From: Nonomuraea fuscirosea
Lineage (GTDB): Bacteria; Actinomycetota; Actinomycetes; Streptosporangiales; Streptosporangiaceae
Length of the DNA: 64,000 nt
Direction: 5' to 3'
NCBI RefSeq assembly: GCF_003001935.1
Contig: NZ_PVNG01000021.1
Location: 186,001 to 250,000, forward strand
Within the stretch, counting starts at the first letter, position 1. Each line of letters opens with the position of its first letter. The notes beneath the pieces are model-generated. The model searched no databases, was not told the origin of the DNA, and was given only the letters and a program-made list of their open reading frames with translations. A program made the position numbers and the translations under genes. Below are positions 1-64,000 of this stretch, piece by piece.

Positions 1-815
1 GACAGGTCCGCCTCGGCCCAGCGGGGCGAGCGGGCGAAGGCGGCGAACATCGTGGTGACCCCGAACATCCAGGTGACCCGGTGCTCACCGATGAGGTCGT
101 AGCACTCGTCCACGTCCCACGACGGCATGATCACCGAGCGGCCGCCCTTGAGGAAGGTCGGCAGCAGGGTCTGGTTCAGAGCCGCGACGTGGAACAGCGG
201 CGCGCTGATCAGCGTCACCTCCTCGCTGGTGACGTCGACGCCGAGGAGCAGGTTGAAGCAGTTCCACACGAGGTTGGCGTGGGTGAGCAGCGCGCCCTTG
301 GGCCGCCCGGTCGTTCCGGAGGTGTAGAGGATGAGCGCCGGGTCGTCCGGCCGCACGGGCGTGTCGATCGGGGTGGGGTCGCCCGCCGCGAGCCAGGTCT
401 CGTAGTGGCTCTCCCCCGGAGCCGGGGCGCCGACGGCGACGAGGTGCGGCGGAGGGACCGGCAGGGCCCGGACCGTCTCGGCGCACTCGGGCGCGTAGAT
501 CAGCACCGTGGCGCCCGAGTGGTCCAGCATGTAGCCGATCTCGGGCGCGGCCAGGCGGAAGTTCAGCGGCACGAAGATCGCCCCGAGCAGGTGCGCGGCG
601 AACATCGTCTCGACGAAGGCGACGTGGTTGCGGCCGAGGTAGGCGACCCGGTCACCGGCCCGCACCCCCGAAGCGCGCAGCCGCGACGCCAGCCGGGTGG
701 TCCGCTCGTGGACCTCCGCGTAGGTGACGGACCGGTCCGCGAGAACGAACGCGGTCCGGTCCGGGGTCATCCGTGCCCGGCGGGCGGGCCAGCCGCCCAG
801 TCCGGCGTTGCGCAT
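1..815 (-). CDS. Acyl-CoA synthetase (AMP-binding), C-terminus cut by window edge
   Basis: Adenylate-forming ligase that would activate a carboxylic acid to its CoA thioester with ATP. The first 271 residues are visible and the reading frame runs off the left edge. The N-terminus reads MRNAGLGGWPARRARMTPD. The family phosphate-binding loop is present as YTSGTTGRPKGALLTH (about residues 165-180), followed by the expected PLFHVAALNQTLLP segment. The ATG at 815 is preceded by AGGAGAG with good spacing. It is the last visible gene of the SDR-amidohydrolase-MaoC unit on this strand, 52 bp after the MaoC stop. Substrate unknown; the neighbours suggest a hydroxylated or unsaturated acid. Confidence 0.9.
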   Translation of the reverse strand, partial: MRNAGLGGWPARRARMTPDRTAFVLADRSVTYAEVHERTTRLASRLRASGVRAGDRVAYLGRNHVAFVETMFAAHLLGAIFVPLNFRLAAPEIGYMLDHSGATVLIYAPECAETVRALPVPPPHLVAVGAPAPGESHYETWLAAGDPTPIDTPVRPDDPALILYTSGTTGRPKGALLTHANLVWNCFNLLLGVDVTSEEVTLISAPLFHVAALNQTLLPTFLKGGRSVIMPSWDVDECYDLIGEHRVTWMFGVTTMFAAFARSPRWAEADL

Positions 816-867
816 CGGTGTTCGCTCTCCTGTCGGCGGGGGGACCCGGGACTCCGTACGGGCGGCG

Positions 868-1326
868 TCAGGCGTAGTGCCGCAGGAGGGCCCGGGCCAC
901 GCAGGCCGGCTTGCCCGACCCTTCGATCTCGACGGTGAAGTCGAGGTGCATCTGGACGCCGTCGCCGGGGACGTCCTCGACCGAGGCGACGACGCCGGCC
1001 AGGCGGATCCTGGCGCCCACCTTGACCGGGGCGGGGAAGCGCACCTTGTCCAGGCCGTAGTTGATGCTCATCTTCACGTCCTGGATGTCCAGCAGCTCGT
1101 TGAACAGCGGGATGACCAGGGCCAGGGTCAGGTAGCCGTGCGCGATCGTGCCGCCGAACGGCCCGGCCGCGGCTCTGCCAGGGTCGACGTGGATCCACTG
1201 GTGGTCGTCGGTGGCGTCGGCGAAGGTGTTCACCCGGTCCTGGGTGATCTCGTGCCAGCCGGTGTGGCCGAGGTCCTTGCCGCTCAGCGCCCTGATCTCA
1301 TCGAGCCCTCGCGCGGTGGTGGTCAT
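868..1326 (-). CDS. MaoC-like (R)-specific enoyl-CoA hydratase
   Basis: 152-residue hot-dog-fold protein of the MaoC dehydratase family, which hydrates 2-enoyl-CoA or dehydrates 3-hydroxyacyl-CoA. The family catalytic block is visible as FADATDDHQWIHVDP (about residues 35-49) with the Asp/His pair, then GPFGGTIAHGYLTLAL. Its length is normal for a single-domain member. The ATG at 1326 overlaps the stop of the upstream amidohydrolase gene by 4 bp (ATGA), so translation is probably coupled. The neighbouring SDR and CoA ligase suggest a beta-oxidation-like step. Confidence 0.92.
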   Translation of the reverse strand: MTTTARGLDEIRALSGKDLGHTGWHEITQDRVNTFADATDDHQWIHVDPGRAAAGPFGGTIAHGYLTLALVIPLFNELLDIQDVKMSINYGLDKVRFPAPVKVGARIRLAGVVASVEDVPGDGVQMHLDFTVEIEGSGKPACVARALLRHYA

Positions 1327-2222
1327 GCCGGTGCCGTCCTCTCCTGGGTGCCGAGCCCGAGCAGGCGTACGGCGTTGTCCTTCAGAATCTTCGGGCGGAC
1401 CTCGGGCTTGATGTCGAGCTTGGCGAAGTCGCCGAGCCAGCGGTCCGGGGTGATCACGGGGTAGTCGGAGCCGAAGAGCACCTTGTCCTTGAGCAGCGTG
1501 TTGGCGTAGCGCACGAGCTGCGGCGGGAAGTACTTCGGCGACCAGCCCGACAGGTCGATGTACACGTACGGCTTGTGGGTGGCCACCGCGAGCGCCTCGT
1601 CCTGCCACGGGAACGACGGATGGGCCAGGATGATCCGCAGTTCGGGGAAGTCCACGGCCACGTCGTCCACCAGCATCGGGTTGCCGTACTTGAGCCGGAT
1701 GCCGCCCCCACCGGGAACGCCGGCGCCGATGCCGGTCTGCCCGGTGTGGAACAGCGCCGGGACGCCCAGCTCCTCGATCGCCTCGTACAGCGGGTAGGCC
1801 ACCGGGTCGTTGGGGGCGATGCCCTGGATGCTCGGGTGGAACTTGAAGCCGCGCACGCCGTGCTCGGCGACCAGCCGCCGCGCCTCGCGCGCACCAGCCC
1901 GGCCCTTCCACGGGTCGACGCTGGCGAACGGGATCAGCACGTCGGCGTGCTCGGCGCAGCTCTGCGCGACCTCCTCGTTGGAGATGCGCGGGTGCCCGGT
2001 GGCGTGCTCGGCGTCCACGGTGAACACCACCGCGGCCATGTTCCGCTCCCGGTAGTACGCGGCCATCTCCGGAATGGCCGGCTGCCGGTGCCCGTGGGCC
2101 TTGAAGTAGTTCTCGGAGGCGCCGAACAGCTCCGGGCTGAGCGAGCCGTGGCCGTCCTTGGAGATCTCGGCGTGGGTGTGCACGTCGATCGCGACCAGGC
2201 CGGCGACGTTCATGGCCGTCAC
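1323..2222 (-). CDS. Amidohydrolase-2 family metal-dependent hydrolase/decarboxylase
   Basis: 299-residue TIM-barrel protein of the amidohydrolase-2 (ACMSD-like) family. The HxH metal motif is at the N-terminus (AIDVHTHAEI, about residues 12-21), a central FKFHPSIQG and LFHTGQTG carry the next His residues, ILAHPSFPW follows, and FGSDYP near residue 258 supplies the conserved Asp. The family contains C-C or C-N hydrolases and non-oxidative decarboxylases of aromatic or keto acids; the sequence does not decide which. It starts 1 bp after the SDR stop and overlaps MaoC, so it belongs to the same operon. Confidence 0.88.
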   Translation of the reverse strand: MTAMNVAGLVAIDVHTHAEISKDGHGSLSPELFGASENYFKAHGHRQPAIPEMAAYYRERNMAAVVFTVDAEHATGHPRISNEEVAQSCAEHADVLIPFASVDPWKGRAGAREARRLVAEHGVRGFKFHPSIQGIAPNDPVAYPLYEAIEELGVPALFHTGQTGIGAGVPGGGGIRLKYGNPMLVDDVAVDFPELRIILAHPSFPWQDEALAVATHKPYVYIDLSGWSPKYFPPQLVRYANTLLKDKVLFGSDYPVITPDRWLGDFAKLDIKPEVRPKILKDNAVRLLGLGTQERTAPA

Positions 2223-2223
2223 G

Positions 2224-3150
2224 TCAGGCTCCCTGGCCGTTCTGGGCGGGGACCTGGGGGGCGGGGATGCCGTACGTCTCCGGTTCGGCGCCGACGCCCG
2301 ACCGCCAGGAGGCGGCGACGGCGTCGGCCGACCATCCGCCGTCGGCGAAGGCGACGGCCTTCTCGGCGGGGTGCGACCACAGGGCGAGGCGGTCGCCGCC
2401 GATCCCGATCGCCTGGCCGCTCACCCCGGCGGAGGCGTCCGAGGCGAGGAAGACGACGAGCCCCGCCACGTCCTCGACGGTGCCCAGCCCCTCGTCCCTG
2501 CGCAGCCAGGCGGGGAACGGCCGGCCGGTGCGCTCGGACTCCTCGATGATCGGCGCGAACGCGGGGATGGTCCTGGTCATCTCCGTGGCCGCCACCGGCA
2601 CGACGGCGTTCACGGTGATGTCCGCCCTGGCCAGTTCCATCGCCCAGGTCCTGGCCATCGCCACGATGCCGGCCTTGGCGGCGGCGTAGTTGGTCTGGCC
2701 GAAGTTCCCGCGCTGGCCCGCCGGTGAGGAGATCAGGATCAGCCGGCCGCCGCTCCCCTGCTCGCGCATCCGGATCGCCGCGGCCCGCGCGCAGGTGAAC
2801 GTGCCGCGCAGGTGCACGTCGATCACCGCGTCGAAGTCGTCGTCCGTCATCTTCCACAGGACCCGGTCGCGCAGGATGCCGGCGTTGGTGACCATCACGT
2901 CCAGCCGGCCGTACTCCTCGACCGCGGCGGCGACCAGCCGGTCGGCCACCTCGGCCGATCCGACCGGGCCGGCGACGCCGTGTGCCCGGCCGCCGGCGCC
3001 GGTGATGGCCGCGGCGGCCCGCGAGGCCGCTTCGGCGTCCACGTCGTTGACGATCACCGCCGCTCCGGCCGCGGCCAGCGCCTCGGCGTACGCGCGGCCG
3101 AGCCCGCGGCCCGCACCGGTGACCACGGCGACTTTGCCGGACAGATCCAT
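2224..3150 (-). CDS. Short-chain dehydrogenase/reductase with C-terminal extension
   Basis: 308-residue NAD(P)-dependent oxidoreductase. The nucleotide motif TGAGRGLG is at residues 12-19, NAG at about 90, and the active site is Ser-Ser plus YAAAK near 150-170. Unlike 250-residue SDRs, it has about 60 further residues after the fold (LALWSHPAEKAVAFADGGWS and beyond), as seen in 3-hydroxyacyl-CoA dehydrogenases that partner MaoC hydratases. I chose ATG 3150 because AGGGGGAA precedes it; an upstream in-frame ATG at 3189 lies inside the promoter. It is the first gene of the SDR-amidohydrolase-MaoC-ligase unit, so a 3-hydroxyacyl-CoA oxidation role is inferred. Confidence 0.9.
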   Translation of the reverse strand: MDLSGKVAVVTGAGRGLGRAYAEALAAAGAAVIVNDVDAEAASRAAAAITGAGGRAHGVAGPVGSAEVADRLVAAAVEEYGRLDVMVTNAGILRDRVLWKMTDDDFDAVIDVHLRGTFTCARAAAIRMREQGSGGRLILISSPAGQRGNFGQTNYAAAKAGIVAMARTWAMELARADITVNAVVPVAATEMTRTIPAFAPIIEESERTGRPFPAWLRRDEGLGTVEDVAGLVVFLASDASAGVSGQAIGIGGDRLALWSHPAEKAVAFADGGWSADAVAASWRSGVGAEPETYGIPAPQVPAQNGQGA

Positions 3151-3184
3151 GTGATTCCCCCTGAGATTTATGGCGGATGACGCG

Positions 3185-3214
3185 AACATAAGGCAGTTTT
3201 GTGACGACCGTCAA
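3185..3214 (-). promoter_or_regulatory. Promoter of the SDR operon with overlapping palindrome
   Basis: On the minus strand, TTGACG (3214-3209) and TATGTT (3190-3185) are 18 bp apart, a good vegetative promoter about 35 bp before the SDR start. The -35 box overlaps the dyad TGAC-GACC-GTCA (3202-3213), a plausible operator. It splits the island into two transcription units. Confidence 0.6.
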
Positions 3215-3278
3215 TGATGTGCCCAACATGCCGGGTTTTCGGGGTTCGGGCTGTGACGTGCCCCGCGGGCGACGCCGG

Positions 3279-4556
3279 TCAGGTCAGGACCACGTCCTCC
3301 AGCCACCGGCCGACCTGTGCGGCCACGTCGTCGCCGAAGGTGCGGGTGTCCACGTTGTCGGCGTGGATCTCGATCACCGGGAACCCGGCCGCCTCCAGCG
3401 CCCTGGCGGTGAAGTAGCTGCCCCGGGGGTCGTCGGAGACCAGGTGGACCACGCCGTCGATGCCGTGCAGGCGGGCCTCCTTGACGTACCACTCGCTCGA
3501 CCACGGCGGGGTGTAGAGCTGGTCGCTGAAGGCGGCGAACCGCGCCGCCAGCGCCCTCATGGGGTCGTCGCCGTAGCGGAGGTATCCGTCGGCGGCGACG
3601 GCGAGGTACATCGACCAGACGAACACCGCGCCGTACTCCTCCTGGAAACGCTGGTAGAAGCCCATGTCGTACCAGAGGCCGCGGCCGATCCACATCAGCC
3701 GGGCCCGCTCCCCCGGGCACGCGGCGTGACCCGAGTCGACGCGTTCGCGCACCTCCTCGTAGAAGCGCCTGGCGATGTCCCTGGCCCACTCGGTGCCGCG
3801 GTGCCACTGCGGGAGCATGACGCTGGGGATGCTGTCGACCACGCCGAGCGGCGCGGGCCGGGCGCGGGCGATGAGGTCGCGCGCCTTCCTGTTCCACTCC
3901 TCCTGCTCGTTGACCAGGGCCAGCACCTCGCGGAAGCGGGTCTCGCTGAAGCGCCTGCCGGTGGTGGTCTCCAGGAATCTGACCAGGTTCTCCAGCTCGG
4001 CGGTGAGCAGGTCCAGCCGGGCCGGGCCGACGGCCTGCTCCCACCGGTGCGGCATGAGCTCCCACCAGTTGACGGGGACCTCGTTCTCGGCCGCGCTCTC
4101 CAGGGGGTAGAAGATGACGCCGGGCTCACGACCCCAGAGGTCGAAGATCTTGCGGGTGACGTCGCCGGAGGCGTCGCCGACGATGATGTCCGGCCTGGGC
4201 AGGCCGCCCCACGGGCCGGCCTCCGGCTCCGGGTCGAACGCCGCGCCGAGGGTGACCGCGTTGTACTGCTCGGAGTAGTCGGGGTAGCCGCGCCGCCGGA
4301 CCAGCTCCAGGTAGTGCCCTGAGCGCTGCTTGGCGGCCACCAGCGACGCCCACCACTGGCCGACCGCGTACGGGATGTCCATCGTGCGGAAGATCTCGTG
4401 CGGGACGTCCGCGTTGAGCAGGGCGAACGGCTCGCCGGCGGCGACCCGGCGGCGCAGGTCGGCGAACCACTCCCGCTGGTGGGCGCCCGCCTCGGCCGCC
4501 GTGGCCAGCGACTTCACTCCCCGGGAGGTGCTGCCGGGCGTTCTCACATCGGACAT
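3279..4556 (-). CDS. 2-hydroxyacyl-CoA dehydratase/benzoyl-CoA reductase family, large subunit-like
   Basis: 425-residue protein resembling HgdB/BcrB-type subunits, which normally bind a [4Fe-4S] cluster and receive low-potential electrons for reductive dehydration or ring reduction. Family landmarks are recognisable: FRTMDIPYAVGQWW near the N-terminus, DIIVGDASG, and the C-terminal DGVVHLVSDDPRGSY followed by AAGFPVIEIHADN. The odd point is that only one Cys is visible (in HAACPGER). Positions that carry cluster ligands in the family appear as non-Cys residues here (PDYSEQYN, VSDDPRG). ATG 4556 follows AAGGAA and overlaps the partner gene by 13 bp. Family assignment is by pattern; the reaction is unknown. 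Confidence 0.75.
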   Translation of the reverse strand: MSDVRTPGSTSRGVKSLATAAEAGAHQREWFADLRRRVAAGEPFALLNADVPHEIFRTMDIPYAVGQWWASLVAAKQRSGHYLELVRRRGYPDYSEQYNAVTLGAAFDPEPEAGPWGGLPRPDIIVGDASGDVTRKIFDLWGREPGVIFYPLESAAENEVPVNWWELMPHRWEQAVGPARLDLLTAELENLVRFLETTTGRRFSETRFREVLALVNEQEEWNRKARDLIARARPAPLGVVDSIPSVMLPQWHRGTEWARDIARRFYEEVRERVDSGHAACPGERARLMWIGRGLWYDMGFYQRFQEEYGAVFVWSMYLAVAADGYLRYGDDPMRALAARFAAFSDQLYTPPWSSEWYVKEARLHGIDGVVHLVSDDPRGSYFTARALEAAGFPVIEIHADNVDTRTFGDDVAAQVGRWLEDVVLT

Positions 4557-5632
4557 GGGTGTTCCTTCCGCAGAGCGGCCAGGTCGACGCGGCCGTACTC
4601 CTGGCGTTCCAGCAGCACGGCGGGGATGTCCAGCGCCGCGCGCTGCGCGGGGAAGTCCCAGGCCGGCGCCTCGTCCCCGGCCCGGCAGTAGGCGACGAAG
4701 AGCTCGGCCCGGCACCGCCGCACGGCCGCCGCCGCGTACGCGGCGCGCTCGCCCGCCGTGGCCCGGTGCGCGGCCGGGCCGCCGCGGTGGTGGTGCTCGG
4801 CCAGCGCGTCGAGGCCGCCCGCGCCGACCGGCCCCTCCACGGCGAGGTCGCCGAATGAGTGGTCCTCGCCGACGATCACCTGGCCCTCGGACTCGACGGC
4901 CTCGTACACGTGCGGCGTGTCGTGGTCGCTACCGCTCAGGAAGACCCGCCGCCCGGGGTGCTCCTCCAGCCGTCCCGCCTCGGCCAGCAGCCGGCGCAGC
5001 AGCGCGACGTGCTCGGCCACGGGCAGGGCCGCGTTGACGACCGCGAGGAACTGCCGCCCGGTGAGGCGGGCGGGCACGGTCCTGCGCAGCTCGGCGGCGG
5101 CGGCCAGCAGCCGGCGCCGCTCGTCGTGCGCCGCCACCGCGCCGGCCAGGTCGAGGGCGCGGCCGGTCCAGGTCTCCAGCCTGGCGGCGAACTCGCCGAG
5201 CCGGCGGCGGTTGTACCGGGTGGTCGTGCGGTGCGGCAGGTGCCGGAGGTCCACCAGGTACGCCTCGGGCAGTCCCGCGCCCGGCTCCACCCGGCCCAGT
5301 TCGCGCAGCGCGTAGAACAGGCGCAGGGACGCCTCGCAGTCGTGCGAGACCACGACACGATCCAGCTCGCCGAAGGACCCGTCGAGCAGCCGGGTGAGCA
5401 CCGATCGGGCCGCCGGGTCCACCCCGCGGCCCAGGTACCGGTCGCCGGGCGCGGAGCCGGATCCTGGGTCGCCCGTCAGGCGGAGGGCGTGCACCCCGGC
5501 GGCGGTGAGCAGCTCGACCGGCAGGTCGCTCCCGACGTAGCCGACGACCGGAGCCCGGCCGTCCGGCCGGTTCCCCGCGGGTGCGCCGCTCCGGGCGTAG
5601 GCCTCCTCCAGCGCGGCCAGTGCCGTGGGCAC
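4544..5632 (-). CDS. 2-hydroxyacyl-CoA dehydratase family, second subunit-like
   Basis: 362-residue partner of the downstream large subunit. A Rossmann-like start (PVVGYVGSDLPVELLTAAG, about 28-46) matches the GYxxxxVPxEL region of HgdC/BcrC-type subunits. Two family cysteine positions are kept, in VVSHDCEAS (about 100) and FVAYCRAGDE (near 319), while the third, usually in a DDxC motif, reads GEDHSFG. It starts 1 bp after the CoA-transferase stop and overlaps the next gene, so the pair is translationally coupled and probably forms a heterodimer. No activator ATPase gene (BadF/HgdC-activator type) is visible in the window. Confidence 0.72.
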   Translation of the reverse strand: MPTALAALEEAYARSGAPAGNRPDGRAPVVGYVGSDLPVELLTAAGVHALRLTGDPGSGSAPGDRYLGRGVDPAARSVLTRLLDGSFGELDRVVVSHDCEASLRLFYALRELGRVEPGAGLPEAYLVDLRHLPHRTTTRYNRRRLGEFAARLETWTGRALDLAGAVAAHDERRRLLAAAAELRRTVPARLTGRQFLAVVNAALPVAEHVALLRRLLAEAGRLEEHPGRRVFLSGSDHDTPHVYEAVESEGQVIVGEDHSFGDLAVEGPVGAGGLDALAEHHHRGGPAAHRATAGERAAYAAAAVRRCRAELFVAYCRAGDEAPAWDFPAQRAALDIPAVLLERQEYGRVDLAALRKEHPCPM

Positions 5633-5633
5633 G

Positions 5634-6872
5634 TCAGATCACTCCTTCCCCGGCCAGCGCCTTGAGCTCGTCGTCGGAGTAGCCGAGCAGCCCGCCGTAG
5701 ACCTCGGTGTTGTGCTCGCCGAGGCCGGGCGCGGGCCGGTCGAACGCCGTCTCCGAGGCGGAGAAGCGGAGCGGCACCCCGCTCCCGTACAGGTCCGCGC
5801 GGTGGCCGTGGCGCGGATGCGCCAGCGGCACGACCTCCTCGCGCTCCAGCACGAGCGGGTCGCGTACGGCGTCGCCGGGCTCGCGCACCTCGGCGGCGGG
5901 CACGCCGTGCCGGGTCAGCAGGCCGAGGACCGACGCGAGCGGGAGGTCCGCCGCCCACGAGCCCACGAGCTCGTGCAGCTCCCCCGCGTTGGCCACGCGC
6001 GCGTCCCGGGAGGCGAAGCGGGGGTCCTCGGCCAGGTCGTCGCGTCCCATCGCGGCGAACAGGCCGCGGGCAAAGGCGTCGGTGGGGCCGCACAGCGCGA
6101 ACCAGCCGTCCGCGGCCGGGAACGTGCCGAACGGCGCCAGCCGGGGCACGGTCGTCCCCGTGCGCATGGGCAGGCCCAGCTTCTCGTAGGCGTCGAACGG
6201 CTCGCACGCCACCAGCGAGGTGAGCGCCCCCAGCATGGACACGTCCACGTGCTGGCCCCGGCCGGTCGCGTCGGCCCGCAGGACCGCGGCGAGCGTGCCG
6301 ATCACCGCGTACAGCGGCGCGACCAGGTCGCCCACCGGCAGCCCGAAGCGGACCGGCGGCTCGCCTGGCGCGCCCGCGGTCATCATCACGCCGCTGAGCG
6401 CCTGGATGATGGTGTCCATCGCCTTGCCGGAGCCGGGGCCGCCCTGCGCGCCGAAACCGCTGATCGAGGTGCACACGATGCGCGGGTTGATCGCGCCGGC
6501 CCAGTCGTGGCCGATGCCGAGCCGCTCCATGACCCCCGCGCTGTAGTTGTCGATCATGATGTCCGACACCCGGACCAGCCCGGCCAGGACGTCGCGGGCC
6601 TTGGGGTGCTTCAGGTTGAGGGTGACGCTCTGCTTGCCGCGGCCGCGCAGGAGCATCGACACGGACATGTCGTCGTCCTCGCGGCGGGCCGGTGTCAGCC
6701 CGCCGGCGCCGAGGTAAGGGGCGTTGTTGCGGGAGCTGTCGCCGCCGGTCAGCGGGTTCTCCACCTTGATCACGCGGGCGCCGAGCCCGGCGAGCAGCAG
6801 GGTCGCGTACGGTCCCGACAGCGCGGTGGTCAGGTCGATCACCGTGCGGCCGGCGAGCGGGCGCTCAGCCAC
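5634..6872 (-). CDS. CaiB/BaiF-type (class III) CoA transferase
   Basis: 412-residue class III CoA transferase that moves CoA between an acyl-CoA and a free acid. The N-terminus RTVIDLTTALSGPYATLLLA and VIKVENPLTGGDSSRN are typical, and the region around VDVSMLGALTSLVA holds the catalytic Asp. Length matches the family. It overlaps the CapA-like gene by 8 bp upstream and nearly abuts the dehydratase-like pair downstream. CoA transferases commonly feed 2-hydroxyacyl-CoA dehydratases, which supports a joint pathway. Confidence 0.92.
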   Translation of the reverse strand: MAERPLAGRTVIDLTTALSGPYATLLLAGLGARVIKVENPLTGGDSSRNNAPYLGAGGLTPARREDDDMSVSMLLRGRGKQSVTLNLKHPKARDVLAGLVRVSDIMIDNYSAGVMERLGIGHDWAGAINPRIVCTSISGFGAQGGPGSGKAMDTIIQALSGVMMTAGAPGEPPVRFGLPVGDLVAPLYAVIGTLAAVLRADATGRGQHVDVSMLGALTSLVACEPFDAYEKLGLPMRTGTTVPRLAPFGTFPAADGWFALCGPTDAFARGLFAAMGRDDLAEDPRFASRDARVANAGELHELVGSWAADLPLASVLGLLTRHGVPAAEVREPGDAVRDPLVLEREEVVPLAHPRHGHRADLYGSGVPLRFSASETAFDRPAPGLGEHNTEVYGGLLGYSDDELKALAGEGVI

Positions 6873-7986
6873 CCAGCACCACCTCCTCCCCCTCCCAGCG
6901 GAACTCCGTCCGCAGCCCGGCCCGCCGGGTGATCTGCTCGATGTAGGACACGACCCGCCGTCCCTCCTCGTCGTTACCGAGCGGCACCGGGCGGCCGGCG
7001 TCGTCGATCCAGCAGGGCACGAGCCCGGCCGTGACCAGGCCGTCGCGGTCGAAGCGGCACAGCGCGATGGCGGTGTTGCGGCTCTCGGGGTGGAAGGGGT
7101 AGTACGGCATGTCCGGGTCCGGGGCGAAGCCGTACAGTTCCACCCTGCGGCGCGCCCACGCGGCCCGTTCGTCCTCGTCGCCCGCCGCGGGCGTCAGCGC
7201 GTGGGTGACGGTGACGAAGTTGCCCAGCCCGTGGTAGATCGGCCGGCCGCGGTACATCTCGACGCCTCGCATGATGTGGGCGTGGTGGGCGAACACGGCG
7301 TGCGCGCCGGCGTCCACGGCGGCGTGGGCCACGGGCCGCTCGTACATCGCCAGGACGGCGGGCGTGTGCCCGACGCCCTTGTGCAGCGACACCAGCACGA
7401 CGTCGGCCTCGGCGGCCAGGGCCGCCACGTCCGCGGCCATCCGCTCCAGGGACTCGGGGTCGGCGAAGGTGTAGACGGCGGGCGGCCCGCCGGGGCTGGC
7501 GTGGTCGAGTTCGTAGTGGGTGAGCACCTTGACGTACGCGCAGCCCGGTTTGCGGCTGGTCGCCCACGACTCGCGGGGACCGACGCAGTTGTAGCTCAGC
7601 ACGCCGACGCGCAGCCCGTCGCGCTCCACGACGGCGGGGCGGCGGGCCTGGTCGAGGGTCGGTCCGGCGCCGGCGGTGGCCAGCCCGGCCTCGGCCGCGT
7701 ACGTGATCGTGTCGGCCACGCCCTGGTCGCCGGCGTCGTAGACGTGGTTGCCCGCGAGCGTCACCACGTGGAAGCCGGCGTCGGCGACCGCGCGGAGCGC
7801 GGCGGGGTCGGCGGGCGGCGCGGGGACGTCGGTGCTGACCTGGGCGGCGGACGTGCTGTGCGGCACCTCCACGTGGCCGATCACCACGCCGCCCCGGCCC
7901 AGCGTCTCCCGGGTGGGGTCGAAGAAGGACGCGGGATCGGGCTCGTCGACGACCAGGTCGCCGACGGCCATCACCGTGAGGCTCAC
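6865..7986 (-). CDS. CapA-family metallophosphatase-like protein
   Basis: 373-residue protein of the CapA (poly-gamma-glutamate synthesis) family. Calcineurin-like signatures are visible: MAVGDLVV at the start, [12 protein letters not shown] near 95, [12 protein letters not shown] near 200, and [24 protein letters not shown] near 240. No signal peptide is seen, so it is probably cytoplasmic, unlike CapA itself. GTG 7986 overlaps the ATPase stop (GTGA). Similar stand-alone proteins occur inside catabolic operons, where they may hydrolyse amide or phosphate bonds; the function here is unknown. Confidence 0.85.
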
Positions 7987-8789
7987 GACGTGCTCTCCTC
8001 TACAGGGGTCTTTCCGGCCTGGCCGGAGAAGCGCGACAGGAAGGCGCGCAGGCGGGGCGAGGCGGGGTCGTCGAAGATCTCCTCGGGGGTGCCGGTCGCG
8101 GCCACCCGGCCCTCCTCCATGAAGACGCAGCGATCGGCCACCTCGCGGGCGAAGCTCATCTCGTGCGTCACGATGATCATGGTCATGCCGCCGCGGGCCA
8201 GGTCGAGCACCACGCTCAGCACCTCGTCCACCAGCTCGGGGTCCAGGGCGCTGGTGGGCTCGTCGAACAGCATGATCCGCGGATTGGTGGCCAGGGCCCT
8301 GGCGATGGCGACGCGCTGCTGCTGGCCGCCGGAGAGCATCCGGGGGTGGGCGTCCGCCTTGCCGGCCAGCCCCACCCGTTCCAGCAGCCGCAGCGCCTCC
8401 TCGCGCGCCTCCGCCGGCGAGCGGCCGTGCACCGCGACCTGCGCCTCGACCACGTTGCGCAGCACGCTCCAGTGCGCGAACAGGTTGAACTGCTGGAAGA
8501 CCATGCCCATGCGGCCGCGCTGGGCGGCCACCCGGCGGTCCGGCAGGGGACGCAGGTGGCCCCGCTGCAGTTCGTAGCCGAGCAGCTCCCCGTCGAGGTA
8601 CATGGCCCCGCCGTCGATGCTCTCCAGCTGGTGGACGCAGCGGACCAGGGTGGACTTGCCCGATCCGGACGGGCCGATGACGGTGACCACCTCGCCCTCG
8701 TGCACGTCCAGGTCCACGCCGTCGAGGGCCTGGTGGTCACCGAACCGCTTGCGCACGCCACGGACGCGCAGGACGGGCGTGCCGCTCAC
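7983..8789 (-). CDS. Polar amino-acid ABC transporter ATP-binding protein
   Basis: 268-residue ABC ATPase. Walker [10 protein letters not shown] is near residue 37, the Q-loop MVFQQFNLF near 95, signature LSGGQQQR near 150, Walker [13 protein letters not shown] near 172, and the switch His in VTHEMSF. This fits the HisP/GlnQ (PAAT) class. GTG 8789 overlaps the permease stop by 4 bp (GTGA), and its own stop overlaps the CapA-like start in the same way. Confidence 0.95.
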
Positions 8790-9631
8790 CGCTGCCCCCT
8801 TCCGAAGTGCCGCTCCAGGCGCCGCTGGCCGAGCGACAGCACGGTGACCACCGCCAGGTACCAGGCGCAGGCCACGATCAGCAGCGGCACGATCTCGTAG
8901 GTCCTGTTGTAGATCACCTGCACCGCGTACAGCAGGTCGGCCATCGCGATCACGCTGACCAGGGAGGTGCCCTTGAGCAGGCTGATGAACTGGCTGCCGG
9001 TGGGCGGGACGATCACCCGCATCGCCTGCGGGAGCACGACCTTGACGAAGCTCTGCCCGGCGGTGAAGCCCATCGCGCGGGCCGCGTCGCGCTGCCCGCC
9101 GTCCACGGCCAGGATGCCGGCCCTGACGATCTCGGCCATGTACGCGGCCTCGTGCAGGGTGAGCCCGATGACGGCGGCGGTCAGCGAGCTGATCACGGAG
9201 TTGGTCGGCCACGAGACGAAGGTCGGGCCGAACGGCACGCCCAGCGAGACGCGCGGCAGCAGGTAGCCGAGGTTGAACCAGAAGATGAGCTGGACCAGGG
9301 GCGGGACGCCGCGGAAGACCGCGATGTAAACGCCGCAGGCCCAGGCCATCGGCGCGAAGCCGCTCAGCCTGCCCGCCGCGAGGAGCACCCCGAGCGCGCT
9401 GCCCAGCACCATCCCGATGACGGTGAGCAGCAGCGACATGCCGAGGCCGCGCAGGATGTTCGGGTCGAACAGGTATCTGCCGGCCACCGGCCATTCGAAC
9501 CGCGGGTTGGTGAGGAGGAACCAGGCGAACTGCGCGGCGAGCACGAGCAGCAGGGCTCCGGCGGCCCAGCGCAGCGGGCGGACGCGGGGGCGGGCCGAGG
9601 CGACGTCCACGACGTGGGGCGGGGCGCTCAC
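8786..9631 (-). CDS. Polar amino-acid ABC transporter permease
   Basis: 281-residue membrane protein of the His/Glu/Gln/Arg permease class, with an N-terminal membrane segment ([18 protein letters not shown]) and several more. The EAA loop is visible as [24 protein letters not shown] (about 180-203). A single permease gene suggests a homodimeric translocator. GTG 9631 overlaps the binding-protein stop (GTGA). Confidence 0.94.
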
Positions 9632-10521
9632 GGCGTCGCCGCGGTGTTCATCCTGGGCTCCTCCACCGCCACGTTCTGGAGCCCGTACTTGTCCATGATC
9701 TTCTTGTACTCGCCGCTGGCGAAGATCTCCTTGAACGCGTCGAGCATGACCGGGCCGAGACCGCCGGACTTGGGCACGAGCATGGCCAGCTGGTCGACGC
9801 CGGCGCCCTGCTCGTCGGTCTGCGTGACGTAGGTGAAGGCGTCCTTCTCCTTGCCCAGCACGTCGAGGGCCGCGCTCTCGGTCATGCCGGCCGCGTCGGC
9901 GCGGCCGGACTTGGCGGCGAGGATGGTGCCGTTCGTGTCGGCCAGGCCGACGAAGTCGATGCCCGCCTTCCCCTGCTTGGCGCACCACTCGGTGAGGCGC
10001 TTGACCTGGTCCTCCACGATGCTGCCCGCGGTGCCGGCGACGCGCTTGCCGCACAGGTCGGCCGAGCTCTTGACGGCCGCGGAGCCGGCCTTGGGGATCA
10101 GGTAGGAGGTGCGGGTGACCATCCACACGATCGCGTCGAACTGCTTCTCGCGCTCGGCGGTGTCCTTGACCGGCCCGTTGAAGGCGTCGTACCGGGAGGC
10201 GAGCATGCCGGACAGCGCCGCGGGCAGGCCGTTGACGATCGAGATCTCGGTGCGGACTCCGAGCGCCTTGCCGAGGGCGTCCTGCAGCTCCTTGTCGATG
10301 CCGGTGACGGTCTTGCCGTCGTTGCCGACGATCCGGTAGGGCGGGTGGGAATCCCCGGCAAATCGGATGACGCCCGTTTCCTTGATGCCGTCCGGCAGGG
10401 CGTCGTACAGAGCCGTCGCGCCGGCCGGCCGCTGGCTTCCTCCGGTGTCTCCGCCGCACGCCGCGGCGCCGGCGAGAGTCGAAACCGCCACACCCGCGAG
10501 AATGGTCCTGGGGAATCTCAT
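9628..10521 (-). CDS. ABC transporter substrate-binding lipoprotein (SBP_bac_3)
   Basis: 297-residue extracytoplasmic solute receptor. The signal peptide [18 protein letters not shown] leads to a Cys at about residue 23 in AGAAACGG, a slightly weak lipobox. The body has the SBP_bac_3 pattern ([29 protein letters not shown]). I chose ATG 10521 because AAGGA precedes it and the signal peptide then begins correctly; the longer ORF starts in the promoter. First gene of the importer operon; the ligand is probably amino-acid-like or a small carboxylate. Confidence 0.93.
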
Positions 10522-10577
10522 GGTGGTCCTTCCGCGACCGACTAACGATGCAGTTGTTCTTGCGGTCGTTGAGGCAA

Positions 10578-10607
10578 GTGTCACACCTTAGGGTGCACAC
10601 CTGTCAA
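10578..10607 (-). promoter_or_regulatory. Control region of the importer operon
   Basis: On the minus strand a consensus TTGACA (10607-10602) is followed by two direct repeats, AGGTGTGCAC (10602-10593) and AGGTGTGACAC (10588-10578), 14 bp apart. GTGTGACAC is itself a 4-1-4 dyad. The -10 box is not obvious. Likely operator for the adjacent PaaX-type repressor (inference). Confidence 0.45.
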
Positions 10608-10643
10608 GGGCCGGTGGTGCGGCGCAGACGCGGGGGGCGGCGG

Positions 10644-11567
10644 TCAGGTGAGCGTGAGGGTGGAGCCGGTGCGGTGGTGGGCGACCAGCCCGGCCAGCGC
10701 CGGCTCGAACTCCGCGACGATCTGCTTGACCCGGAACTCGGCGAGCGGCCCGAGGGTGTCGTAGATCTCCACGAACAGGTCCCTGGCCGCGGCGCGCGGC
10801 CAGTCGGCGGGCAGCAGCTCCGCAGGCAGGTCGGGGTCGTGGTTGGGGAAGGTCCGCCAGGTGTCCATGATCCCCGAGCGCGCGACCAGCGCCTCGGACG
10901 CGCCGACCGTGCCCCTGCGGACGCGGTCCAGGAGCGGCGCGTACCGGGTCACGAACTCCTCGTAGGTACGCCGGAGCCGGTCGAAGTCCCAGGCCTCCTG
11001 CGGGGCGCGCATGCCCGGAAGGTCCAGGGCCTCGGCGCGGAAGACCGTGGCCATGGGGACCTCGAGCTCGGTGAGCACCGCCGCCGCGCTGCCGGCGTCG
11101 GCCGTGGGCGAGACCCAGAGCCCGTCGTAGAGCGGGGCGAAGCCGAGCCAGCGCAGCCGCGCGCGCAGCGCGTGACGCAGGTCGCGCTGCTCCTCGGAGA
11201 CGGAGAACGCCGCCATCACCCAGGTGCGGTCCCACGCGCCGCGCTCCAGGCCGAAGGACATGATCCGCTGCCTGCCCTCCAGCATCACCGCGGCGGCGCG
11301 GTCCGTCAGCCGGTAGGAGGTGCGCCGCCCGGTCTTCGACGACTCCAGCAGGTTCCGTTTGGTCAGGCGGCTGAGCGCGGCCCGCGCCGCGACGGCGGAG
11401 ACCCCGAACTCCTCGGTCAGCCGCACCAGGGCCGCGGACGGCAGCCGCTCGGGGCGGCTGATCCAGTAGTCGCCGAGTAGCGTGGTGATCAGGTGCTGCG
11501 GGGGCGCGCCCACCTGGAAGCGCGGAAAGTCGACGTCCCCTGCCTCGGACAGCTCACGGTCATTCAC
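10644..11567 (-). CDS. PaaX-family transcriptional repressor
   Basis: 307-residue regulator with an N-terminal winged helix (about 24-85: LITTLLGDYW, FGVSAVAARAALSRLTKRNLLES) and the PaaX central and C-terminal domains (WDRTWVMAAFSVSEEQRDLR; FRTFPNHDPDLPAELLP). PaaX binds phenylacetyl-CoA in E. coli and releases catabolic operons; the effector here is unknown but probably an acyl-CoA made by the neighbouring enzymes. It lies directly upstream of the importer operon on the same strand. GTG 11567 has no Shine-Dalgarno but sits 6 nt after TATACT, so the mRNA is probably leaderless. Confidence 0.88.
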   Translation of the reverse strand: MNDRELSEAGDVDFPRFQVGAPPQHLITTLLGDYWISRPERLPSAALVRLTEEFGVSAVAARAALSRLTKRNLLESSKTGRRTSYRLTDRAAAVMLEGRQRIMSFGLERGAWDRTWVMAAFSVSEEQRDLRHALRARLRWLGFAPLYDGLWVSPTADAGSAAAVLTELEVPMATVFRAEALDLPGMRAPQEAWDFDRLRRTYEEFVTRYAPLLDRVRRGTVGASEALVARSGIMDTWRTFPNHDPDLPAELLPADWPRAAARDLFVEIYDTLGPLAEFRVKQIVAEFEPALAGLVAHHRTGSTLTLT

Positions 11568-11573
11568 CAGACG

Positions 11574-11579
11574 AGTATA
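11574..11579 (-). promoter_or_regulatory. -10 box of leaderless PaaX-family gene
   Basis: TATACT on the minus strand, with exactly 6 nt between it and the GTG at 11567. The transcript would begin at or next to the start codon. Confidence 0.55.
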
Positions 11580-11885
11580 TTGACCACAGTTGAGGAAGTG
11601 TTCGTCACCGCACTGTCATAGTTCTGCGCTGAGCCGACCACCTGGACCGGTGACTCACGCGTGTCCTGCACACCCTCCCAGATGGCCAGGAGGCGATCAG
11701 AGGGTTGACATTGATGACAGAAAGCTGAACGATCGTTGCCCATATCGAGCTTTTGGACGAGATCGAGGCGTTCGGCAAGCGGCTGAACCGCTCCCTGAAC
11801 GGCTGGAGCGTTCGAGCCGCAGGGGCGGCCGCCGCCGCGGCGGCTCCGGTGTTCACCGCGGCGGCACGGCCGTCGTGCCTCGCGA
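11580..11885. other. Gene-free stretch with orphan promoter and GC-rich dyads
   Basis: About 300 bp between two minus-strand genes. It holds TTGACA on the plus strand (11705-11710), the perfect palindrome AACGATCGTT (11728-11737), and a GC-rich run of GCC/GGC dyads around 11825-11870 that may terminate the secreted-protein gene. From 11729 a plus-strand frame reads TIVAHIELLDEIEAFGKRLN before turning into an alanine run antisense to the neighbour; it has no convincing start and looks like a gene remnant or chance. Confidence 0.4.
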
Positions 11886-12347
11886 TCAGGGGTAGAGCGT
11901 GTAGGTCTTGGTGTTGTTGCACACGATCGTGCCGGGGAGGCAGCGCTTGGCCCTGATCGTGATCCGGTCGAGGTTGGTGCGGGTCGTGGACCACTTGAAG
12001 CTCTTGTGGCCCTTCTTCCGGCCGGCCTCCTTGTACCCGCCGTAGATCTCGTCGCCGTTCTTCTTCTTGAACGAGACCTCGACCACGGCCGTCCAGGTGT
12101 CGCTCTTGGTGTCCGTCACGCTGCCACGCGCCTCACCGTAGCCGTTGGTGCAGAGCTGGAGGACGTAACTGACGAAGCCGTCCTTCGTGTTGAGCTTGCT
12201 CCACTTCTCCTTGCAGCCGGCCGAGGAGACGCTCCACGAGCCGGTGGTGGTGGCGGCCGTGGCGGCGGTGGCCGGCGCCAGTACGGCGAAGACGGCAGAG
12301 ACCCCGACGACGGTGGCGAGCGCCTTCGAGGATGAGAACTTCCGCAT
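11886..12347 (-). CDS. Small secreted protein, unknown family
   Basis: 153-residue predicted secreted protein. ATG 12347 follows AAGGAT with good spacing and begins a Sec signal peptide (MRKFSSSKALATVVGVSAVF, ending around ATAATAA). The mature part is about 110 residues, basic, with four Cys (in SAGCKEK, VLQLCTNG, AKRCLPG, IVCNN) that could form two disulfides, and a beta-rich pattern. I do not recognise the family. It stands alone and shares its promoter block with the unrelated secreted gene at 49117. Confidence 0.8.
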   Translation of the reverse strand: MRKFSSSKALATVVGVSAVFAVLAPATAATAATTTGSWSVSSAGCKEKWSKLNTKDGFVSYVLQLCTNGYGEARGSVTDTKSDTWTAVVEVSFKKKNGDEIYGGYKEAGRKKGHKSFKWSTTRTNLDRITIRAKRCLPGTIVCNNTKTYTLYP

Positions 12348-12413
12348 GATTCGATCCTTGTCAGTCAACGGGAACGTCGCGGCGCTCCGGCCGTGACCGG
12401 AGCGCCGCGAAGA

Positions 12414-12446
12414 ACGCTAAAGACCGGCGGTATACCGCGGGTATGT
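12414..12446 (-). promoter_or_regulatory. 33-bp promoter block with 11-bp direct repeats (copy A)
   Basis: Read on the minus strand as three 11-mers: ACATACCCGCG, GTATACCGCCG, GTCTTTAGCGT. The first two are an 11-bp-spaced direct repeat with core ATACC; the third ends in a -10-like TAGCGT. A near-identical block lies at 49048-49080. The perfect palindrome GCGGTATACCGC is embedded. The layout resembles SARP activator sites. Confidence 0.6.
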
Positions 12447-12637
12447 CCGCGCCCAGTGGCGGTGAGCGCCGTACGCCGATCCGAGCCCGTCCGAGGTGAG
12501 GATCCCCGGTCCAACGGAGCCCGCAGGACAACTTCTGGTTGTGGATTGCCGGTGTGTCGATTGTTGGACAGCCACGTCTGATCTCGGGTCGAATGCTCGG
12601 GTTCGCGGCCGGCCTACAACCGAGGGCGTGGTTTCCG

Positions 12638-15600
12638 GTGGGATCCTTCGTGCACCTCCACGTGCACACCGAATACAGCATGCTCGACGGCGCCGCCAAG
12701 GTCGGCCCGCTGATGGCGGAGGTGGCGCGGCAGGGCATGCCGGCCGTGGCGATGAGCGACCACGGCAACGTGTACGGGGCGTACGAGTTCCACCAGACGG
12801 CGCGCAAGGCGGGGATCAAGCCGATCATCGGCATCGAGGCGTACGTCGCCCCCGCCTCCAGGCGCCATCGCAAGCCGGTGTACTACAGCGACGACCTCTC
12901 GTTGCGCCGCTCCGACGACGGCACCGGCGCGGGCGGGGACGTCTCCGGGCGTGGCCTGTACACGCACATGACGATGTGGGCGGCCGGCGAGCAGGGGCTG
13001 CGCAATCTCTTCCGGCTGCAGTCCCGGGCGTGGCTCGAAGGCCATGTCCAGAAATATCCGCGCATGGATGATGAATTGCTCGCCGAGCACCACCAGGGCA
13101 TCATCGCCACCACCGGCTGCCCGTCCGGCGAGGTGCAGACCAGGCTCCGCCTCGGCCAGTACGACGAGGCCGTCGCGGCCGCCGCCCGCTACCGCGACAT
13201 CTTCGGCCCGGGCAACTACTTCCTGGAGCTGATGGACCACGGCCTGGCCATCGAGCGCCGGGTCCGCGACGACCTGCTCAGGCTGGCCAAGGAGCTCGAC
13301 CTGCCGCCGCTGGCCACCAACGACTCCCACTACGTGACGAAGAGCCAGGCCCAGGCCCACGACGCGTTGCTGTGCGTCGGCACCGGCAAACGGCTGGCCG
13401 ACGCCGACCGCTTCCGGTTCGGCGGCAGCGGCTACTACGTCAAGTCCGCCGCGGAGATGCGCGCGTCGTGGGACGCCGAGGTGCCGGGCGCCTGCGACAA
13501 CACCCTGCTGGTCGCCGAGCGGGTCGGCGACTACGGGGCGGTGTTCGCGCACCGCGACCTGACGCCGCGCTTCCCCGTACCGGAAGGGGAGAGCGAGTCG
13601 AGCTGGCTGCGGAAGGAGACCCTGGAAGGGGCCCGCCGCCGCTACGGCGGCCGGCCGGCGCAGGAGGTGCTGGACCGCATCGACTACGAGCTGTCGGTGA
13701 TCGACATGATGGGCTTCCCCGGCTACTTCCTGGTGGTCGCCGACATCTGCCGGTACGCCCGCGAGCAGGGCATCGGCCTCGGGCCGGGCCGCGGCTCGGC
13801 GACGGGGTCGATCGTCGCCTACTGCACCGGCATCACCCAGCTCGACCCGATCGAGCACCAGCTCATCTTCGAACGCTTCCTCAACCCCGAGCGCATCTCC
13901 ATGCCGGACGTCGACCTCGACTTCGACGACCGCCGCCGGGACGAGATGATCGACTACGTCACCCGCAGGTACGGCGACGACCGGGTCTGCCAGATCGTCA
14001 CGTTCGGCACCATCAAGGCCAAGGCCGCCGTCAAGGACTCCTGCCGGGTGCTCGGCCTGCCGTACGCGCTGGGCGACCGCATCACCAAGGCCTTTCCAGC
14101 GGCGGACGGAGGCAAGGAGATCCCGCTGGCCGCCATCCACGACACCGGCCATCCCCGCCACGGCGAGGCCACCGAGCTGCGCCAGATGTACGAGCAGGAC
14201 CCGGACGTCAAGACGGTGATCGACACCGCCACCGGCATCGAGGGCCTCACCCGGGGCACCGGCATCCACGCCGCCGGCGTGATCCTGTCCCGCGAGCCGC
14301 TCATCGACGTGATCCCCCTGGCCAAGCCCAAGGCGGACGGACCCGTCATCACCGGCTTCCCCTTCACCCAGGCCGAGGACATGGGCCTGCTGAAGATGGA
14401 CTTCCTCGGCCTGCGCAACCTCACCGTCATCGGCGACGCCGTCGCGAACGTCCGCGCCAACAAGGGCATCGCCATCGACGTCCTGGAGATCCCGCTCGAC
14501 GACGCGGCGACGTACGAGCTGCTGGCGCGCGGCGACACGCTCGGCGTCTTCCAGCTGGACAGCGGCGGCATGCGGGTGCTGCTGAAGCTGATGCGGCCGA
14601 CCACGTTCACCGACATCGCCGCGGTGAACGCGCTGTACCGGCCCGGCCCGATGGAGATGAACGCGCACACCAACTACGCGCTGCGCAAGACCGGCAGGCA
14701 ACCGGTCGAGCCGATCCACCCCGAGCTGGCGGAGGCGCTGGAGCCCATCCTCGGCGACACCTACCACCTGGTGGTCTTCCAGGAGCAGGTGATGGCCATC
14801 GCCCAGCAACTGGCCGGCTACTCCCTCGGCGCCGCCGACATGCTGCGAAGGGCCATGGGCAAGAAGAAGAAGGAGGTCCTGGACGCCGAATGGGACCGCT
14901 TCGCGGCGGGCATGCGCGGGCGCGGCTTCTCGGCGGAGGCCGTCAAGGCGGTCTGGGACGTCCTGGTCCCGTTCAGCGGCTACGGCTTCAACAAGTCGCA
15001 CACCGCCGGGTACGGCCTGGTCTCCTACTGGACGGCCTACCTCAAGGCCAACCATCCGTGCGAGTACCTGGCCGCGCTGCTCACCTCCGTCGGCGACGAC
15101 AAGGACAAGATGGCCGTCTACCTGTCGGACTGCCGGCGCCTGGGCATCAAGGTGCTGCCTCCCGACGTCAACGCCAGCCGGCTGGACTTCACCGCCGTCG
15201 GGTCGGAGATCCGCTTCGGCCTGGGCGCGGTGCGGAACGTGGGCGCGGGTGTCGTGGAGGCGATCGTCGCCACCCGCGAGGCCCGCGGCGCGTACACCGG
15301 CTTCAACGACTTCCTGGCCAAGGTGCCGGCGGTCGTCTGCAACAAGCGGGTGGTCGAGTCGCTGGCCAAGGCGGGCGCCTTCGACAGCCTGGGCCACCAC
15401 AGGAAGGCCCTGGTCGCCGTGCACGAAACCGCCGTGGACGCGGTCATCGACGTCAAGCGGAACGAGGCGCACGGCCAGGACTCGCTGTTCGGCGAGCCCG
15501 GTCAGCGCGGCGCCTTCGCGGTCGCGATCCCTCAGGGCGAGTGGGACAAGGCCGTCCTGCTCGCCTTCGAACGCGAGATGCTCGGCCTCTACGTCTCCAG

Positions 15601-16225
15601 CCACCCGCTCGACGGCGCGGAAGGCGTCCTGTCCGCCCACCGCGACACCACCATCGCCGACCTGCTCGCCTCGGGACGTCAGGACGGCGCGACCCGGATC
15701 AGCGGCATCGTCTCCGGCCTGCAGCGCAAGGTCACCAAGCAGGGCAGCCCATGGGCGATCGTCACCCTCGAGGACCACGACGCCTCCGTGGAGTGCCTCG
15801 TCTTCCCCAAGACCTACGCCCTCTACGGCGAGGCGCTGGCCGAGGACCGCGTCATCTCCGTCCGCGGCCGGGTCAACGTCCGCGAGGAGACGATGAGCGT
15901 CTATGGGGAGGAGATCGCGATCCTGGACGTCTCCCAGGGGGACGCCCCTCCACCCGTGGTGCTCTCGGTCCAGGAGGCGCAGCTGAACCCGCGGGTCGTG
16001 CGGGAGCTGAAGCAGATCCTGCTCGCCCATCCCGGCCGGGCGCCCGTCCACGTCTGCCTGCACCGTCAGGGGGCCGGGAGCGTGCTGCTGAACCTCGTGC
16101 CCTTCCAGGTCACTCCGCGGCCCGCGTTCTACGGCGATCTCAAAGCGCTGCTCGGGGCCGGCGTGACAAGCGGCGGCGTGACAAGCGGCGGCGTGACCGG
16201 CTCCGGCGTGAACGGCGGCACGTGA
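12638..16225 (+). CDS. dnaE: DNA polymerase III alpha subunit (DnaE1 type)
   Basis: 1195-residue C-family replicative polymerase. Order: PHP domain with FVHLHVHTEYS (residues 4-14) and AMSDHGN intact; palm with GPGRGSATGS and the catalytic PDVDLDFDDRRRDEM; LFQLDSGGM and ALYRPGPM; fingers; helix-hairpin-helix region; C-terminal OB fold (ISGIVSGLQRKVTKQGSPWA). The start block is that of DnaE1, not of the mutagenic DnaE2/ImuC. I chose GTG 12638 because it places VHLHVHTEYS at the usual position; longer in-frame starts add an unrelated 33 residues. The C-terminus ends in a repeat tail (VTSGG twice). It stands alone, without the usual neighbours, and may be a second copy. Confidence 0.95.
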   Translation: MGSFVHLHVHTEYSMLDGAAKVGPLMAEVARQGMPAVAMSDHGNVYGAYEFHQTARKAGIKPIIGIEAYVAPASRRHRKPVYYSDDLSLRRSDDGTGAGGDVSGRGLYTHMTMWAAGEQGLRNLFRLQSRAWLEGHVQKYPRMDDELLAEHHQGIIATTGCPSGEVQTRLRLGQYDEAVAAAARYRDIFGPGNYFLELMDHGLAIERRVRDDLLRLAKELDLPPLATNDSHYVTKSQAQAHDALLCVGTGKRLADADRFRFGGSGYYVKSAAEMRASWDAEVPGACDNTLLVAERVGDYGAVFAHRDLTPRFPVPEGESESSWLRKETLEGARRRYGGRPAQEVLDRIDYELSVIDMMGFPGYFLVVADICRYAREQGIGLGPGRGSATGSIVAYCTGITQLDPIEHQLIFERFLNPERISMPDVDLDFDDRRRDEMIDYVTRRYGDDRVCQIVTFGTIKAKAAVKDSCRVLGLPYALGDRITKAFPAADGGKEIPLAAIHDTGHPRHGEATELRQMYEQDPDVKTVIDTATGIEGLTRGTGIHAAGVILSREPLIDVIPLAKPKADGPVITGFPFTQAEDMGLLKMDFLGLRNLTVIGDAVANVRANKGIAIDVLEIPLDDAATYELLARGDTLGVFQLDSGGMRVLLKLMRPTTFTDIAAVNALYRPGPMEMNAHTNYALRKTGRQPVEPIHPELAEALEPILGDTYHLVVFQEQVMAIAQQLAGYSLGAADMLRRAMGKKKKEVLDAEWDRFAAGMRGRGFSAEAVKAVWDVLVPFSGYGFNKSHTAGYGLVSYWTAYLKANHPCEYLAALLTSVGDDKDKMAVYLSDCRRLGIKVLPPDVNASRLDFTAVGSEIRFGLGAVRNVGAGVVEAIVATREARGAYTGFNDFLAKVPAVVCNKRVVESLAKAGAFDSLGHHRKALVAVHETAVDAVIDVKRNEAHGQDSLFGEPGQRGAFAVAIPQGEWDKAVLLAFEREMLGLYVSSHPLDGAEGVLSAHRDTTIADLLASGRQDGATRISGIVSGLQRKVTKQGSPWAIVTLEDHDASVECLVFPKTYALYGEALAEDRVISVRGRVNVREETMSVYGEEIAILDVSQGDAPPPVVLSVQEAQLNPRVVRELKQILLAHPGRAPVHVCLHRQGAGSVLLNLVPFQVTPRPAFYGDLKALLGAGVTSGGVTSGGVTGSGVNGGT

Positions 16226-16240
16226 CCGGCTCCGGCGTGA
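16160..16240 (+). repeat. Tandem repeats across the dnaE stop codon
   Basis: GGCGTGACAAGCGGC occurs twice in tandem (16160-16174, 16175-16189) and then degenerates. CGTGACCGGCTCCGGCGTGA occurs identically at 16192-16211 and 16221-16240; the stop codon lies inside the second copy. Confidence 0.9.
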
Positions 16241-16267
16241 GGGGGGCGCGTGAGCGGCGGTCCGGCG

Positions 16268-16933
16268 TCACGTGCCGATGAAACGCACCGTTTCCGTCAT
16301 CTCCGCCCGGCCGGTGCGCAGGCGTACCGCGCCTTCCCGCTCGTACCCCACCGCGACGCCGCAGAGCAGGACGAGGTCCTCATCGGCGCCGGTGATCTCG
16401 CTGACGGTCCTGCGGAACATGGTCCACATCACCTGCGGGCAGCTGTGCACCCCTTCCGCCCGCAGCAGCAGCATGACGGTCTGCAGGTACATGCCCGCGT
16501 CCGCCCACTGCCCGGGGCCCATCGTCCGGTCCAGGTAGCAGAACAGGACGACGGGCGCTCCGAACGCCTCCGAGTTCAGCGCGGCGATCCTGACGGGCCG
16601 GTCGGGGGCGTCGCGCCGGATCCCCAGCGCCTGGTACCGCTGGGCGGCCGCGGCGGAGAAACGGTCCCGGTAAGGCGAGATCAGTTCGGCCGGATACATC
16701 GGATATTCCCGCTCATCACCCGGGTCTCCCGCCAGCGCCCTGGCCGTCGCCCGCCGTTTCAGCTCCGCCAGCGGCTCGCCGGTCACGACGTACAGGTGCC
16801 AGGGCTGGAGGTTCCCGCTCGACGGGGCCCGCGTCGCGGCGGCGAGCACCCGTTCGAGCACGTCCCTGGGGACCGGCTCGTCGCTGAACGCCCGCACCGC
16901 CCGGCGGCTGTCCACGGCTTCGTACACGTCCAT
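16268..16933 (-). CDS. Nitroreductase family FMN oxidoreductase
   Basis: 221-residue flavoenzyme that reduces nitro groups or quinones with NAD(P)H. The FMN-binding start SRRAVRAFSDEPVP is at about residues 9-22, then RAPSSGNLQPWHLYVVTG (35-52), the central WADAGMYLQTVMLLLRAEG, and a C-terminal LLCGVAVGYERE. Complete family length. ATG 16933 has AGGGGAG 11 nt upstream. Convergent with dnaE, divergent from the MerR gene. Confidence 0.9.
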   Translation of the reverse strand: MDVYEAVDSRRAVRAFSDEPVPRDVLERVLAAATRAPSSGNLQPWHLYVVTGEPLAELKRRATARALAGDPGDEREYPMYPAELISPYRDRFSAAAAQRYQALGIRRDAPDRPVRIAALNSEAFGAPVVLFCYLDRTMGPGQWADAGMYLQTVMLLLRAEGVHSCPQVMWTMFRRTVSEITGADEDLVLLCGVAVGYEREGAVRLRTGRAEMTETVRFIGT

Positions 16934-17161
16934 GTCGGCTCGTTCTCCCCTTCGACGGCGATCACCTTTCCCCCGCCATCCTGCGCGATCAAGGGGTACG
17001 GACGACAGCGGGGCCCCTCACGGGCAGCACGCCGGGCCCCCTGCTTGGTCAGGGTGTCCTCGCCCTCCCGAGCCGATGATCGGCGCGGGTGCTCCGCCGG
17101 CCCGCCCGCCGGATACCGTTGGGAGCTGACGCCAGGAGCGGGTGTGGTGACGGAGGTCATG

Positions 17162-17563
17162 GTGCGTATCGGAGAGCTGGCCGAGAGATCGGGCGTCAGC
17201 GTCCGGTCCCTGCGCTACTACGAGGAACAGGGGCTGCTGGAGGCGCACCGGAGCGGCTCAGGGCAGCGCCACTATCGCGAGTCCGCGATCGACCGGGTGC
17301 GGCTGATCCGGATGTTGCACGCGGCCGGCCTGTCCAGCCGGACCATCGCCGAGCTGCTGCCCTACGTCGAGGCCAGGGCCACCACCCCGGAGTCGCGGGC
17401 CCGGCTGAGGGCCGAGCGTGATCGCATCGACGCCGAGATCACCGCGCTGACCCTAAGCCGTGACCGCCTCGACGCGCTCATCCTGACCTCCGCGCATCCG
17501 GCCAGCGGCTGTACGTGGATCGCCGAGCCCTCCGCGAAGGCGGGCGCCGGCGCGGCGATGTGA
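17162..17563 (+). CDS. MerR-family transcriptional regulator
   Basis: 133-residue regulator. The MerR winged helix is at residues 1-70 (RIGELAERSGVSVRSLRYYEEQGLL) and a dimerisation coiled coil at about 78-112. No metal-binding cysteine set is seen, so the effector is likely organic. GTG 17162 sits 5 nt after GGAGG; an ATG one codon upstream (17159) is the alternative but too close to the ribosome site. It is divergent from the nitroreductase, a common redox or drug-response pairing. Confidence 0.88.
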   Translation: MRIGELAERSGVSVRSLRYYEEQGLLEAHRSGSGQRHYRESAIDRVRLIRMLHAAGLSSRTIAELLPYVEARATTPESRARLRAERDRIDAEITALTLSRDRLDALILTSAHPASGCTWIAEPSAKAGAGAAM

Positions 17564-17620
17564 TCACGCCAGCCGCCGCTTCAAGGGTGTGATCACGCCG
17601 GCCGGCGCGCTCCAAGGCGT
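17560..17620 (+). repeat. Imperfect tandem repeat at the MerR gene stop
   Basis: GTGATCACGCC occurs at 17560-17570 (overlapping the TGA stop) and at 17589-17599. Each copy is followed by a similar segment ending in CAAGG, giving a period of about 29 bp. Confidence 0.7.
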
Positions 17621-17669
17621 CCGCGTGAGCGTGGGCGGACCTGGAGAAGAACGTTCCGGCCACATCGTC

Positions 17670-18440
17670 TCAGCCGGCGAACACCTTCTCGGCCAGCTCC
17701 CGGATGACGCGCGCGACCTCGGCGGGCCGCTTGAGGTCGGCCCCGTGGTCGGCTCCCGGCAGCACCACCCGCTCGGCGTGCGGCAGCACGCGCTGGAGCG
17801 CGTCCAGCCGCTCGGCCAGGTGCGCCGGGCTGTGCTCGCCGCCGAGCAGGACCGTCGGGAGCTTGATCGTGGCGTAGGCGTCGAGGCGCACCCCGAGCCG
17901 GTCCAGCGCCTCCAGGTCGTCGAGCTGCCTGGGGATGAGGCGGCGGTAGCGCGGGATGAGAGCGGTGATCGCGCCGGCGAGCCTCGCCTGCGGGTCCGGC
18001 AGTTCCACGGTGTCACGCATGAAGATCGCCAACCCCTTGCCCGGGCTGCCCGACGCCACCGCCGCGCGGGCCCGCCGCAGCACCTCGCCGCCCTCTCCCG
18101 ACAGCGGCGGCCCGATCACCGCGGGCGGCTCGAAGATCACGGCGCCGGCGAACGACGCCGGTGAGGCCGCCAACGCCTCCAGCGCGACCACCCCGCCGGA
18201 GGAGTGACCGTAGAGCACCACCGGCTCTCCGGCCGAGCGGGCGAGCCGCAGCACCTCTTCGGCCTCCAGCTCCACCCGCACGGGCGCGCCGCGATCCGGC
18301 CGGTACTGCAGGCGGTCCAGGCGCAGCACCCGGTAGCGGGAGGCGAGGATCGCGGCCACCTTCCCGCATCGCCTCCCGTCGGACAGGCCTGGATGGACCA
18401 GCACGATCGGCCGCCCCCGCCCCTCGTCGTAGGTCCGCAT
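17670..18440 (-). CDS. Alpha/beta hydrolase
   Basis: 256-residue alpha/beta-hydrolase fold enzyme. Oxyanion region VLVHPGLSDG is near residue 13, the nucleophile elbow YGHSSGG near 77, and the catalytic His in PGADHGAD near 234. ATG 18440 has GGGAGG 4 nt upstream; a GTG one codon before it is too close. It is divergent from a TetR gene across a 56-bp gap that holds two palindromic operators, so it is very probably the TetR target. Substrate unknown. Confidence 0.9.
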   Translation of the reverse strand: MRTYDEGRGRPIVLVHPGLSDGRRCGKVAAILASRYRVLRLDRLQYRPDRGAPVRVELEAEEVLRLARSAGEPVVLYGHSSGGVVALEALAASPASFAGAVIFEPPAVIGPPLSGEGGEVLRRARAAVASGSPGKGLAIFMRDTVELPDPQARLAGAITALIPRYRRLIPRQLDDLEALDRLGVRLDAYATIKLPTVLLGGEHSPAHLAERLDALQRVLPHAERVVLPGADHGADLKRPAEVARVIRELAEKVFAG

Positions 18441-18451
18441 CACGCCTCCCG

Positions 18452-18488
18452 CTTAGCATTGCTAAGGACTGACCTTAGCAATGCTAAG
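18452..18488. promoter_or_regulatory. Twin perfect palindromes, TetR operators
   Basis: CTTAGCA-T-TGCTAAG (18452-18466) and CTTAGCA-A-TGCTAAG (18474-18488) are perfect 7-1-7 dyads with centres 22 bp apart, two helical turns. The second overlaps the -10 box of the TetR gene (TAAGCT, 18485-18490). Confidence 0.85.
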
Positions 18489-18496
18489 CTGCCCGC

Positions 18497-19171
18497 ATGC
18501 CCACGGACAAGAGGCCAGGCCTGACCAAGCGGGTGCTGATCGACACCGCGCTCCGCCTGCTGGACGAGGTGGGGCTGGAGGGGCTCACGGTGCGCCGGCT
18601 GGCCGCGGAGCTCGGCGTGCGCTCCCCCGCGCTGTACTGGCACATCCGTACCAAACAGGAGCTTCTCGACGGGATGGCCGACGCGATCTGCCGCGCTCCG
18701 GGGATGGGCCCGCCCCGCGACGACGAGACCTGGCAGGACTGGCTCCTGCGCCGCGCCCGGGCCTACCGCGCCGCGCTGCTGGCCCGGCGAGACGGCGCGC
18801 GCGTGGTCGCCCACGCGCGCTCGCTGAGCCACGAGACCGTGGTCCTGTTCGAGCGGGAGCTGGCGGCCATGGTCGAGCGGGGCTTCACCCCGGCGCTGGC
18901 GCTGCACACCATCGCGGCCCTGACCTCCTACGTGAACGGATTTGTGCTGCGGGAGCAGGCGGCGGCCGCGCCGGAGTCCCTCGACGGGGCTCCGGCCGCG
19001 CCGCAGTCCGTGGACGAGGCGCCGGCCGTGCTGGCGGCCGCCGTGCGCGAGGGCGGCGGGACGATCGGCGGCGAGGCCTTCGAACACGGCCTGCGGGTGT
19101 TCATCGCCGGCACGTCGGCCGTGCTGTCCCAGGAGCGGGACGGACCGGCCACCGCGAGCGCCGCCCGATGA
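18497..19171 (+). CDS. TetR-family repressor (TetR_C class)
   Basis: 224-residue regulator. The helix-turn-helix is at about 26-58 (LDEVGLEGLTVRRLAAELGV, SPALYWHIRTKQELL), typical of TetR proper, followed by a TetR_C-like ligand domain (ARAYRAALLARRDGARVVAH). ATG 18497 lies 6 nt after TAAGCT, so the mRNA is probably leaderless and the operator overlaps its promoter, implying autoregulation along with control of the divergent hydrolase. The effector is unknown. Confidence 0.92.
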   Translation: MPTDKRPGLTKRVLIDTALRLLDEVGLEGLTVRRLAAELGVRSPALYWHIRTKQELLDGMADAICRAPGMGPPRDDETWQDWLLRRARAYRAALLARRDGARVVAHARSLSHETVVLFERELAAMVERGFTPALALHTIAALTSYVNGFVLREQAAAAPESLDGAPAAPQSVDEAPAVLAAAVREGGGTIGGEAFEHGLRVFIAGTSAVLSQERDGPATASAAR

Positions 19172-19199
19172 GCCCGGCCCATCATCGAGGCCGGGCTCA
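19169..19199. terminator. Bidirectional hairpin terminator
   Basis: Perfect 11-bp stem TGAGCCCGGCC (19169-19179) with GGCCGGGCTCA (19189-19199), loop of 9 nt. It begins at the TetR stop codon and faces the convergent propeller gene. Confidence 0.75.
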
Positions 19200-19213
19200 G
19201 GGCCGGGGCGCCG

Positions 19214-20521
19214 CTACTTGATCGTGGCCAGGTCCAGGACGTACATCTCGTTCCCGACCTTGTAGGCCAGCAGCCGGTCGGAGCCGCTGTCGGGCATCGC
19301 CATGCCCCCCGTCGCGTCCGGACGCATGCCGAGATCGGCGGTTCTGCCGGTGACGGCGTCGTAGAGCGCCACGAAGAGCTGGTCTCCCGGTCCCAGCAAC
19401 GAGGTCTGGAAGAAGCGCTCCAGGCCGGCTTCGCTGCTCTCCTGGAAGTCCTTGGGCAGGTCGCGCTCATGGGAGCCGTCCCGATCGCGGACAAACCCCC
19501 GCAACACGGTACGGGACCGCACCGTCTTCGGGCACGGGCGATCACCGCACGTGATCTTCTTGCCGGAGGAGTCACGGTTGTCGACCTTGACGGTCTTGTA
19601 CCGTACGTCGATCCCCCAGCACCGTTCGACGCCGCACCTGACCTCCTCCCCCGCCTTGACCGCGGCCTCGTTCCGCTCGCCGGTCTCGACGTTGAGCACC
19701 TCACGGAAGATCGCCTTCCCGCGGTGAACGCCCACCCACGGCCAGCTCAGGATGTGGTGCCGCTCGGCGCCTTGCACCGGCCGCGGCGAACCTCCGCTCA
19801 GGGGAACCCGGTACACGCCGCCCTTCTCGTAGGCGAACACCACGTCCGAGCCCGTCACCGCCAGCTCGCGGATGTGCCCTTCCTTCATGACGTTCCCGAG
19901 AGGCACGTCGGTCACCCGCCGGGGCCGGCCCCCGGCCACCGGCACCGTCCAGATCCGGGCGACCCGCGGGCCGCCCTTCTCCTTGTACGACGCCCACCAG
20001 ACGATGTGGCCACCACCGGCGGCGACGCCGTCCGCGAAGATCGCCGAGCCCTTCGTCGGGGGGATCTCGGCGATTCGCCTGGGCCGGCCGGTACCCAGGT
20101 CGTAGCTCCACAGGTACTGGCGCTTCCCGTCACCGACGCCCGTCATGACCAGCAGCGTGCGATCGTCGAGGAGCAACTGCGGATAGTACGCGCGGCCGTC
20201 GGGCAGCCTGGCCGGGATCTTGTGCACGGCCTGCGGCCACACCTTCCAGACCGGCGGCGGCACCTTCCTCACCGGCGGCCCGGCCTCCCCGGTCGCGCTC
20301 ACCGCGGGATGCGGCTCGCCCGCCACGCCCAGACCGTTCACCACCACGCCGACCCCGCCCGCCACCAGGACCACGGCCGCGGCCGCGGTCACCGCGGTGC
20401 TCCTGGCCCGCCGCCGGCGATGGCGCGTCTTGACCGTCGCCAGCAGCCCGTCCGGCGCCTGCGGCGCGCCGTGCGCCGCTCCGGACAGGACCCGGCTCAG
20501 CTTCTCTTCAAGATCGGTCAT
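19214..20521 (-). CDS. Membrane-anchored beta-propeller-like protein, putative anti-sigma partner
   Basis: 435-residue protein with a cytoplasmic N-terminus of about 40 residues rich in Arg (TRHRRRRARST), one membrane segment at about 41-62 (AVTAAAAVVLVAGGVGVVV), and a long extracytoplasmic part with repeated YDLGTGRPRRI, IWTVPVAGGRPRRV and VYRVPLSGGSPRPV blades, as in WD40-like/TolB propellers. It overlaps the ECF sigma stop by 4 bp (ATGA). Position and topology suggest it senses an outside signal and controls the sigma factor, but no classical zinc anti-sigma motif is seen. Confidence 0.78.
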   Translation of the reverse strand: MTDLEEKLSRVLSGAAHGAPQAPDGLLATVKTRHRRRRARSTAVTAAAAVVLVAGGVGVVVNGLGVAGEPHPAVSATGEAGPPVRKVPPPVWKVWPQAVHKIPARLPDGRAYYPQLLLDDRTLLVMTGVGDGKRQYLWSYDLGTGRPRRIAEIPPTKGSAIFADGVAAGGGHIVWWASYKEKGGPRVARIWTVPVAGGRPRRVTDVPLGNVMKEGHIRELAVTGSDVVFAYEKGGVYRVPLSGGSPRPVQGAERHHILSWPWVGVHRGKAIFREVLNVETGERNEAAVKAGEEVRCGVERCWGIDVRYKTVKVDNRDSSGKKITCGDRPCPKTVRSRTVLRGFVRDRDGSHERDLPKDFQESSEAGLERFFQTSLLGPGDQLFVALYDAVTGRTADLGMRPDATGGMAMPDSGSDRLLAYKVGNEMYVLDLATIK

Positions 20522-21018
20522 CGCATGCTCCCGTGGGTCTCCATCGAGGACAAGAGGGAGGAACGCAGCTTGTCCAGGCCACGGAAGGCCTGGCTGCGCA
20601 CGGTTCCGGTGGAGATGCCGAGCACCTTGGCGATCTCGGCGTCGCTGAGCTGCTCGTAATAGCGCAGCACCAGCACGGCCCGCTGCCTGCGCGGCAGGGC
20701 GGCCAGTTCCCGCCACAGGCCCTGCTCCTCCTCGGAGGGAAAGACCTCGCGATGAACCCGGTCCGGCGGCGCCCCGGTGAGATGTTCACGCCGGCGCCGC
20801 CGCCAGACGCTGATGTGCAACCGCGCCATCGTGGTCCGGACGTAGCTGTGCGGGCTGTCCTTGCGCCTCACCCTCGGCCAGGCGCCGCACAGCCGGATCA
20901 GAGCCTCCTGGACCAGGTCGGCGGCGTCATGCGGGTTTCCGGTCAGGACGTATCCGTAGCGGAGCAGCGCTTCGGTCTGCTCTGCGACGAAGTCGTCGAA
21001 GCCGGGCTCGTCGTCCAC
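20518..21018 (-). CDS. ECF sigma factor, SigE-like family
   Basis: 166-residue sigma-70 family protein with region 2 (FVAEQTEALLRYGYVLTGNPHDAADLVQEAL, about 10-40) and region 4 (LPRRQRAVLVLRYYEQLSDAEIAKVLGISTGTVRSQAFRGL, about 107-147). Normal for the actinobacterial SigE/SACE group. GTG 21018 has AAGGGA 7 nt upstream. It is co-translated with the propeller membrane protein. Confidence 0.92.
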   Translation of the reverse strand: MDDEPGFDDFVAEQTEALLRYGYVLTGNPHDAADLVQEALIRLCGAWPRVRRKDSPHSYVRTTMARLHISVWRRRRREHLTGAPPDRVHREVFPSEEEQGLWRELAALPRRQRAVLVLRYYEQLSDAEIAKVLGISTGTVRSQAFRGLDKLRSSLLSSMETHGSMR

Positions 21019-21072
21019 TTGTCGTCCCTTCAGTCGTCACGTCCCAGACGGCCGAAGGGGCGAAGACGTTGC

Positions 21073-21089
21073 ATCGTCCGGCGGACGAT
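21073..21089. promoter_or_regulatory. 17-bp palindrome upstream of the ECF sigma gene
   Basis: Perfect dyad ATCGTCC-GGC-GGACGAT; the half ATCGTCCGGCGG recurs once further upstream near 21120. It lies about 55 bp before the sigma start and could be an operator or an mRNA hairpin. Confidence 0.4.
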
Positions 21090-21230
21090 CTCCCGGAATC
21101 TCGCGGGACGCACCCCGGAGATCGTCCGGCGGCCCCGGCGAACCGCAGGCCCGCCGGACGAGGCGACCCCGGCAGTCCAGCGGCAACGCCTCCACCGCGG
21201 CGTCCTCGGCCGCATGCGGGCGGGCCTGAG

Positions 21231-21938
21231 CTACGACTCCGTGGACGCCTCCTCGGCTGCGCCGGCCTGGATGCCGTCGAGGAGCCAGGTGAGGCCGATG
21301 GTGAAGCTGGTTTGCCAGTCGCCGTCCTTCGCGAGCGGGCCGTGGGTGGCGAGGGCGGGATAGCGGTCCTGGTCGGCGCGGAAGTGCTCCCGGGCGGCTT
21401 GTCGCGCGCCCTGCTCCCGGGCTGTCCAGGTCGCCTGCATGAGCGCGGAACCGATGACGTAGTTGGACAATCCGTACGCCGCGGCGGTCAGGTGCGGTTC
21501 GGTGACGCCGGCCGCCAAGAGGGTGCCGTACAGGAACTCGCTGCGGGCGAGCACGTTGGGGCCCAGCATCGGACGGCCGAGCAGCGCCGCCGACCAGGGA
21601 TGCGCCAGCAGGACGGCGTGCCATCCGCTGATCAGCGCGGTGATGTCGGCACGCCAGTCGCCGCCTTCGCCCGGGATCTGCACCGCTGCGAAGATCGCGT
21701 CCAAGGCGAGGTCGAGGACGTCGTCCTTGGTCTTCACGTGCCAGTAGAGGGTCGTGGAGCCGGTGCCGAGGCGCTCGGCGAGCCGTCGCATGGTCAGCCG
21801 GTCGGCGCCCTCCTCGTCCAGGAGGGCGATGGCCTCGGCCACGATCCGGTCGCGGCTGAGCGGCGGCGCCGCACGCGCCTCCCGCGCGGGCGCTCGCAAC
21901 CACACGTCTCCGGCCGACCCTGAACGTCTCCCCGCCAA
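21231..21938 (-). CDS. TetR-family repressor of the divergent ABC-F gene
   Basis: 235-residue regulator with helix-turn-helix at about 30-70 (IVAEAIALLDEEGADRLTMR, GTGSTTLYWHVKTKDDVL) and a TetR_C-like domain. TTG 21938 is supported by GAGGAGG exactly 5 nt upstream. Its -10 (TAGACT, minus strand 21971-21966) interlocks with that of the divergent ABC-F gene, so both are probably repressed from one operator. Confidence 0.9.
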   Translation of the reverse strand: MAGRRSGSAGDVWLRAPAREARAAPPLSRDRIVAEAIALLDEEGADRLTMRRLAERLGTGSTTLYWHVKTKDDVLDLALDAIFAAVQIPGEGGDWRADITALISGWHAVLLAHPWSAALLGRPMLGPNVLARSEFLYGTLLAAGVTEPHLTAAAYGLSNYVIGSALMQATWTAREQGARQAAREHFRADQDRYPALATHGPLAKDGDWQTSFTIGLTWLLDGIQAGAAEEASTES

Positions 21939-21965
21939 TTCGTCCTCCTCGTCGTCGCCCCGCCC

Positions 21966-22030
21966 AGTCTAGTATGGTGATCGAGCACCGGATCAATGGT
22001 CCAGTCGATAGAACAACGGTCCAGACGAGG
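21966..22030. promoter_or_regulatory. Interlocked divergent promoters and operator/leader of the ABC-F gene
   Basis: TAGACT (minus, 21971-21966) and TAGTAT (plus, 21970-21975) share CTAG. Downstream are the imperfect dyads GGTGATCGAGCACC (21976-21989) and GGATCAATGGTCC, and the direct repeat GGTCCAG (twice). The ABC-F mRNA would have a leader of about 55 nt. Confidence 0.55.
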
Positions 22031-22036
22031 AGCGCT

Positions 22037-23665
22037 GTGGCGGGACATGTCGAGGTCGACCGGCTCACCTACGTGCTGCCGGACGGGCGCCTGCTGCTGC
22101 ACGAGGTCTCGTTCCGCATCGGCGACGGCGTCAAGGCCGGGCTGGTGGGGCCGAACGGCGCGGGCAAGACGACCCTGCTGCGGCTGATCGCCGGGGATCT
22201 GCGACCGGACGACGGCCGCGTGGCCTGCTCCGGCGGGCTGGGAGTGATGCGGCAGTTCATCGGCAGCGTACGGGACGACCGGACCCTGCACGATCTGCTG
22301 CTGTCCGTCGCCCCCGGCCCGGTCCGCGCCGCCGCCGCGCACCTCCGACGGGCGGAGTCGGCGCTCGCCGCACACGACGACGAGGCGAGGCAACTGGCCT
22401 ACGCGCAGGCGATCAGCGACTACGCCGACGCCGGCGGCTACGACATGGAGGTGGTGTGGGACACCTGCGCGACAGCCGCCCTGGGCCTGCCGTACGACGC
22501 GGCCAGGCAACGACCGGTCGGCACCCTGTCAGGCGGCGAGCAGAAGCGCGTCGTCCTGGAGGCCCTGCTGCGCGGACCTGACCAGGTCCTCCTGCTGGAC
22601 GAACCGGACAACTACCTCGACGTGCCCGCCAAGCAATGGCTGGAAGAGCAGCTGAGCGCCACCTCCAAGACCGTGCTGCTCGTCTCCCACGACCGGCAAC
22701 TGCTGGCCGACGCCACCGACCGCATCGTGACCGTCGAAGCCCGCGGCGCCTGGGTCCACGGCGCCGGCTTCGCCACCTACGCCCAGGGCCGCCAGAACCG
22801 CATCGACCGGCTGGAGGAACTCCGCCGCCGCTGGAACGAGGAACACGCCAAGCTCAGACGCCTGGTGCAGACCCTCCGGCAGACGGCGGCCGGCAACGAC
22901 GCCCTCTCCTCCGCCTACCGCGCCGCCCGTACCCGGCTGGCACGCTTCGAGGAGGCGGGCCCGCCGGAACGCCCGCCCCGACGGCAGAACGTCCGGATGC
23001 GGCTGCGCGGCGGCCGCACCGGCAAACGCGCCGTCATCTGCCGAGCACTCGGCCTCACCGGCCTGATGCGGCCGTTCGACACCGAGATCTGGTACGGCGA
23101 ACGCGTGGGCGTCCTCGGCTCCAACGGCTCGGGCAAATCCCACTTCCTCCGGCTGCTGGCCGAAGCGGCGGACGGCGCGCTCCCCTCCGTCCCGCACACC
23201 GGTTCCGTCCGGCTGGGCGCCCGGGTCGCCCCCGGCCACTTCGTGCAGACCCACACCAGACCCGACCTGCACGGCCACACCCCCGCCGAACTGGTGACGA
23301 CCGGCCACGCCCGCACCCTGAACGAAGCCATGGCCGCGCTCGCCCGCTACGAACTCGCCCCAGCCGCTCAGCAGCGGTTCGAGACCCTGTCCGGCGGGCA
23401 GCAGGCGCGGCTGCAGATCCTGCTGCTGGAACTGTCGGGCGCCACGCTGCTGCTGCTCGACGAACCCACCGACAACCTCGACCTGGCCAGCGCCGAAGCC
23501 CTGCAACAGGGCCTCACGTCCTTCGCCGGCACCGTGCTGGCCGTCACCCACGATCGCTGGTTCGCCGCCGACTTCGACCGCTTCCTCATCTTCGGCGCCG
23601 ACGGAACCGTCTACGAGAGCGACGAACCGGTCTGGGACGAAGCCCGCGTCGAACGGGCCCGCTGA
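22037..23665 (+). CDS. ABC-F family ATPase, putative ribosome-protection resistance protein
   Basis: 542-residue protein with two ABC domains and no membrane segments. Walker A sites GPNGAGKTT (about 44) and GSNGSGKSH (near 363); signatures LSGGEQKR and LSGGQQAR; Walker B LLLDEPDNYLD and LLLDEPTDNLD. The inter-domain linker (about 260-300) is charged, as in ABC-F proteins that act on the ribosome. GTG 22037 has AGGAG at good distance; the upstream ATG 21974 overlaps the -10 box. Paired with a divergent TetR gene, as many antibiotic-resistance ABC-F genes are. The drug cannot be told. Confidence 0.92.
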   Translation: MAGHVEVDRLTYVLPDGRLLLHEVSFRIGDGVKAGLVGPNGAGKTTLLRLIAGDLRPDDGRVACSGGLGVMRQFIGSVRDDRTLHDLLLSVAPGPVRAAAAHLRRAESALAAHDDEARQLAYAQAISDYADAGGYDMEVVWDTCATAALGLPYDAARQRPVGTLSGGEQKRVVLEALLRGPDQVLLLDEPDNYLDVPAKQWLEEQLSATSKTVLLVSHDRQLLADATDRIVTVEARGAWVHGAGFATYAQGRQNRIDRLEELRRRWNEEHAKLRRLVQTLRQTAAGNDALSSAYRAARTRLARFEEAGPPERPPRRQNVRMRLRGGRTGKRAVICRALGLTGLMRPFDTEIWYGERVGVLGSNGSGKSHFLRLLAEAADGALPSVPHTGSVRLGARVAPGHFVQTHTRPDLHGHTPAELVTTGHARTLNEAMAALARYELAPAAQQRFETLSGGQQARLQILLLELSGATLLLLDEPTDNLDLASAEALQQGLTSFAGTVLAVTHDRWFAADFDRFLIFGADGTVYESDEPVWDEARVERAR

Positions 23666-23698
23666 ACACGCCCGGATCGAGACACCGCGGCGTACGGG

Positions 23699-24112
23699 TC
23701 AGGCGGTGCGGCGGGAGCGCGCCACCACCAGCCCGCCGAGCACCATGGCGACCAGCCCGACCGCCAGCGCCACGTAACCCCCGACGATCCCGTAACCCGT
23801 GCCGGGACCCCCGTCCGCGGCCGCCACGACCAGCCCGCCGACGCCCGCCCCGGCCAGCCCCGCCACCAACGCCGCGACGGCACCCCTCCTCCCGCCGTCA
23901 CCGGCCCGGCGGGCGGAACGGGCCAGAGCCAGCCCGCCGATCACGACGCCGGCCAGCCCCACCAGCGCACCCACCACGGACCACAACCGCCCGGCGGTCA
24001 GGGCGTAGGCCCCGACGGGCTCCGCCGGCGCATGAGCCGCCACCTGCCCGGCGACCCCCGCCATCCCGGACAGGTCGGCCACAGCGGACAGCAGCAGAAC
24101 ACGGACAGACAT
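23699..24112 (-). CDS. DUF6223 family membrane protein
   Basis: 137-residue small membrane protein. A short N-terminus with signal-like segment leads to three hydrophobic stretches: GRLWSVVGALVGLAGVVIGGLALARS, GAVAALVAGLAGAGVGGLVVAAADGG, and VALAVGLVAMVLGGLVVARSRR. Two of them share the Gly-Gly-Leu-(Ala/Val)-Val-Ala-Arg-Ser pattern typical of this actinobacterial family. Function unknown. ATG 24112 follows AGAGG. Convergent with the ABC-F gene. Confidence 0.8.
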   Translation of the reverse strand: MSVRVLLLSAVADLSGMAGVAGQVAAHAPAEPVGAYALTAGRLWSVVGALVGLAGVVIGGLALARSARRAGDGGRRGAVAALVAGLAGAGVGGLVVAAADGGPGTGYGIVGGYVALAVGLVAMVLGGLVVARSRRTA

Positions 24113-24353
24113 GATGATCCTCTCAGGAGAACGACAGGCGCCCACGACCAGCACGGCCACGACCCCGCCGACGGGCGCCGGCAGACCGGCGAGGGCCGCA
24201 CACCACCGATCGTCGCGCCGCCGACGCCACCGCGCCTCCACCGGCCGACGGCGGCCTCTACGCAGTTCCACGTAGACGACCCACCCCTCGCTACACCCCC
24301 CGTCGTACGCCCGTCACGCCTCCGGACGCAGGATGCCCACCTGCGGGAAACCG
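24113..24353. other. Divergent intergenic region
   Basis: 241 bp between the DUF6223 gene and the kinase gene. Apart from the ribosome site of the former and the kinase -10 box at its right end, I see nothing firm in it. Confidence 0.5.
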
Positions 24354-24365
24354 TAGGATCGACGC

Positions 24366-25571
24366 ATGAAAGACCGCGCCGTCACGTGGCGCCTGCCGGT
24401 GCCGGCGCAGGAGACCCTGCTCGCGCTCTTCATCACCGTGATGCAGGTCCAGGGCACGATCGTGCGCAACAGCGGCGAACAGATCGAGCGCCCCCTCACC
24501 GACCTCGGCAACCTCGGCTACCTCCTGCTGATCGCGAGCGGAGCGGTCATCGCCGTCCGCCGCCGCTGGCCGGTGCCGGTCTTCGCCGTCACCGCACTCG
24601 TCAGCCTGGCGTACTACACCCTCGGCTTCCCGGACGGCCCGGGCTGGCTCGGGCTCTTCGTCGCCCTCTACACCGTCGCCGCCTACGGTGACGGACGCCG
24701 CTCCCTCGTCATCGCCGGCGCCGGCACCCTCATCCTCGCCGCCGCCTGGCTGACCGCCGCGGCCGACATCGAGCCACGCGCCGCCATCGGCTGGGTCTAC
24801 TTCCGCATCGGCGCCTCCGTCATGAGCGCGGCCCTGGGCGAATCCATCCGCTCCCGGCACGTCATCGCGGCCGAAGCACAGCGACGCGCCGAACTCGCCG
24901 AACGCACGCGCGAGGAGGAGGCACGAGCACGCGTCGACGCCGAACGGCTGCGCATCGCCCGCGAGGTCCACGACACCGTCGCCCACGCCATAGCGATCAT
25001 CAACGTCCAGTCCGGCGTCACCGCACACGTCCTCGGCAAACGCCCGGACCTGGCCCGCGAAGCACTCCGCGCCATCGAACAGACCAGCTCCCGCGCCCTG
25101 CGGGAGATGCGCGCCATCCTCGGCGTCCTCCGCGACGACGACACCGGCGACGACGACCCGCGCGCGCCGTACCCCAGACTGGAACAGATCGACGAACTGG
25201 CCACCAAAGCCCGCGAGGCCGGACTCGACTGCACCATCGACATCACCCCACCCCCGGCGCCGCTGCCCAGCACGGTCAGCAACGCCGCCTACCGCATCGT
25301 GCAGGAATCCATCACCAACGTGGTCCGCCACGCCGGCCCCACCCGCGTCACCGTGACCCTGAACCCCGGCGCCGACGCCGTCGAGATCAGCATCACCGAC
25401 GAGGGCCGCACCACCCCGGCCCCGCAACCCGGCACCACACCCTCCGGCCGCGGCATCCTCGGCATGCGCGAACGCTGCCGGCTCCTGGGCGGCGAACTCG
25501 ACGCCGGACCGCTGCCGGACGGCGGATTCCAGGTCAGAGCACGACTCCCCCTCACCGGGAGCCACCGATGA
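24366..25571 (+). CDS. NarL-type sensor histidine kinase
   Basis: 401-residue membrane kinase. Four or five hydrophobic segments lie within residues 14-135, then a coiled coil (160-195), HisKA_3 with ARLRIAREVHDTVAH-like block and phospho-acceptor His 202, and a HATPase_c domain with the N-box ESITNVVRHAG and GRGILGMRERC. No extracellular sensor domain is seen, so it probably senses a membrane signal. ATG 24366 lies 6 nt after TAGGAT (24354-24359), probably leaderless. The stop overlaps the regulator start (ATGA). Confidence 0.93.
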   Translation: MKDRAVTWRLPVPAQETLLALFITVMQVQGTIVRNSGEQIERPLTDLGNLGYLLLIASGAVIAVRRRWPVPVFAVTALVSLAYYTLGFPDGPGWLGLFVALYTVAAYGDGRRSLVIAGAGTLILAAAWLTAAADIEPRAAIGWVYFRIGASVMSAALGESIRSRHVIAAEAQRRAELAERTREEEARARVDAERLRIAREVHDTVAHAIAIINVQSGVTAHVLGKRPDLAREALRAIEQTSSRALREMRAILGVLRDDDTGDDDPRAPYPRLEQIDELATKAREAGLDCTIDITPPPAPLPSTVSNAAYRIVQESITNVVRHAGPTRVTVTLNPGADAVEISITDEGRTTPAPQPGTTPSGRGILGMRERCRLLGGELDAGPLPDGGFQVRARLPLTGSHR

Positions 25572-26242
25572 CCGGCTCTCCGATCAAGGTGCTGCTCGCC
25601 GACGACGAAGGCCTCGTACGCTCAGGATTCAAGGTCCTGCTCGACCTCGAGGACGACATCACCGTCGTGGGAGAGGCCGTCAACGGCGCCCAAGCCGTCG
25701 AACTGGCCCGCGCCACCCGCCCCGACCTCGTCCTCATGGACATCCGCATGCCCAAGCTGGACGGCATCCAGGCCACCGCCCAGATCGCCGCCATTCCCGG
25801 GCTGGAGCAGGTCCGGGTCCTCATCCTCACCACCTACGACACCGACGAGTACGTCTTCGACGCCCTGCAGGCCGGCGCCAGCGGATTCCTCCTCAAGGAC
25901 GCAGGGCCGGCCGAACTCCTGCACGCCGTCAGAGTGATCGCCGCCGGAGAAGCACTGCTCGCCCCCCGGATCACCCGGCGCCTCATCAGCCAGTTCGCCA
26001 CCCAGCGCAGAATCGCCCAAGCGGCACAGCACCAGCTCGCCGTGCTCACCGAACGCGAACGCGAAGTACTCGCCCTCGTCGGCCACGGACTCAGCAACCA
26101 GGAGATCGGCGCCGAACTGTTCCTCAGCCCGGCCACCGCCCGCACGCACGTCAGCCGCGCCATGGCCAAACTGGGCGCACGCGACCGCGCCCAGCTCGTC
26201 GTCATCGCCTACCGGACCGGACTCGTCACCCCCGCACCCTAG
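25568..26242 (+). CDS. LuxR/NarL-type response regulator
   Basis: 224-residue regulator. Receiver domain 6-122 with acidic pair DDE (12-14), phospho-acceptor Asp 58 in LVLMDIRMPKLDG, and the conserved Lys in LLKDAG. The LuxR HTH is at about 158-215 (LTEREREVLALVGHGLSNQE). Co-translated with the kinase. Its last 17 bp overlap the 3' end of the convergent ROK gene. Confidence 0.95.
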   Translation: MTGSPIKVLLADDEGLVRSGFKVLLDLEDDITVVGEAVNGAQAVELARATRPDLVLMDIRMPKLDGIQATAQIAAIPGLEQVRVLILTTYDTDEYVFDALQAGASGFLLKDAGPAELLHAVRVIAAGEALLAPRITRRLISQFATQRRIAQAAQHQLAVLTEREREVLALVGHGLSNQEIGAELFLSPATARTHVSRAMAKLGARDRAQLVVIAYRTGLVTPAP

Positions 26243-27467
26243 AGGGCACCGGTCTGCGCAGAGCCGCCAACGTCCTGAGGGGATCGTCCAGCAAACGGGC
26301 GAAGGCGAGCTCCGCGGCCCCCGCGAGCGTCGTGTCGTCGCCCAGAGCCGTCACCGCCAGCCGCACCGGCTCCCGCGACACCGGCAGCACATGCGCATCG
26401 ATCCGCGCCCGCACACACGCCGCCACCCCGGGATACACATCACGCAACATGCCCCCGAACACCACCAGCGCCGGGTTGAACAGGTTGATGAGATTCACCA
26501 CCCCGACACCCAGCCAGTCACCCACCCGGTCCACGGCGTCCCGCGCCCGATCGTCACCCGCCCCGGCGAGACCGACGACGGCCCGGATGCCCTCCCGGCC
26601 CACCAGCTCACCGGACCGCCCCGCGTACTCCAGCAACGCCTCCTCCCCCACCTCCGCCTCCAGGCACCCACGCGAGCCGCACAGACAGGGCCGCCCGTCG
26701 AACGGATTCACCAGCATGTGCCCGAGCTCGCAGCCGTAGCCGCCGTCACCGTCCAGCAGCTCACCGCCGACGATGATCCCCCCGCCCACTCCGACGTCCC
26801 CGTGCAGGTAGATCAGATCGCCGACGCCGGAACCCACTCCGCGTACGTGCTCCGCGATCGCCCCCAGATGCGCCTCGTTGCCCACCTCGACCGCGAGCCC
26901 CAGGCCGAGCCCGGCCGCCAGCTCCGCGCCGAACGCCTGATCCACCCACCCCAGCTGCGGCCCGTACCGGACCATGCCGTCGGCCCGCCTGATCATCCCG
27001 CAGTACGACGCCCCCACACCCACGCACAACGCGTCAGGACCGGCCCCGGCCACCAGTTCCCGGCCGAACGCGGCCAGCACACCGACGACGTCCCCCAGAT
27101 CCACGCCGGCGCGGGCCCGCACCGCCTCACGCCGCTCCAGCACCCGGCCGCCCAACCCGACCCGCGCCGCCACCAGCCGATCCACCGCGACGTCGAACGC
27201 GAGCCCGTACAGCGTGCCCTGCTCGGGCATCACCACGATGGACGGCCGGCCCGCCTGCCCCCGCCCGACCGGCACACCCTCCCGGACCAGCCCGGCCGCC
27301 GCCAGCTCGGCGGTCAGGTCCATGATGGTGCTGCGGTTGAGCCCCGTCGAACGGCCGAGCGCGGCCCTCGACACCATGCCGTCGCGATGGACGCGCCGCA
27401 GCACCTCGCTCAGGTTCCGCTGCCGCACCTGCTCCTGCGTCCGCGCGCCCGCCGACGATGCCGTCAC
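26226..27467 (-). CDS. ROK-family transcriptional repressor
   Basis: 413-residue regulator/sugar-kinase-like protein. N-terminal winged helix (EQVRQRNLSEVLRRVHRDG, SRAALGRSTGLNRSTI) and a ROK domain with GHMLVN, then the zinc motif CLCGSRGCLEAE. Probably binds a sugar. I chose GTG 27467: TAAGCT (27480-27475) is 7 nt before it, which suggests a leaderless mRNA. An upstream GTG at 27548 would add 27 unrelated residues. Target unknown; no sugar operon is adjacent. Confidence 0.87.
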   Translation of the reverse strand: MTASSAGARTQEQVRQRNLSEVLRRVHRDGMVSRAALGRSTGLNRSTIMDLTAELAAAGLVREGVPVGRGQAGRPSIVVMPEQGTLYGLAFDVAVDRLVAARVGLGGRVLERREAVRARAGVDLGDVVGVLAAFGRELVAGAGPDALCVGVGASYCGMIRRADGMVRYGPQLGWVDQAFGAELAAGLGLGLAVEVGNEAHLGAIAEHVRGVGSGVGDLIYLHGDVGVGGGIIVGGELLDGDGGYGCELGHMLVNPFDGRPCLCGSRGCLEAEVGEEALLEYAGRSGELVGREGIRAVVGLAGAGDDRARDAVDRVGDWLGVGVVNLINLFNPALVVFGGMLRDVYPGVAACVRARIDAHVLPVSREPVRLAVTALGDDTTLAGAAELAFARLLDDPLRTLAALRRPVPSRVRG

Positions 27468-27657
27468 CTCCGTCAGCTTAGAACCAATCCGAGGTGCGGT
27501 CTCGATGAGGAAAGTTATGGTTTTGAGCTGTTGAGAAGGATCTGCCACAACCAGACGCCTTTACGTTGTAGATTTCTATTAAGCGGCGTTTGTCCAGTTC
27601 AGGCAGGGGCAGGTCCGCTGAGCGGCGGTGCGCCGCACCCACGGGGAGGGGGACCCC

Positions 27658-27885
27658 ATGCCACTCGTCAACGTGAAGGTCATCGAGGGCGTGTTCAGCG
27701 ACGCGCAGAAGGCCGAGATGGTGGAGAAGCTGACCGACGCGATGGTCGCCGTCGAGGGCGAGAACCTGCGCTCCCTCACTCTGGTCATCGTCGAGGAGGT
27801 CAAGAGCGGCGACTGGGGCATCGGGGGCCGGCCGATGACGGCCGCGGACGTCAAGGCGCTGATCGCGGGCGAACGATCCGGATGA
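27658..27885 (+). CDS. 4-oxalocrotonate tautomerase family protein
   Basis: 75-residue tautomerase. After Met removal the catalytic N-terminal Pro is exposed (MPLVNVKVIEGVFS), and the body matches the small beta-alpha-beta subunit (AQKAEMVEKLTDAMVAVEGEN, SLTLVIVEEVKSGDWGIGG). GGAGGGGG precedes ATG 27658. Its stop is 1 bp from the stop of the convergent MFS gene. Confidence 0.92.
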   Translation: MPLVNVKVIEGVFSDAQKAEMVEKLTDAMVAVEGENLRSLTLVIVEEVKSGDWGIGGRPMTAADVKALIAGERSG

Positions 27886-27886
27886 C

Positions 27887-29482
27887 CTACGCGGACAACT
27901 GGGGGTGCCGGTCGTCGCCGGAGGTCCTCTCCTGGCCCGCCGACGCGGAGGGCCTGTTCGACGGTCCGCGGACGACGGCGTAGACGAACAGGACGCCCAT
28001 GACCACGACGCCGGCCCACATGGCCTGCTGCCAGCCGTCCACGAACGATTGCCGGGCGGCCTCGGCCAGCGCCCGCGCGTGGGGCCCGGCGGTGCCCGCG
28101 ACCTCGACGGCGTTGGCGACGCCCTGGCGGGCGATGTCCGCCACGCCCTGGGGGATGCCGGTCAGCCGGTCGTCGACGGCGGCGCGGTAGCCGTTCGCCA
28201 GGAGCGCCCCGAGCAGGGCGACGCCGAGCGCGGTGCCGAACTCGCGGGTGATGTCGTTGAGCGCGGAGGCGACCCCCTGCTTCTCCCTCGGCAGGGAACC
28301 GGTGATGGCCTCGGTGGAGGGAGTCATCGACAGCCCCATGCCGATGCCCATGGCGAGCATGCCGGGCAGGATGGACAGGTAGCCGCCCTCGACCGAGACG
28401 ATGCCGGCCATGAGGGCCAGTCCGGCGCCGAACAGGGCGACCCCCGCCGCCATGGTGGCGCGGGCGCCGACACGCGCGGCCAGGTGGGGCGCCAGGCCGG
28501 AGGTCAGCATCATCAGCACGGCCATGGGCATCATCGCCAGCGTGGACAGCAGCCCCGACCAGCCGAGCACGGCCTGCAGGAACGGGAAGAGGACCACGAA
28601 GACGCCCGCCTGGACGCCGAAGACCACCAGCAGGGTGAGGGAGCCGCCGCTCAGGCCGCGCTCGCGGAAGAGACGTACGTCCAGGAGGGCCACGTCCGCG
28701 CGGCGCAGTTCCCAGGCCACGAAGAAGATCAGCGCCGCCAGACCGGCGACGAGGGCGGCCAGGGTGACCGGGTCGCTCCAGCCGCGCTCCGGGCCTTCCT
28801 GGAGTACGAAGATGAGGCCCACCACGGCGACGACGGAGGCCAGCGCGCCGACGGTGTCGAAGGGGTGCCCCGGGTGCTCGCGGGAGTCGGGCACGGATCG
28901 CATCATGCCGAGCGAGACGACGACGAGGACGACCGGCAGCAGGAACAGCCACCGCCAGTGCGCCACGTCCACGAGCAGGGCGGACAGGAACATGCCGATG
29001 ATGCCGCCGCCTCCGGCGACGCCGGTCCACACGCCGATCGCCTTGCCGCGCCGCTCGGCGGGGAACGTCGAGGTGATGACGGCGAGGGTGATCGGCATGA
29101 TCATCGCGGCGCCCGCCCCGCTGAGCACGCGAGCGGCGATCATGACTCCGGCGGACGGGGCCAGGCCCGCCAGCACGCCGGCGACCCCGAAGACGATCAG
29201 ACCGATGATCAGCATGGGCTTGCGGCCCAGCCGGTCGCCGATCGCGCCGAGCGGAAGCAGCAGGGCGGCCAGGGTGAGGGTGTAGACGTTGATGATCCAC
29301 AGGATGGTGGTCTGGGACGCGCCGAACTCGACGGCCATGTCCGGCTGGGCGACGTTCAGGCCGGTCACCGAGGCGATGACCGCCATCAACGCGACACAGA
29401 CGGCGATCAGGACCGTGCGCAGCTGACGCGCGTCCGGCGCTCCCCCGTCGTTCTCCCCCGGTAGGGGTTGGTCGGTGCTCAT
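27887..29482 (-). CDS. MFS drug transporter, DHA2 (14-TMS) family
   Basis: 531-residue efflux pump of the EmrB/QacA type. Motif A GAIGDRLGRKPMLI is near residue 79, motif C-like GAGAAMIMPITLAV near 117, with about 14 hydrophobic segments. ATG 29482 has AGAGGA 5 nt upstream. Divergent from an XRE-cupin regulator that may control it. Substrate unknown. Confidence 0.93.
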   Translation of the reverse strand: MSTDQPLPGENDGGAPDARQLRTVLIAVCVALMAVIASVTGLNVAQPDMAVEFGASQTTILWIINVYTLTLAALLLPLGAIGDRLGRKPMLIIGLIVFGVAGVLAGLAPSAGVMIAARVLSGAGAAMIMPITLAVITSTFPAERRGKAIGVWTGVAGGGGIIGMFLSALLVDVAHWRWLFLLPVVLVVVSLGMMRSVPDSREHPGHPFDTVGALASVVAVVGLIFVLQEGPERGWSDPVTLAALVAGLAALIFFVAWELRRADVALLDVRLFRERGLSGGSLTLLVVFGVQAGVFVVLFPFLQAVLGWSGLLSTLAMMPMAVLMMLTSGLAPHLAARVGARATMAAGVALFGAGLALMAGIVSVEGGYLSILPGMLAMGIGMGLSMTPSTEAITGSLPREKQGVASALNDITREFGTALGVALLGALLANGYRAAVDDRLTGIPQGVADIARQGVANAVEVAGTAGPHARALAEAARQSFVDGWQQAMWAGVVVMGVLFVYAVVRGPSNRPSASAGQERTSGDDRHPQLSA

Positions 29483-29573
29483 GAAGTCCTCTCGGAAAGG
29501 GCGGTTCGGAAGGCGAGGGCCCAGCGGATCGGGGCCGTCTGCGGAAGACGGTAACCCCGGCTTGCGGCACGGG

Positions 29574-29591
29574 CATAGGATGTTGCCTATG
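29574..29591. promoter_or_regulatory. Inverted repeat over -10 box and start codon of XRE-cupin gene
   Basis: CATAGG-ATGTTG-CCTATG is a perfect 6-6-6 inverted repeat. It covers TAGGAT (29576-29581) and the ATG at 29589, so a bound repressor would block its own promoter. Confidence 0.6.
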
Positions 29592-30173
29592 AAGCAAGAA
29601 GATGAAGATCTGGACAGCCTCGTGCGCAAACGCATCCGCGCCCTGCGGGTCGCGCAGGGCTGGTCGCTGGAGGAGCTGGCCAACCGGGCCAGGCTCAGCC
29701 AGTCCTCACTGAGCCGCATCGAGAACGGCCGGCGCCGCCTCGCGCTGGATCAGCTCGTCACCCTCGCCCGCGCCCTGGACACCTCCCTCGACCAGCTGGT
29801 CGAGACGGCCACCGACGACGTGGTCACCAGCCCGATGATCGACGGCGCCCACGGTCAGATGCGCTGGCCGATCAAGGCCGATCCCGGCATGACCGTGATG
29901 CGCCAGCGCATCACCGACCCGCCGCCCGACAATCCGGCCCGCATGCGCGCCCATCCGGGCCGCGAATGGCTCGTCGTCCTGTCCGGCACGGCCGTCCTCA
30001 TGCTGGGCCACCGCCGCTTCCGGCTGGAGGCGAACCAGGCCGCCGAGTTCCCGACGATGATGCCGCACGCCCTCGGCGCCGAGCGCGGCCCGTGCGAGGT
30101 CCTGGGCATCTTCGACCGCGACGCGCGCCGCGGCCACCAGCGCGACGACGACGACTCCGGCACCTCGGACTGA
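29589..30173 (+). CDS. XRE-family regulator with cupin domain
   Basis: 194-residue HTH_3/cupin_2 protein. The helix-turn-helix is at about 12-66 (IRALRVAQGWSLEELANRAR, LSQSSLSRIENGRRRLALDQ) and a cupin beta-barrel at about 110-180 (HPGREWLVVLSGTAVLMLGH, PTMMPHALGAERGPCEVLGI). Such proteins sense small ligands. ATG 29589 lies 7 nt after TAGGAT, probably leaderless. The in-frame ATG at 29580 falls inside the -10 box. Likely regulates itself and the divergent MFS pump. Confidence 0.9.
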   Translation: MKQEDEDLDSLVRKRIRALRVAQGWSLEELANRARLSQSSLSRIENGRRRLALDQLVTLARALDTSLDQLVETATDDVVTSPMIDGAHGQMRWPIKADPGMTVMRQRITDPPPDNPARMRAHPGREWLVVLSGTAVLMLGHRRFRLEANQAAEFPTMMPHALGAERGPCEVLGIFDRDARRGHQRDDDDSGTSD

Positions 30174-30216
30174 CGACACGGCTTGCGCGTCCGGCAAAGG
30201 CGGCGGTCATCGTCTT

Positions 30217-30264
30217 GCGTAAACCGAAAGGAATCATGCTTTACGCGCATGGCCTCCGTACTGT
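30217..30264 (+). promoter_or_regulatory. Inverted repeat and -10 box of methyltransferase operon
   Basis: GCGTAAA (30217-30223) and TTTACGC (30240-30246) form a 7-bp inverted repeat with a 16-nt spacer. TACTGT (30259-30264) lies 6 nt before the ATG at 30271. Confidence 0.45.
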
Positions 30265-30270
30265 GGCGTC

Positions 30271-31131
30271 ATGACGCACACGCATTCGCACCCCACCCAC
30301 GACCACGGCGGCCACAGCCAGGAGGAGATCCTCGACCTGGACGCGGACATCCTCGCCGAGCACCTCGCCGCCATCACCGGGTGGCTGCCCCTGACCACCG
30401 ATCCACGTCACATCGTGGACGTGGGCTGCGGCACAGGAGCAGGCACCTTCGCCCTGCTCGACCGCTTCCCCGAAGCGCGCCTCACCGCCGTCGACACCTC
30501 GGCCGAGCACCTGCGGCGCCTGCGCGAGAAGGCGTGCGCCCGCAAGGTGGACGACCGCCTGGACATCGTGCGGGCCGACCTCGACGACCCCGACTGGCCG
30601 GAGCTCGGCACACCCGATCTGGTCTGGGCGTCGGCCTCGATGCACCACATGGCCGACCCCGCCCGTGTCCTGCGCCGGGTCCACGACCTGCTCGCGCCCG
30701 GCGGCCTGTTCGCCGTCGTCGAACTGGCCCGCTTCCCCCGCTTCCTGCCCGCCGACGCCCCAGAAGAGCGGCCCGGCCTGGAGGAGCGCTGTCACGCCGC
30801 GGCCGAACACGTCCACTCCGGGCGTCTGCCCCACCGCGGCGCCGACTGGGGGCCGATGCTGACCGCCGCCGGGTTCGCCCTCGACGGCGAACGCACCGTC
30901 ACGGTGCACCTCGACGGCTCCGGCGACGAGGCGATCGGCCGCTACGCGCTCAGCGCGCTGCGCCGGATTCGCGGCGCCGCCGCACAGGCGCTTCCTGCCG
31001 ACGACCTCGCCGCGCTCGACGGGCTGCTCGACACCGGCGGCCCGCACAGCATCCTGCGCCGTGACGACTTCGCGCTCCGCACCGAACGCACCGTCTGGGC
31101 CGCCCGCCGAGTCCTGCGGAGCGCTCCGTGA
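30271..31131 (+). CDS. SAM-dependent class I methyltransferase with His-rich N-terminus
   Basis: 286-residue enzyme. SAM-binding motif I VDVGCGTGAGTFALLDRFP is at about residues 50-68, motif II acidic AVDTS at 75, and motif III LLAPGGLFAVVEL near 140. The first 15 residues hold six His (THTHSHPTHDHGGH), a possible metal-binding tail. The ORF then overlaps a DUF1684 gene (GTGA), and a SnoaL-like gene follows in the same way. Substrate unknown. Confidence 0.9.
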   Translation: MTHTHSHPTHDHGGHSQEEILDLDADILAEHLAAITGWLPLTTDPRHIVDVGCGTGAGTFALLDRFPEARLTAVDTSAEHLRRLREKACARKVDDRLDIVRADLDDPDWPELGTPDLVWASASMHHMADPARVLRRVHDLLAPGGLFAVVELARFPRFLPADAPEERPGLEERCHAAAEHVHSGRLPHRGADWGPMLTAAGFALDGERTVTVHLDGSGDEAIGRYALSALRRIRGAAAQALPADDLAALDGLLDTGGPHSILRRDDFALRTERTVWAARRVLRSAP

Positions 31132-31946
31132 GCGGGGTGCCCGCCGCCCACTACGCCTGGCGAGAGCGCCGCTGGGAGGAGATCGCCGGCACGCACGGAA
31201 AGGCCAAGGTCGTCGCCAACGGGAAGATCGTCGGCCGTGACGGCCACACCCTCCCCGGCGTCCCCGGCGTGTGGAGCACCGACGAAGCCGGGGCCCTGAC
31301 CGTGACGGCCGCAGCCGCGGACGGCGTGCGGATCGACGGCAGGACGGTCGACGGCACGGCCGAAGTGCCCGCCGACGCCAGGCTGCAGTTCCCCGGCGGG
31401 CGTGTCGGGTTCGCCGGGGGTGGTGACGGCGCGTACGGCATGGTGGTCCTGGATCAGGCGGCCGTCGAACGCTCCGGCCTGCGCGGCGTCGACGCCTACC
31501 CGTACGACCCGGCGTGGGTGTTCGAAGGCCGTTACCGCCAGGCGGCCCCGGGCCGGCGCATCGAGGTGGAACGGCTGACCTCGCCGCGCAGCACCGAGGC
31601 CATCCCGTCCCCGGTCGACCTGGTCGTGACCATCGGCGGCACCGAGTACGCGCTGGCCGTCCTCGAAGACTTCCCCGGCCAGCGCCTGGTGGTCTTCACC
31701 GACGAGACCAACGGCGCCGGCACGCCCGCGATCGGCCGCTGGCTCGTGCTGCCGCTCCTGCCGCCGGGCAGCACGCTGAGCGTCGACTTCAACCAGGCGA
31801 CGCTCTCGCATCACCACTTCAATCCGTCCGTCTTCGTCTGCCCCCTCTCACCTCCCGGCAACCACCTGCCGATGCGCGTGGCGGCGGGCGAGCGCGCGCT
31901 CGTCCACGACACGCCCGGCCACCAGCAGAAGGAGACCTCATCTTGA
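31128..31946 (+). CDS. DUF1684 family protein
   Basis: 272-residue protein of the DUF1684 family, seen from the C-terminal block: LVVFTDETNGAGTPAIGRWL, VDFNQATLSHHHFNPSVFVC, PLSPPGNHLPMRVAAGE. Family members usually read DFNRAYNPPCAF here, so the LSHHHFNPSVFVC variant is divergent and places three His near a Cys. Biochemical role unknown. GTG 31128 overlaps the methyltransferase stop. Confidence 0.82.
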   Translation: MSGVPAAHYAWRERRWEEIAGTHGKAKVVANGKIVGRDGHTLPGVPGVWSTDEAGALTVTAAAADGVRIDGRTVDGTAEVPADARLQFPGGRVGFAGGGDGAYGMVVLDQAAVERSGLRGVDAYPYDPAWVFEGRYRQAAPGRRIEVERLTSPRSTEAIPSPVDLVVTIGGTEYALAVLEDFPGQRLVVFTDETNGAGTPAIGRWLVLPLLPPGSTLSVDFNQATLSHHHFNPSVFVCPLSPPGNHLPMRVAAGERALVHDTPGHQQKETSS

Positions 31947-32350
31947 GCCACCATCTGAAGGAGCAGGCCATCGGCTACCTGCGCAGCCTGGAGAAGGCCG
32001 ACTGGGTCAGCGCCCGGAGCAGGTGCGCCGGGACGGCCACCGTCTGGCACAACGACGGCACCGCCGAGCAGGGCATCGAGGAGAACATCCGGCACATGGC
32101 GGCACAGGCGGACGCCATCGAGTCGATGCGCTACGACGTCATCCGCCAGTTCGCCCAGCCGGGCGAGGTCCTCCAGCAGCACGTGGTGCACGTGGCCATG
32201 CGGAACGGCATGCGCGGCGAGGTGCACGCCGCGGTGTACTTCCGCTTCGACGACGCCGGGCTGATCACCCGCATCGAGGAGTACGCCGGCTTCGTCCCGG
32301 CCGGCGGGGACAGCAGCGGGGACGACGGCGGGGACGACGGCGGCGCCTGA
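31943..32350 (+). CDS. SnoaL-like (NTF2-fold) polyketide-cyclase family protein
   Basis: 135-residue single-domain protein with the NTF2-like pattern: helix (LKEQAIGYLRSLEKADWVSA), the AGTATVWHNDGTA strand, then beta strands ending in YFRFDDAGLITRIEEYAGF. TTG 31943 overlaps the DUF1684 stop (TTGA) and AGGAG lies 8 nt upstream. The tail GGDSSGDDGGDDGG is a 12-bp tandem duplication at DNA level. Third gene of the methyltransferase operon. Confidence 0.82.
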   Translation: MSHHLKEQAIGYLRSLEKADWVSARSRCAGTATVWHNDGTAEQGIEENIRHMAAQADAIESMRYDVIRQFAQPGEVLQQHVVHVAMRNGMRGEVHAAVYFRFDDAGLITRIEEYAGFVPAGGDSSGDDGGDDGGA

Positions 32351-32356
32351 GCGGCA

Positions 32357-32594
32357 TCAGCCGGCCACGGAGGACCGGGCCCCCAGCAGGGCGAGCGCGC
32401 GCCGCTCCCCCACATCTCGTGAGCACGTGACTGGAGACCAGGACGGTGCGCCTCTCGTCGGCGAGCGCGCACGCCGGCGCCGTTGAACCGGGGAAGGCGG
32501 TCACGGTGCCGGGCGGGGCGGTGGAGCTCAGCTGGTCGACGGCGGTGATCCGGCTGTAGGTCATGGTCAGGTCACGTACCTCGATGCCGGTCAC
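32357..32594 (-). pseudogene. Decayed ABC transporter ATPase with internal deletion
   Basis: GTG 32594 opens a normal ABC ATPase start (TGIEVRDLTMTYSRITAVDQ, PPGTVTAFPG), but immediately before Walker A the frame jumps to the post-Walker-B region (ALADERRTVLVSSHVL). About 140 codons, including Walker A, Q-loop, signature and Walker B, are missing. After that the frame is disrupted; another frame reads ERRALALLGARSSVAG to a stop at 32357. It overlaps the upstream hypothetical gene by GTGA, so it was the third gene of that operon. It cannot be a working ATPase. Confidence 0.75.
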
Positions 32595-32962
32595 CCGGCC
32601 GCCTGCCGGATGGCGGCGACTAGCCGGTCGGCGTCCGGCACCGAGAGGACGATCTCGTCGAACTCGCCGCCTGAGCGCGCGCGATCCAGGATCAGGTGCA
32701 CGCCGGGCTGGTCGCGGGTGGCCGCCACCAGCTGGCGAGGGCCGCCGAACAGCCCCCAGACGCCGATCTTGGCGTGCCCCGACACCGCGAGACCCTTTCT
32801 CGCGCCGCGGGCGACGCTCAGGGGCCGGGGGGTGACGAGCGCCTGCCGTACCGCGTGCGCGGGAACGACGTGCCGGGACCGGCCGGCGAACATCCGCTCC
32901 CACGGGCCGAACTCGATGGCGATCAGACTGTCGTTGATCATGACCGTGGCCATGGCTGTCAT
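32591..32962 (-). CDS. Hypothetical protein, PH-like
   Basis: 123-residue soluble protein, mostly beta strands then a C-terminal helix (PDADRLVAAIRQA). Patterns such as VVPAHAVRQALVTPRPLSVA and FDEIVLSVPDADRLV recall bacterial PH-like domains, but I am not certain. ATG 32962 overlaps the stop of the ArsR-like gene (ATGA) with GAGG 5 nt upstream. It sits between a regulator and a dead ABC ATPase, so it was probably part of a small transporter locus. Confidence 0.7.
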   Translation of the reverse strand: MTAMATVMINDSLIAIEFGPWERMFAGRSRHVVPAHAVRQALVTPRPLSVARGARKGLAVSGHAKIGVWGLFGGPRQLVAATRDQPGVHLILDRARSGGEFDEIVLSVPDADRLVAAIRQAAG

Positions 32963-33501
32963 CCTTTCCTCAGCGGGAGGAGGACCGTCGCCAGCAGACG
33001 GGGCGTCCGCTGCCCTCCCGGTTCGTTCGCCAGCAGGGGGCGCACCAGCTCGGCGAAGCCCTGCGCGAAGCGCAGGAACTCCTCCTCGTCCAGGTGCAGC
33101 ACCAGCTGCTGGTAGCCGGCTCCGTCGGCCGCCAGATCGACGTGCTCTCCGGCCAGGTAGCGCGAGAACTCCGACAGCAGGGTGGAGACGAACGCGGTGA
33201 AGTAACGCGCGTGCTCCTCCCTCGACGCGGCGGCCAGCGCCTGGGGGCTCGGGGTCAGCCCTTCTTCGGGCAGCGCGTAGACGCGCTCCTTCGCACCGCC
33301 GACCTTCCGCTCCTCCACCACGACCAGCAGCCCGGCCTTGGCCAGGGTGGAGATCTGCCGGTAGAGCGTGGCCTGCGGCACGTCGGGCAGCAGGCCCGCC
33401 AGGTCCGACGCCGTACGGCGGGCGCCCGCCGTGGCGGACAGGATCCGGATGCGCACGGGGTGAAGCGCCAGCTCCGCCCACTGCTCGATGGAAAAACTCA
33501 C
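32959..33501 (-). CDS. ArsR-like winged-helix regulator
   Basis: 180-residue regulator with an N-terminal winged helix (about 8-75: LALHPVRIRILSATAGARRT, LPDVPQATLYRQISTLAKAG) and a helical C-terminus (EEHARYFTAFVSTLLSEFSR). No metal-binding cysteines. GTG 33501 follows the promoter GTTGCC/TTGCCT-GATAAC within 10 nt, leaving almost no leader. First gene of the operon that ends in the ABC remnant; likely autoregulated through overlapping dyads in its promoter. Confidence 0.85.
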   Translation of the reverse strand: MSFSIEQWAELALHPVRIRILSATAGARRTASDLAGLLPDVPQATLYRQISTLAKAGLLVVVEERKVGGAKERVYALPEEGLTPSPQALAAASREEHARYFTAFVSTLLSEFSRYLAGEHVDLAADGAGYQQLVLHLDEEEFLRFAQGFAELVRPLLANEPGGQRTPRLLATVLLPLRKG

Positions 33502-33510
33502 ATATCGAAC

Positions 33511-33538
33511 GTTATCATTCTCGATAATGAGAAGGCAA
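33511..33538 (-). promoter_or_regulatory. Promoter with overlapping dyads for the ArsR-like gene
   Basis: Minus strand TTGCCT (33538-33533) and GATAAC (33516-33511), spacer 16. Overlapping dyads TTATC/GATAA (33512-33527) and TTCTC/GAGAA (33518-33533) cover the -10 box and spacer, a likely operator. Confidence 0.55.
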
Positions 33539-33589
33539 CCGAGCGAGCGATGGCCGGTTCAGGCGCGGGTGCATGGGAAACTTGCTGAG

Positions 33590-34429
33590 GTGACCGCACG
33601 ACGTATCGCCTACCAGGGTGAGCCCGGCTCCAACTCCCACATGGTGTGCAAGCGCCACTACCCCGACTGGCACGCGGTGCCGTGCGCGTCCTTCGAGGAC
33701 GTGTTCGCCGTGGTGGAGAGCGGGCGGGCCGAGCTGGCGATGATCCCGATCGACAACTCGATCGCCGGCCGGGTCGCCGACATCCACCACTTCCTGCCGA
33801 CCTCGGACCTGCACATCATCGGCGAGCACTTCCTGCGCATCCAGTTCCACCTGATGGCGCCGCCGGGCGCGACCCTGGACACGATCAAGGCCGTGCACAG
33901 CCACGTCCACGCCCTCGGCCAGTGCCGCCGGATCATCCGCGAGCACGACCTGGTGCCCGTGATCGCCGGCGACACCGCCGGGGCCGCGCGGGAGGTGGCC
34001 GAGGCGGACGACCCGACCCAGGCGGCGATCGCGCCGCCGCTCGCGGCGGAGATCTACGGCCTGCGCACCCTGGCCCGCGACGTCGAGGACGAGGAGCACA
34101 ACACCACCCGGTTCGTGGTGCTCAGCAGGGACTTCGTCCAGGCCCCTCGCGGGCACGGCCCGGTGGTCACCTCGTTCGTCTTCAACGTCCGCAACCTGCC
34201 GGCCGCGCTCTACAAGGCGCTCGGCGGGTTCGCGACCAACGGCATCAACATGACCAAGCTGGAGAGCTACATGGTGGGCGGCCACTTCACCGCCACCCAG
34301 TTCCTCGCCGAGGTGGACGGGCACCCGGACGATCCCGGGCTGAAGAACGCGCTGGAGGAGCTGGCCTTCTTCACCACGGACGTGAAGATCCTCGGCGTCT
34401 ATCCGGCCGATCCGTCCCGCACCGGCTGA
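33590..34429 (+). CDS. pheA: Prephenate dehydratase
   Basis: 279-residue enzyme converting prephenate to phenylpyruvate for phenylalanine synthesis. The PDT domain starts RRIAYQGEPGSNSHMVCKRH and ends with the catalytic NTTRFVVLS near residue 180. A C-terminal ACT domain (TSFVFNVRNLPAALYKALGG, INMTKLESYM) would bind Phe for feedback. The YQGEPGSNSH start is the form common in proteobacteria, unlike the YLGPEGTF form of many actinobacterial PheA. Start is uncertain: GTG 33590 or GTG 33569. It is monocistronic here. Confidence 0.9.
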   Translation: MTARRIAYQGEPGSNSHMVCKRHYPDWHAVPCASFEDVFAVVESGRAELAMIPIDNSIAGRVADIHHFLPTSDLHIIGEHFLRIQFHLMAPPGATLDTIKAVHSHVHALGQCRRIIREHDLVPVIAGDTAGAAREVAEADDPTQAAIAPPLAAEIYGLRTLARDVEDEEHNTTRFVVLSRDFVQAPRGHGPVVTSFVFNVRNLPAALYKALGGFATNGINMTKLESYMVGGHFTATQFLAEVDGHPDDPGLKNALEELAFFTTDVKILGVYPADPSRTG

Positions 34430-34588
34430 TCCTCCGGGGATTCCGGGCGAACGCCGGGTGCCCGGCGCGGCGCCGACGGCGAAGGGAAAACCCCGGGCCG
34501 CGGGCTGACAGGGGTGGCGTCCAGGCGGGAAGAATGCCTCCGTGGCCGATCGCGGTCACGTGTCTGCGCGATCTTCGGGAGCCCGACC

Positions 34589-35359
34589 GTGAACCTGGAA
34601 CATGTACTGCTCACCCGCGACGCCGACTTCGTGACGATCACGATGAACCGGCCGCAGCGGCGCAACGCCCTGTCGCTGGCCCACCTGCGGGAGCTGATCG
34701 AGGCGTTCGGCGCCGCCGGCGACAGCGACGCCTCAGGGATCATCCTGGCGGGGGCGGGCCCGGTCTTCAGCGCCGGCCACGACTTCGCCGACGTCGCCGA
34801 GGCCGACCTGGACGGAGTGAGCGCCATCCTGGACACCTGTCTCCAGCTCATGGAGCTGATCGAGTCGGTGCCGCAGCCCGTCGTGGCGCGGGTGCACGGC
34901 CTGGCCACCGCGGCGGGCTGCCAGCTGGTCGCCACCTGCGATCTCGCCGTCGCCGCCGACTCGGCCGGGTTCGCCGCGCCCGGCGGCAAGGGGGGCTGGT
35001 TCTGCCACACCCCCATGGTCGCCATCGCGCGCGACATCGGCCGCAAGCGGGCGGCCGAGATGGCGTACACCGGCGACACCATCACCGCCGCGCAGGCCCT
35101 CGACTGGGGGCTGGTCAACCGGGTCGTGCCCGCCGCGGAGCTCGACGACGCCGTCGCCGACCTGCTCGGGCGGGCCACCAGGGGCAGCCGCGCCTCGAAG
35201 GCGCTCGGCAAGCGCACCCTGCACCAGCAGCTGCCGCTGCCGCGGGCGGACGCGTACCGGCTGGCCACCAAGGTCATGGCCGAGTCGTCGCAGTCCGCCG
35301 CGGCGCGCGAGGGCATGGCGGCGTTCCTGGGCAAGCGCCCGCCCAAGTGGACCGACTGA
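34589..35359 (+). CDS. Enoyl-CoA hydratase/isomerase family protein
   Basis: 256-residue crotonase-fold enzyme. The oxyanion-hole segments are visible: NRPQRRNALSLAHL, GAGPVFSAGHDFADVAE (about 47-63), and HGLATAAGCQLVATCDLAVA (near 103). The catalytic Glu positions of true hydratases are not clearly kept, so it may catalyse another crotonase reaction. GTG 34589 has GGGAG 7 nt upstream. Stands alone. Confidence 0.9.
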   Translation: MNLEHVLLTRDADFVTITMNRPQRRNALSLAHLRELIEAFGAAGDSDASGIILAGAGPVFSAGHDFADVAEADLDGVSAILDTCLQLMELIESVPQPVVARVHGLATAAGCQLVATCDLAVAADSAGFAAPGGKGGWFCHTPMVAIARDIGRKRAAEMAYTGDTITAAQALDWGLVNRVVPAAELDDAVADLLGRATRGSRASKALGKRTLHQQLPLPRADAYRLATKVMAESSQSAAAREGMAAFLGKRPPKWTD

Positions 35360-35425
35360 CGCACGCGACCGCCGGGCCGGCGCGGCCGGCACGCGGACGG
35401 CGCGAACTCGTTCCGGCGGGCGGCG

Positions 35426-36448
35426 TCAGCGCCAGCCGAGCGCGGGGGCGACGTGGGTCAGGACCGAGGAGAGCAGGTGGGCGTTGTAGTCCACGCCGAG
35501 CTGGCTGGGCACCGTCAGCAGCAGCGTGTCGGCCGCGGCGATCGCCTCGTCGGCGGCCAGCTCCTTGACCAGCACGTCGGGCTCGGCGGCGTACGTACGC
35601 CCGAAGACGGCCCTGGTGGTGGCGTCGATGAAGCCGACCTGGTCCGTGCTGGCACGCTCGTGCCCGAAGTACGCGCGGTCGGTCTCGTTGACGATCGGCA
35701 TGATCGAGCGGCTCACCGACACGCGCGGCTCGTCCTCGTGGCCGGCCTCCTTCCACGCCTCCCGGTAGGCCGCGATCTGCTCGGCCTGCTGCACGTGGAA
35801 CGGCTTGCCGTTCTCGTCGTCCTTGAGCGTGGAACTCATCAGGTGCATGCCCAGCCCGGCGGCCCACTTCGCGGTGGCGTTCGAGCTGGAACCCCACCAG
35901 ATGCGCCGGCGCAGCCCCTCCGAGTGGGGTTCGAGGCGCAGCAGCCCGGGCGGGTTGGGGAACATCGGCCGCGGGTTCGGCTGGGCGAAGCCCTCGCCGT
36001 CGAGCACCTTGAGGAAGACCTCCGCGTGCTTGCGCGCCATGTCCGCCTCGGTCTCCCCCTCCGCGGGCTCGTAGCCGAAGTAGCGCCAGCCGTCGATCAC
36101 CTGCTCGGGTGATCCGCGGCTGATGCCGAGCTGCAGCCGCCCGCCCGCGATGAGGTCAGCCGCGCCGGCGTCCTCGGCCATGTAGAGGGGGTTCTCGTAG
36201 CGCATGTCGATGACGCCGGTGCCGATCTCGATCCTGCTGGTCCGCGCGCCGACGGCGGCGAGCAGCGGGAACGGGCTCGCCAGCTGCTGGGCGAAGTGGT
36301 GCACGCGGAAGTAGGCGCCGTCGGCCCCGAGCTCCTCGGCCGCGACCGCGAGCTCGATCGACTGCAACAGGGTGTCGGACGCGCTGCGGGCCTTCGAGTA
36401 CGGCGACGACGACCAATGCCCGAAGCTCAGGAAACCGATCTTCTTCAT
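35426..36448 (-). CDS. LLM-class flavin/F420-dependent oxidoreductase
   Basis: 340-residue luciferase-like TIM-barrel enzyme. Typical blocks: IGFLSFGHWSSSP at the start, AEELGADGAYFRVHHFAQQL near 37, IEIGTGVIDMRYENPLYMAE near 73, and GRLQLGISRGSPEQ near 102. Catalyses FMN- or F420-dependent redox reactions; substrate unknown. AGGAAGG lies 11 nt before ATG 36448. Confidence 0.92.
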   Translation of the reverse strand: MKKIGFLSFGHWSSSPYSKARSASDTLLQSIELAVAAEELGADGAYFRVHHFAQQLASPFPLLAAVGARTSRIEIGTGVIDMRYENPLYMAEDAGAADLIAGGRLQLGISRGSPEQVIDGWRYFGYEPAEGETEADMARKHAEVFLKVLDGEGFAQPNPRPMFPNPPGLLRLEPHSEGLRRRIWWGSSSNATAKWAAGLGMHLMSSTLKDDENGKPFHVQQAEQIAAYREAWKEAGHEDEPRVSVSRSIMPIVNETDRAYFGHERASTDQVGFIDATTRAVFGRTYAAEPDVLVKELAADEAIAAADTLLLTVPSQLGVDYNAHLLSSVLTHVAPALGWR

Positions 36449-36547
36449 AGAGAGTTGAACCTTCCTCGCGTCAAGGACATTCCGCGAGGTCCATCGTCTC
36501 CGACTGCCGGACCCGGCGCGACGACGTCACGGCGACCAGCGGCGTCG

Positions 36548-37012
36548 TCACGGCTTCCAGCAGAGCAGGGGGTCGGGGTGGCCGGTGAAGCCGAGGCTCC
36601 GGTAGAGCGGTTCGGCCTCGCGTGAGGCGGTGAGGTCGACGCGTACGGCGTCGCGTTCCCTGAACCAGTCGAGCAGGCCGAGCATGATCGCCCGCCCGTG
36701 CCCGCGCCGCCGGTGCGACGGGTCGGTGACCATGCCGATGACGTGGCCGATCCGGCCGTTACGTGAGTGGGGGCCGGGGAACCACTGCTCGATCGTGCCG
36801 ATGCCGCAGGCGGCCAGGCCGGGCCCGCCGTCCACGACCAGGATCCGGCACTCGGGTTCGGCCAGTTTCCGCTCGAACACCCCGGCGAGCGTGTCGCGCC
36901 AGTCGTCACCGGCGTTCGCGGGATTGAAGAAGTCGCCGCCGAGGTCGTCGAAGAGCAGGGCCCGGAGGCGAACAAGTTCCGGGATGTCGTGTTCTGTTGC
37001 GGTTCGTGGCAT
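36548..37012 (-). CDS. GNAT-family N-acetyltransferase
   Basis: 154-residue acetyltransferase. The acetyl-CoA pyrophosphate loop is RRRGHGRAIM (about 105-114) after strand VIGMVTDP, and the C-terminal YRSLGFTGHPDPLLC completes the fold. Divergent from the CGNR regulator with only 26 bp between starts. Confidence 0.92.
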   Translation of the reverse strand: MPRTATEHDIPELVRLRALLFDDLGGDFFNPANAGDDWRDTLAGVFERKLAEPECRILVVDGGPGLAACGIGTIEQWFPGPHSRNGRIGHVIGMVTDPSHRRRGHGRAIMLGLLDWFRERDAVRVDLTASREAEPLYRSLGFTGHPDPLLCWKP

Positions 37013-37026
37013 GACGTACAGGCTGT

Positions 37027-37032
37027 TGTAAT
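37027..37032 (+). promoter_or_regulatory. -10 box of leaderless CGNR gene
   Basis: TGTAAT, 6 nt before GTG 37039. No Shine-Dalgarno is present. Confidence 0.5.
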
Positions 37033-37038
37033 GAGCTT

Positions 37039-37566
37039 GTGCAGCTCAACCCTTACGGCGCGGACGTGGTGAACTTCGCCGCCGAACTGGCGAACCGGCC
37101 ACCGGCGAGCGCCGCCGAACTGGCCGCTCGCTGCCGCGCGGCCGGTCTGGTGCTGGAACGTCCTGTCGAAGCGGCGGATCTCGACCGGACCCTCGACGTC
37201 ATCGCCGCCTGGACGAAGGTCGTCGACGCCGCCGACGAGCACGAGCGGGCCGGGCTGGTCAACGAGATGCTGGCCCGGTCGGCCGCCTATCCGCGGCTGA
37301 CCGACCACGCGCACGGCTGGCACCTGCACTACCGCGACCACTCCCAGCCGCTCGGCGCGGCGCTGTTCGCGCTGATCGCCGTGGGCACGGCGCTGCACCT
37401 CACCGGCCGGGGCATGGACCGGCTCGGGCGGTGCGCCGCCGACGGCTGCGCGGCGATCTTCGCGGACACCTCGCGCACCGCGCGGCAGCGGTACTGCTCC
37501 CACCCCTGCGCCAACCGGGACGCGGTACGCCGCCACCGCGCCCGCCGCTCCGCGTCGACCACCTGA
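37039..37566 (+). CDS. CGNR zinc-finger (ABATE) transcriptional regulator
   Basis: 175-residue putative stress regulator. The N-terminal ABATE-type domain begins LNPYGADVVNFAAEL; the C-terminal zinc finger has CAADGCAAIFADTSRTARQR then YCSHPCANRDAVRRHRARR, with four Cys and the CANR signature (variant of CGNR). GTG 37039 is 6 nt after TGTAAT. Confidence 0.88.
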   Translation: MQLNPYGADVVNFAAELANRPPASAAELAARCRAAGLVLERPVEAADLDRTLDVIAAWTKVVDAADEHERAGLVNEMLARSAAYPRLTDHAHGWHLHYRDHSQPLGAALFALIAVGTALHLTGRGMDRLGRCAADGCAAIFADTSRTARQRYCSHPCANRDAVRRHRARRSASTT

Positions 37567-37580
37567 CCGGCCGGCTGCCC

Positions 37581-37640
37581 GCAGCACCGGCTCATGCGGG
37601 CCGGCCTGGCGGGGCCGCAGCGCCGGCTCACGCGCGGGCC
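37581..37640. repeat. Imperfect direct repeat after the CGNR gene
   Basis: GCAGCACCGGCTCATGCGGG (37581-37600) recurs as GCAGCGCCGGCTCACGCGCG (37617-37636), each followed by GGCC. Period 36 bp. Confidence 0.65.
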
Positions 37641-37669
37641 GTGGCGTCGGCCGATGCGGACGGGACGGC

Positions 37670-38593
37670 TCAGGCCACCGCGGGCCGGCGGCGGTAGCGG
37701 CCGGGTGGTACGCCGAACTGCCGTTTGAAGGCGTTGCCGAAGGCGAACTCCGACGCGTAGCCCATCCGCTCGGCCACCTCCGCCACCGACGCGTCCGAGT
37801 CGCGCAGCAGGCGGGCCCCGTTCATCAGCCGCCACCAGGTCAGGTAGGTCAGCGGCGGCTGCCCGACCAGCGCCGCGAAGCGGCGGGCGAAGCCGGCCCG
37901 CGACATGCCCGCGCGGACGCCGAGCTCCTCGACCGTCCAGTGGCGGGCCGGGTCGCGGTGGACGGCGTCGAGCGCGCGGCCGATCCCGGGGTCGGCCAGC
38001 GCGGCGGCCCAGCCGGACAGCGTGCACGGCTCGTCCTGGGTCTCGAAGTAGGCCCGCAGCACGTACAGCTGCAACATCTCCAGCAGCGACGACACCACCA
38101 CGTCGGCGCCGGAACGGGGGTTGTCGATCTCGGCGGCCAGCAACTCGACGGCGGCCCGCAGCCCGGAATGGCTGCCGAGCGTCGCGGGCAGGTGGATCAC
38201 GCCGGGCAGCGAGCTCAGGATGGGGTGGGTCCGGTCGGGGTCGAGCCGGTAGCCGCCGGCCAGGACGACCGTCTCGGGCCCGGCGCCGTCCGTCCCGGCC
38301 GAGCCGTACAGCTCGTGATGGGCCCCGCAGTCCGCTTCGGCCAGCGTTCTGGCAGGATCGTCGGTCAGCCCGAACGAGTCGCTGTGCGGCAGGAACACCA
38401 CGTCGCCGACGCTCAGCGGAACGGGCTCGCCGTCCGGCGGGACGAACCAGCAGGATCCGCGTAGCACCAGCATGAAACTCGCGGACCCGTCTGCCGTGCG
38501 GAACCACGTCCCCCAGGGCGCCCGCCAGGAGAAGCGGGTGGAGGTGGGCCGCCCGCCCCGCATGAAGGCCACCACGTCGCTGAGCACATCCAT
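37670..38593 (-). CDS. AraC-family regulator with cupin-6 domain
   Basis: 307-residue regulator. N-terminal cupin_6 (FMRGGRPTSTRFSWRAPWGT, LRGSCWFVPPDGEPVPLSVG) and C-terminal double HTH at about 200-300 (WTVEELGVRAGMSRAGFARR; VAEVAERMGYASEFAFGNAF). ATG 38593 is 6 nt after TAGACT (38605-38600) and lacks a ribosome site, so the mRNA is probably leaderless. Divergent from the FMN reductase, its likely target. Confidence 0.92.
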   Translation of the reverse strand: MDVLSDVVAFMRGGRPTSTRFSWRAPWGTWFRTADGSASFMLVLRGSCWFVPPDGEPVPLSVGDVVFLPHSDSFGLTDDPARTLAEADCGAHHELYGSAGTDGAGPETVVLAGGYRLDPDRTHPILSSLPGVIHLPATLGSHSGLRAAVELLAAEIDNPRSGADVVVSSLLEMLQLYVLRAYFETQDEPCTLSGWAAALADPGIGRALDAVHRDPARHWTVEELGVRAGMSRAGFARRFAALVGQPPLTYLTWWRLMNGARLLRDSDASVAEVAERMGYASEFAFGNAFKRQFGVPPGRYRRRPAVA

Positions 38594-38707
38594 ACGGGGA
38601 GTCTAACCACAGAGACGATCGCGTATGAAAGTTGGACAGCAGCGCATTCAGTATCTCAGCACTTCTCCGTACGGTGGTTTCCGCACAGCCGAATGAGGAG
38701 TATTGAC

Positions 38708-39262
38708 ATGCTGAGAATAGGCATCATCCTGGGCAGCACCCGTCCCGGCCGCAACGGCGAGGCGGTGGCGCGCTGGGTCCACGAGCTGGCCGTCAAGCGC
38801 GGCGACGCCGAGTACGAGATCGTCGATCTGAAGGACTTCGACCTGGGCAACCTGGACGAGCCCGAGCACCCCGCCACGGGCAACTACCAGTACGAGCGCA
38901 CCAAGCGCTGGTCGGCCAAGGTGGCGTCGCTGGACGCGTTCGTCATCGTGACGCCGGAGTACAACAACTCCTACCCCGGAGCGCTCAAGAACGCGCTCGA
39001 CTTCCTGTACTCGGAGTGGACCAACAAGGCGGCCGGGTTCGTCGGCTACGGCGTGGACGGCGCGCCCCGGGCGATCTCGCACCTGCGGCACGTCCTCGGC
39101 CTGCTCAGCGTGGCCACCGTGTCGAACCAGGTCGGGCTGTCGATCCACACCGACTTCGCGGACGGCTTCCAGCCCGCCGCCGCCCACGAGGACCGGCTGA
39201 ACGTGGTCCTCGACCAGGTCCTGTCCTGGGGCTCGGCCCTGCGCCCGCTCAGGGCGGCCTGA
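38708..39262 (+). CDS. NAD(P)H-dependent FMN reductase
   Basis: 184-residue flavodoxin-like reductase. The phosphate-binding loop ILGSTRPGRNGEAVA is at about 6-20 and the FMN contact TPEYNNSYPGALKNALD near 79-95. GAGGAG is 7 nt before ATG 38708; an upstream ATG at 38693 lacks a site. Divergent from the AraC-family gene. Confidence 0.93.
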   Translation: MLRIGIILGSTRPGRNGEAVARWVHELAVKRGDAEYEIVDLKDFDLGNLDEPEHPATGNYQYERTKRWSAKVASLDAFVIVTPEYNNSYPGALKNALDFLYSEWTNKAAGFVGYGVDGAPRAISHLRHVLGLLSVATVSNQVGLSIHTDFADGFQPAAAHEDRLNVVLDQVLSWGSALRPLRAA

Positions 39263-39315
39263 GCCGCGGGCACCGGCGGATCCGGCGGCCGGGCCCAGCC
39301 CCGGCCGCCGTGAGC

Positions 39316-41176
<1,861 letters not shown>

Positions 41177-41201
41177 CGCGCCGGATCACTAAGGTTGGGG
41201 C

Positions 41202-41783
41202 ATGGCCAGAACCGACTCCACCCGCGACCGCGTCGTCACCGCCGCGCGAGCGGAGTTCGCCCAGTTCGGGATCGCCGGCGCCCGGGTGGACCGGATCGCC
41301 AAGGCCGCCCGTACCAGCAAGGAACGCGTCTACGCCTACTTCCGCAACAAGGAGGCCCTGTACGCGCACGTGGCCTCGGCCGAGCTGGCGGCGGCGGCCG
41401 ACGCGATCCACCTGGATCCGGCCGACCTGCCCTCCTACGCCGGCCAGCTGTTCGACTACTTCACCGCCAACCCCGGCCGGCACCGGTTCATCGCCTGGGG
41501 CCGCCTCGAACTGCCTCCCGCCGATCGCTCCCCCGCCGAGCCGGACGCCTACCGCGACGCCCTCGCCGTCAAGGTGGACCGGATCCGGCGCGCGCAGCAG
41601 GACGGCCTCCTCGACGCCTCCTGGGCCCCGGCCGACATCATGGCCCTGGTCTGCCAGATCGCCGAGACCTGGAGCGACCAGGTCGTCATCGCCGCCCTCG
41701 CCGACCCCTCCCCGGCCGCCCGCCGCGCCGCCGTCGTCCGCGCCGTCACCGCCCTCTTCCCACCCTCCGGCCCCACCACCTGA
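41202..41783 (+). CDS. TetR-family regulator
   Basis: 193-residue regulator with N-terminal helix-turn-helix (RDRVVTAARAEFAQFGIAGA, KAARTSKERVYAYFRNKEAL; about 8-55) and an all-helical ligand domain. ATG 41202 is 6 nt after TAAGGT (41190-41195), probably leaderless. Likely controls the AKR gene through the palindrome at 40433. Confidence 0.92.
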   Translation: MARTDSTRDRVVTAARAEFAQFGIAGARVDRIAKAARTSKERVYAYFRNKEALYAHVASAELAAAADAIHLDPADLPSYAGQLFDYFTANPGRHRFIAWGRLELPPADRSPAEPDAYRDALAVKVDRIRRAQQDGLLDASWAPADIMALVCQIAETWSDQVVIAALADPSPAARRAAVVRAVTALFPPSGPTT

Positions 41784-41894
41784 GCACCCGGGCCGGCGTC
41801 GATCGCGTCGCCGAGCGGACGTCGGTCGCATCACCGGACGTCGCGTCACCGGACGGGCGTTGGTCGCGCCGCCGGGCCGCCGTAGGGTGGAGAG

Positions 41895-42698
41895 GTGACC
41901 GTCGTGCCCGCTCATCGCAGGTCCGCGGCCCTGGCCCCGTTCGTGGCGGCACTGAGCTCCTACGACCTCGGCCCGGGCGGCGTCCATCGCGGGCTGCCCT
42001 CCACCACGATCTCGATCACGATCCCCGAGGCCGACTCCCTGGAGATCGGCTGGCTCGGGCGGCAGGGCTCGGCGCAACGGTTCCAGGCCGTGGTCGCCGG
42101 GCTGCACCTCGACCCGGCCGAGCTGACGCAGCGGGGCGGCACGCGCGGCGTGTGGCTGACGCTCAGCCCGCCGGCCGCGGCCATGCTGCTGGGGGTCCCG
42201 GCGTCGGCGCTGTCCGGGCAGCTCGCCGAGCTCGCCGACGTGGCCCCGGCGATGGCGGACCTGCCGGAGCGGCTGGCGGGCTGCCGGTCCTGGCCGCGGC
42301 GCCGGGCCCTGGTCGAAGAGGCCCTGCTCGCCGGGCTGGACCGGCACGAGAGCGACACCGGCGGCCGGGAGTTGCCGGCCACGCTGGCCGCGTTGTCGGG
42401 GACCGCCCGGGTGCAGGAGGCGGCCCGGCTGCTCGGGTGCTCCAGGCGGCACCTGAGCGGCACGGTCCGCTGCGCGCTGGGGGTGACGCCGAAGGAGTAC
42501 CAGCGGCTGCTCCGGTTCGAGGCGGTGCGTGGCCAGCTCGTGGCCGCCGCCCGTGACGGGACGGCCGGCCTGGCGGATGTGGCCGCGGCGGCGGGCTTCG
42601 CCGACCAGGCGCATCTCACTCGCGAATGGCGGGCGATGGCCGGGTGCACGCCGGCCGAGTGGCTACGCACGGAGGGCCTGACCGGCCCCACCGCCTGA
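41895..42698 (+). CDS. AraC-family regulator
   Basis: 267-residue regulator with a C-terminal double HTH (about 170-262: VQEAARLLGCSRRHLSGTVR; DVAAAAGFADQAHLTREWRA) and an N-terminal domain of the kind found in DUF6597-type AraC proteins (ALSSYDLGPGGVHRGLPSTT). GTG 41895 lies 6 nt after TAGGGT (41883-41888), probably leaderless. A VOC protein gene follows and may be its target. Confidence 0.9.
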   Translation: MTVVPAHRRSAALAPFVAALSSYDLGPGGVHRGLPSTTISITIPEADSLEIGWLGRQGSAQRFQAVVAGLHLDPAELTQRGGTRGVWLTLSPPAAAMLLGVPASALSGQLAELADVAPAMADLPERLAGCRSWPRRRALVEEALLAGLDRHESDTGGRELPATLAALSGTARVQEAARLLGCSRRHLSGTVRCALGVTPKEYQRLLRFEAVRGQLVAAARDGTAGLADVAAAAGFADQAHLTREWRAMAGCTPAEWLRTEGLTGPTA

Positions 42699-42701
42699 GA
42701 G

Positions 42702-42787
42702 GGTCATGCGCAAAAGACCCGAGCGATCCCGCTCCGAAGCGAGCGGTCATGCGCGGAAGACCCGGGCGGTCCCGCTCCGAGGCGGGC
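42702..42787 (+). repeat. 43-bp imperfect tandem repeat after the AraC stop
   Basis: Two copies (42702-42744 and 42745-42787) begin GGTCATGCGC and share AAGACCCG and CCCGCTCCGA; about 85 percent identical by eye. They fill most of the gap before the VOC gene. Confidence 0.85.
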
Positions 42788-42847
42788 CTTCAGGTCCCGT
42801 TCCCAAATCTTCAATACGCCCGCTCGCGTCCGGCCGACGATGGACTC

Positions 42848-43243
42848 ATGACTTCTGACATGCGGCTCTCTCCCCGTCTCATCGTGCCCGACCCCGAGCG
42901 CGCGTCGGCGTTCTACCAGGCCGCCCTCGGTGCCGAGCGGGTGTTCAGCGCTCCCCCGGGCGACGACGGCCGGCCCAGCATGATCGATCACCGCGTCGGC
43001 GGGGCGTCCTTCCAGGTCTCACCCGCCGTCTCCGCCTGGGGATGGCTGTCGCCCGACGATCTCGGCGGCTCAGCGGTCCTGCTGGAGGTCGAGGTCGAGG
43101 ATCCGGACGCGGTCGGCGAACGCATGACCGCCCACGGCGCCGAGGTGCTCGTGCCGATCGAGAACCGGCCGTACGGCAAGCGTTCCGGCCGCGTCCGTGA
43201 TCCGTTCGGCCATCTGTGGATCATCACGGGCGAGCTCCGCTGA
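42848..43243 (+). CDS. VOC (glyoxalase/bleomycin-resistance) family protein
   Basis: 131-residue VOC protein of the PhnB-like group. Two beta-alpha-beta-beta-beta modules: LIVPDPERASAFYQAALGAE at the start and DPFGHLWIITGE at the end, with metal-site residues partly altered. ATG 42848 lacks a clear ribosome site; the AraC gene 150 bp upstream may be co-transcribed. Confidence 0.9.
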   Translation: MTSDMRLSPRLIVPDPERASAFYQAALGAERVFSAPPGDDGRPSMIDHRVGGASFQVSPAVSAWGWLSPDDLGGSAVLLEVEVEDPDAVGERMTAHGAEVLVPIENRPYGKRSGRVRDPFGHLWIITGELR

Positions 43244-43257
43244 GCCCGCTCGCCGGC

Positions 43258-43291
43258 CGCCACCGGCCGCGGGACACCGCGGCCGGTGGCG
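43258..43291. terminator. Strong bidirectional hairpin terminator
   Basis: Perfect 15-bp stem CGCCACCGGCCGCGG / CCGCGGCCGGTGGCG with loop GACA, between the convergent VOC and P450 genes. Confidence 0.85.
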
Positions 43292-43297
43292 AGCCCG

Positions 43298-44509
43298 TCA
43301 GGCGGGTTGGAGCAGGACGGGCAGTTCGCGGTAGTCGTTGGCGATGAACGAGGGCTGCGGACGCAGCGCTCCCGCGGGCGTGGCCAGGCGCAGGCCGGGG
43401 AAGCGGTCGAAGAGGGCGGGCAGGGCGACGGCGGCCTCCAGCCGGGCCAGGGGCGCGCCGAGGCAGAAGTGGATGCCGTGGCCGAAGGCCAGGTGCTGGC
43501 GGTCGGCGCGGTCGATGTCGAACCGGCCGGGGTCGGGGTTGGCGAGCGGGTCGCGGCCGTGGGCGCCGAAGGCGATCAGGATGAGCTCGCCCTTGCCGAT
43601 GGTCACACCGTCGCCGAGGTCGAGGTCGGCGGTGGCGTAGCGCAGCGGCAGGTGCATGAGCGGCGGGTTGTGGCGCAGGGTCTCCTCGATGACGTCGTCC
43701 CAGCGGCCGGGGGCGGCCTGGACGGCGGCGAGCTGGCCGGGGTGGGTGAGCATGGCGACGACGGCGTGGTCGATGAGGGAGACGGCGGTCTCGCTGCCGG
43801 CGCCGATCATGAGGATCAGGGTGCTGACGAGTTCGTCGGGGCTGAGCCGGTCGGCGCCGGTCTCGTGGGCGGCCAGCAGGATGCTGGTCAGGTCGGCGCC
43901 GGGGGTGGCGCGCTTGTGCTCGATCAGCCGGTGCATGGCCGCGTACATGCCGCGCTGCACGGCGGTCGCCTCATCGGCGGACAGGGTGGTGTCGAGGACG
44001 GCGTCGATCGTGCGCAGCATCTCGGGGCGCTGGCCGGCGGGCACGCCCATGAAGTCGCAGATGACCTGGGTGGGGACCCGGTAGCTGAAGCGGGAGCGCA
44101 GGTCGACCGGCCGGCCGGGTGGTTCGCGGTCGAGGTCGTCGAGCAGTCCGGTGACGACCGCCTCGACCGCGGGCCGCATCTCCTGGATGCGGCGGGGGGT
44201 GAACGCCTTGCCGACCAGGTCCTTCAGGCGTTTGTGGTCGTCGCCGTCGACGGTGAACATGCTGGTCACGTCCACCCAGGCGGTCAGCCAGCCGATGGCG
44301 TAGGGCCGGTAGTCGGGCCAGGAGGTGCGGGCGTTCTTGGAGACGTCGGGATGGGTCAGGAGCGTTCTGACCACCTCGCCGCGGCTCACCGACCAGGCGA
44401 CGAGGTCTCCGGGCAGTCGGACGCGCACGGCGGGGCCGCCGGCGCGCAGGTGGTCGACCTGTTCAAACAGGTGACCGCCGGTGGTGTCGAGGGTCATCGG
44501 TTGGCTCAT
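43298..44509 (-). CDS. Cytochrome P450, CYP154-like, conservon-associated
   Basis: 403-residue P450. I-helix GAGSETAV is at about 236-243, ExxR as EETLR (E276-R279), and the heme loop FGHGIHFCLGAPLAR with Cys349. ATG 44509 has AGGAGGT 7 nt upstream and overlaps the CYP157-like gene by 47 bp. In Streptomyces, conservons often end with a CYP157-CYP154 pair, and this order matches. Redox partner and substrate unknown. Confidence 0.92.
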   Translation of the reverse strand: MSQPMTLDTTGGHLFEQVDHLRAGGPAVRVRLPGDLVAWSVSRGEVVRTLLTHPDVSKNARTSWPDYRPYAIGWLTAWVDVTSMFTVDGDDHKRLKDLVGKAFTPRRIQEMRPAVEAVVTGLLDDLDREPPGRPVDLRSRFSYRVPTQVICDFMGVPAGQRPEMLRTIDAVLDTTLSADEATAVQRGMYAAMHRLIEHKRATPGADLTSILLAAHETGADRLSPDELVSTLILMIGAGSETAVSLIDHAVVAMLTHPGQLAAVQAAPGRWDDVIEETLRHNPPLMHLPLRYATADLDLGDGVTIGKGELILIAFGAHGRDPLANPDPGRFDIDRADRQHLAFGHGIHFCLGAPLARLEAAVALPALFDRFPGLRLATPAGALRPQPSFIANDYRELPVLLQPA

Positions 44510-45761
44510 CGCGCGTACCTCCTGTGGGGGCGGTGGGGGCGGCGAAGGCATGGGCCGGCTGCGGCCGGAAGTGGACGGCGAGCCGGGCGGGACACTGGTG
44601 GAAGGGACCTGGGCGGTTGACGACCTCCGCGTCGGCGAGCTGGACGTCCCAGAGCCGGTCGAGCAGGGTCTCGATGGCGCTCTGGGCGATGATGGCGGCC
44701 TGGCTGTCGGCCGGGCACCGGTGCGGCCCGGCCGACCAGGCCAGATGGGAGCGGTTGTCGTAGCCGAGATCGGGCGGCAGCGCCGGGTCGGCGCCGGTGG
44801 CGGCGTGGCTGATCAGGATGGGCACGCCGGCCGGGATGGGCACGCCGTGCAGGGTGGTGGCCGTGCGGGCGTAGTGGACGGAGAAGTTCGCCATGGGCGA
44901 GCGCACCCACAGGACCTGTTCCAGGGCGCGGCGCACGGTGATCGCGCCGCCGGTCAGGTCGCCGGCGTAGTCGTCGTCCGACAGCAGCAGCCGCAGCCCG
45001 GAGGCGATCCACGCGGCGGTGGGGATGGTGCCGGCGCCGACCAGGACGACGAGCTGGTGCAGGATCTCCTCGTGCGAGAGCCGCGCCGGGTGGGCCAGCA
45101 TCCAGGAGGTGCAGTCGCGGCCGGGGCTCCGGTTCTTCATCGCGATGATCTCGGCCAGGGCCTGCGCCAGATCGGCCGCGGCCTGCCCGGCCGCCGGGCC
45201 GGCGCTGATCATGCCCTGGCAGGCGGTGACCATGCGGCCGGTCAGCTCCGGCGGGCAGCCGAGCAGGTCGGTGAAGACGAGCAGCGGCAGCATGTCGGCG
45301 TACTGGCCCATCAGCTCGGCGTGGCCCTGCTGGGCGAAGCCGGCGATGAGGCGCAGCGCGTGGGCGCGGGTGAGGTCGTGCAGTCCGGGCTGGCTGACGC
45401 GGGCCAGGCAGTCGTCCATGGCCTGCCGGAGCCGGGCGTGGCGCTCTCCGTCGGCGTACAGCAGGCTGGGGCGGAAGGCCATCAGCGCCAGCACCGGGCT
45501 GTCCTGCGGGACCCGGCCGGCCGCCAGGTCCTCCCACAGCCGGCTGTCCTTGCTGTAGGTCTCGGTGTCGGTGAGCAGGTCGATGGCGGCGCGGTGGCCG
45601 GTGACGACCAGGGCGTGCACCCCTTCGGCGATCTCCGCCCACGCGACGGGACCGGCGGCCCGCAGCGCCTGGTAGACGTCCTGCGGGCGGGCGGCGAACT
45701 CCGGCCCGAACATCCGGGGCGGGGCCACCCGCGCGGCGGGCGGGGTCACGTACGAGGTCAT
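44463..45761 (-). CDS. Cytochrome P450, CYP157-like, lacking the ExxR motif
   Basis: 432-residue P450. The I-helix VGAGTIPTAAW is near 241-251 and the heme loop is AWSAGPHRCPADSQ with Cys349. The K-helix, which should give ExxR, reads EQVLW (281-285), so the Arg is replaced by Trp. Lack of ExxR is a documented feature of the CYP157 family. The long disordered C-terminus (AFAAPTAPTGGTRDEPTDD) overlaps the next gene. It overlaps the GTPase stop by ATGA. Confidence 0.9.
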   Translation of the reverse strand: MTSYVTPPAARVAPPRMFGPEFAARPQDVYQALRAAGPVAWAEIAEGVHALVVTGHRAAIDLLTDTETYSKDSRLWEDLAAGRVPQDSPVLALMAFRPSLLYADGERHARLRQAMDDCLARVSQPGLHDLTRAHALRLIAGFAQQGHAELMGQYADMLPLLVFTDLLGCPPELTGRMVTACQGMISAGPAAGQAAADLAQALAEIIAMKNRSPGRDCTSWMLAHPARLSHEEILHQLVVLVGAGTIPTAAWIASGLRLLLSDDDYAGDLTGGAITVRRALEQVLWVRSPMANFSVHYARTATTLHGVPIPAGVPILISHAATGADPALPPDLGYDNRSHLAWSAGPHRCPADSQAAIIAQSAIETLLDRLWDVQLADAEVVNRPGPFHQCPARLAVHFRPQPAHAFAAPTAPTGGTRDEPTDDPRHHRRSPV

Positions 45762-46348
45762 GGGGTGTGCTCCAGGTGACGGGGACGGTAGAGGATGTGG
45801 CGGACGAGCGCGATCAGGCCGTGCTTGGCCGATCCGATCTCGCGGGCGTCGAGGCTCACCAGCGGCTGCTCGTCGTCCATGCTGAGGCTGTCGCGCAGGT
45901 GCGCGTCGCTGTAGCGGGGCGAGCCGGAGAAGTGGTTGACGGCCACGGTGTACGGCAGCCGCGCCTCTTCGAGCAGGTCGATCGCGTCGAAGCTGTCGGC
46001 GATGCGGCGGGTGTCGACCAGGACCAGCCCGCCCAGGGCGCCCTGCATGAGGGAGCGGACCATGCCGTGGAAGCGCGGCTGGCCGGGGGCGCCGAACAGG
46101 TAGAGGACGATCTCCTCGCTCAGGGTCAGCCGGCCGAAGTCCATCGCGACCGTGGTGGTGTCCTTTTCGGACAGCTCGTCGAGCTCGTCCACGAGCTCGC
46201 CCGCCCTGGTCATCCGCTCCTCGGTGGACAGCGGCCTGATCTCGGAGACGGTCCTGACGAACGTGGTCTTGCCGACGGCGAACGGGCCGAGCACCAGGAC
46301 CTTGACGGACTGGGCCCGGGCCGGCACGTAGCGGTCAGAGCTTTTCAA
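45758..46348 (-). CDS. cvnD: Conservon GTPase (CvnD)
   Basis: 196-residue small Ras-like GTPase. Walker A GPFAVGKT is at about 21-28, switch TVAMDFGRLTLSE near 66, and G3 as FGAPGQPRF near 85. The G4 NKxD motif is not evident; the equivalent strand reads VAVNHFSG. TTG 46348 overlaps cvnC by 14 bp. Acts with the roadblock and DUF742 proteins in a membrane-associated G-protein-like complex. Confidence 0.92.
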   Translation of the reverse strand: MKSSDRYVPARAQSVKVLVLGPFAVGKTTFVRTVSEIRPLSTEERMTRAGELVDELDELSEKDTTTVAMDFGRLTLSEEIVLYLFGAPGQPRFHGMVRSLMQGALGGLVLVDTRRIADSFDAIDLLEEARLPYTVAVNHFSGSPRYSDAHLRDSLSMDDEQPLVSLDAREIGSAKHGLIALVRHILYRPRHLEHTP

Positions 46349-46697
46349 GGGCCACCAGCACTTTCCGCAGCACCTCCGCGCTGTGCGGGGACGAGGCCGT
46401 CGGGACGAAGGGGGCGCGGGCCGACAGGTGGCCGCTGTCGAGCAGCCGGGAGACGATGACGCGCACGACGGGGCCCGGCAGGTGCAGGTGCGCGGCGACC
46501 TCCGAGACCGACAGCACTCCCGGCAGGCAGAGCTCCATCACCCGGCGCGGCTGGGCCGCCAGCCCGGTCACCGGCTGCCCGGCGTCGGCGAGCAGGAGCG
46601 TGGCGGCGTCCAGGCCCTGCCGCGCCGGGGTGAGGTCGCCGCCGGTGGCGGTGTGGGAGCGCACCATGCCCGCACGCCGGTGCCGGGATTGGGTCAT
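46335..46697 (-). CDS. cvnC: Conservon DUF742 protein (CvnC)
   Basis: 120-residue DUF742 protein. A winged-helix-like core is visible (LCLPGVLSVSEVAAHLHLPG, VRVIVSRLLDSGHLSARAPF) with the usual short C-terminus EVLRKVLVALEKL. The N-terminal MVRSHTATGGDLTPAR resembles the VRPY-type start but is weaker. Start overlaps cvnB (ATGA). Confidence 0.9.
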   Translation of the reverse strand: MTQSRHRRAGMVRSHTATGGDLTPARQGLDAATLLLADAGQPVTGLAAQPRRVMELCLPGVLSVSEVAAHLHLPGPVVRVIVSRLLDSGHLSARAPFVPTASSPHSAEVLRKVLVALEKL

Positions 46698-47134
46698 GTC
46701 GTGTCGCCACGTTCGCGTGCGCCGAGGACGGGCCGCAGCCCGTTGATCATCTTCAGCGTGGCCTGGATGGCCACCGAGACTTCGTGGCTCGCCGACTCGC
46801 CCCGGACGGACACGCCGACGCCGGTGCGTTCCGTGGCGACGAACAGCAGCAGCGTGACCGTCTTGAGGTCGCTGACCATGAAGCGCAGCGGGCCGGGCGC
46901 GTGCTGCCGCCCCTGGGTGCGGCAGAAGCCGCCCAGGTCGCGCTGCAGCGAGTTGAGCCCGGCCAGGGTCGCCGCCGTACGGTCGGCGTCGTCGCGGTCG
47001 AGCCCGTGCGAATGGGCCATCACCAGCCCGTCGGAGGTGAACAGCAGCGCGTTGAGCACCCCCGGCTCCTCGCACAGCCGGTTGAGGGCCCAGCTCATGT
47101 CGGTGCTGTCGGCGGTGGGCTGTTGCATGATCAT
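46694..47134 (-). CDS. cvnB: Conservon roadblock/LC7 protein (CvnB)
   Basis: 146-residue roadblock/LC7-domain protein. The signature DMSWALNRLCEEPGVLNALL, TSDGLVMAHSHGLDRDDADR is at about 12-52. Such proteins act as GTPase-activating or scaffold partners of CvnD. Start overlaps the cvnA stop (ATGA); ATG 47128 is an alternative. Confidence 0.93.
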   Translation of the reverse strand: MIMQQPTADSTDMSWALNRLCEEPGVLNALLFTSDGLVMAHSHGLDRDDADRTAATLAGLNSLQRDLGGFCRTQGRQHAPGPLRFMVSDLKTVTLLLFVATERTGVGVSVRGESASHEVSVAIQATLKMINGLRPVLGARERGDTT

Positions 47135-48612
47135 GCCTGTGCGTTTCCTTCAGGATCGGCGGCCTCGGCGGTCAGGCCCGTGGTGAACGCCCGGCGGAGC
47201 GTCTCCAGGCCGGCCGCCGCCTCTTCGGGAGAGCGGGTGTCGGTGAGGGCTTCCTGGGTGGCGACGGCGGGCCGGGGTGTGGCGGGCTCCTGGCGTCGTT
47301 CGCGTTTGGGCAGTCCCTGCGGCGTGGTGGCCATGACGGGCGCGGGGGCGGGGACGGCCGTGGCGAGGGCCGGCGGCTGCGGCGCGGTGGGGGTCTCGTC
47401 CCCGCGGCGTTCGCCGGCCGCCGGTCTCTGCCCGGCCGGGGCGGGGTTGATGACGCTGCTCGGGATCAGGCACACCGCCTTCACCCCGCCGCTGCCCGAG
47501 GGGGCGCTGACGTCGACCCGGAAGCCGTAGTCGTGCGCCAGGCGGCCGATGACGGCGAAGCCGAGCTTGCGCTCGTCGGCCAGCCCGGCCACGTCGAGGT
47601 CCGCCCGCGCCGACAGCCGCCGCTCGGCCTCGGCCAGCTGGAAGGCGTTCATGCCGTAGCCGGCGTCCTCCACCACGATCCGCAGCCCGGCGGGGACCGC
47701 GGTGACGTAGACGCTGACGCGGTCGCTGGAGTAGGTGGCGGCGTTGCTGAGCAGTTCGGTCAGCGCGATGGTGATGGGCTCGACGACGCGGCCCTCGACG
47801 TACTGCTCGCCGACGTCGGGCAGATAGGTGTGGTCGACCCGGTTGTAGGCGCTGATCCGCCCGCGGGCCCCCTCGACGATCTCGCGCAGCGTGCAGTCCG
47901 CGCGCTGCATGCCGGGCCAGGACCCGGTCAGCACGCGCAGCCGCTGCACGGCGTGCAGGCTCCAGGTGGTCAGCGCGTCGAGGTCGACCAGCGTCTGATG
48001 GAACGGGGTCTGGGTGGGGAAGTCCTGGAACGCCTCGTCGATCTTCATCTGCAGCCGGGCGAGGTACATCTGCACCTCGTCGGCCATGCCGCGCACGCCG
48101 GTGCGGGCCGAGCGGTCGATGTCGTCGCGGGTGGCCCTGATGGTCTCGCCGAGCAGGTCGATGGCGCTCTGGTGGTGCTTGGCCAGCAGGCTGTCCTTGA
48201 AGCCCGGGTGGAGCAGCGCCGGGACGCTCACGCCGGCGTAACCGCGGGCCTGCTCGTCGGCCACCGCCTGGAGGCGCTGGAGCAGGTGACCGGACTCCTC
48301 GATCGCGGCGGCGTACCACTGCCGGTTCGTCTCGGCCTGCCGGCGCGCCTCCTGCAGCGACTTCTGCAGCGCCGCGCGTTCGGCCTGCTGGCCGCCGGTC
48401 TTGACCGGCGCCTGGACCGCTTTCACCGGCCCAGTGTCCGGGCCGGTGTCCGGGCCGGTGCCGGAGGTCCTTTCCGAGGGTCTCGCGGGGGCGGGGGCGG
48501 GGGTCCGTGGCGCGCGGGCGCGTACCGCGAGCGCGACGACGGCGCCCAGGACGACGGAGAGGGCGAGGACGGCTCCTAAGAGGGTCGCCACCGCGAAATC
48601 AGTTGTGATCAC
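47131..48612 (-). CDS. cvnA: Conservon sensor kinase-like protein (CvnA)
   Basis: 493-residue membrane protein with one N-terminal membrane segment (VATLLGAVLALSVVLGAVVA, about 9-28), a Pro-rich linker, a coiled coil (85-130), a helical dimerisation region, and a HATPase_c domain (ALTELLSNAATYSSDRVSVY near 295; EDAGYGMNAF). No DHp phospho-acceptor block of classical kinases is clear, as for CvnA proteins. The C-terminus (about 390-490) is long and disordered. GTG 48612 has AAGGA 6 nt upstream. First gene of the conservon-P450 operon. Confidence 0.9.
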   Translation of the reverse strand: MITTDFAVATLLGAVLALSVVLGAVVALAVRARAPRTPAPAPARPSERTSGTGPDTGPDTGPVKAVQAPVKTGGQQAERAALQKSLQEARRQAETNRQWYAAAIEESGHLLQRLQAVADEQARGYAGVSVPALLHPGFKDSLLAKHHQSAIDLLGETIRATRDDIDRSARTGVRGMADEVQMYLARLQMKIDEAFQDFPTQTPFHQTLVDLDALTTWSLHAVQRLRVLTGSWPGMQRADCTLREIVEGARGRISAYNRVDHTYLPDVGEQYVEGRVVEPITIALTELLSNAATYSSDRVSVYVTAVPAGLRIVVEDAGYGMNAFQLAEAERRLSARADLDVAGLADERKLGFAVIGRLAHDYGFRVDVSAPSGSGGVKAVCLIPSSVINPAPAGQRPAAGERRGDETPTAPQPPALATAVPAPAPVMATTPQGLPKRERRQEPATPRPAVATQEALTDTRSPEEAAAGLETLRRAFTTGLTAEAADPEGNAQA

Positions 48613-49047
48613 GACAGTCCTTGTTCGGCGCCGCGGGCCAGGCCGGGCGCGGCGAGATGGCGGTGGGGGCCGCGTGCGGAATGGTGTCCCGCCGTCCGCG
48701 CGTGTCTTTCGCGGCACAGCAATATGAAAAATATTCAGAATTCGCTTGCTGGGGCCCCCGGAAAGGAGCCGGCCGAGGCCGGAGCGACGGCAACGCTGTG
48801 CCTGGTTTCCCTGACGACACGACTATCTCCGCAGCCACATATAGGAACACTCGCAAACCTTACGCACCCGCCTCGCCGGATGTCATGCCCACTTCGTTAT
48901 CACACCTCTTGGGGCGCTTGTCTTCAATAGAAATCCCATCTCGCCCATTTCCGAAATATCCCCACGAAACTCTTATGGGCGCGCCTCTAAGCACCTGAAA
49001 CGGAGACCGATTCGACGGCCGGCCGGGGGCGGGCGCCCTGCTCGCGG
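48613..49047. other. Divergent intergenic region with AT-rich patches
   Basis: About 430 bp between cvnA and a secreted-protein gene. Two patches are much richer in A/T than the surroundings, around 48718-48745 and 48915-48975; they probably hold the cvnA promoter and possibly others. I see no open reading frame I can support. Confidence 0.5.
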
Positions 49048-49080
49048 GCATACCGGCGGCATACCGGCCGTCACTAGCGT
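49048..49080 (+). promoter_or_regulatory. 33-bp promoter block with 11-bp direct repeats (copy B)
   Basis: Three 11-mers GCATACCGGCG, GCATACCGGCC, GTCACTAGCGT. The first two are direct repeats; the third carries the -10-like TAGCGT (49075-49080). Homologous to 12414-12446. Confidence 0.65.
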
Positions 49081-49116
49081 GCGTCCCGCAACCCTTCACG
49101 GCAGAGAGGAACGCGC

Positions 49117-49632
49117 ATGACCCGCATCCGACGATGGGCGGTTCCGATCGCCGGCGCCCTGCTTCCCCTGGTCGCCGGAGTCTGCGCCGCACCGGCCGCC
49201 TCCGCGGACCCGATCGGCCCGACCTACACCTACGTCTACAGCCTCAAGGTGACCAGCACCCACACGGCCGCGGTCAAACGCAGCCCGGTGCTGGCCACCT
49301 GTTCGCCAGGAAAGGGAGGCACCTGCTCGATCTCGAAGTCCCGCTCGGTCACCCGCTCCATCGACCTCGGCCTCGGCGCTTCGCGCGGATTCGTCGCCGG
49401 CCAGCTGGGCTGGAGCAAGAGCGCCTCGGTCACGGTCACGGCGCAATGCACCTCCCCGCCGGCCACCAAGAGCAGCCAGGTCTACCGGGCTTACGCGCAG
49501 GGAATCAAGAAACGCTACACGATCACCAAGAAGACGTATTCACATTTCTCCAGCAAACCGAAGCTGGAGAAAATCCAGACGACCGGCGGTGAGGCGTTCA
49601 ATCCCAAGGGCGTGTCCTGCTCCCTGTCCTGA
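49117..49632 (+). CDS. Small secreted protein, unknown family
   Basis: 171-residue predicted secreted protein. A Sec signal peptide (MTRIRRWAVPIAGALLPLVA, ending near APAASA) is followed by about 140 residues with four Cys (LATCSPG, GTCSIS, TAQCTSP, VSCSLS) and many Ser/Thr/Lys. AGGA precedes ATG 49117. No family recognised. It shares its promoter block, but not its sequence, with the secreted gene at 11886. Confidence 0.8.
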   Translation: MTRIRRWAVPIAGALLPLVAGVCAAPAASADPIGPTYTYVYSLKVTSTHTAAVKRSPVLATCSPGKGGTCSISKSRSVTRSIDLGLGASRGFVAGQLGWSKSASVTVTAQCTSPPATKSSQVYRAYAQGIKKRYTITKKTYSHFSSKPKLEKIQTTGGEAFNPKGVSCSLS

Positions 49633-49681
49633 TCGCCTTCCCGGACGGGGGCCGGACGGCTCCGCGCCCGGACGGGAGGCG

Positions 49682-50704
49682 TCAGGCCGCGGAGCGCTCG
49701 GTGACGGGGCGGCGGCGCTGATCCGTCCGCTCGATCGCCGGCGGCACGTACGCCTGGTCGAGCGCGCCGACGTCGGCGCCGGGCGGCACGATCTCGTCGA
49801 TCCGGTCGAGGAGGTCGTCGCCCAGCGTCACGTCGAGGCCGGCGAGCAGGTCGTCGAGGTGGCTCATCGTGCGCGCCCCGACGAGCGCGGCGGTCACGCC
49901 GGGGTGGGCGATGGTGAACGCCAGGGCGAGGCGGGGCAGCGGCAGGCCGGCCTCCCCGGCCAGCGAGACGAGCCGCTCGACGGCGTCGATCCTGCGCTCG
50001 TCGTTGAGGTGGCTGAACAGGCCGGCGCGGCGCAGCTCGTTCGGACCGCCCTTGCGGACGCGTCCCGAGAGGAGCCCTTGCGCGAGTGGGCCCCATACCA
50101 GCGTGCCCATGCCGTAGCGCTGGGCGACCGGCAGGATCTCGCGTTCGACGCCGCGGTTGAGCAGCGAGTACGGCGGCTGCTCGGTGTGGATACGGGCCAG
50201 GCCGCGTCGCTCGGCCGTCCACTGGGCCTCGACGATGCCGGACGCCGGCATGTTGGACGTCCCGATCGCCCGGACCTTCCCGCCGCGGATCAGGTCGGAC
50301 AGCGCGGAGAGCGTCTCCTCCATGTCGGTGTCGGGGTCGGGCCGGTGGATCTGGTAGAGGTCGAGGTGGTCGGTCCGCAGGCGGCGCAGCGAGTTCTCGA
50401 CCGCGGTGACGATCCAGCGCCGCGAGGCGCCCTGGTGGTTGGGGCCGTCGCCCATCGGGCGGCTCACCTTGGTCGCCAGCACGACGTCGTCCCGCCGCCC
50501 CTCGATCGCCCTGCCGACGACCTCCTCCGAGCCGTGGTAGGCGTCGGCGGTGTCGATGAGGTTGATGCCCGCGTCGAGCGCCTTGTTGATGATGCGGGCC
50601 GAGTCCTCGGGATCGGGATTGCCGATCGACGGGGCGAACATGAGCGCGCCGAGCCCGTAGGGGCTGACCTTGATGCCGGTGCGGCCGAGTGTGCGGTAAC
50701 GCAT
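49682..50704 (-). CDS. Aldo/keto reductase
   Basis: 340-residue AKR of the YghZ/Tas-like group. N-terminus RTLGRTGIKVSPYGLGALMF; catalytic Asp-Tyr in LIDTADAYHGSEE (about 50-62), Lys in LATKVS, His in LYQIHRPD. Divergent from the MmyB-like regulator at 50876, which may control it. Confidence 0.95.
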   Translation of the reverse strand: MRYRTLGRTGIKVSPYGLGALMFAPSIGNPDPEDSARIINKALDAGINLIDTADAYHGSEEVVGRAIEGRRDDVVLATKVSRPMGDGPNHQGASRRWIVTAVENSLRRLRTDHLDLYQIHRPDPDTDMEETLSALSDLIRGGKVRAIGTSNMPASGIVEAQWTAERRGLARIHTEQPPYSLLNRGVEREILPVAQRYGMGTLVWGPLAQGLLSGRVRKGGPNELRRAGLFSHLNDERRIDAVERLVSLAGEAGLPLPRLALAFTIAHPGVTAALVGARTMSHLDDLLAGLDVTLGDDLLDRIDEIVPPGADVGALDQAYVPPAIERTDQRRRPVTERSAA

Positions 50705-50875
50705 GGAAGATCGTCCTGTTCTGAGAGGGTCGCGAAGGACCGATGCGGCGCTTCGCCGGTGGCCGGCCGGGCCGTCTCCCAGCCTGCGGAGGTACGGGCG
50801 GCGGCGGTAGAGACGTCCTTATCCGGGGACGGGCCGTCCCTGGTTACGCCCGGCGTCAGGAGGCAGGGTAGGAGT

Positions 50876-51718
50876 GTGGACAGAACGGAACTGGCCGACT
50901 TCCTGCGCCGTTGCCGGGCCCGGATCACGCCCGCCGACGTCGGGCTGTCGCAGGGCGCGCGGCGCCGTACGCCCGGCCTGCGCCGCGAGGAGGTGGCACA
51001 GCTGGCGGGCATGTCCGCCGACCACTACACGCGGCTGGAGCAGGCCAGGGGCTCGCGCCCCTCCCGCCAGATGCTCGCCGCCGTCGCCCGCGCGCTGCGG
51101 CTGACCGGTGACGAACGGGACCATCTCTTCCACCTGGCCGGCGAGGAGCCCCCGCGCGACCGGCCGACCACGGAGCACGTCCGCCCCGGGCTGCTGCTCG
51201 TCCTCGACCGGCTGACCGACGTTCCCGCCCAGGTGGTCAACGACCGCGGCGACGTGCTCGCGCGCAACGCGATGGCCAGGGCGCTGCACGGTGACGTGTC
51301 CGCACTCCCCGAGGCGGAGCGCAACATCACCTGGCGCTACTTCACCGACCCCTCCGCCAGGGAGCTCTACCCGCCCGAGGAGCACGACCACGCCGCCCAG
51401 GTGGCGGTGGCGGATCTGCGGGCCGCGCTGGCCCGCCGCCCTGACGACGCGCGGCTGGCGGGGCTCGTACGCCGGCTCCGCGCCCGCAGCGAGGAGTTCT
51501 CGGCGCTGTGGGACGCCCATCGCGTCGCCGTCCGCCGCAGCGACATCAAGCGCTTCCTGCACCCGGTCGTCGGCCTGCTCGAGCTGGACTGCGAGGTGCT
51601 GCTGAACCCGGAGCACGACCAGCGGCTGATCGTCTACACCGCCCGTCCGGGCAGCGGGTCGTACGAGCGGCTCGAACTGCTGCGCGTGGTCGGCCTGCAG
51701 GATCTGACCCGCGGCTGA
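50876..51718 (+). CDS. XRE regulator with MmyB-like ligand domain
   Basis: 280-residue regulator. HTH_31-type domain at about 5-75 (RTELADFLRRCRARITPADV, RRTPGLRREEVAQLAGMSAD, YTRLEQARGSRPSRQ) and a MmyB-like C-terminal ligand domain (DVPAQVVNDRGDVLARNAMA, NITWRYFTDPSARELYP). GTG 50876 is the family start; AGGAGG lies 12 nt upstream, a little far. Typically controls a divergent reductase. Confidence 0.92.
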   Translation: MDRTELADFLRRCRARITPADVGLSQGARRRTPGLRREEVAQLAGMSADHYTRLEQARGSRPSRQMLAAVARALRLTGDERDHLFHLAGEEPPRDRPTTEHVRPGLLLVLDRLTDVPAQVVNDRGDVLARNAMARALHGDVSALPEAERNITWRYFTDPSARELYPPEEHDHAAQVAVADLRAALARRPDDARLAGLVRRLRARSEEFSALWDAHRVAVRRSDIKRFLHPVVGLLELDCEVLLNPEHDQRLIVYTARPGSGSYERLELLRVVGLQDLTRG

Positions 51719-51878
51719 ACCCGCGACGGTTCGACACGCCCGGGCGCCCGCCGCCATGCGAACCGGCCGAATTTCTCCGCATGATTACTCACAGTGACGG
51801 GCATAACGCTCTTCGTCTCCCCAATGGACCACCTAGTCCGAAATATGCCTATCTATCGGGGAAATGGAGCTAGCGGTG

Positions 51879-53063
51879 ATGCGGAGCAGCGGCACCCTAC
51901 TCGTCAGTGCGTTCACGGCGGCGGTGGTGCTGACCGCCGGATGCGCGCCGGGGATGCCCGGCGGCGCGCAGCAGGAGGGCCCGCCCGCGCCGGCGCCGCC
52001 GCCGGTCCTGTCGATCACGCCGGTCGACGGCACGAAGCAGGTCCCGCCGGACACCGGGATCGCCATCAAGGTCATCGGCGGCAGAGTCACCAGCCTCACC
52101 CTGGCCGACGCCGCCGGGCACCAGATCGAGGGCAGCATGGGCATGGACGGCACCTGGCGTCCCCGATGGCCGCTGAAGCCGGCCACGGCGTACACGGTGA
52201 GCGCGCAGGCCACCAGCCCCGACGGCCGGCAGGTGGCGGCGAAGCGGGCCGCGTTCACCACGCTGAAGCCCAAGCGGGTGCTGAAGAGCGGCATGTCGCC
52301 GCTCGAAGGCGAGAAGGTCGGCGTCGGCATGCCGATCCAGCTGCTGCTGTCGGACCCGGTCACCACGCAGAAGGACCGGGCCGCGGTCGAGCGGTCGCTG
52401 ACCGTGCGGATGTCGCAGCCGGTCGAGGGCGGGTGGAGCTGGGTGAGCGACACCGAGGTCCAGTTCCGGCCGCGCGAGTACTGGCCGGCGGGCGAGCGGG
52501 TCACCGTGGTCGCCCACCTGGCCGGGCTGCGGATCGGGCGGAACATGTGGGGGACCAGGGACCGTACGGTGAACTTCAGCGTCGGCCCCGAGCACATCAC
52601 CACGATCCGCAACAAAGCACACCGGGCGGTCGTCCGCAAGAACGGCGAGGTCGTCAAGACCATCCCGGTCAGCCTGGGCAAACCGGGCTACGAGAGCTGG
52701 TCCGGCACCATGATCGCGCAGGAGAAGGCGGCCGACTTCCTCATGGACTCGGCCACCGTCGGCATCCCCGGCGAATATCTCCACCACACCAAGTGGAACG
52801 TGCGGATGACGTACAGCGGCATGTTCTTCCACGCCGCGCCCTGGTCCGTCGCCTCGCAGGGGCATAGCAACGTCAGCCACGGATGCGTGAACGCCGGCTC
52901 CGACAACGCCCGCTGGTTCTACAACTTCACCCAGCGTGGCGACATCATCAAGGTCAAGGGGACCTCGCGCAGGCTCCGCTTCGGCAACGGGCCGACGCCG
53001 TGGGCCAAGACGTGGCAGGAGTGGCAGGCCGGCAGCGCTCTCACCGGCTCCTCCGACGCCTGA
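51879..53063 (+). CDS. L,D-transpeptidase lipoprotein (YkuD)
   Basis: 394-residue cell-wall enzyme that makes 3-3 crosslinks in peptidoglycan. Signal peptide with lipobox VLTAGC (Cys about 22), two immunoglobulin-like domains (about 45-250: LSITPVDGTKQVPPDTGIAI; PREYWPAGERVTVVAHLAG), then the YkuD catalytic domain with HSNVSHGCVNAG near 330-341 (His, Ser, catalytic Cys). This is the Mycobacterium LdtMt2-like layout. ATG 51879 has GGAG 10 nt upstream; ATG 51864 is an alternative. Confidence 0.93.
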   Translation: MRSSGTLLVSAFTAAVVLTAGCAPGMPGGAQQEGPPAPAPPPVLSITPVDGTKQVPPDTGIAIKVIGGRVTSLTLADAAGHQIEGSMGMDGTWRPRWPLKPATAYTVSAQATSPDGRQVAAKRAAFTTLKPKRVLKSGMSPLEGEKVGVGMPIQLLLSDPVTTQKDRAAVERSLTVRMSQPVEGGWSWVSDTEVQFRPREYWPAGERVTVVAHLAGLRIGRNMWGTRDRTVNFSVGPEHITTIRNKAHRAVVRKNGEVVKTIPVSLGKPGYESWSGTMIAQEKAADFLMDSATVGIPGEYLHHTKWNVRMTYSGMFFHAAPWSVASQGHSNVSHGCVNAGSDNARWFYNFTQRGDIIKVKGTSRRLRFGNGPTPWAKTWQEWQAGSALTGSSDA

Positions 53064-53267
53064 CGGCGCGGGGTCTCGTCCGCGCGGCGTGGACGGCGGA
53101 ACCGCAGCTCAGCGCGATGGCGACAGAAATCGCCGAACGGGACAGACGTGCACTTGTGTGGCGGGACTTTCGGCTCTACTGCGGGATGGCTACGATCGGG
53201 CACCAATCGCCAGTACGGCGATCTTGGGATCTTGGATCAACCGACCGGCGAGGAGAGTACCCGGCAC

Positions 53268-55901
53268 ATGGCTGGATGGGGCAGGGGCGGACGGCGGCGG
53301 TCGAAGGCGCCCGGTGACGGGAGCACGCCTCCCGGATCCGCCGGCGGCGGGCCGAAGCGCCCGGCCGTCCGCAGGCTGCGATTACGTACGGTGCTGCTCA
53401 CCGTCGTGATCGTGCCGAGCGTGACTTTCACGCCGCTGCTGGCGTCCGGCATGAACCAGCTGTTCACGCAGTGGCAGGCGGAGAAGGCGCAGCTGGCGCT
53501 GGCCGACACGACGGTCGGCCGGCCCGTGGCCGAGCTGTTCTTCGCGCTCGACCAGGAGCGGCGGTTCACCGCGCAGGCGCAGGCCGCCCCGCGCGCCGCC
53601 GCCCGTGACAGGCTCGCCGTCCAGCGCCGGGCCACCGACCGGGCCGTACGGGCGTTCCGTCCCCTGGCCGGCGCCGACCTCACCGATGGGCAGCGCGGGC
53701 TGGCCGACGCGATCTCCCGCACCGTCGGCTCCCTCAGCCTGCTCGACCAGCAGCGCAAGGCGGTGGACGCCGGGACGGCCGGCGCCACGCAGACGTTCAA
53801 CTACTACAGCGGCGTCCTGGTGTCCGGCCTCGGCGTGCTGACCGCGCTCAGCAACACCGACGAGGGCCGGCTGAACACCGAGGCGCAGGCCCTCGTCGAC
53901 CTGTTCTGGATCATCGACATGGTGGGGCGCGAGGACGCCGTCCTGGCCCGCGGCTGGGAGAGCGGGCGGCTGACGAGGATCGAGTACGGCTTCGTCACCG
54001 AGGCCGCCGGCACCAGGAACCACCTGCTGCGCGCCCGGGTGCTGCCCGCGCTCACCGGCGGCGAGACCCGGCACGCGAAGATCGCCGAAGGCCAGGCGTG
54101 GCAGACCATGACCGCCGTGGAGGGGCGGCTGTCCACCGCCGCCGGCGCGGCGAGCGACCAGGTCAGGTTCCGCGAGGACGCCGCCGCCTGGCGTTCGTCC
54201 GTGCAGACCGTGACCGCGCAGCTGCGCGAGCTCGTCGAGCTGCGCAGGCGGCACGTCTCCGCGGTCGGCCACGCCCACGCCGACATGATCTTCACGGTCT
54301 TCGTCAGCGTCTCCACCGTCGGCCTGCTCGCCCTCGGCCTGGTCGTCTTCGCGAGCTGGCGGCTGACCTCCGTGCTCCGGCGGCGCATCCTGCACCTGCG
54401 CCAGGACGCCCAGGAGCTGCGCGAGCGGCTGCCGGACGTGGTCGCCAGGCTCGAACGCGGCGAGGACGTCGACGTGGACGCCGAAGTCCGCAAGATCGAG
54501 CCCACCGGCGACGAACTCGGCGAACTCGGGCAGGCGCTCAACCTGGCCCGCCGCAGCGCCGTCCGTACCGCGATCAGGCAGGCCGAACAGCACCGCGGCT
54601 TCCAGCGCATGCTCCAGCGCATCGCCCGCCGCACCCAGATCCTCATCGGCCTGCAGCTGAAGAAGCTGGACGAGCTGGAGCGCAGGCACGAGGACCCCGA
54701 GGTGCTGGAGGGGCTGTTCGACCTCGACCACCTCACCGCCCGGCTGCGCCGCTACGAGGAGAACCTGGTCATCCTCGGCGGCGGGCAGCCGCAGCGCCGC
54801 TGGCGCAGGCCCGTACGGCTGCTCGACGTGCTGCGCGCCGCGCAGAGCGAGGTCCAGGACTACCGCCGCGTCTCGATCGACGTCGAGGGCGAGTCCTGGA
54901 TCGCCGAGCGCGCGGTGGGGCCGGTGATCCACGTGCTGGCGGAGCTGATGGAGAACGCCACCACGTTCTCCAAACCGCTGACTCCGGTGGAGGTGCGGGC
55001 CGCGCCGGTCAGCCGGGGCATCGCCGTCGAGATCGAGGACCGCGGACTGGGCATGGAGCCCGAGCGGTACGCCTCCTTCAACGCCCTGCTCCAGGCGCCG
55101 CCGCGGCTCGACGTCATGACCCACGCCGACGACGTGCGCCTCGGGCTGTACGTGGTCGCGCGGCTGGCCGCGAACCTGGATCTCCAGGTGGAGCTGCGGC
55201 CGTCGGCCTTCGGTGGCACCCGGGTCATCGTGCTCGTGCCCGAATCGCTGGTGGTACGCCGGCCGCCCGCCGCCGTACCGGAGGAGGAGGGCCGGGAGGC
55301 GGGTGGCTCGCGGGCGCGGTCCCAGGCGGGCACGGCCGACGCCCGCCGGTCGGACGGCTCTTCGGACGGCCGTTCGGACGGCTCTACGGTTGCCTCTTCG
55401 GGGGGCCGTTCGGACGGACGGCTGCCGACCCGTGGCGGCGCACGCACACCGGCGTCCGGCACCGTCACCCCCACCAGGAGGGGCGCTCACGCGGGCACCG
55501 CCGCCGAAGCCGACACCGGCGTCATCGAGCTCAACGGAGCCGGCGCCGGTGAGGGGGCTGGTGCCGGCACCGGTGCCGCGGACCCTGTCGGGGGCGCCGG
55601 CTCCCCCGCCCCTGCCTCCGCCCCCGCGGCGGCTCCCGCGGGCCGTCCGCCGCTCCCCCAGCGGGTACGCCAGGCCAGCCTGGCCGCCGAGCTCAGGCCC
55701 CCGGAGGGCGCGACCCAGAACGGCCGGGCCGCCCGCGAACAGCCCAGCCGCGACCAGCCCGATCGACCCGTCCGGTCCGGCGCCACGATCGGCGCCTTCC
55801 AGCGGCAGTCCCGCAAGCGCCGTACCGGTGACGACGCCGCCGGGGACCGGCCGAGCGAGTCCCCCGACCCCAGTCCGCCCACGACGAAAGACCGATCATG
55901 A
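53268..55901 (+). CDS. cvnA: Conservon sensor with NIT domain (CvnA)
   Basis: 877-residue membrane sensor. Membrane segment at about 40-60, a large extracytoplasmic NIT-type helical domain (QWQAEKAQLALADTTVGRPV through YSGVLVSGLGVLTALS), a second membrane segment near 340 (VFVSVSTVGLLALGLVVFAS), HAMP, a coiled coil, and HATPase_c (LAELMENATTFSKPLTPVEV; EDRGLGMEPE). The last 220 residues are low complexity, with a SDGxSDGRSDGS repeat near 55365-55420. ATG 53268 is the best start. First gene of conservon 2. Confidence 0.9.
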   Translation: MAGWGRGGRRRSKAPGDGSTPPGSAGGGPKRPAVRRLRLRTVLLTVVIVPSVTFTPLLASGMNQLFTQWQAEKAQLALADTTVGRPVAELFFALDQERRFTAQAQAAPRAAARDRLAVQRRATDRAVRAFRPLAGADLTDGQRGLADAISRTVGSLSLLDQQRKAVDAGTAGATQTFNYYSGVLVSGLGVLTALSNTDEGRLNTEAQALVDLFWIIDMVGREDAVLARGWESGRLTRIEYGFVTEAAGTRNHLLRARVLPALTGGETRHAKIAEGQAWQTMTAVEGRLSTAAGAASDQVRFREDAAAWRSSVQTVTAQLRELVELRRRHVSAVGHAHADMIFTVFVSVSTVGLLALGLVVFASWRLTSVLRRRILHLRQDAQELRERLPDVVARLERGEDVDVDAEVRKIEPTGDELGELGQALNLARRSAVRTAIRQAEQHRGFQRMLQRIARRTQILIGLQLKKLDELERRHEDPEVLEGLFDLDHLTARLRRYEENLVILGGGQPQRRWRRPVRLLDVLRAAQSEVQDYRRVSIDVEGESWIAERAVGPVIHVLAELMENATTFSKPLTPVEVRAAPVSRGIAVEIEDRGLGMEPERYASFNALLQAPPRLDVMTHADDVRLGLYVVARLAANLDLQVELRPSAFGGTRVIVLVPESLVVRRPPAAVPEEEGREAGGSRARSQAGTADARRSDGSSDGRSDGSTVASSGGRSDGRLPTRGGARTPASGTVTPTRRGAHAGTAAEADTGVIELNGAGAGEGAGAGTGAADPVGGAGSPAPASAPAAAPAGRPPLPQRVRQASLAAELRPPEGATQNGRAAREQPSRDQPDRPVRSGATIGAFQRQSRKRRTGDDAAGDRPSESPDPSPPTTKDRS

Positions 55902-56329
55902 TGCAGCGCACCACCGCCACCAACGTAGACCTGGACTGGCTGCTGGACGGCCTGGTCGATCGGGTCGCGGGCACGCGGCACGCCATCGTGCTGTCCGACG
56001 ACGGCCTCGTGATCAGCCGGTCGCGGGGCCTCGAACGCGCCAACGCCGAACGCCTGGCCGCCATCGCCACCGGCCAGCAGAGCCTGGCGCACGGCGTCGG
56101 GCAGCTCTTCGGCGGCGGACCGGTCCACCAGGTCATCATCGAGATGGCCGATCTGTGGCTGTTCATCATCGCCGCGGGCCAGGGGTCGCATCTGGCCGTG
56201 CTCGCCTCCCAGGAGGTGGACGCCGAGCTCATGAGCGTCGCGATGCACACCCTGATCCAGCAGGTCGGCCAGAAGCTGGGCACCGACCCGCGCACCCGGC
56301 ACGGCCGCGAAGCCAGGGGTCACGGATGA
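55898..56329 (+). CDS. cvnB: Conservon roadblock/LC7 protein (CvnB)
   Basis: 143-residue roadblock protein (DLDWLLDGLVDRVAGTRHAI, SDDGLVISRSRGLERANAER). Start overlaps cvnA (ATGA). Normal length. Partner of the DUF742 and GTPase genes that follow. Confidence 0.94.
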   Translation: MMQRTTATNVDLDWLLDGLVDRVAGTRHAIVLSDDGLVISRSRGLERANAERLAAIATGQQSLAHGVGQLFGGGPVHQVIIEMADLWLFIIAAGQGSHLAVLASQEVDAELMSVAMHTLIQQVGQKLGTDPRTRHGREARGHG

Positions 56330-56721
56330 AACACTGGACGGACGGGTTCGCCGAAGACGACGCGGACGAACCCCTTGTCCGTCCTTACACGATCACCGGC
56401 GGCCGGACCACGTCCGAGCGGGGCGACCTGACGCTGATCACCGTGATGTCGGCGGTGCCCGAGGCCGCCGTGGAGCAGGGGCCCGGCCGGCGCAAGCTGC
56501 AGCCGGAGCATCGCACGATCCTGACGCTGTGCGCGCGTCCCCAGGCGGTGGCGGAGATCGCCTCCGCGCTGGACCTTCCGGTGTCGGTGGCCAAGATCCT
56601 CATCGGTGACCTGATCGACTCGGGTCAGTTATGGGCCAGGCAGCCAGCGTACGCGTGGGCGGGCACCGGGCCCGACATGGCGATCCTCAAGGCAGTAAGG
56701 GATGGGCTACGTGAACTCTGA
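56326..56721 (+). CDS. cvnC: Conservon DUF742 protein (CvnC)
   Basis: 131-residue DUF742 protein with the classical LVRPYTITGGRT start (about 17-28) and winged-helix core (HRTILTLCARPQAVAEIASA, VSVAKILIGDLIDSGQL). ATG 56326 overlaps the cvnB stop by 4 bp; its own stop lies inside the GTPase start region. Confidence 0.93.
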   Translation: MKHWTDGFAEDDADEPLVRPYTITGGRTTSERGDLTLITVMSAVPEAAVEQGPGRRKLQPEHRTILTLCARPQAVAEIASALDLPVSVAKILIGDLIDSGQLWARQPAYAWAGTGPDMAILKAVRDGLREL

Positions 56722-57301
56722 CCAGGAGGACGACGCTCCCCTGGCGGTGAAGATCCTGATCGCCGGCGGGTTCGGCGTCGGGAAGACGACCATGGTGGGC
56801 GCGGTGAGCGAGGTCGCCCCGCTGCGTACGGAGGAGTACCTGACCCATGCCAGCGTCGGCGTCGACGACCTGGAGGACCTGAGCGGCAAGTCGACCACCA
56901 CCGTGGCGCTCGACTTCGGCCGCATCTCGATCGGCAGCGGGCTCGTGCTCTACCTGTTCGGCACGCCGGGCCAGGAACGGTTCTGGTTCATGTGGAACGA
57001 TCTCGTCAACGGCGCGCTGGGGGCGGTGGTGGTGGTCGACACCCGGCGGCTGGAGGTCAGCTTCGCCTCCATCGACTTCTTCGAGGGCCGCGGGATCCCG
57101 TTCGTCGTCGGCGTCAACTGCTTCCACGGCGTCCGCGACCGGACGCCGGAGGAGATCAGGGCGGCGCTCGACCTCGATCCGCAGGTGCCGCTGCTGCTCT
57201 TCGACGCCCGGGAGCGGAGGCAGGGGCGCGACGTGCTGCTGGCCCTCATCGACCAGCTGATGGCCGCCCGGCCGCACAGCACACCGCACCCCGTACCCTG
57301 A
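56711..57301 (+). CDS. cvnD: Conservon GTPase (CvnD)
   Basis: 196-residue small GTPase. Walker A GGFGVGKTT is at about 20-28, switch TVALDFGRISIG near 68, and G3 FGTPGQERFWFMW near 86. Instead of NKxD the G4 strand reads VGVNCFHG. GTG 56711 has AAGGG about 9 nt upstream; ATG 56702 is an alternative. Overlaps cvnC by 11 bp. No P450 genes follow. Confidence 0.92.
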   Translation: MNSDQEDDAPLAVKILIAGGFGVGKTTMVGAVSEVAPLRTEEYLTHASVGVDDLEDLSGKSTTTVALDFGRISIGSGLVLYLFGTPGQERFWFMWNDLVNGALGAVVVVDTRRLEVSFASIDFFEGRGIPFVVGVNCFHGVRDRTPEEIRAALDLDPQVPLLLFDARERRQGRDVLLALIDQLMAARPHSTPHPVP

Positions 57302-57338
57302 CCGCCCCTCAGCCGGTCGCCGGGCCGTTCAGCCGCGC

Positions 57339-58319
57339 TCAGGCCCGGCCATGGCCGGCGCACCACTGCGTCCAGGTGGTGGCCCCCTTGCCGAGCTGCT
57401 TGTTGTAGAACGACGTCCAGGAGTTCTCGCTCGGCCCCGGCTCGGCGGGGGCCGCCTTGTAGAGCGGGTGGTTCGCCTCGACCTCGGTCCGCAGCCACGG
57501 CTCGACCTGCTTGTACGAATCCAGCGACCAGCTGCGCGCGTGGTAGGTCAGCTGGCCGCGTACGTCGCTCTCGGCCAGGCACATGAACGGCGCCCACGGG
57601 CTGGTCCTGGCCCAGCTGATCTTCGTCTTCATGGCGCCGGGCGGGACGCCGGGCCCGGTGCGGGCCGCGACCTCGCGTTCGTCGACGGAGAAGTCGAACA
57701 TCTCCTGCGCCGCGTACACGCCGCCGGTCAGTCCGAACCGCTCGCCGAGCGTGGCGCCCAGGTCGGCGCGCACGGGGATGTCGCTCGTCCAGACCGTCTC
57801 GTCGTGCAACTGCTGCAGCGGCGGGCCCGCGTACGAGGAGCTGATCGGGAACGGCCCGAAGTTGACCAGGTCGTTGTTGATCGGCACGACCGGGTACGTC
57901 CTGCCGTCGATCGGGTTTCTCCACTCCCGCAGCACCCGCCGCGGATCGGCCGGGTCGGTGTAGAAGACGATCTCCCTGGAGAGCTGGTAGAGCTGGTTGG
58001 TGTCGGGGACCCGGTAGAGGCGCCGGATGTTGTACCCCTCGATGTTGAACAGCTTCTGGCCGTGGCGCAGCGCCGGGTCCAGGGCGTTGCCCTCGACGTT
58101 GGCGTACACCGAGCCGGAGATCCGGAACACCATGTCCTTGCCGTCGGGACGCCCGAACGTCTGCAGGGACAACTTCCCGCTCTTGTCGGTCACCGTCGCG
58201 TAGACCGGCCCGGGATGCGTGGGCCCGCCGGCCCCGTCGTGCGCCGCCACGCCCGGGACGCCGGTGCTGAGGAAGATCGCGAGCGGAGCCAGCAGCCCGG
58301 TGATACGTCGTCTGATCAC
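57339..58319 (-). CDS. Secreted DUF1838 family protein
   Basis: 326-residue predicted secreted protein. Signal peptide MIRRRITGLLAPLAIFLSTG, cleaved near GVAA. The mature part matches the DUF1838 pattern: VYANVEGNALDPALRHGQKL, FNIEGYNIRRLYRVP, LSREIVFYTDPADP, LREWRNPIDGRTYPVVPINN. Function unknown. GTG 58319 has AAAGG 6 nt upstream. Convergent with conservon 2. Confidence 0.87.
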   Translation of the reverse strand: MIRRRITGLLAPLAIFLSTGVPGVAAHDGAGGPTHPGPVYATVTDKSGKLSLQTFGRPDGKDMVFRISGSVYANVEGNALDPALRHGQKLFNIEGYNIRRLYRVPDTNQLYQLSREIVFYTDPADPRRVLREWRNPIDGRTYPVVPINNDLVNFGPFPISSSYAGPPLQQLHDETVWTSDIPVRADLGATLGERFGLTGGVYAAQEMFDFSVDEREVAARTGPGVPPGAMKTKISWARTSPWAPFMCLAESDVRGQLTYHARSWSLDSYKQVEPWLRTEVEANHPLYKAAPAEPGPSENSWTSFYNKQLGKGATTWTQWCAGHGRA

Positions 58320-58433
58320 GTCCGGCCTTTCCTGCCGAGAGGGGTTCCTGCCGAGGGGATTCCCACGGAGGGGGGAGCGAGGAGCGCCATATTGTGATCA
58401 TGCCGGGCAAAGGATTGTCCACCACAAATGCAA

Positions 58434-59030
58434 CTATTTCGGGCCGCAGATGCCCAGGGCCTGGCCGATCAGGGCGGGGTTCTCGACGGTGTCGAGCAGG
58501 GCCATGGCGTAGTCGGCACGGGAGAGTTGCATCGCCCCGCCCGTGGCGTCGGCCTCGAAGTCGATGTGCACGCGCCCGGCCGGTGGCTTGTCGTTGAGCA
58601 TGGTGCCGCGGGCGATGCTCCAGTCGAGCAGGCTGGCCTGGAGCATGCCCTCGGCGCGGGCGAGGTCCACGTACGCGGCCCGGAAGAAGAGCCAGGCGAG
58701 GGTGACCGCGAGGCGGGGGCGGGTGGCGGGCACCGAGCGACTGCTGGTCATCACCACCCGCCGTACGCCGCTCTCCCGCATGGCGGTGATGAGGGTGCTC
58801 GCTATCCGGCTGCCGCCGACCGCGGCGAGGACGGCGTCCTGTCCCTGGACGGCCTCGCGTACGGCGTCGAGGTCGTGCGCGTCTCCCCGGCGCACGTCCG
58901 CCAGGCCGGTGTGGCCGGTGAGCAGTTCGGGGCGGCGGGCGAAGGCGGTGATCTCGTGCCCGCGCTCGACGCCCTGGGTGAGGACGTGTTTGCCGGTTCT
59001 GCCGGTCGCGCCGATGACCAGGAGCTTCAT
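58434..59030 (-). CDS. NAD(P)-binding Rossmann protein (NmrA/SDR-a5 like)
   Basis: 198-residue atypical SDR. The dinucleotide motif VIGATGRTGKHVL is at residues 4-16, with AVLAAVGGSR and MTSSRSVPATRP following. AAGGAGG is 7 nt before ATG 59030; the longer ORF start is inside the promoter. Divergent from the PadR regulator, sharing an inverted repeat, so it is the likely target. Confidence 0.92.
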   Translation of the reverse strand: MKLLVIGATGRTGKHVLTQGVERGHEITAFARRPELLTGHTGLADVRRGDAHDLDAVREAVQGQDAVLAAVGGSRIASTLITAMRESGVRRVVMTSSRSVPATRPRLAVTLAWLFFRAAYVDLARAEGMLQASLLDWSIARGTMLNDKPPAGRVHIDFEADATGGAMQLSRADYAMALLDTVENPALIGQALGICGPK

Positions 59031-59057
59031 GTAGTGCCTCCTTCTATATGGCAAGTT

Positions 59058-59099
59058 GCACTATAGCGTACGGCTTGATGGGCGCGGTCGCTATAGTGC
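59058..59099. promoter_or_regulatory. Inverted repeat carrying both divergent -10 boxes (PadR operator)
   Basis: GCACTATAGCG (59058-59068) and CGCTATAGTGC (59089-59099) are perfect 11-bp inverted copies. Each holds TATAGT, read on the minus strand in the first and on the plus strand in the second, at the right distance from the two starts. Confidence 0.75.
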
Positions 59100-59129
59100 G
59101 TGGTGCAATACGAAGAGGCAGGGGGAAAC

Positions 59130-59732
59130 GTGGCGCGGCGTCCTGATCTGGTCGGCCTGACGGTGCTGGCCATGCTCTCCGTACGGAACAGCCACCCCTA
59201 CGAGCTGCACCGCTTCATCGTCGACACGCACAAGGACTACGTGACCGGGCTGCCCAGGAGCCTCTACCACGCGGTCGAGAAGCTGGCCGGCGAGGACCTC
59301 ATCGCGCCCGTCGAGACCACCAGGGAAGGCCGCCGGCCGGAGCGCACGGTCTACGAGATCACCGACGAAGGCCGCCGCGAGCTGTCCACCAGGCTCCGGA
59401 CGTTGCTGCAGGACCCGGGGCCTGAGCGCCGTACGTTCACCGCGGCCATCTCCCTCATCGGCGTCCTGCCGGTGGCCGACGCGCTGAAGGCGCTACGCGG
59501 CCGCGCGGCGGCGCTCGAAGGGACGCTCGCCGGTCTGAACGGTCATCTCAAGGCCCTGGAGGAGGAGGGGCTGCCCGAGGTGCTGGTGATCGAGCTCGAC
59601 TACCAGCGGACGCTGAGCGAGACCGAGCTGGCCTGGGTCAGGCGGCTGGTCGAACGCCTGGAGAAGGGCGAGCTCACCTGGACCGGCACCGTCAACAGGG
59701 AACTGCTGGCCCAGGTGCTCGACGAGTCATGA
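59130..59732 (+). CDS. PadR-family regulator
   Basis: 200-residue regulator with a PadR winged helix at about 7-85 (LVGLTVLAMLSVRNSHPYEL, LPRSLYHAVEKLAGEDLIAP, TVYEITDEGRRELSTRLRTL) and a helical C-terminal dimerisation region. GTG 59130 follows GGGGGAaac, a good site; an upstream GTG at 59100 lies in the promoter. Probably represses itself and the divergent gene. Confidence 0.92.
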   Translation: MARRPDLVGLTVLAMLSVRNSHPYELHRFIVDTHKDYVTGLPRSLYHAVEKLAGEDLIAPVETTREGRRPERTVYEITDEGRRELSTRLRTLLQDPGPERRTFTAAISLIGVLPVADALKALRGRAAALEGTLAGLNGHLKALEEEGLPEVLVIELDYQRTLSETELAWVRRLVERLEKGELTWTGTVNRELLAQVLDES

Positions 59733-59814
59733 GGGAGCGTTCCTGGGCAGGGTGAGGACGGCTCCGCTCATGAGGGCGGGTTGCGGGGCAGCACGAGGGT
59801 GAGGACGGCTCCGC
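59727..59814. repeat. Tandem duplication of the kinase 3' end
   Basis: Copies 59727-59767 and 59768-59814 both begin TCATGAGGG and end AGGGTGAGGACGGCTCCGC (19 bp identical). On the minus strand, codons right after the kinase stop still read GAVLTLPRNAPS, echoing the true C-terminus GAVLTLVLPRNPPS. Confidence 0.9.
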
Positions 59815-61273
59815 CGCCTGGCGCGTTGGCGGCGGTGAGGGTGCCGCCGTGCAGGCGGGCGTTCTCGGCGGCGATGGCCAGCCCCAGGCCGCTGCCTTCG
59901 CTCCTGGTACGGGCCGCGTCGCCCTTGGTGAACCGGTCGAAGACGTGTGGCAGCAGGGCGGCGGGGATGCCGGGCCCGTCGTCGGAGACGATGACGGCGA
60001 CCCGATCGGCGTCGGCCGTGACCCGGACGAGCACCGACGCCTGGGTGGCTTCGTGCCGCGGCGCATTCGCCTGGGTGCCGCCGTGTCGTAGCGCGTTGCC
60101 GACCAGGTTGGCGAGGATGACGTCGACCCGGCGCGGGTCGAGGCGGGCCCGCAGCCCTGCCGGGACCTCGGCGCGTACCCGGTCCTGCCAGTGCCGTACC
60201 GCGAGCGTCTTGACGACCAGCTCGCGCAGGTCGACCTCGTCGAGGTTCAGCACGGCCGCGCCGGCGTCGAAGCGGGACACCTCGATCAGGTCCTCGACCA
60301 GCCGCGTGAGCGACCGCGTCTCGTCGGCCACCAGCCGCAGCGCCTCGGCGGTCAGCGGGTCGAGGCGGCCGGAGCCGGCGTCGGCGTCGAGCACCCCGGT
60401 CACGGCGGCCATGGCCGCGAGCGGCGTACGCAACTCGTGGGAGACGTCGGCGGCGAAGCGGCGCGCCCGCGCCTCCATGTCCCGCAGCGCGGCGGCGTCC
60501 GCCTGGAGCGTCGCCGACATGACGTTGAACGTACGGCCGAGGTCGGCCAGCTCGTCATCGCCCGAGACGGTAACCCGGGTGTCCAGCGCGCCGCCCGCCA
60601 CCTGCTCGGCGGCCGTCCGCAGCCGCCGGACCGGCCGCAACAGCCTGCCGGCGGCCAGCAGCGCCGCGACGACGGAGACCAGCGCGACGGGCAGGGCTCC
60701 CGCGCGGACGGCGGTGGCCAGGGCCTCCACGTCCCGCTGCTGGGAGGCCAGCGAGAACGAGGCGTAGACGACCAGCGGCGGCAGGTCGTTCGGGCGGGCG
60801 GTGCCGCCGTCGTCAGCGTCGGTGGCGGCGGGACTGTCAGCGTTGGTGGCGGTGACCGGGAGGGCCACGGCCAGCCAGGGCGTCCCGTCCCGGTGGAACC
60901 GCTGGGCGAGCGCGGTGGTCGCCGTGGCGGCGCGGGCGCGTAGCGACGCGGGCAGTGGCGGCGCCTGCGGCCCCGCTGTGACGAGGGAGCCGCCGCGGTA
61001 GGACAGCGCGGTACGCCAGCCCCGCCCGGAGCCGGCGAGGTCGAGCTGAACCGCCAGCGTACGCAGATCGGCCCGCGCGGGGTCGGCGGGCAGGTCGGGC
61101 GCCCTGAAGGCGAGGTGGCCGCGCAGCTCACGCAGGGCGTCCGCCTGTACGCCGTCCACGATCGCGTCGCGGCCCTGGCGGAAGGTGAACATGGCGCCCG
61201 TCAGCGCGCTCAGCACCGAGACCAGCAGGAACACCAGCACCAGCTGGGCCCGCAGACCGCGCAGCCGCTTCAC
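59768..61273 (-). CDS. Sensor histidine kinase, CseC-like
   Basis: 501-residue OmpR-class kinase. Membrane segments at about 10-30 and 188-212 flank an extracytoplasmic domain; HAMP at 213-265; HisKA with DVSHELRTPLA (His 279); HATPase_c with NALRHGG, DDGPGIP and GSGLGLAIA. GTG 61273 overlaps the regulator stop (GTGA). With the GerMN lipoprotein and regulator it resembles the CseA-CseB-CseC envelope-stress system; no sigE gene is adjacent. Confidence 0.92.
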   Translation of the reverse strand: MKRLRGLRAQLVLVFLLVSVLSALTGAMFTFRQGRDAIVDGVQADALRELRGHLAFRAPDLPADPARADLRTLAVQLDLAGSGRGWRTALSYRGGSLVTAGPQAPPLPASLRARAATATTALAQRFHRDGTPWLAVALPVTATNADSPAATDADDGGTARPNDLPPLVVYASFSLASQQRDVEALATAVRAGALPVALVSVVAALLAAGRLLRPVRRLRTAAEQVAGGALDTRVTVSGDDELADLGRTFNVMSATLQADAAALRDMEARARRFAADVSHELRTPLAAMAAVTGVLDADAGSGRLDPLTAEALRLVADETRSLTRLVEDLIEVSRFDAGAAVLNLDEVDLRELVVKTLAVRHWQDRVRAEVPAGLRARLDPRRVDVILANLVGNALRHGGTQANAPRHEATQASVLVRVTADADRVAVIVSDDGPGIPAALLPHVFDRFTKGDAARTRSEGSGLGLAIAAENARLHGGTLTAANAPGGGAVLTLVLPRNPPS

Positions 61274-61953
61274 AGCGGGCCGAACCGGTAGCCGAAGCCC
61301 CGCACCGTCTGCACGTAGCGGGGGTTGCGCGGATCGTCCTCGATCTTGGCCCGCAACCGCATCACACACGCGTCGACCAGCCGGTAGTCGCCGTGGAAGC
61401 TGTGCTCCCAGACCTGTTCGAGCAGTTGCTGGCGGCTGAAGGTCTGCTCGGGGGCGGCCGACAGGAACAGCAGCAGCTTCAGCTCGGTCGGCGCCATGGC
61501 CACCTGTTCGCCGTGCTTGAGCACGCGCAGGGCGATCCGGTCCACGAGCAGGTCACCGTACTGGCCGCGCGGCTGCCCCGTGGGGCCCGCGTGGCCGGTC
61601 CTGCGCAGCACCGCGCGCATCCGCGCCTCGATGACCTCGGCACTGGCCGGCTTGACCACGTAGTCGTCGGCACCCGCCTCCAGCCCGACGACGACGTCCA
61701 CGTCGTCGTCACGCGCGGACAGGATCACGATGGGCACCTGACTGAACGCGCGGATGCGGCGGCACGTCTCCAGGCCGCTCATGCCGGGCAGCATCAGATC
61801 GAGCAGCACCACCTCCGGGGCGCTGGCGACCAACTCGGCCAGCCCCTCCTCACCGGTCGCCACGAGCACGGTCTCATGCCCGCGGTGCCGCAGCCCCACA
61901 CTCACTCCACGGCGCACGGCCGGATCGTCCTCAATGACCAGTACGCGCGTCAC
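61270..61953 (-). CDS. OmpR-family response regulator, CseB-like
   Basis: 227-residue regulator. Receiver 3-115 with acidic EDD (8-10), phospho-acceptor Asp 52 and KPAS Lys; trans_reg_C winged helix at about 133-225 (APTELKLLLFLSAAPEQTFS, RYVQTVRGFGYRFGPL). GTG 61953 overlaps the lipoprotein stop (GTGA). Confidence 0.95.
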   Translation of the reverse strand: MTRVLVIEDDPAVRRGVSVGLRHRGHETVLVATGEEGLAELVASAPEVVLLDLMLPGMSGLETCRRIRAFSQVPIVILSARDDDVDVVVGLEAGADDYVVKPASAEVIEARMRAVLRRTGHAGPTGQPRGQYGDLLVDRIALRVLKHGEQVAMAPTELKLLLFLSAAPEQTFSRQQLLEQVWEHSFHGDYRLVDACVMRLRAKIEDDPRNPRYVQTVRGFGYRFGPL

Positions 61954-62984
61954 AGAACACCTCCCCGGCCCAACGAACCCACCACCCTGCCCACCGATCC
62001 CGCCATCCCGCCCGCCCGACTGACCGAATTCGCCACCTTGCCGGCTAGGCTCCCCGACCCGTCCGCCTGCCCGAACGGACCCGCTATCCTGCCCGCCGAG
62101 CCCACCGCCCTGTCTGCCTGACCGGCTGGACCTGCTGGCCCGTCCGCCGGGCCCACAGAACCGCTTCCTTCACCGGTCGGTCTGTTCGTGCTGCCTTTTT
62201 GGGCGGAGGGTATGGCGGATCCGTTGCCGTCGCACTCGACCAGCCAAGGGGTGTTGCCCATGCCGGGCTCGAACACCCTGACGACCGCGTCTTCGCCCAC
62301 GCCGGGGACGGCGGCGGCGGTGCACACCAGTTGGCTGACGGCCACGTGCGGCAGGTCCCGTACCAGCCAGGGCAGGTGCAGCTCGACCCCGTCCCGGCGC
62401 GCTGTGGCGCGGAGCTTGCGGTCCGCCGTGGGGAGCTTGGTGCCCAGCCCGCGGGCCCGTTCCTCCGCCGTGGGGCCGGACAGCAGCGCGTCCATCGCCT
62501 GCTGCAGCCGATCGCCCGCCGCCGCCGGTCTGGACACCGGCCACGTGCCCTGCGGCGTCACGAAGTACACCCGCAGCAGGCTGCCGCTGTCAGCGGTCAG
62601 GCCACCACGGACGGGCTGACCGGCGGGCAGCGCCTCAGTGTCGCTGATCCCGCACCCGGCCGACACCGCCACCGCGACGAGGGCGGTGTTCACGACGGCG
62701 ATCACGCGCCTGGCACCTTCTCGACGGTGACGCCGGCCTGCCGCCGCAGCCCCCGCGATCACGGCGGCGATCACCCGTCCGACGCCTCCCCGACAGCGCC
62801 GCCGACCTGTCACCTGTCCAGGCGCCCTCACCGTCCTCGACACCGCCGACGCTCCTACCGGCCCTCGCGCGTCCGACGTACCCGACGCACCCGGCACCCC
62901 TGCCGTGCTCGGCACGTCCAACGGTTCCCCTGCTTCCTGCGCTCCCGATGTGGACGGGGTGGGGGTGAGTCTTCTGTTCGGCAT
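61950..62984 (-). CDS. GerMN-domain (CseA-like) lipoprotein with low-complexity ends
   Basis: ORF of 344 residues whose core is a GerMN/sporulation-lipoprotein domain (LLRVYFVTPQGTWPVSRPAA, LQQAMDALLSGPTAEERARG). The membrane segment and lipobox AVSAGC lie near residue 110, not at the N-terminus. ATG 62984 has GGAG 7 nt upstream and is 13 bp after the acyltransferase stop, but the preceding 93 residues are low complexity. GTG 62705, just before VIAVVNTALVAVAVSAGC, with AAGG upstream, would give a normal lipoprotein and may be the real start. The C-terminal 80 residues are Gly/Ala-rich. Coupled to the regulator. Confidence 0.75.
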   Translation of the reverse strand: MPNRRLTPTPSTSGAQEAGEPLDVPSTAGVPGASGTSDARGPVGASAVSRTVRAPGQVTGRRRCRGGVGRVIAAVIAGAAAAGRRHRREGARRVIAVVNTALVAVAVSAGCGISDTEALPAGQPVRGGLTADSGSLLRVYFVTPQGTWPVSRPAAAGDRLQQAMDALLSGPTAEERARGLGTKLPTADRKLRATARRDGVELHLPWLVRDLPHVAVSQLVCTAAAVPGVGEDAVVRVFEPGMGNTPWLVECDGNGSAIPSAQKGSTNRPTGEGSGSVGPADGPAGPAGQADRAVGSAGRIAGPFGQADGSGSLAGKVANSVSRAGGMAGSVGRVVGSLGRGGVL

Positions 62985-62997
62985 GCCCTCTCTCCGG

Positions 62998-64000
62998 CTA
63001 CAGGTGGTCGAGCCTGCTCACGTCAACCGTTCCCGCGCCGGGATCCGGGCGCGGCAGGGCCGCCCACACTCCCACCGCGAGTGCTCCCGCGAGCGCCAGC
63101 GCCGCCCATCCGCGACGCCCGGTGGCCCAGCGGGCGCGCAGTCGTACCGGGTCCTCCACGGCGGCCTTCGACACTACCGCAGCCAGCAGCGACAGCCCGG
63201 CCGCGACCGACGTCCAGGCCCAGCCGTCGAGACCGGCCAGCGGCCGGGGCAGGAGCAGGTAGACGGGCCAGTGCCACAGGTAGAGGCCGTAGGACACTTC
63301 CCCCAGGCGGCGCGGCACCGCACTGCCGATCACCCGGCCGGCCAGGCGGTCCGGTGTACGGGCCAGCAGGGCGATCAGTACGGCGCCGGCCAGGGCGTGG
63401 GCGAACATCCCGCCCTGGAACAGGCCGGGAGCCTTCTCCCCCGCCGCCAGCAGCCACGACGCCGACAGCCCGCCCAGGAGCAGGGCGCAGAGCAGGTTCA
63501 CGACCGGGCGCGACAGGCCCGCGAGGGTGGCCTTGACGGGTGCGGTGGCGGCTGCGGCGCCGAGGAGCAGGGAGAAGGCGCGGGTGTCGGTGCCCTCGTA
63601 GGCGCGGGTCGTGTCCACCGCGGTCCCCAGCCAGGCCATGAGTGTCACCGAGACGAGCGCGCCGGCGAACGCGACCACGGCCACCCGCCGGTGCCCGCCG
63701 GGCCCCCGGCCGGCCAGCGCCACGACCAGGGGCCAGAGCAGGTAGAACTGCCACTCGACGCCGATGCTCCACAGATGGGCGAAGAGGTGCGTGCCGGCGG
63801 CGTTCCAGTATCCGACCTGCTCGCCGATGTAGTGCCAGTTCACCAGCTGCGCCGCGACCCAGGGCGCGTCCGTCAGGGCCGAGCGCAGCATGCCGGACGT
63901 GGCGAACGCCCAGGCCAGCAGCAATGTGGCCGGAACGAGGACAGCCAGAGCGGGCAGCAGCCGCCGGGCCCTGCGCCCCCAGAAGGCCGCCAGGTCGAGG
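62998..64000 (-). CDS. Membrane acyltransferase (Acyltransferase_3/OafA), N-terminus cut by window edge
   Basis: Integral membrane acyltransferase, last 334 residues visible; the frame continues past the right edge (LDLAAFWGRRARRLLPALAV). About nine hydrophobic segments, with the family blocks FAHLWSIGVEWQFYLLWPLV and VPRRLGEVSYGLYLWHWPVY. The catalytic HHH region would be off the edge. Members O-acylate cell-surface sugars or exported compounds. Its stop is 13 bp before the possible start of the GerMN gene. Confidence 0.92.
   Translation of the reverse strand, partial: LDLAAFWGRRARRLLPALAVLVPATLLLAWAFATSGMLRSALTDAPWVAAQLVNWHYIGEQVGYWNAAGTHLFAHLWSIGVEWQFYLLWPLVVALAGRGPGGHRRVAVVAFAGALVSVTLMAWLGTAVDTTRAYEGTDTRAFSLLLGAAAATAPVKATLAGLSRPVVNLLCALLLGGLSASWLLAAGEKAPGLFQGGMFAHALAGAVLIALLARTPDRLAGRVIGSAVPRRLGEVSYGLYLWHWPVYLLLPRPLAGLDGWAWTSVAAGLSLLAAVVSKAAVEDPVRLRARWATGRRGWAALALAGALAVGVWAALPRPDPGAGTVDVSRLDHL

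Follow-up and report, generated by a model that had tools for sequence, protein, structure and literature searches.

Enzymes of the HGD-D fold (Pfam PF06050) are model systems for a radical chemistry that is driven by ATP and linked to life without oxygen. The dehydration of an alpha-hydroxyacyl-CoA, the reaction of the parent family, is hard to achieve without a radical. In the phenyllactate dehydratase system FldA/FldBC/FldI, the gene for a family III CoA-transferase lies beside a two-subunit HGD-D protein, and the chemistry is that of cinnamoyl-CoA. In general, the 2-hydroxyacyl-CoA dehydratases (HadBC, HgdAB, FldBC) have two paralogous subunits, encoded together and each binding a [4Fe-4S] cluster through three cysteines, and class I benzoyl-CoA reductases have activator-type subunits encoded with the pair. 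HadBC (PDB 3o3m/3o3n/3o3o) contains Cys-ligated [4Fe-4S] clusters and has an activator; in its alpha subunit the cluster sits in the active site, where cysteines bind three of the four irons (available part of PMC11574389). Another described system is the cou pathway of Rhodococcus jostii RHA1, in which p-hydroxycinnamates are broken down via CoA thioesters and the amidohydrolase CouO acts last (available part of PMC4737184).

A stretch of 64,000 nucleotides from Nonomuraea fuscirosea, called here the window, contains two coupled minus-strand genes (within 3279-5632, overlapping by 13 bases; Table 1) for paralogous subunits of this kind. Both had been predicted from their sequence pattern to share the HGD-type fold, and this is borne out: each exceeds the PF06050 cut-off of 28.4 bits, and the fold matches to HadBC and BzdNO reach Z scores of about 40. 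AlphaFold2 models, in which the subunits were modelled singly, have mean pLDDT values of 90.9 (small) and 86.4 (large), and both show the three-dimensional fold of HadBC/BzdNO. The small-subunit model matches BzdN (Z 39.2, 2.6 A over 354 residues) and HadC (Z 36.0), and the large-subunit model matches HadB (Z 40.7, 2.2 A over 385 residues) and BzdO (Z 39.3); matches with Z under 8, for example to arylmalonate decarboxylase, were disregarded as weak. By fold match, the large subunit corresponds to the alpha subunit of HadBC, as the subunits are named in the available part of PMC11574389. With respect to the class I benzoyl-CoA reductases (BzdNO/MbdON; PDB 8s02, 9g87), BzdN is the best match of the small subunit in both sequence and fold, while the large subunit is closely matched by BzdO and MbdO. 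Within the 12.2 Mb genome, all contigs included, these two genes are the only PF06050 matches.

Table 1. Features of the locus (window coordinates; L-numbers denote relatives of the pair)
Feature	Position	Strand	Evidence or remark
Acyl-CoA synthetase, cut by window end	1..770	-	NCBIfam acyl-CoA ligase models, below cut-offs
MaoC hydratase (cou-type)	868..1326	-	Pfam PF01575; 55% identical to R. jostii homologue
Amidohydro_2 protein (CouO-like)	1323..2222	-	Pfam PF04909 197.1 bits; 66% identical to R. jostii homologue
SDR dehydrogenase (cou-type)	2224..3150	-	Pfam PF00106; 64% identical to R. jostii block protein
Large subunit, 425 aa, HadB/BzdO-like	3279..4556	-	ATG start; PF06050 147.4 bits; no ligand Cys
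Shortened loop V373-G379, third-Cys site in Cys-keeping relatives	3420..3440	-	Four-residue deletion relative to L118, L130, L144, L145
Codon of G131, second ligand position, large subunit	4164..4166	-	Ligand columns
Codon of E96, first ligand position, large subunit	4269..4271	-	Ligand columns
Small subunit, 362 aa, BzdN/HadC-like	4544..5632	-	GTG start; PF06050 106.9 bits; ligand positions D72, C99, D320
Codon of D320, third ligand position, small subunit	4673..4675	-	HadC/BzdN profile alignment
Codons of D98-C99, second ligand position (C99), small subunit	5336..5341	-	HadC/BzdN profile alignment
Codon of D72, first ligand position, small subunit	5417..5419	-	HadC/BzdN profile alignment
Family III (CaiB/BaiF) CoA-transferase	5634..6872	-	Pfam PF02515 349.5 bits
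CapA-like (PGA_cap) protein	6865..7986	-	Pfam PF09587 179.6 bits
ABC transporter ATPase, amino-acid type	7983..8789	-	67% identical to L122 ATPase
ABC transporter permease, amino-acid type	8786..9631	-	66% identical to L122 permease
Solute-binding protein, SBP_bac_3	9628..10521	-	Pfam PF00497 52.3 bits
PaaX-type regulator	10644..11567	-	Pfam PF07848, PF20803, PF08223

By fold the pair is a member of the HGD-D family, yet it lacks the cofactor and activator features tested for either functional family. Unlike HadBC, it has a Cys at one of the six ligand positions (none of three in the large subunit, one of three in the small) rather than three cluster ligands per subunit. Unlike BzdNO/MbdON, it has no cluster ligand set, and it stays below the cut-offs of the NCBIfam models for BzdO (59.8 vs 448.6 bits), BzdN (24.2 vs 453.8) and BcrC (22.9 vs 421.15). 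The double-cubane cluster protein model NF040772 is likewise far from being reached, at 27.5 and 31.7 bits vs a cut-off of 350. The FldA/FldBC/FldI system resembles the window in its CoA-transferase gene beside a two-subunit HGD-D protein and in a tie to cinnamoyl-CoA chemistry, and differs from the window pair, which has neither the ligand set nor a match to an activator.

The ligand positions of the small subunit were set by profile alignment to the solved HadC and BzdN. The original prediction had two of the three ligands kept in this subunit, in the motifs HDCE and AYCR, with EDHS at the third position. HDCE does fall on a ligand position, at C99, but the other two motifs are not ligands. 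The Cys of AYCR (C316) is off register with the ligand cysteines of HadC/BzdN, preceding the third position by four residues, and it is Cys in 4/82 distinct small-subunit rows; EDHS (D257-H258) is off the ligand positions, and its Asp and His are family residues (80/82 each). The four cysteines of the subunit are at 99, 307, 316 and 360. The aspartates at and beside the old ligand positions are strongly conserved among the same 82 rows (D72 in 79, D98 in 77, D320 in 81). Position 99 is more variable, with Cys in 67, Ser in 11, Thr in two and Arg and Pro in one each, and C307 is Cys in 54/82. Rows left out of this set are L023, L106 and L108, whose matches were bad or short, L113 and L118, in which the small subunit is missing or truncated, and L114, which has its small gene on the opposite strand.

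The large subunit has gone further. As had been noted from the sequence, it contains one Cys in total, C280, which is off the ligand positions. Among 88 distinct rows (94 before duplicate removal, with L016, L052 and L063 included and the fragment L021 excluded), the ligand columns hold no Cys in 84 and all three in the other four. In four Nocardia rows a Cys directly precedes the second position; the other cluster-free rows have no Cys within eight alignment columns of any ligand position. A complete ligand set in shifted positions, which would have contradicted the prediction that most ligands are lost, was looked for in the alignments, and none was found; the loss in fact extends beyond what had been claimed. 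With conserved Asp at the first and third small-subunit positions, and with C99 replaced in 15/82 rows, neither subunit is likely to hold a classical cluster. Six pairwise comparisons give dN/dS ratios of 0.12-0.25 (large subunit) and 0.25-0.45 (small subunit), values that indicate purifying selection on both and rule out a decaying pseudogene. Given these low ratios and the 84/88 large-subunit rows with none of the three cysteines, the ligand loss in the window pair is more than chance.

The activator is missing as well. None had been seen in the window, and none is matched in the whole genome, the DNA just outside the window included: the activator profile TIGR00241 has no match on any contig, and no activator-type subunits are encoded with the pair. 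The broader family PF01869 has eight matches, all on contigs other than that of the pair. Four of these are over the cut-off, and they resemble N-acetylglucosamine kinases (54-75 bits vs that model's cut-off of 370); an activator elsewhere in the genome was therefore rejected as a candidate, the matches being distant and sugar-kinase-like. Across relatives, TIGR00241 is over its cut-off in 4/4 genomes whose large subunits keep all three ligand cysteines (CCC rows) vs 1/35 genomes with a cluster-free pair (the window's own, R. jostii, two more and a set of 31 that excludes the genome of L128). Within the 31, two genomes have weaker matches below the cut-off, and G058 and G1097 probably represent one organism. 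R. jostii (L122) combines a cluster-free pair with two activators in its genome, which counts against an activator-free enzyme, though both of these adjoin other HGD-D pairs with all ligand cysteines.

A species-level scan (one genome per species) with the large subunit as query finds relatives in 351 places. Among the best 80 of these, which were read, 77 carry actinobacterial names, two are Chloroflexi and one is a Bacillota bin; the genera include Nonomuraea, Microbispora, Amycolatopsis, Pseudonocardia, Streptomyces, Nocardia and Rhodococcus, among others. Close relatives are present in 10/98 genomes nearest to that of the window (its own counted). Pairs without these cysteines in other actinobacteria, which the original prediction suggested looking for, are by sequence thus numerous. 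These actinobacteria presumably lead an aerobic life. New chemistry and oxygen tolerance, also part of the prediction, are putative properties of the pair.

Some relatives may preserve a step on the way. In four bins (L118, L130, L144 and L145) the large subunit has all three ligand cysteines, and those of L118 and L130 are 58 and 54% identical to the window's. Their small subunits, where readable, have no Cys at the ligand positions, which are D/S/D in L130 (where the small and large subunits are fused in one open frame), E/T/D in L144 and D/T/E in L145; in L118 the stretch read contains only the end of the small subunit. Position 98 is Asp in 83/84 cluster-free rows (duplicates included) and Ser in the three CCC small-subunit rows, so the appearance of D98 coincides with the large subunit losing its cluster. 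A tree of 43 rows places the four CCC rows in a single group (support 89/97) beside the cluster-free clade (85/83) and separates both from a reference set of ten ordinary HGD-D rows (100/100), from which L025, L032, L033, L035 and L036 were omitted. The four CCC bins are a likely intermediate of a stepwise loss. The simplest reading would be that the small-subunit cluster was lost first and the large-subunit cluster afterwards, perhaps twice; the small-subunit ligands would probably have gone first, in a state kept in L130, L144 and L145, followed by the large-subunit ligands. Neither the order nor the number of losses is certain, because the forks that part the CCC group from the cluster-free clade both stay below the tool's mark for strong support, and because the deep row L146, on a long branch outside both groups, has a large subunit without the three cysteines together with Ala at D72 and Thr at D98.

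The surroundings of the pair resemble a catabolic operon. On the minus strand the order is PaaX-type regulator, binding protein, permease, ATPase, CapA-like protein, CoA-transferase, small subunit and large subunit. In the run that starts with the binding protein and ends with the large subunit, successive genes overlap or are one base apart. The SDR, Amidohydro_2, MaoC and truncated acyl-CoA synthetase genes follow on the same strand. Among solved chains, the CoA-transferase best matches a benzylsuccinate CoA-transferase subunit (7e-52), nearly tied with a CAIB/BAIF protein (1e-51), and the L122 permease matches HEQRo_perm_3TM over the cut-off. In tblastn comparisons of 81 loci (the window and the best 80 of 351), a homologue of the CoA-transferase is found in 80, of the CapA-like protein in 69, of the PaaX-type regulator in 67 and of the binding protein in 59, each count taking the best match anywhere in the locus, so that some are paralogues. 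Neighbour families among the relatives (129 proteins from 36 loci, out of 307 candidates, by crude gene calls that include some antisense frames) include MFS, SBP_bac_8, SBP_bac_5, SDR and cytochrome P450; the 25 most frequent of the 76 families include neither a ferredoxin nor a flavoprotein family. By eye, a TRAP-like gene set can be seen near L144.

The genes downstream of the large subunit may connect the locus to the cou pathway. R. jostii, in a strain other than RHA1, has homologues of the window's SDR, amidohydrolase and MaoC proteins in one block and in the same order (identities in Table 1), putatively a cou cluster. The R. jostii pair itself is encoded on a different contig, and its locus L122 has no CouO-like match. 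Of the 81 loci, 22 contain a CouO-like gene (at least 60% identity) and 24 have at least two cou-type genes, the window counted in both. The window's genome has two CouO-like genes (at least 60% identity) in 12.2 Mb, from which about 0.3 would be expected over the 1.62 Mb read; the 22 loci thus represent about 80 times this rough one-genome rate, a ratio and not a probability since the loci are related. They span nine genera and several gene orders, with the CouO-like gene on either side and strand.

We tentatively favor, at a likelihood somewhat short of even, the following reading: the pair is a heterodimeric acyl-CoA enzyme that descends from activator-dependent [4Fe-4S] ancestors, has lost both clusters and the activator, and catalyzes a non-radical step, probably in phenylpropanoid breakdown. 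The ABC importer would bring in a polar, probably aromatic acid, and the CaiB/BaiF protein would transfer CoA onto it. The pair would then bind the CoA thioester in the old active-site cleft and catalyze, by acid-base chemistry or with the help of a metal, a step without radicals, in all likelihood an elimination (or its reverse, an addition) on an arylpropanoyl-CoA, the product of which would enter a cou-type beta-oxidative path (MaoC, SDR and amidohydrolase). The conserved aspartates that now occupy former ligand positions point to catalysis by general acid-base chemistry or by a metal, in which D72, D98 and D320 of the small subunit may form the general acid/base or divalent-metal site; from the fold match we infer that these three residues would converge in space. 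Elimination from arylpropanoyl-CoA is proposed because a CoA-transferase is paired with an HGD-D protein in phenyllactate dehydration and because the neighbors are cou-type. Since alpha-hydroxyacyl-CoA dehydration is hard without a radical, either the reaction must differ from that of the parent family or the substrate must be activated; beta-hydroxy or beta-amino compounds, or substrates activated in some other way, are the likelier candidates. An aryllactate dehydratase of the plain FldBC type was not adopted as an explanation, the cofactor for radical chemistry being absent here.

The part of this reading that concerns phenylpropanoids may not hold for all relatives, because 57/81 loci lack two cou-type genes in the stretch read. 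The same figure, together with the other transporters near relatives (MFS, SBP_bac_8, SBP_bac_5 and the TRAP-like set near L144), would fit a pair that acts on a non-aromatic polar carboxylate, with the nearby cou-type genes there by chance or in a separate operon. This is possible but rather doubtful, given the roughly 80-fold excess of CouO-like loci, related as they are, over nine genera and several gene orders. It is unlikely that the pair is non-catalytic, having kept the acyl-CoA cleft as a CoA-ester sensor, a carrier or a partner of the CoA-transferase. The large subunit does lack every old catalytic ligand, and the CoA-transferase homologue in 80/81 loci would suit such a role, but many polar residues are invariant in the family alignments of both subunits, purifying selection acts on both, and the gene surroundings look catabolic.

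Two further explanations retain a metal cluster or redox chemistry. Aspartate can ligate iron, and C99 and C307 are kept in many members (67/82 and 54/82 small-subunit rows), so that a true dehydratase with one cluster or iron site, held by non-Cys ligands or by cysteines outside the classical positions, can be imagined. We consider it improbable, because some members have Ser, Thr, Arg or Pro at position 99, the large subunit lacks a ligand set and has a shortened third-Cys loop, and an activator over the cut-off is absent from 34/35 cluster-free genomes. A redox enzyme in which another cofactor, such as a flavin, takes the place of the clusters seems slightly less probable again; it would accord with the SDR and cytochrome P450 genes among the neighbors and with the flavin that some enzymes of the family also carry (available part of PMC11574389), but a ferredoxin or flavoprotein is not among the 25 most frequent neighbor families, which, from crude gene calls, argues weakly against it.

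A description of this cluster-free family was not found in searches of the open-access PMC literature, and the available main text of a paper on a piperine cluster (PMC12753220) does not contain "2-hydroxyglutaryl", "dehydratase" or "CoA transferase". The fold is known; the cluster-free, activator-free form, not found described in these searches, is a new variant. A widespread descendant without cofactor ligands, accompanied by living intermediates with the cysteines in a single subunit, makes the shift of this fold to non-radical chemistry in air a testable matter. A broader proposal, which goes beyond the favored reading and is possible rather than probable, is that a radical Fe-S family gave rise, through stepwise cluster loss, to an oxygen-compatible, activator-free, non-redox lyase that spread through the actinobacteria for phenylpropanoid breakdown, in which two ligand cysteines are now almost invariably Asp and would form a new carboxylate or divalent-metal active site. 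For annotation, about 350 genes from the species-level scan are possibly named dehydratase or benzoyl-CoA reductase, and most of those read cannot carry out that reaction in the known way. The pair is also a candidate for an unknown step in aromatic acid breakdown. The CapA-like protein encoded beside the CoA-transferase has a weak NCBIfam match to the epimerase MslH (99.3 vs a cut-off of 700), which is a metal-dependent acid/base epimerase (available part of PMC10406935); by this far-below-cut-off likeness, a stereochemical role for it is possible.

Rhodococcus jostii, an actinobacterium usually cultured in air, carries two ordinary HGD-D pairs in genome G490 (L148 and L149); ligand cysteines are present in both subunits of each pair, and each is adjoined by a TIGR00241-type (ATP-dependent) activator.

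Among the relatives of the window pair, the small and large subunits of L130, L022 and L023 lie in a single open frame, which represents either a natural fusion or read-through. S15-family (PepX-type) hydrolases appear repeatedly in the neighborhood of the module, the gene set around the pair; the substrate may be supplied in ester or amide form. Near the cysteine-bearing relatives L144 and L145 are putative methyltransferases, assigned by eye. Within the window, a CapA-like gene is flanked by the ABC importer and the CoA-transferase, an unusual place for a capsule-type family.

Coordinates of the pairs and neighboring genes discussed
Locus	Positions	Feature
L148	6208-9736	HGD-D pair, R. jostii
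L149	8852-12363	HGD-D pair, R. jostii
L130	8741-11266	Single-frame small + large subunit
L022	475-2775	Single-frame small + large subunit
L023	34-2466	Single-frame small + large subunit
L071	12803-14566	S15-family (PepX-type) hydrolase
L146	3022-4773	S15-family (PepX-type) hydrolase
L118	6839-7579	S15-family (PepX-type) hydrolase
L144	6446-7585	Putative uroporphyrinogen-decarboxylase-type methyltransferase
L145	12667-13755	Putative uroporphyrinogen-decarboxylase-type methyltransferase
Window	6865-7986	CapA-like gene
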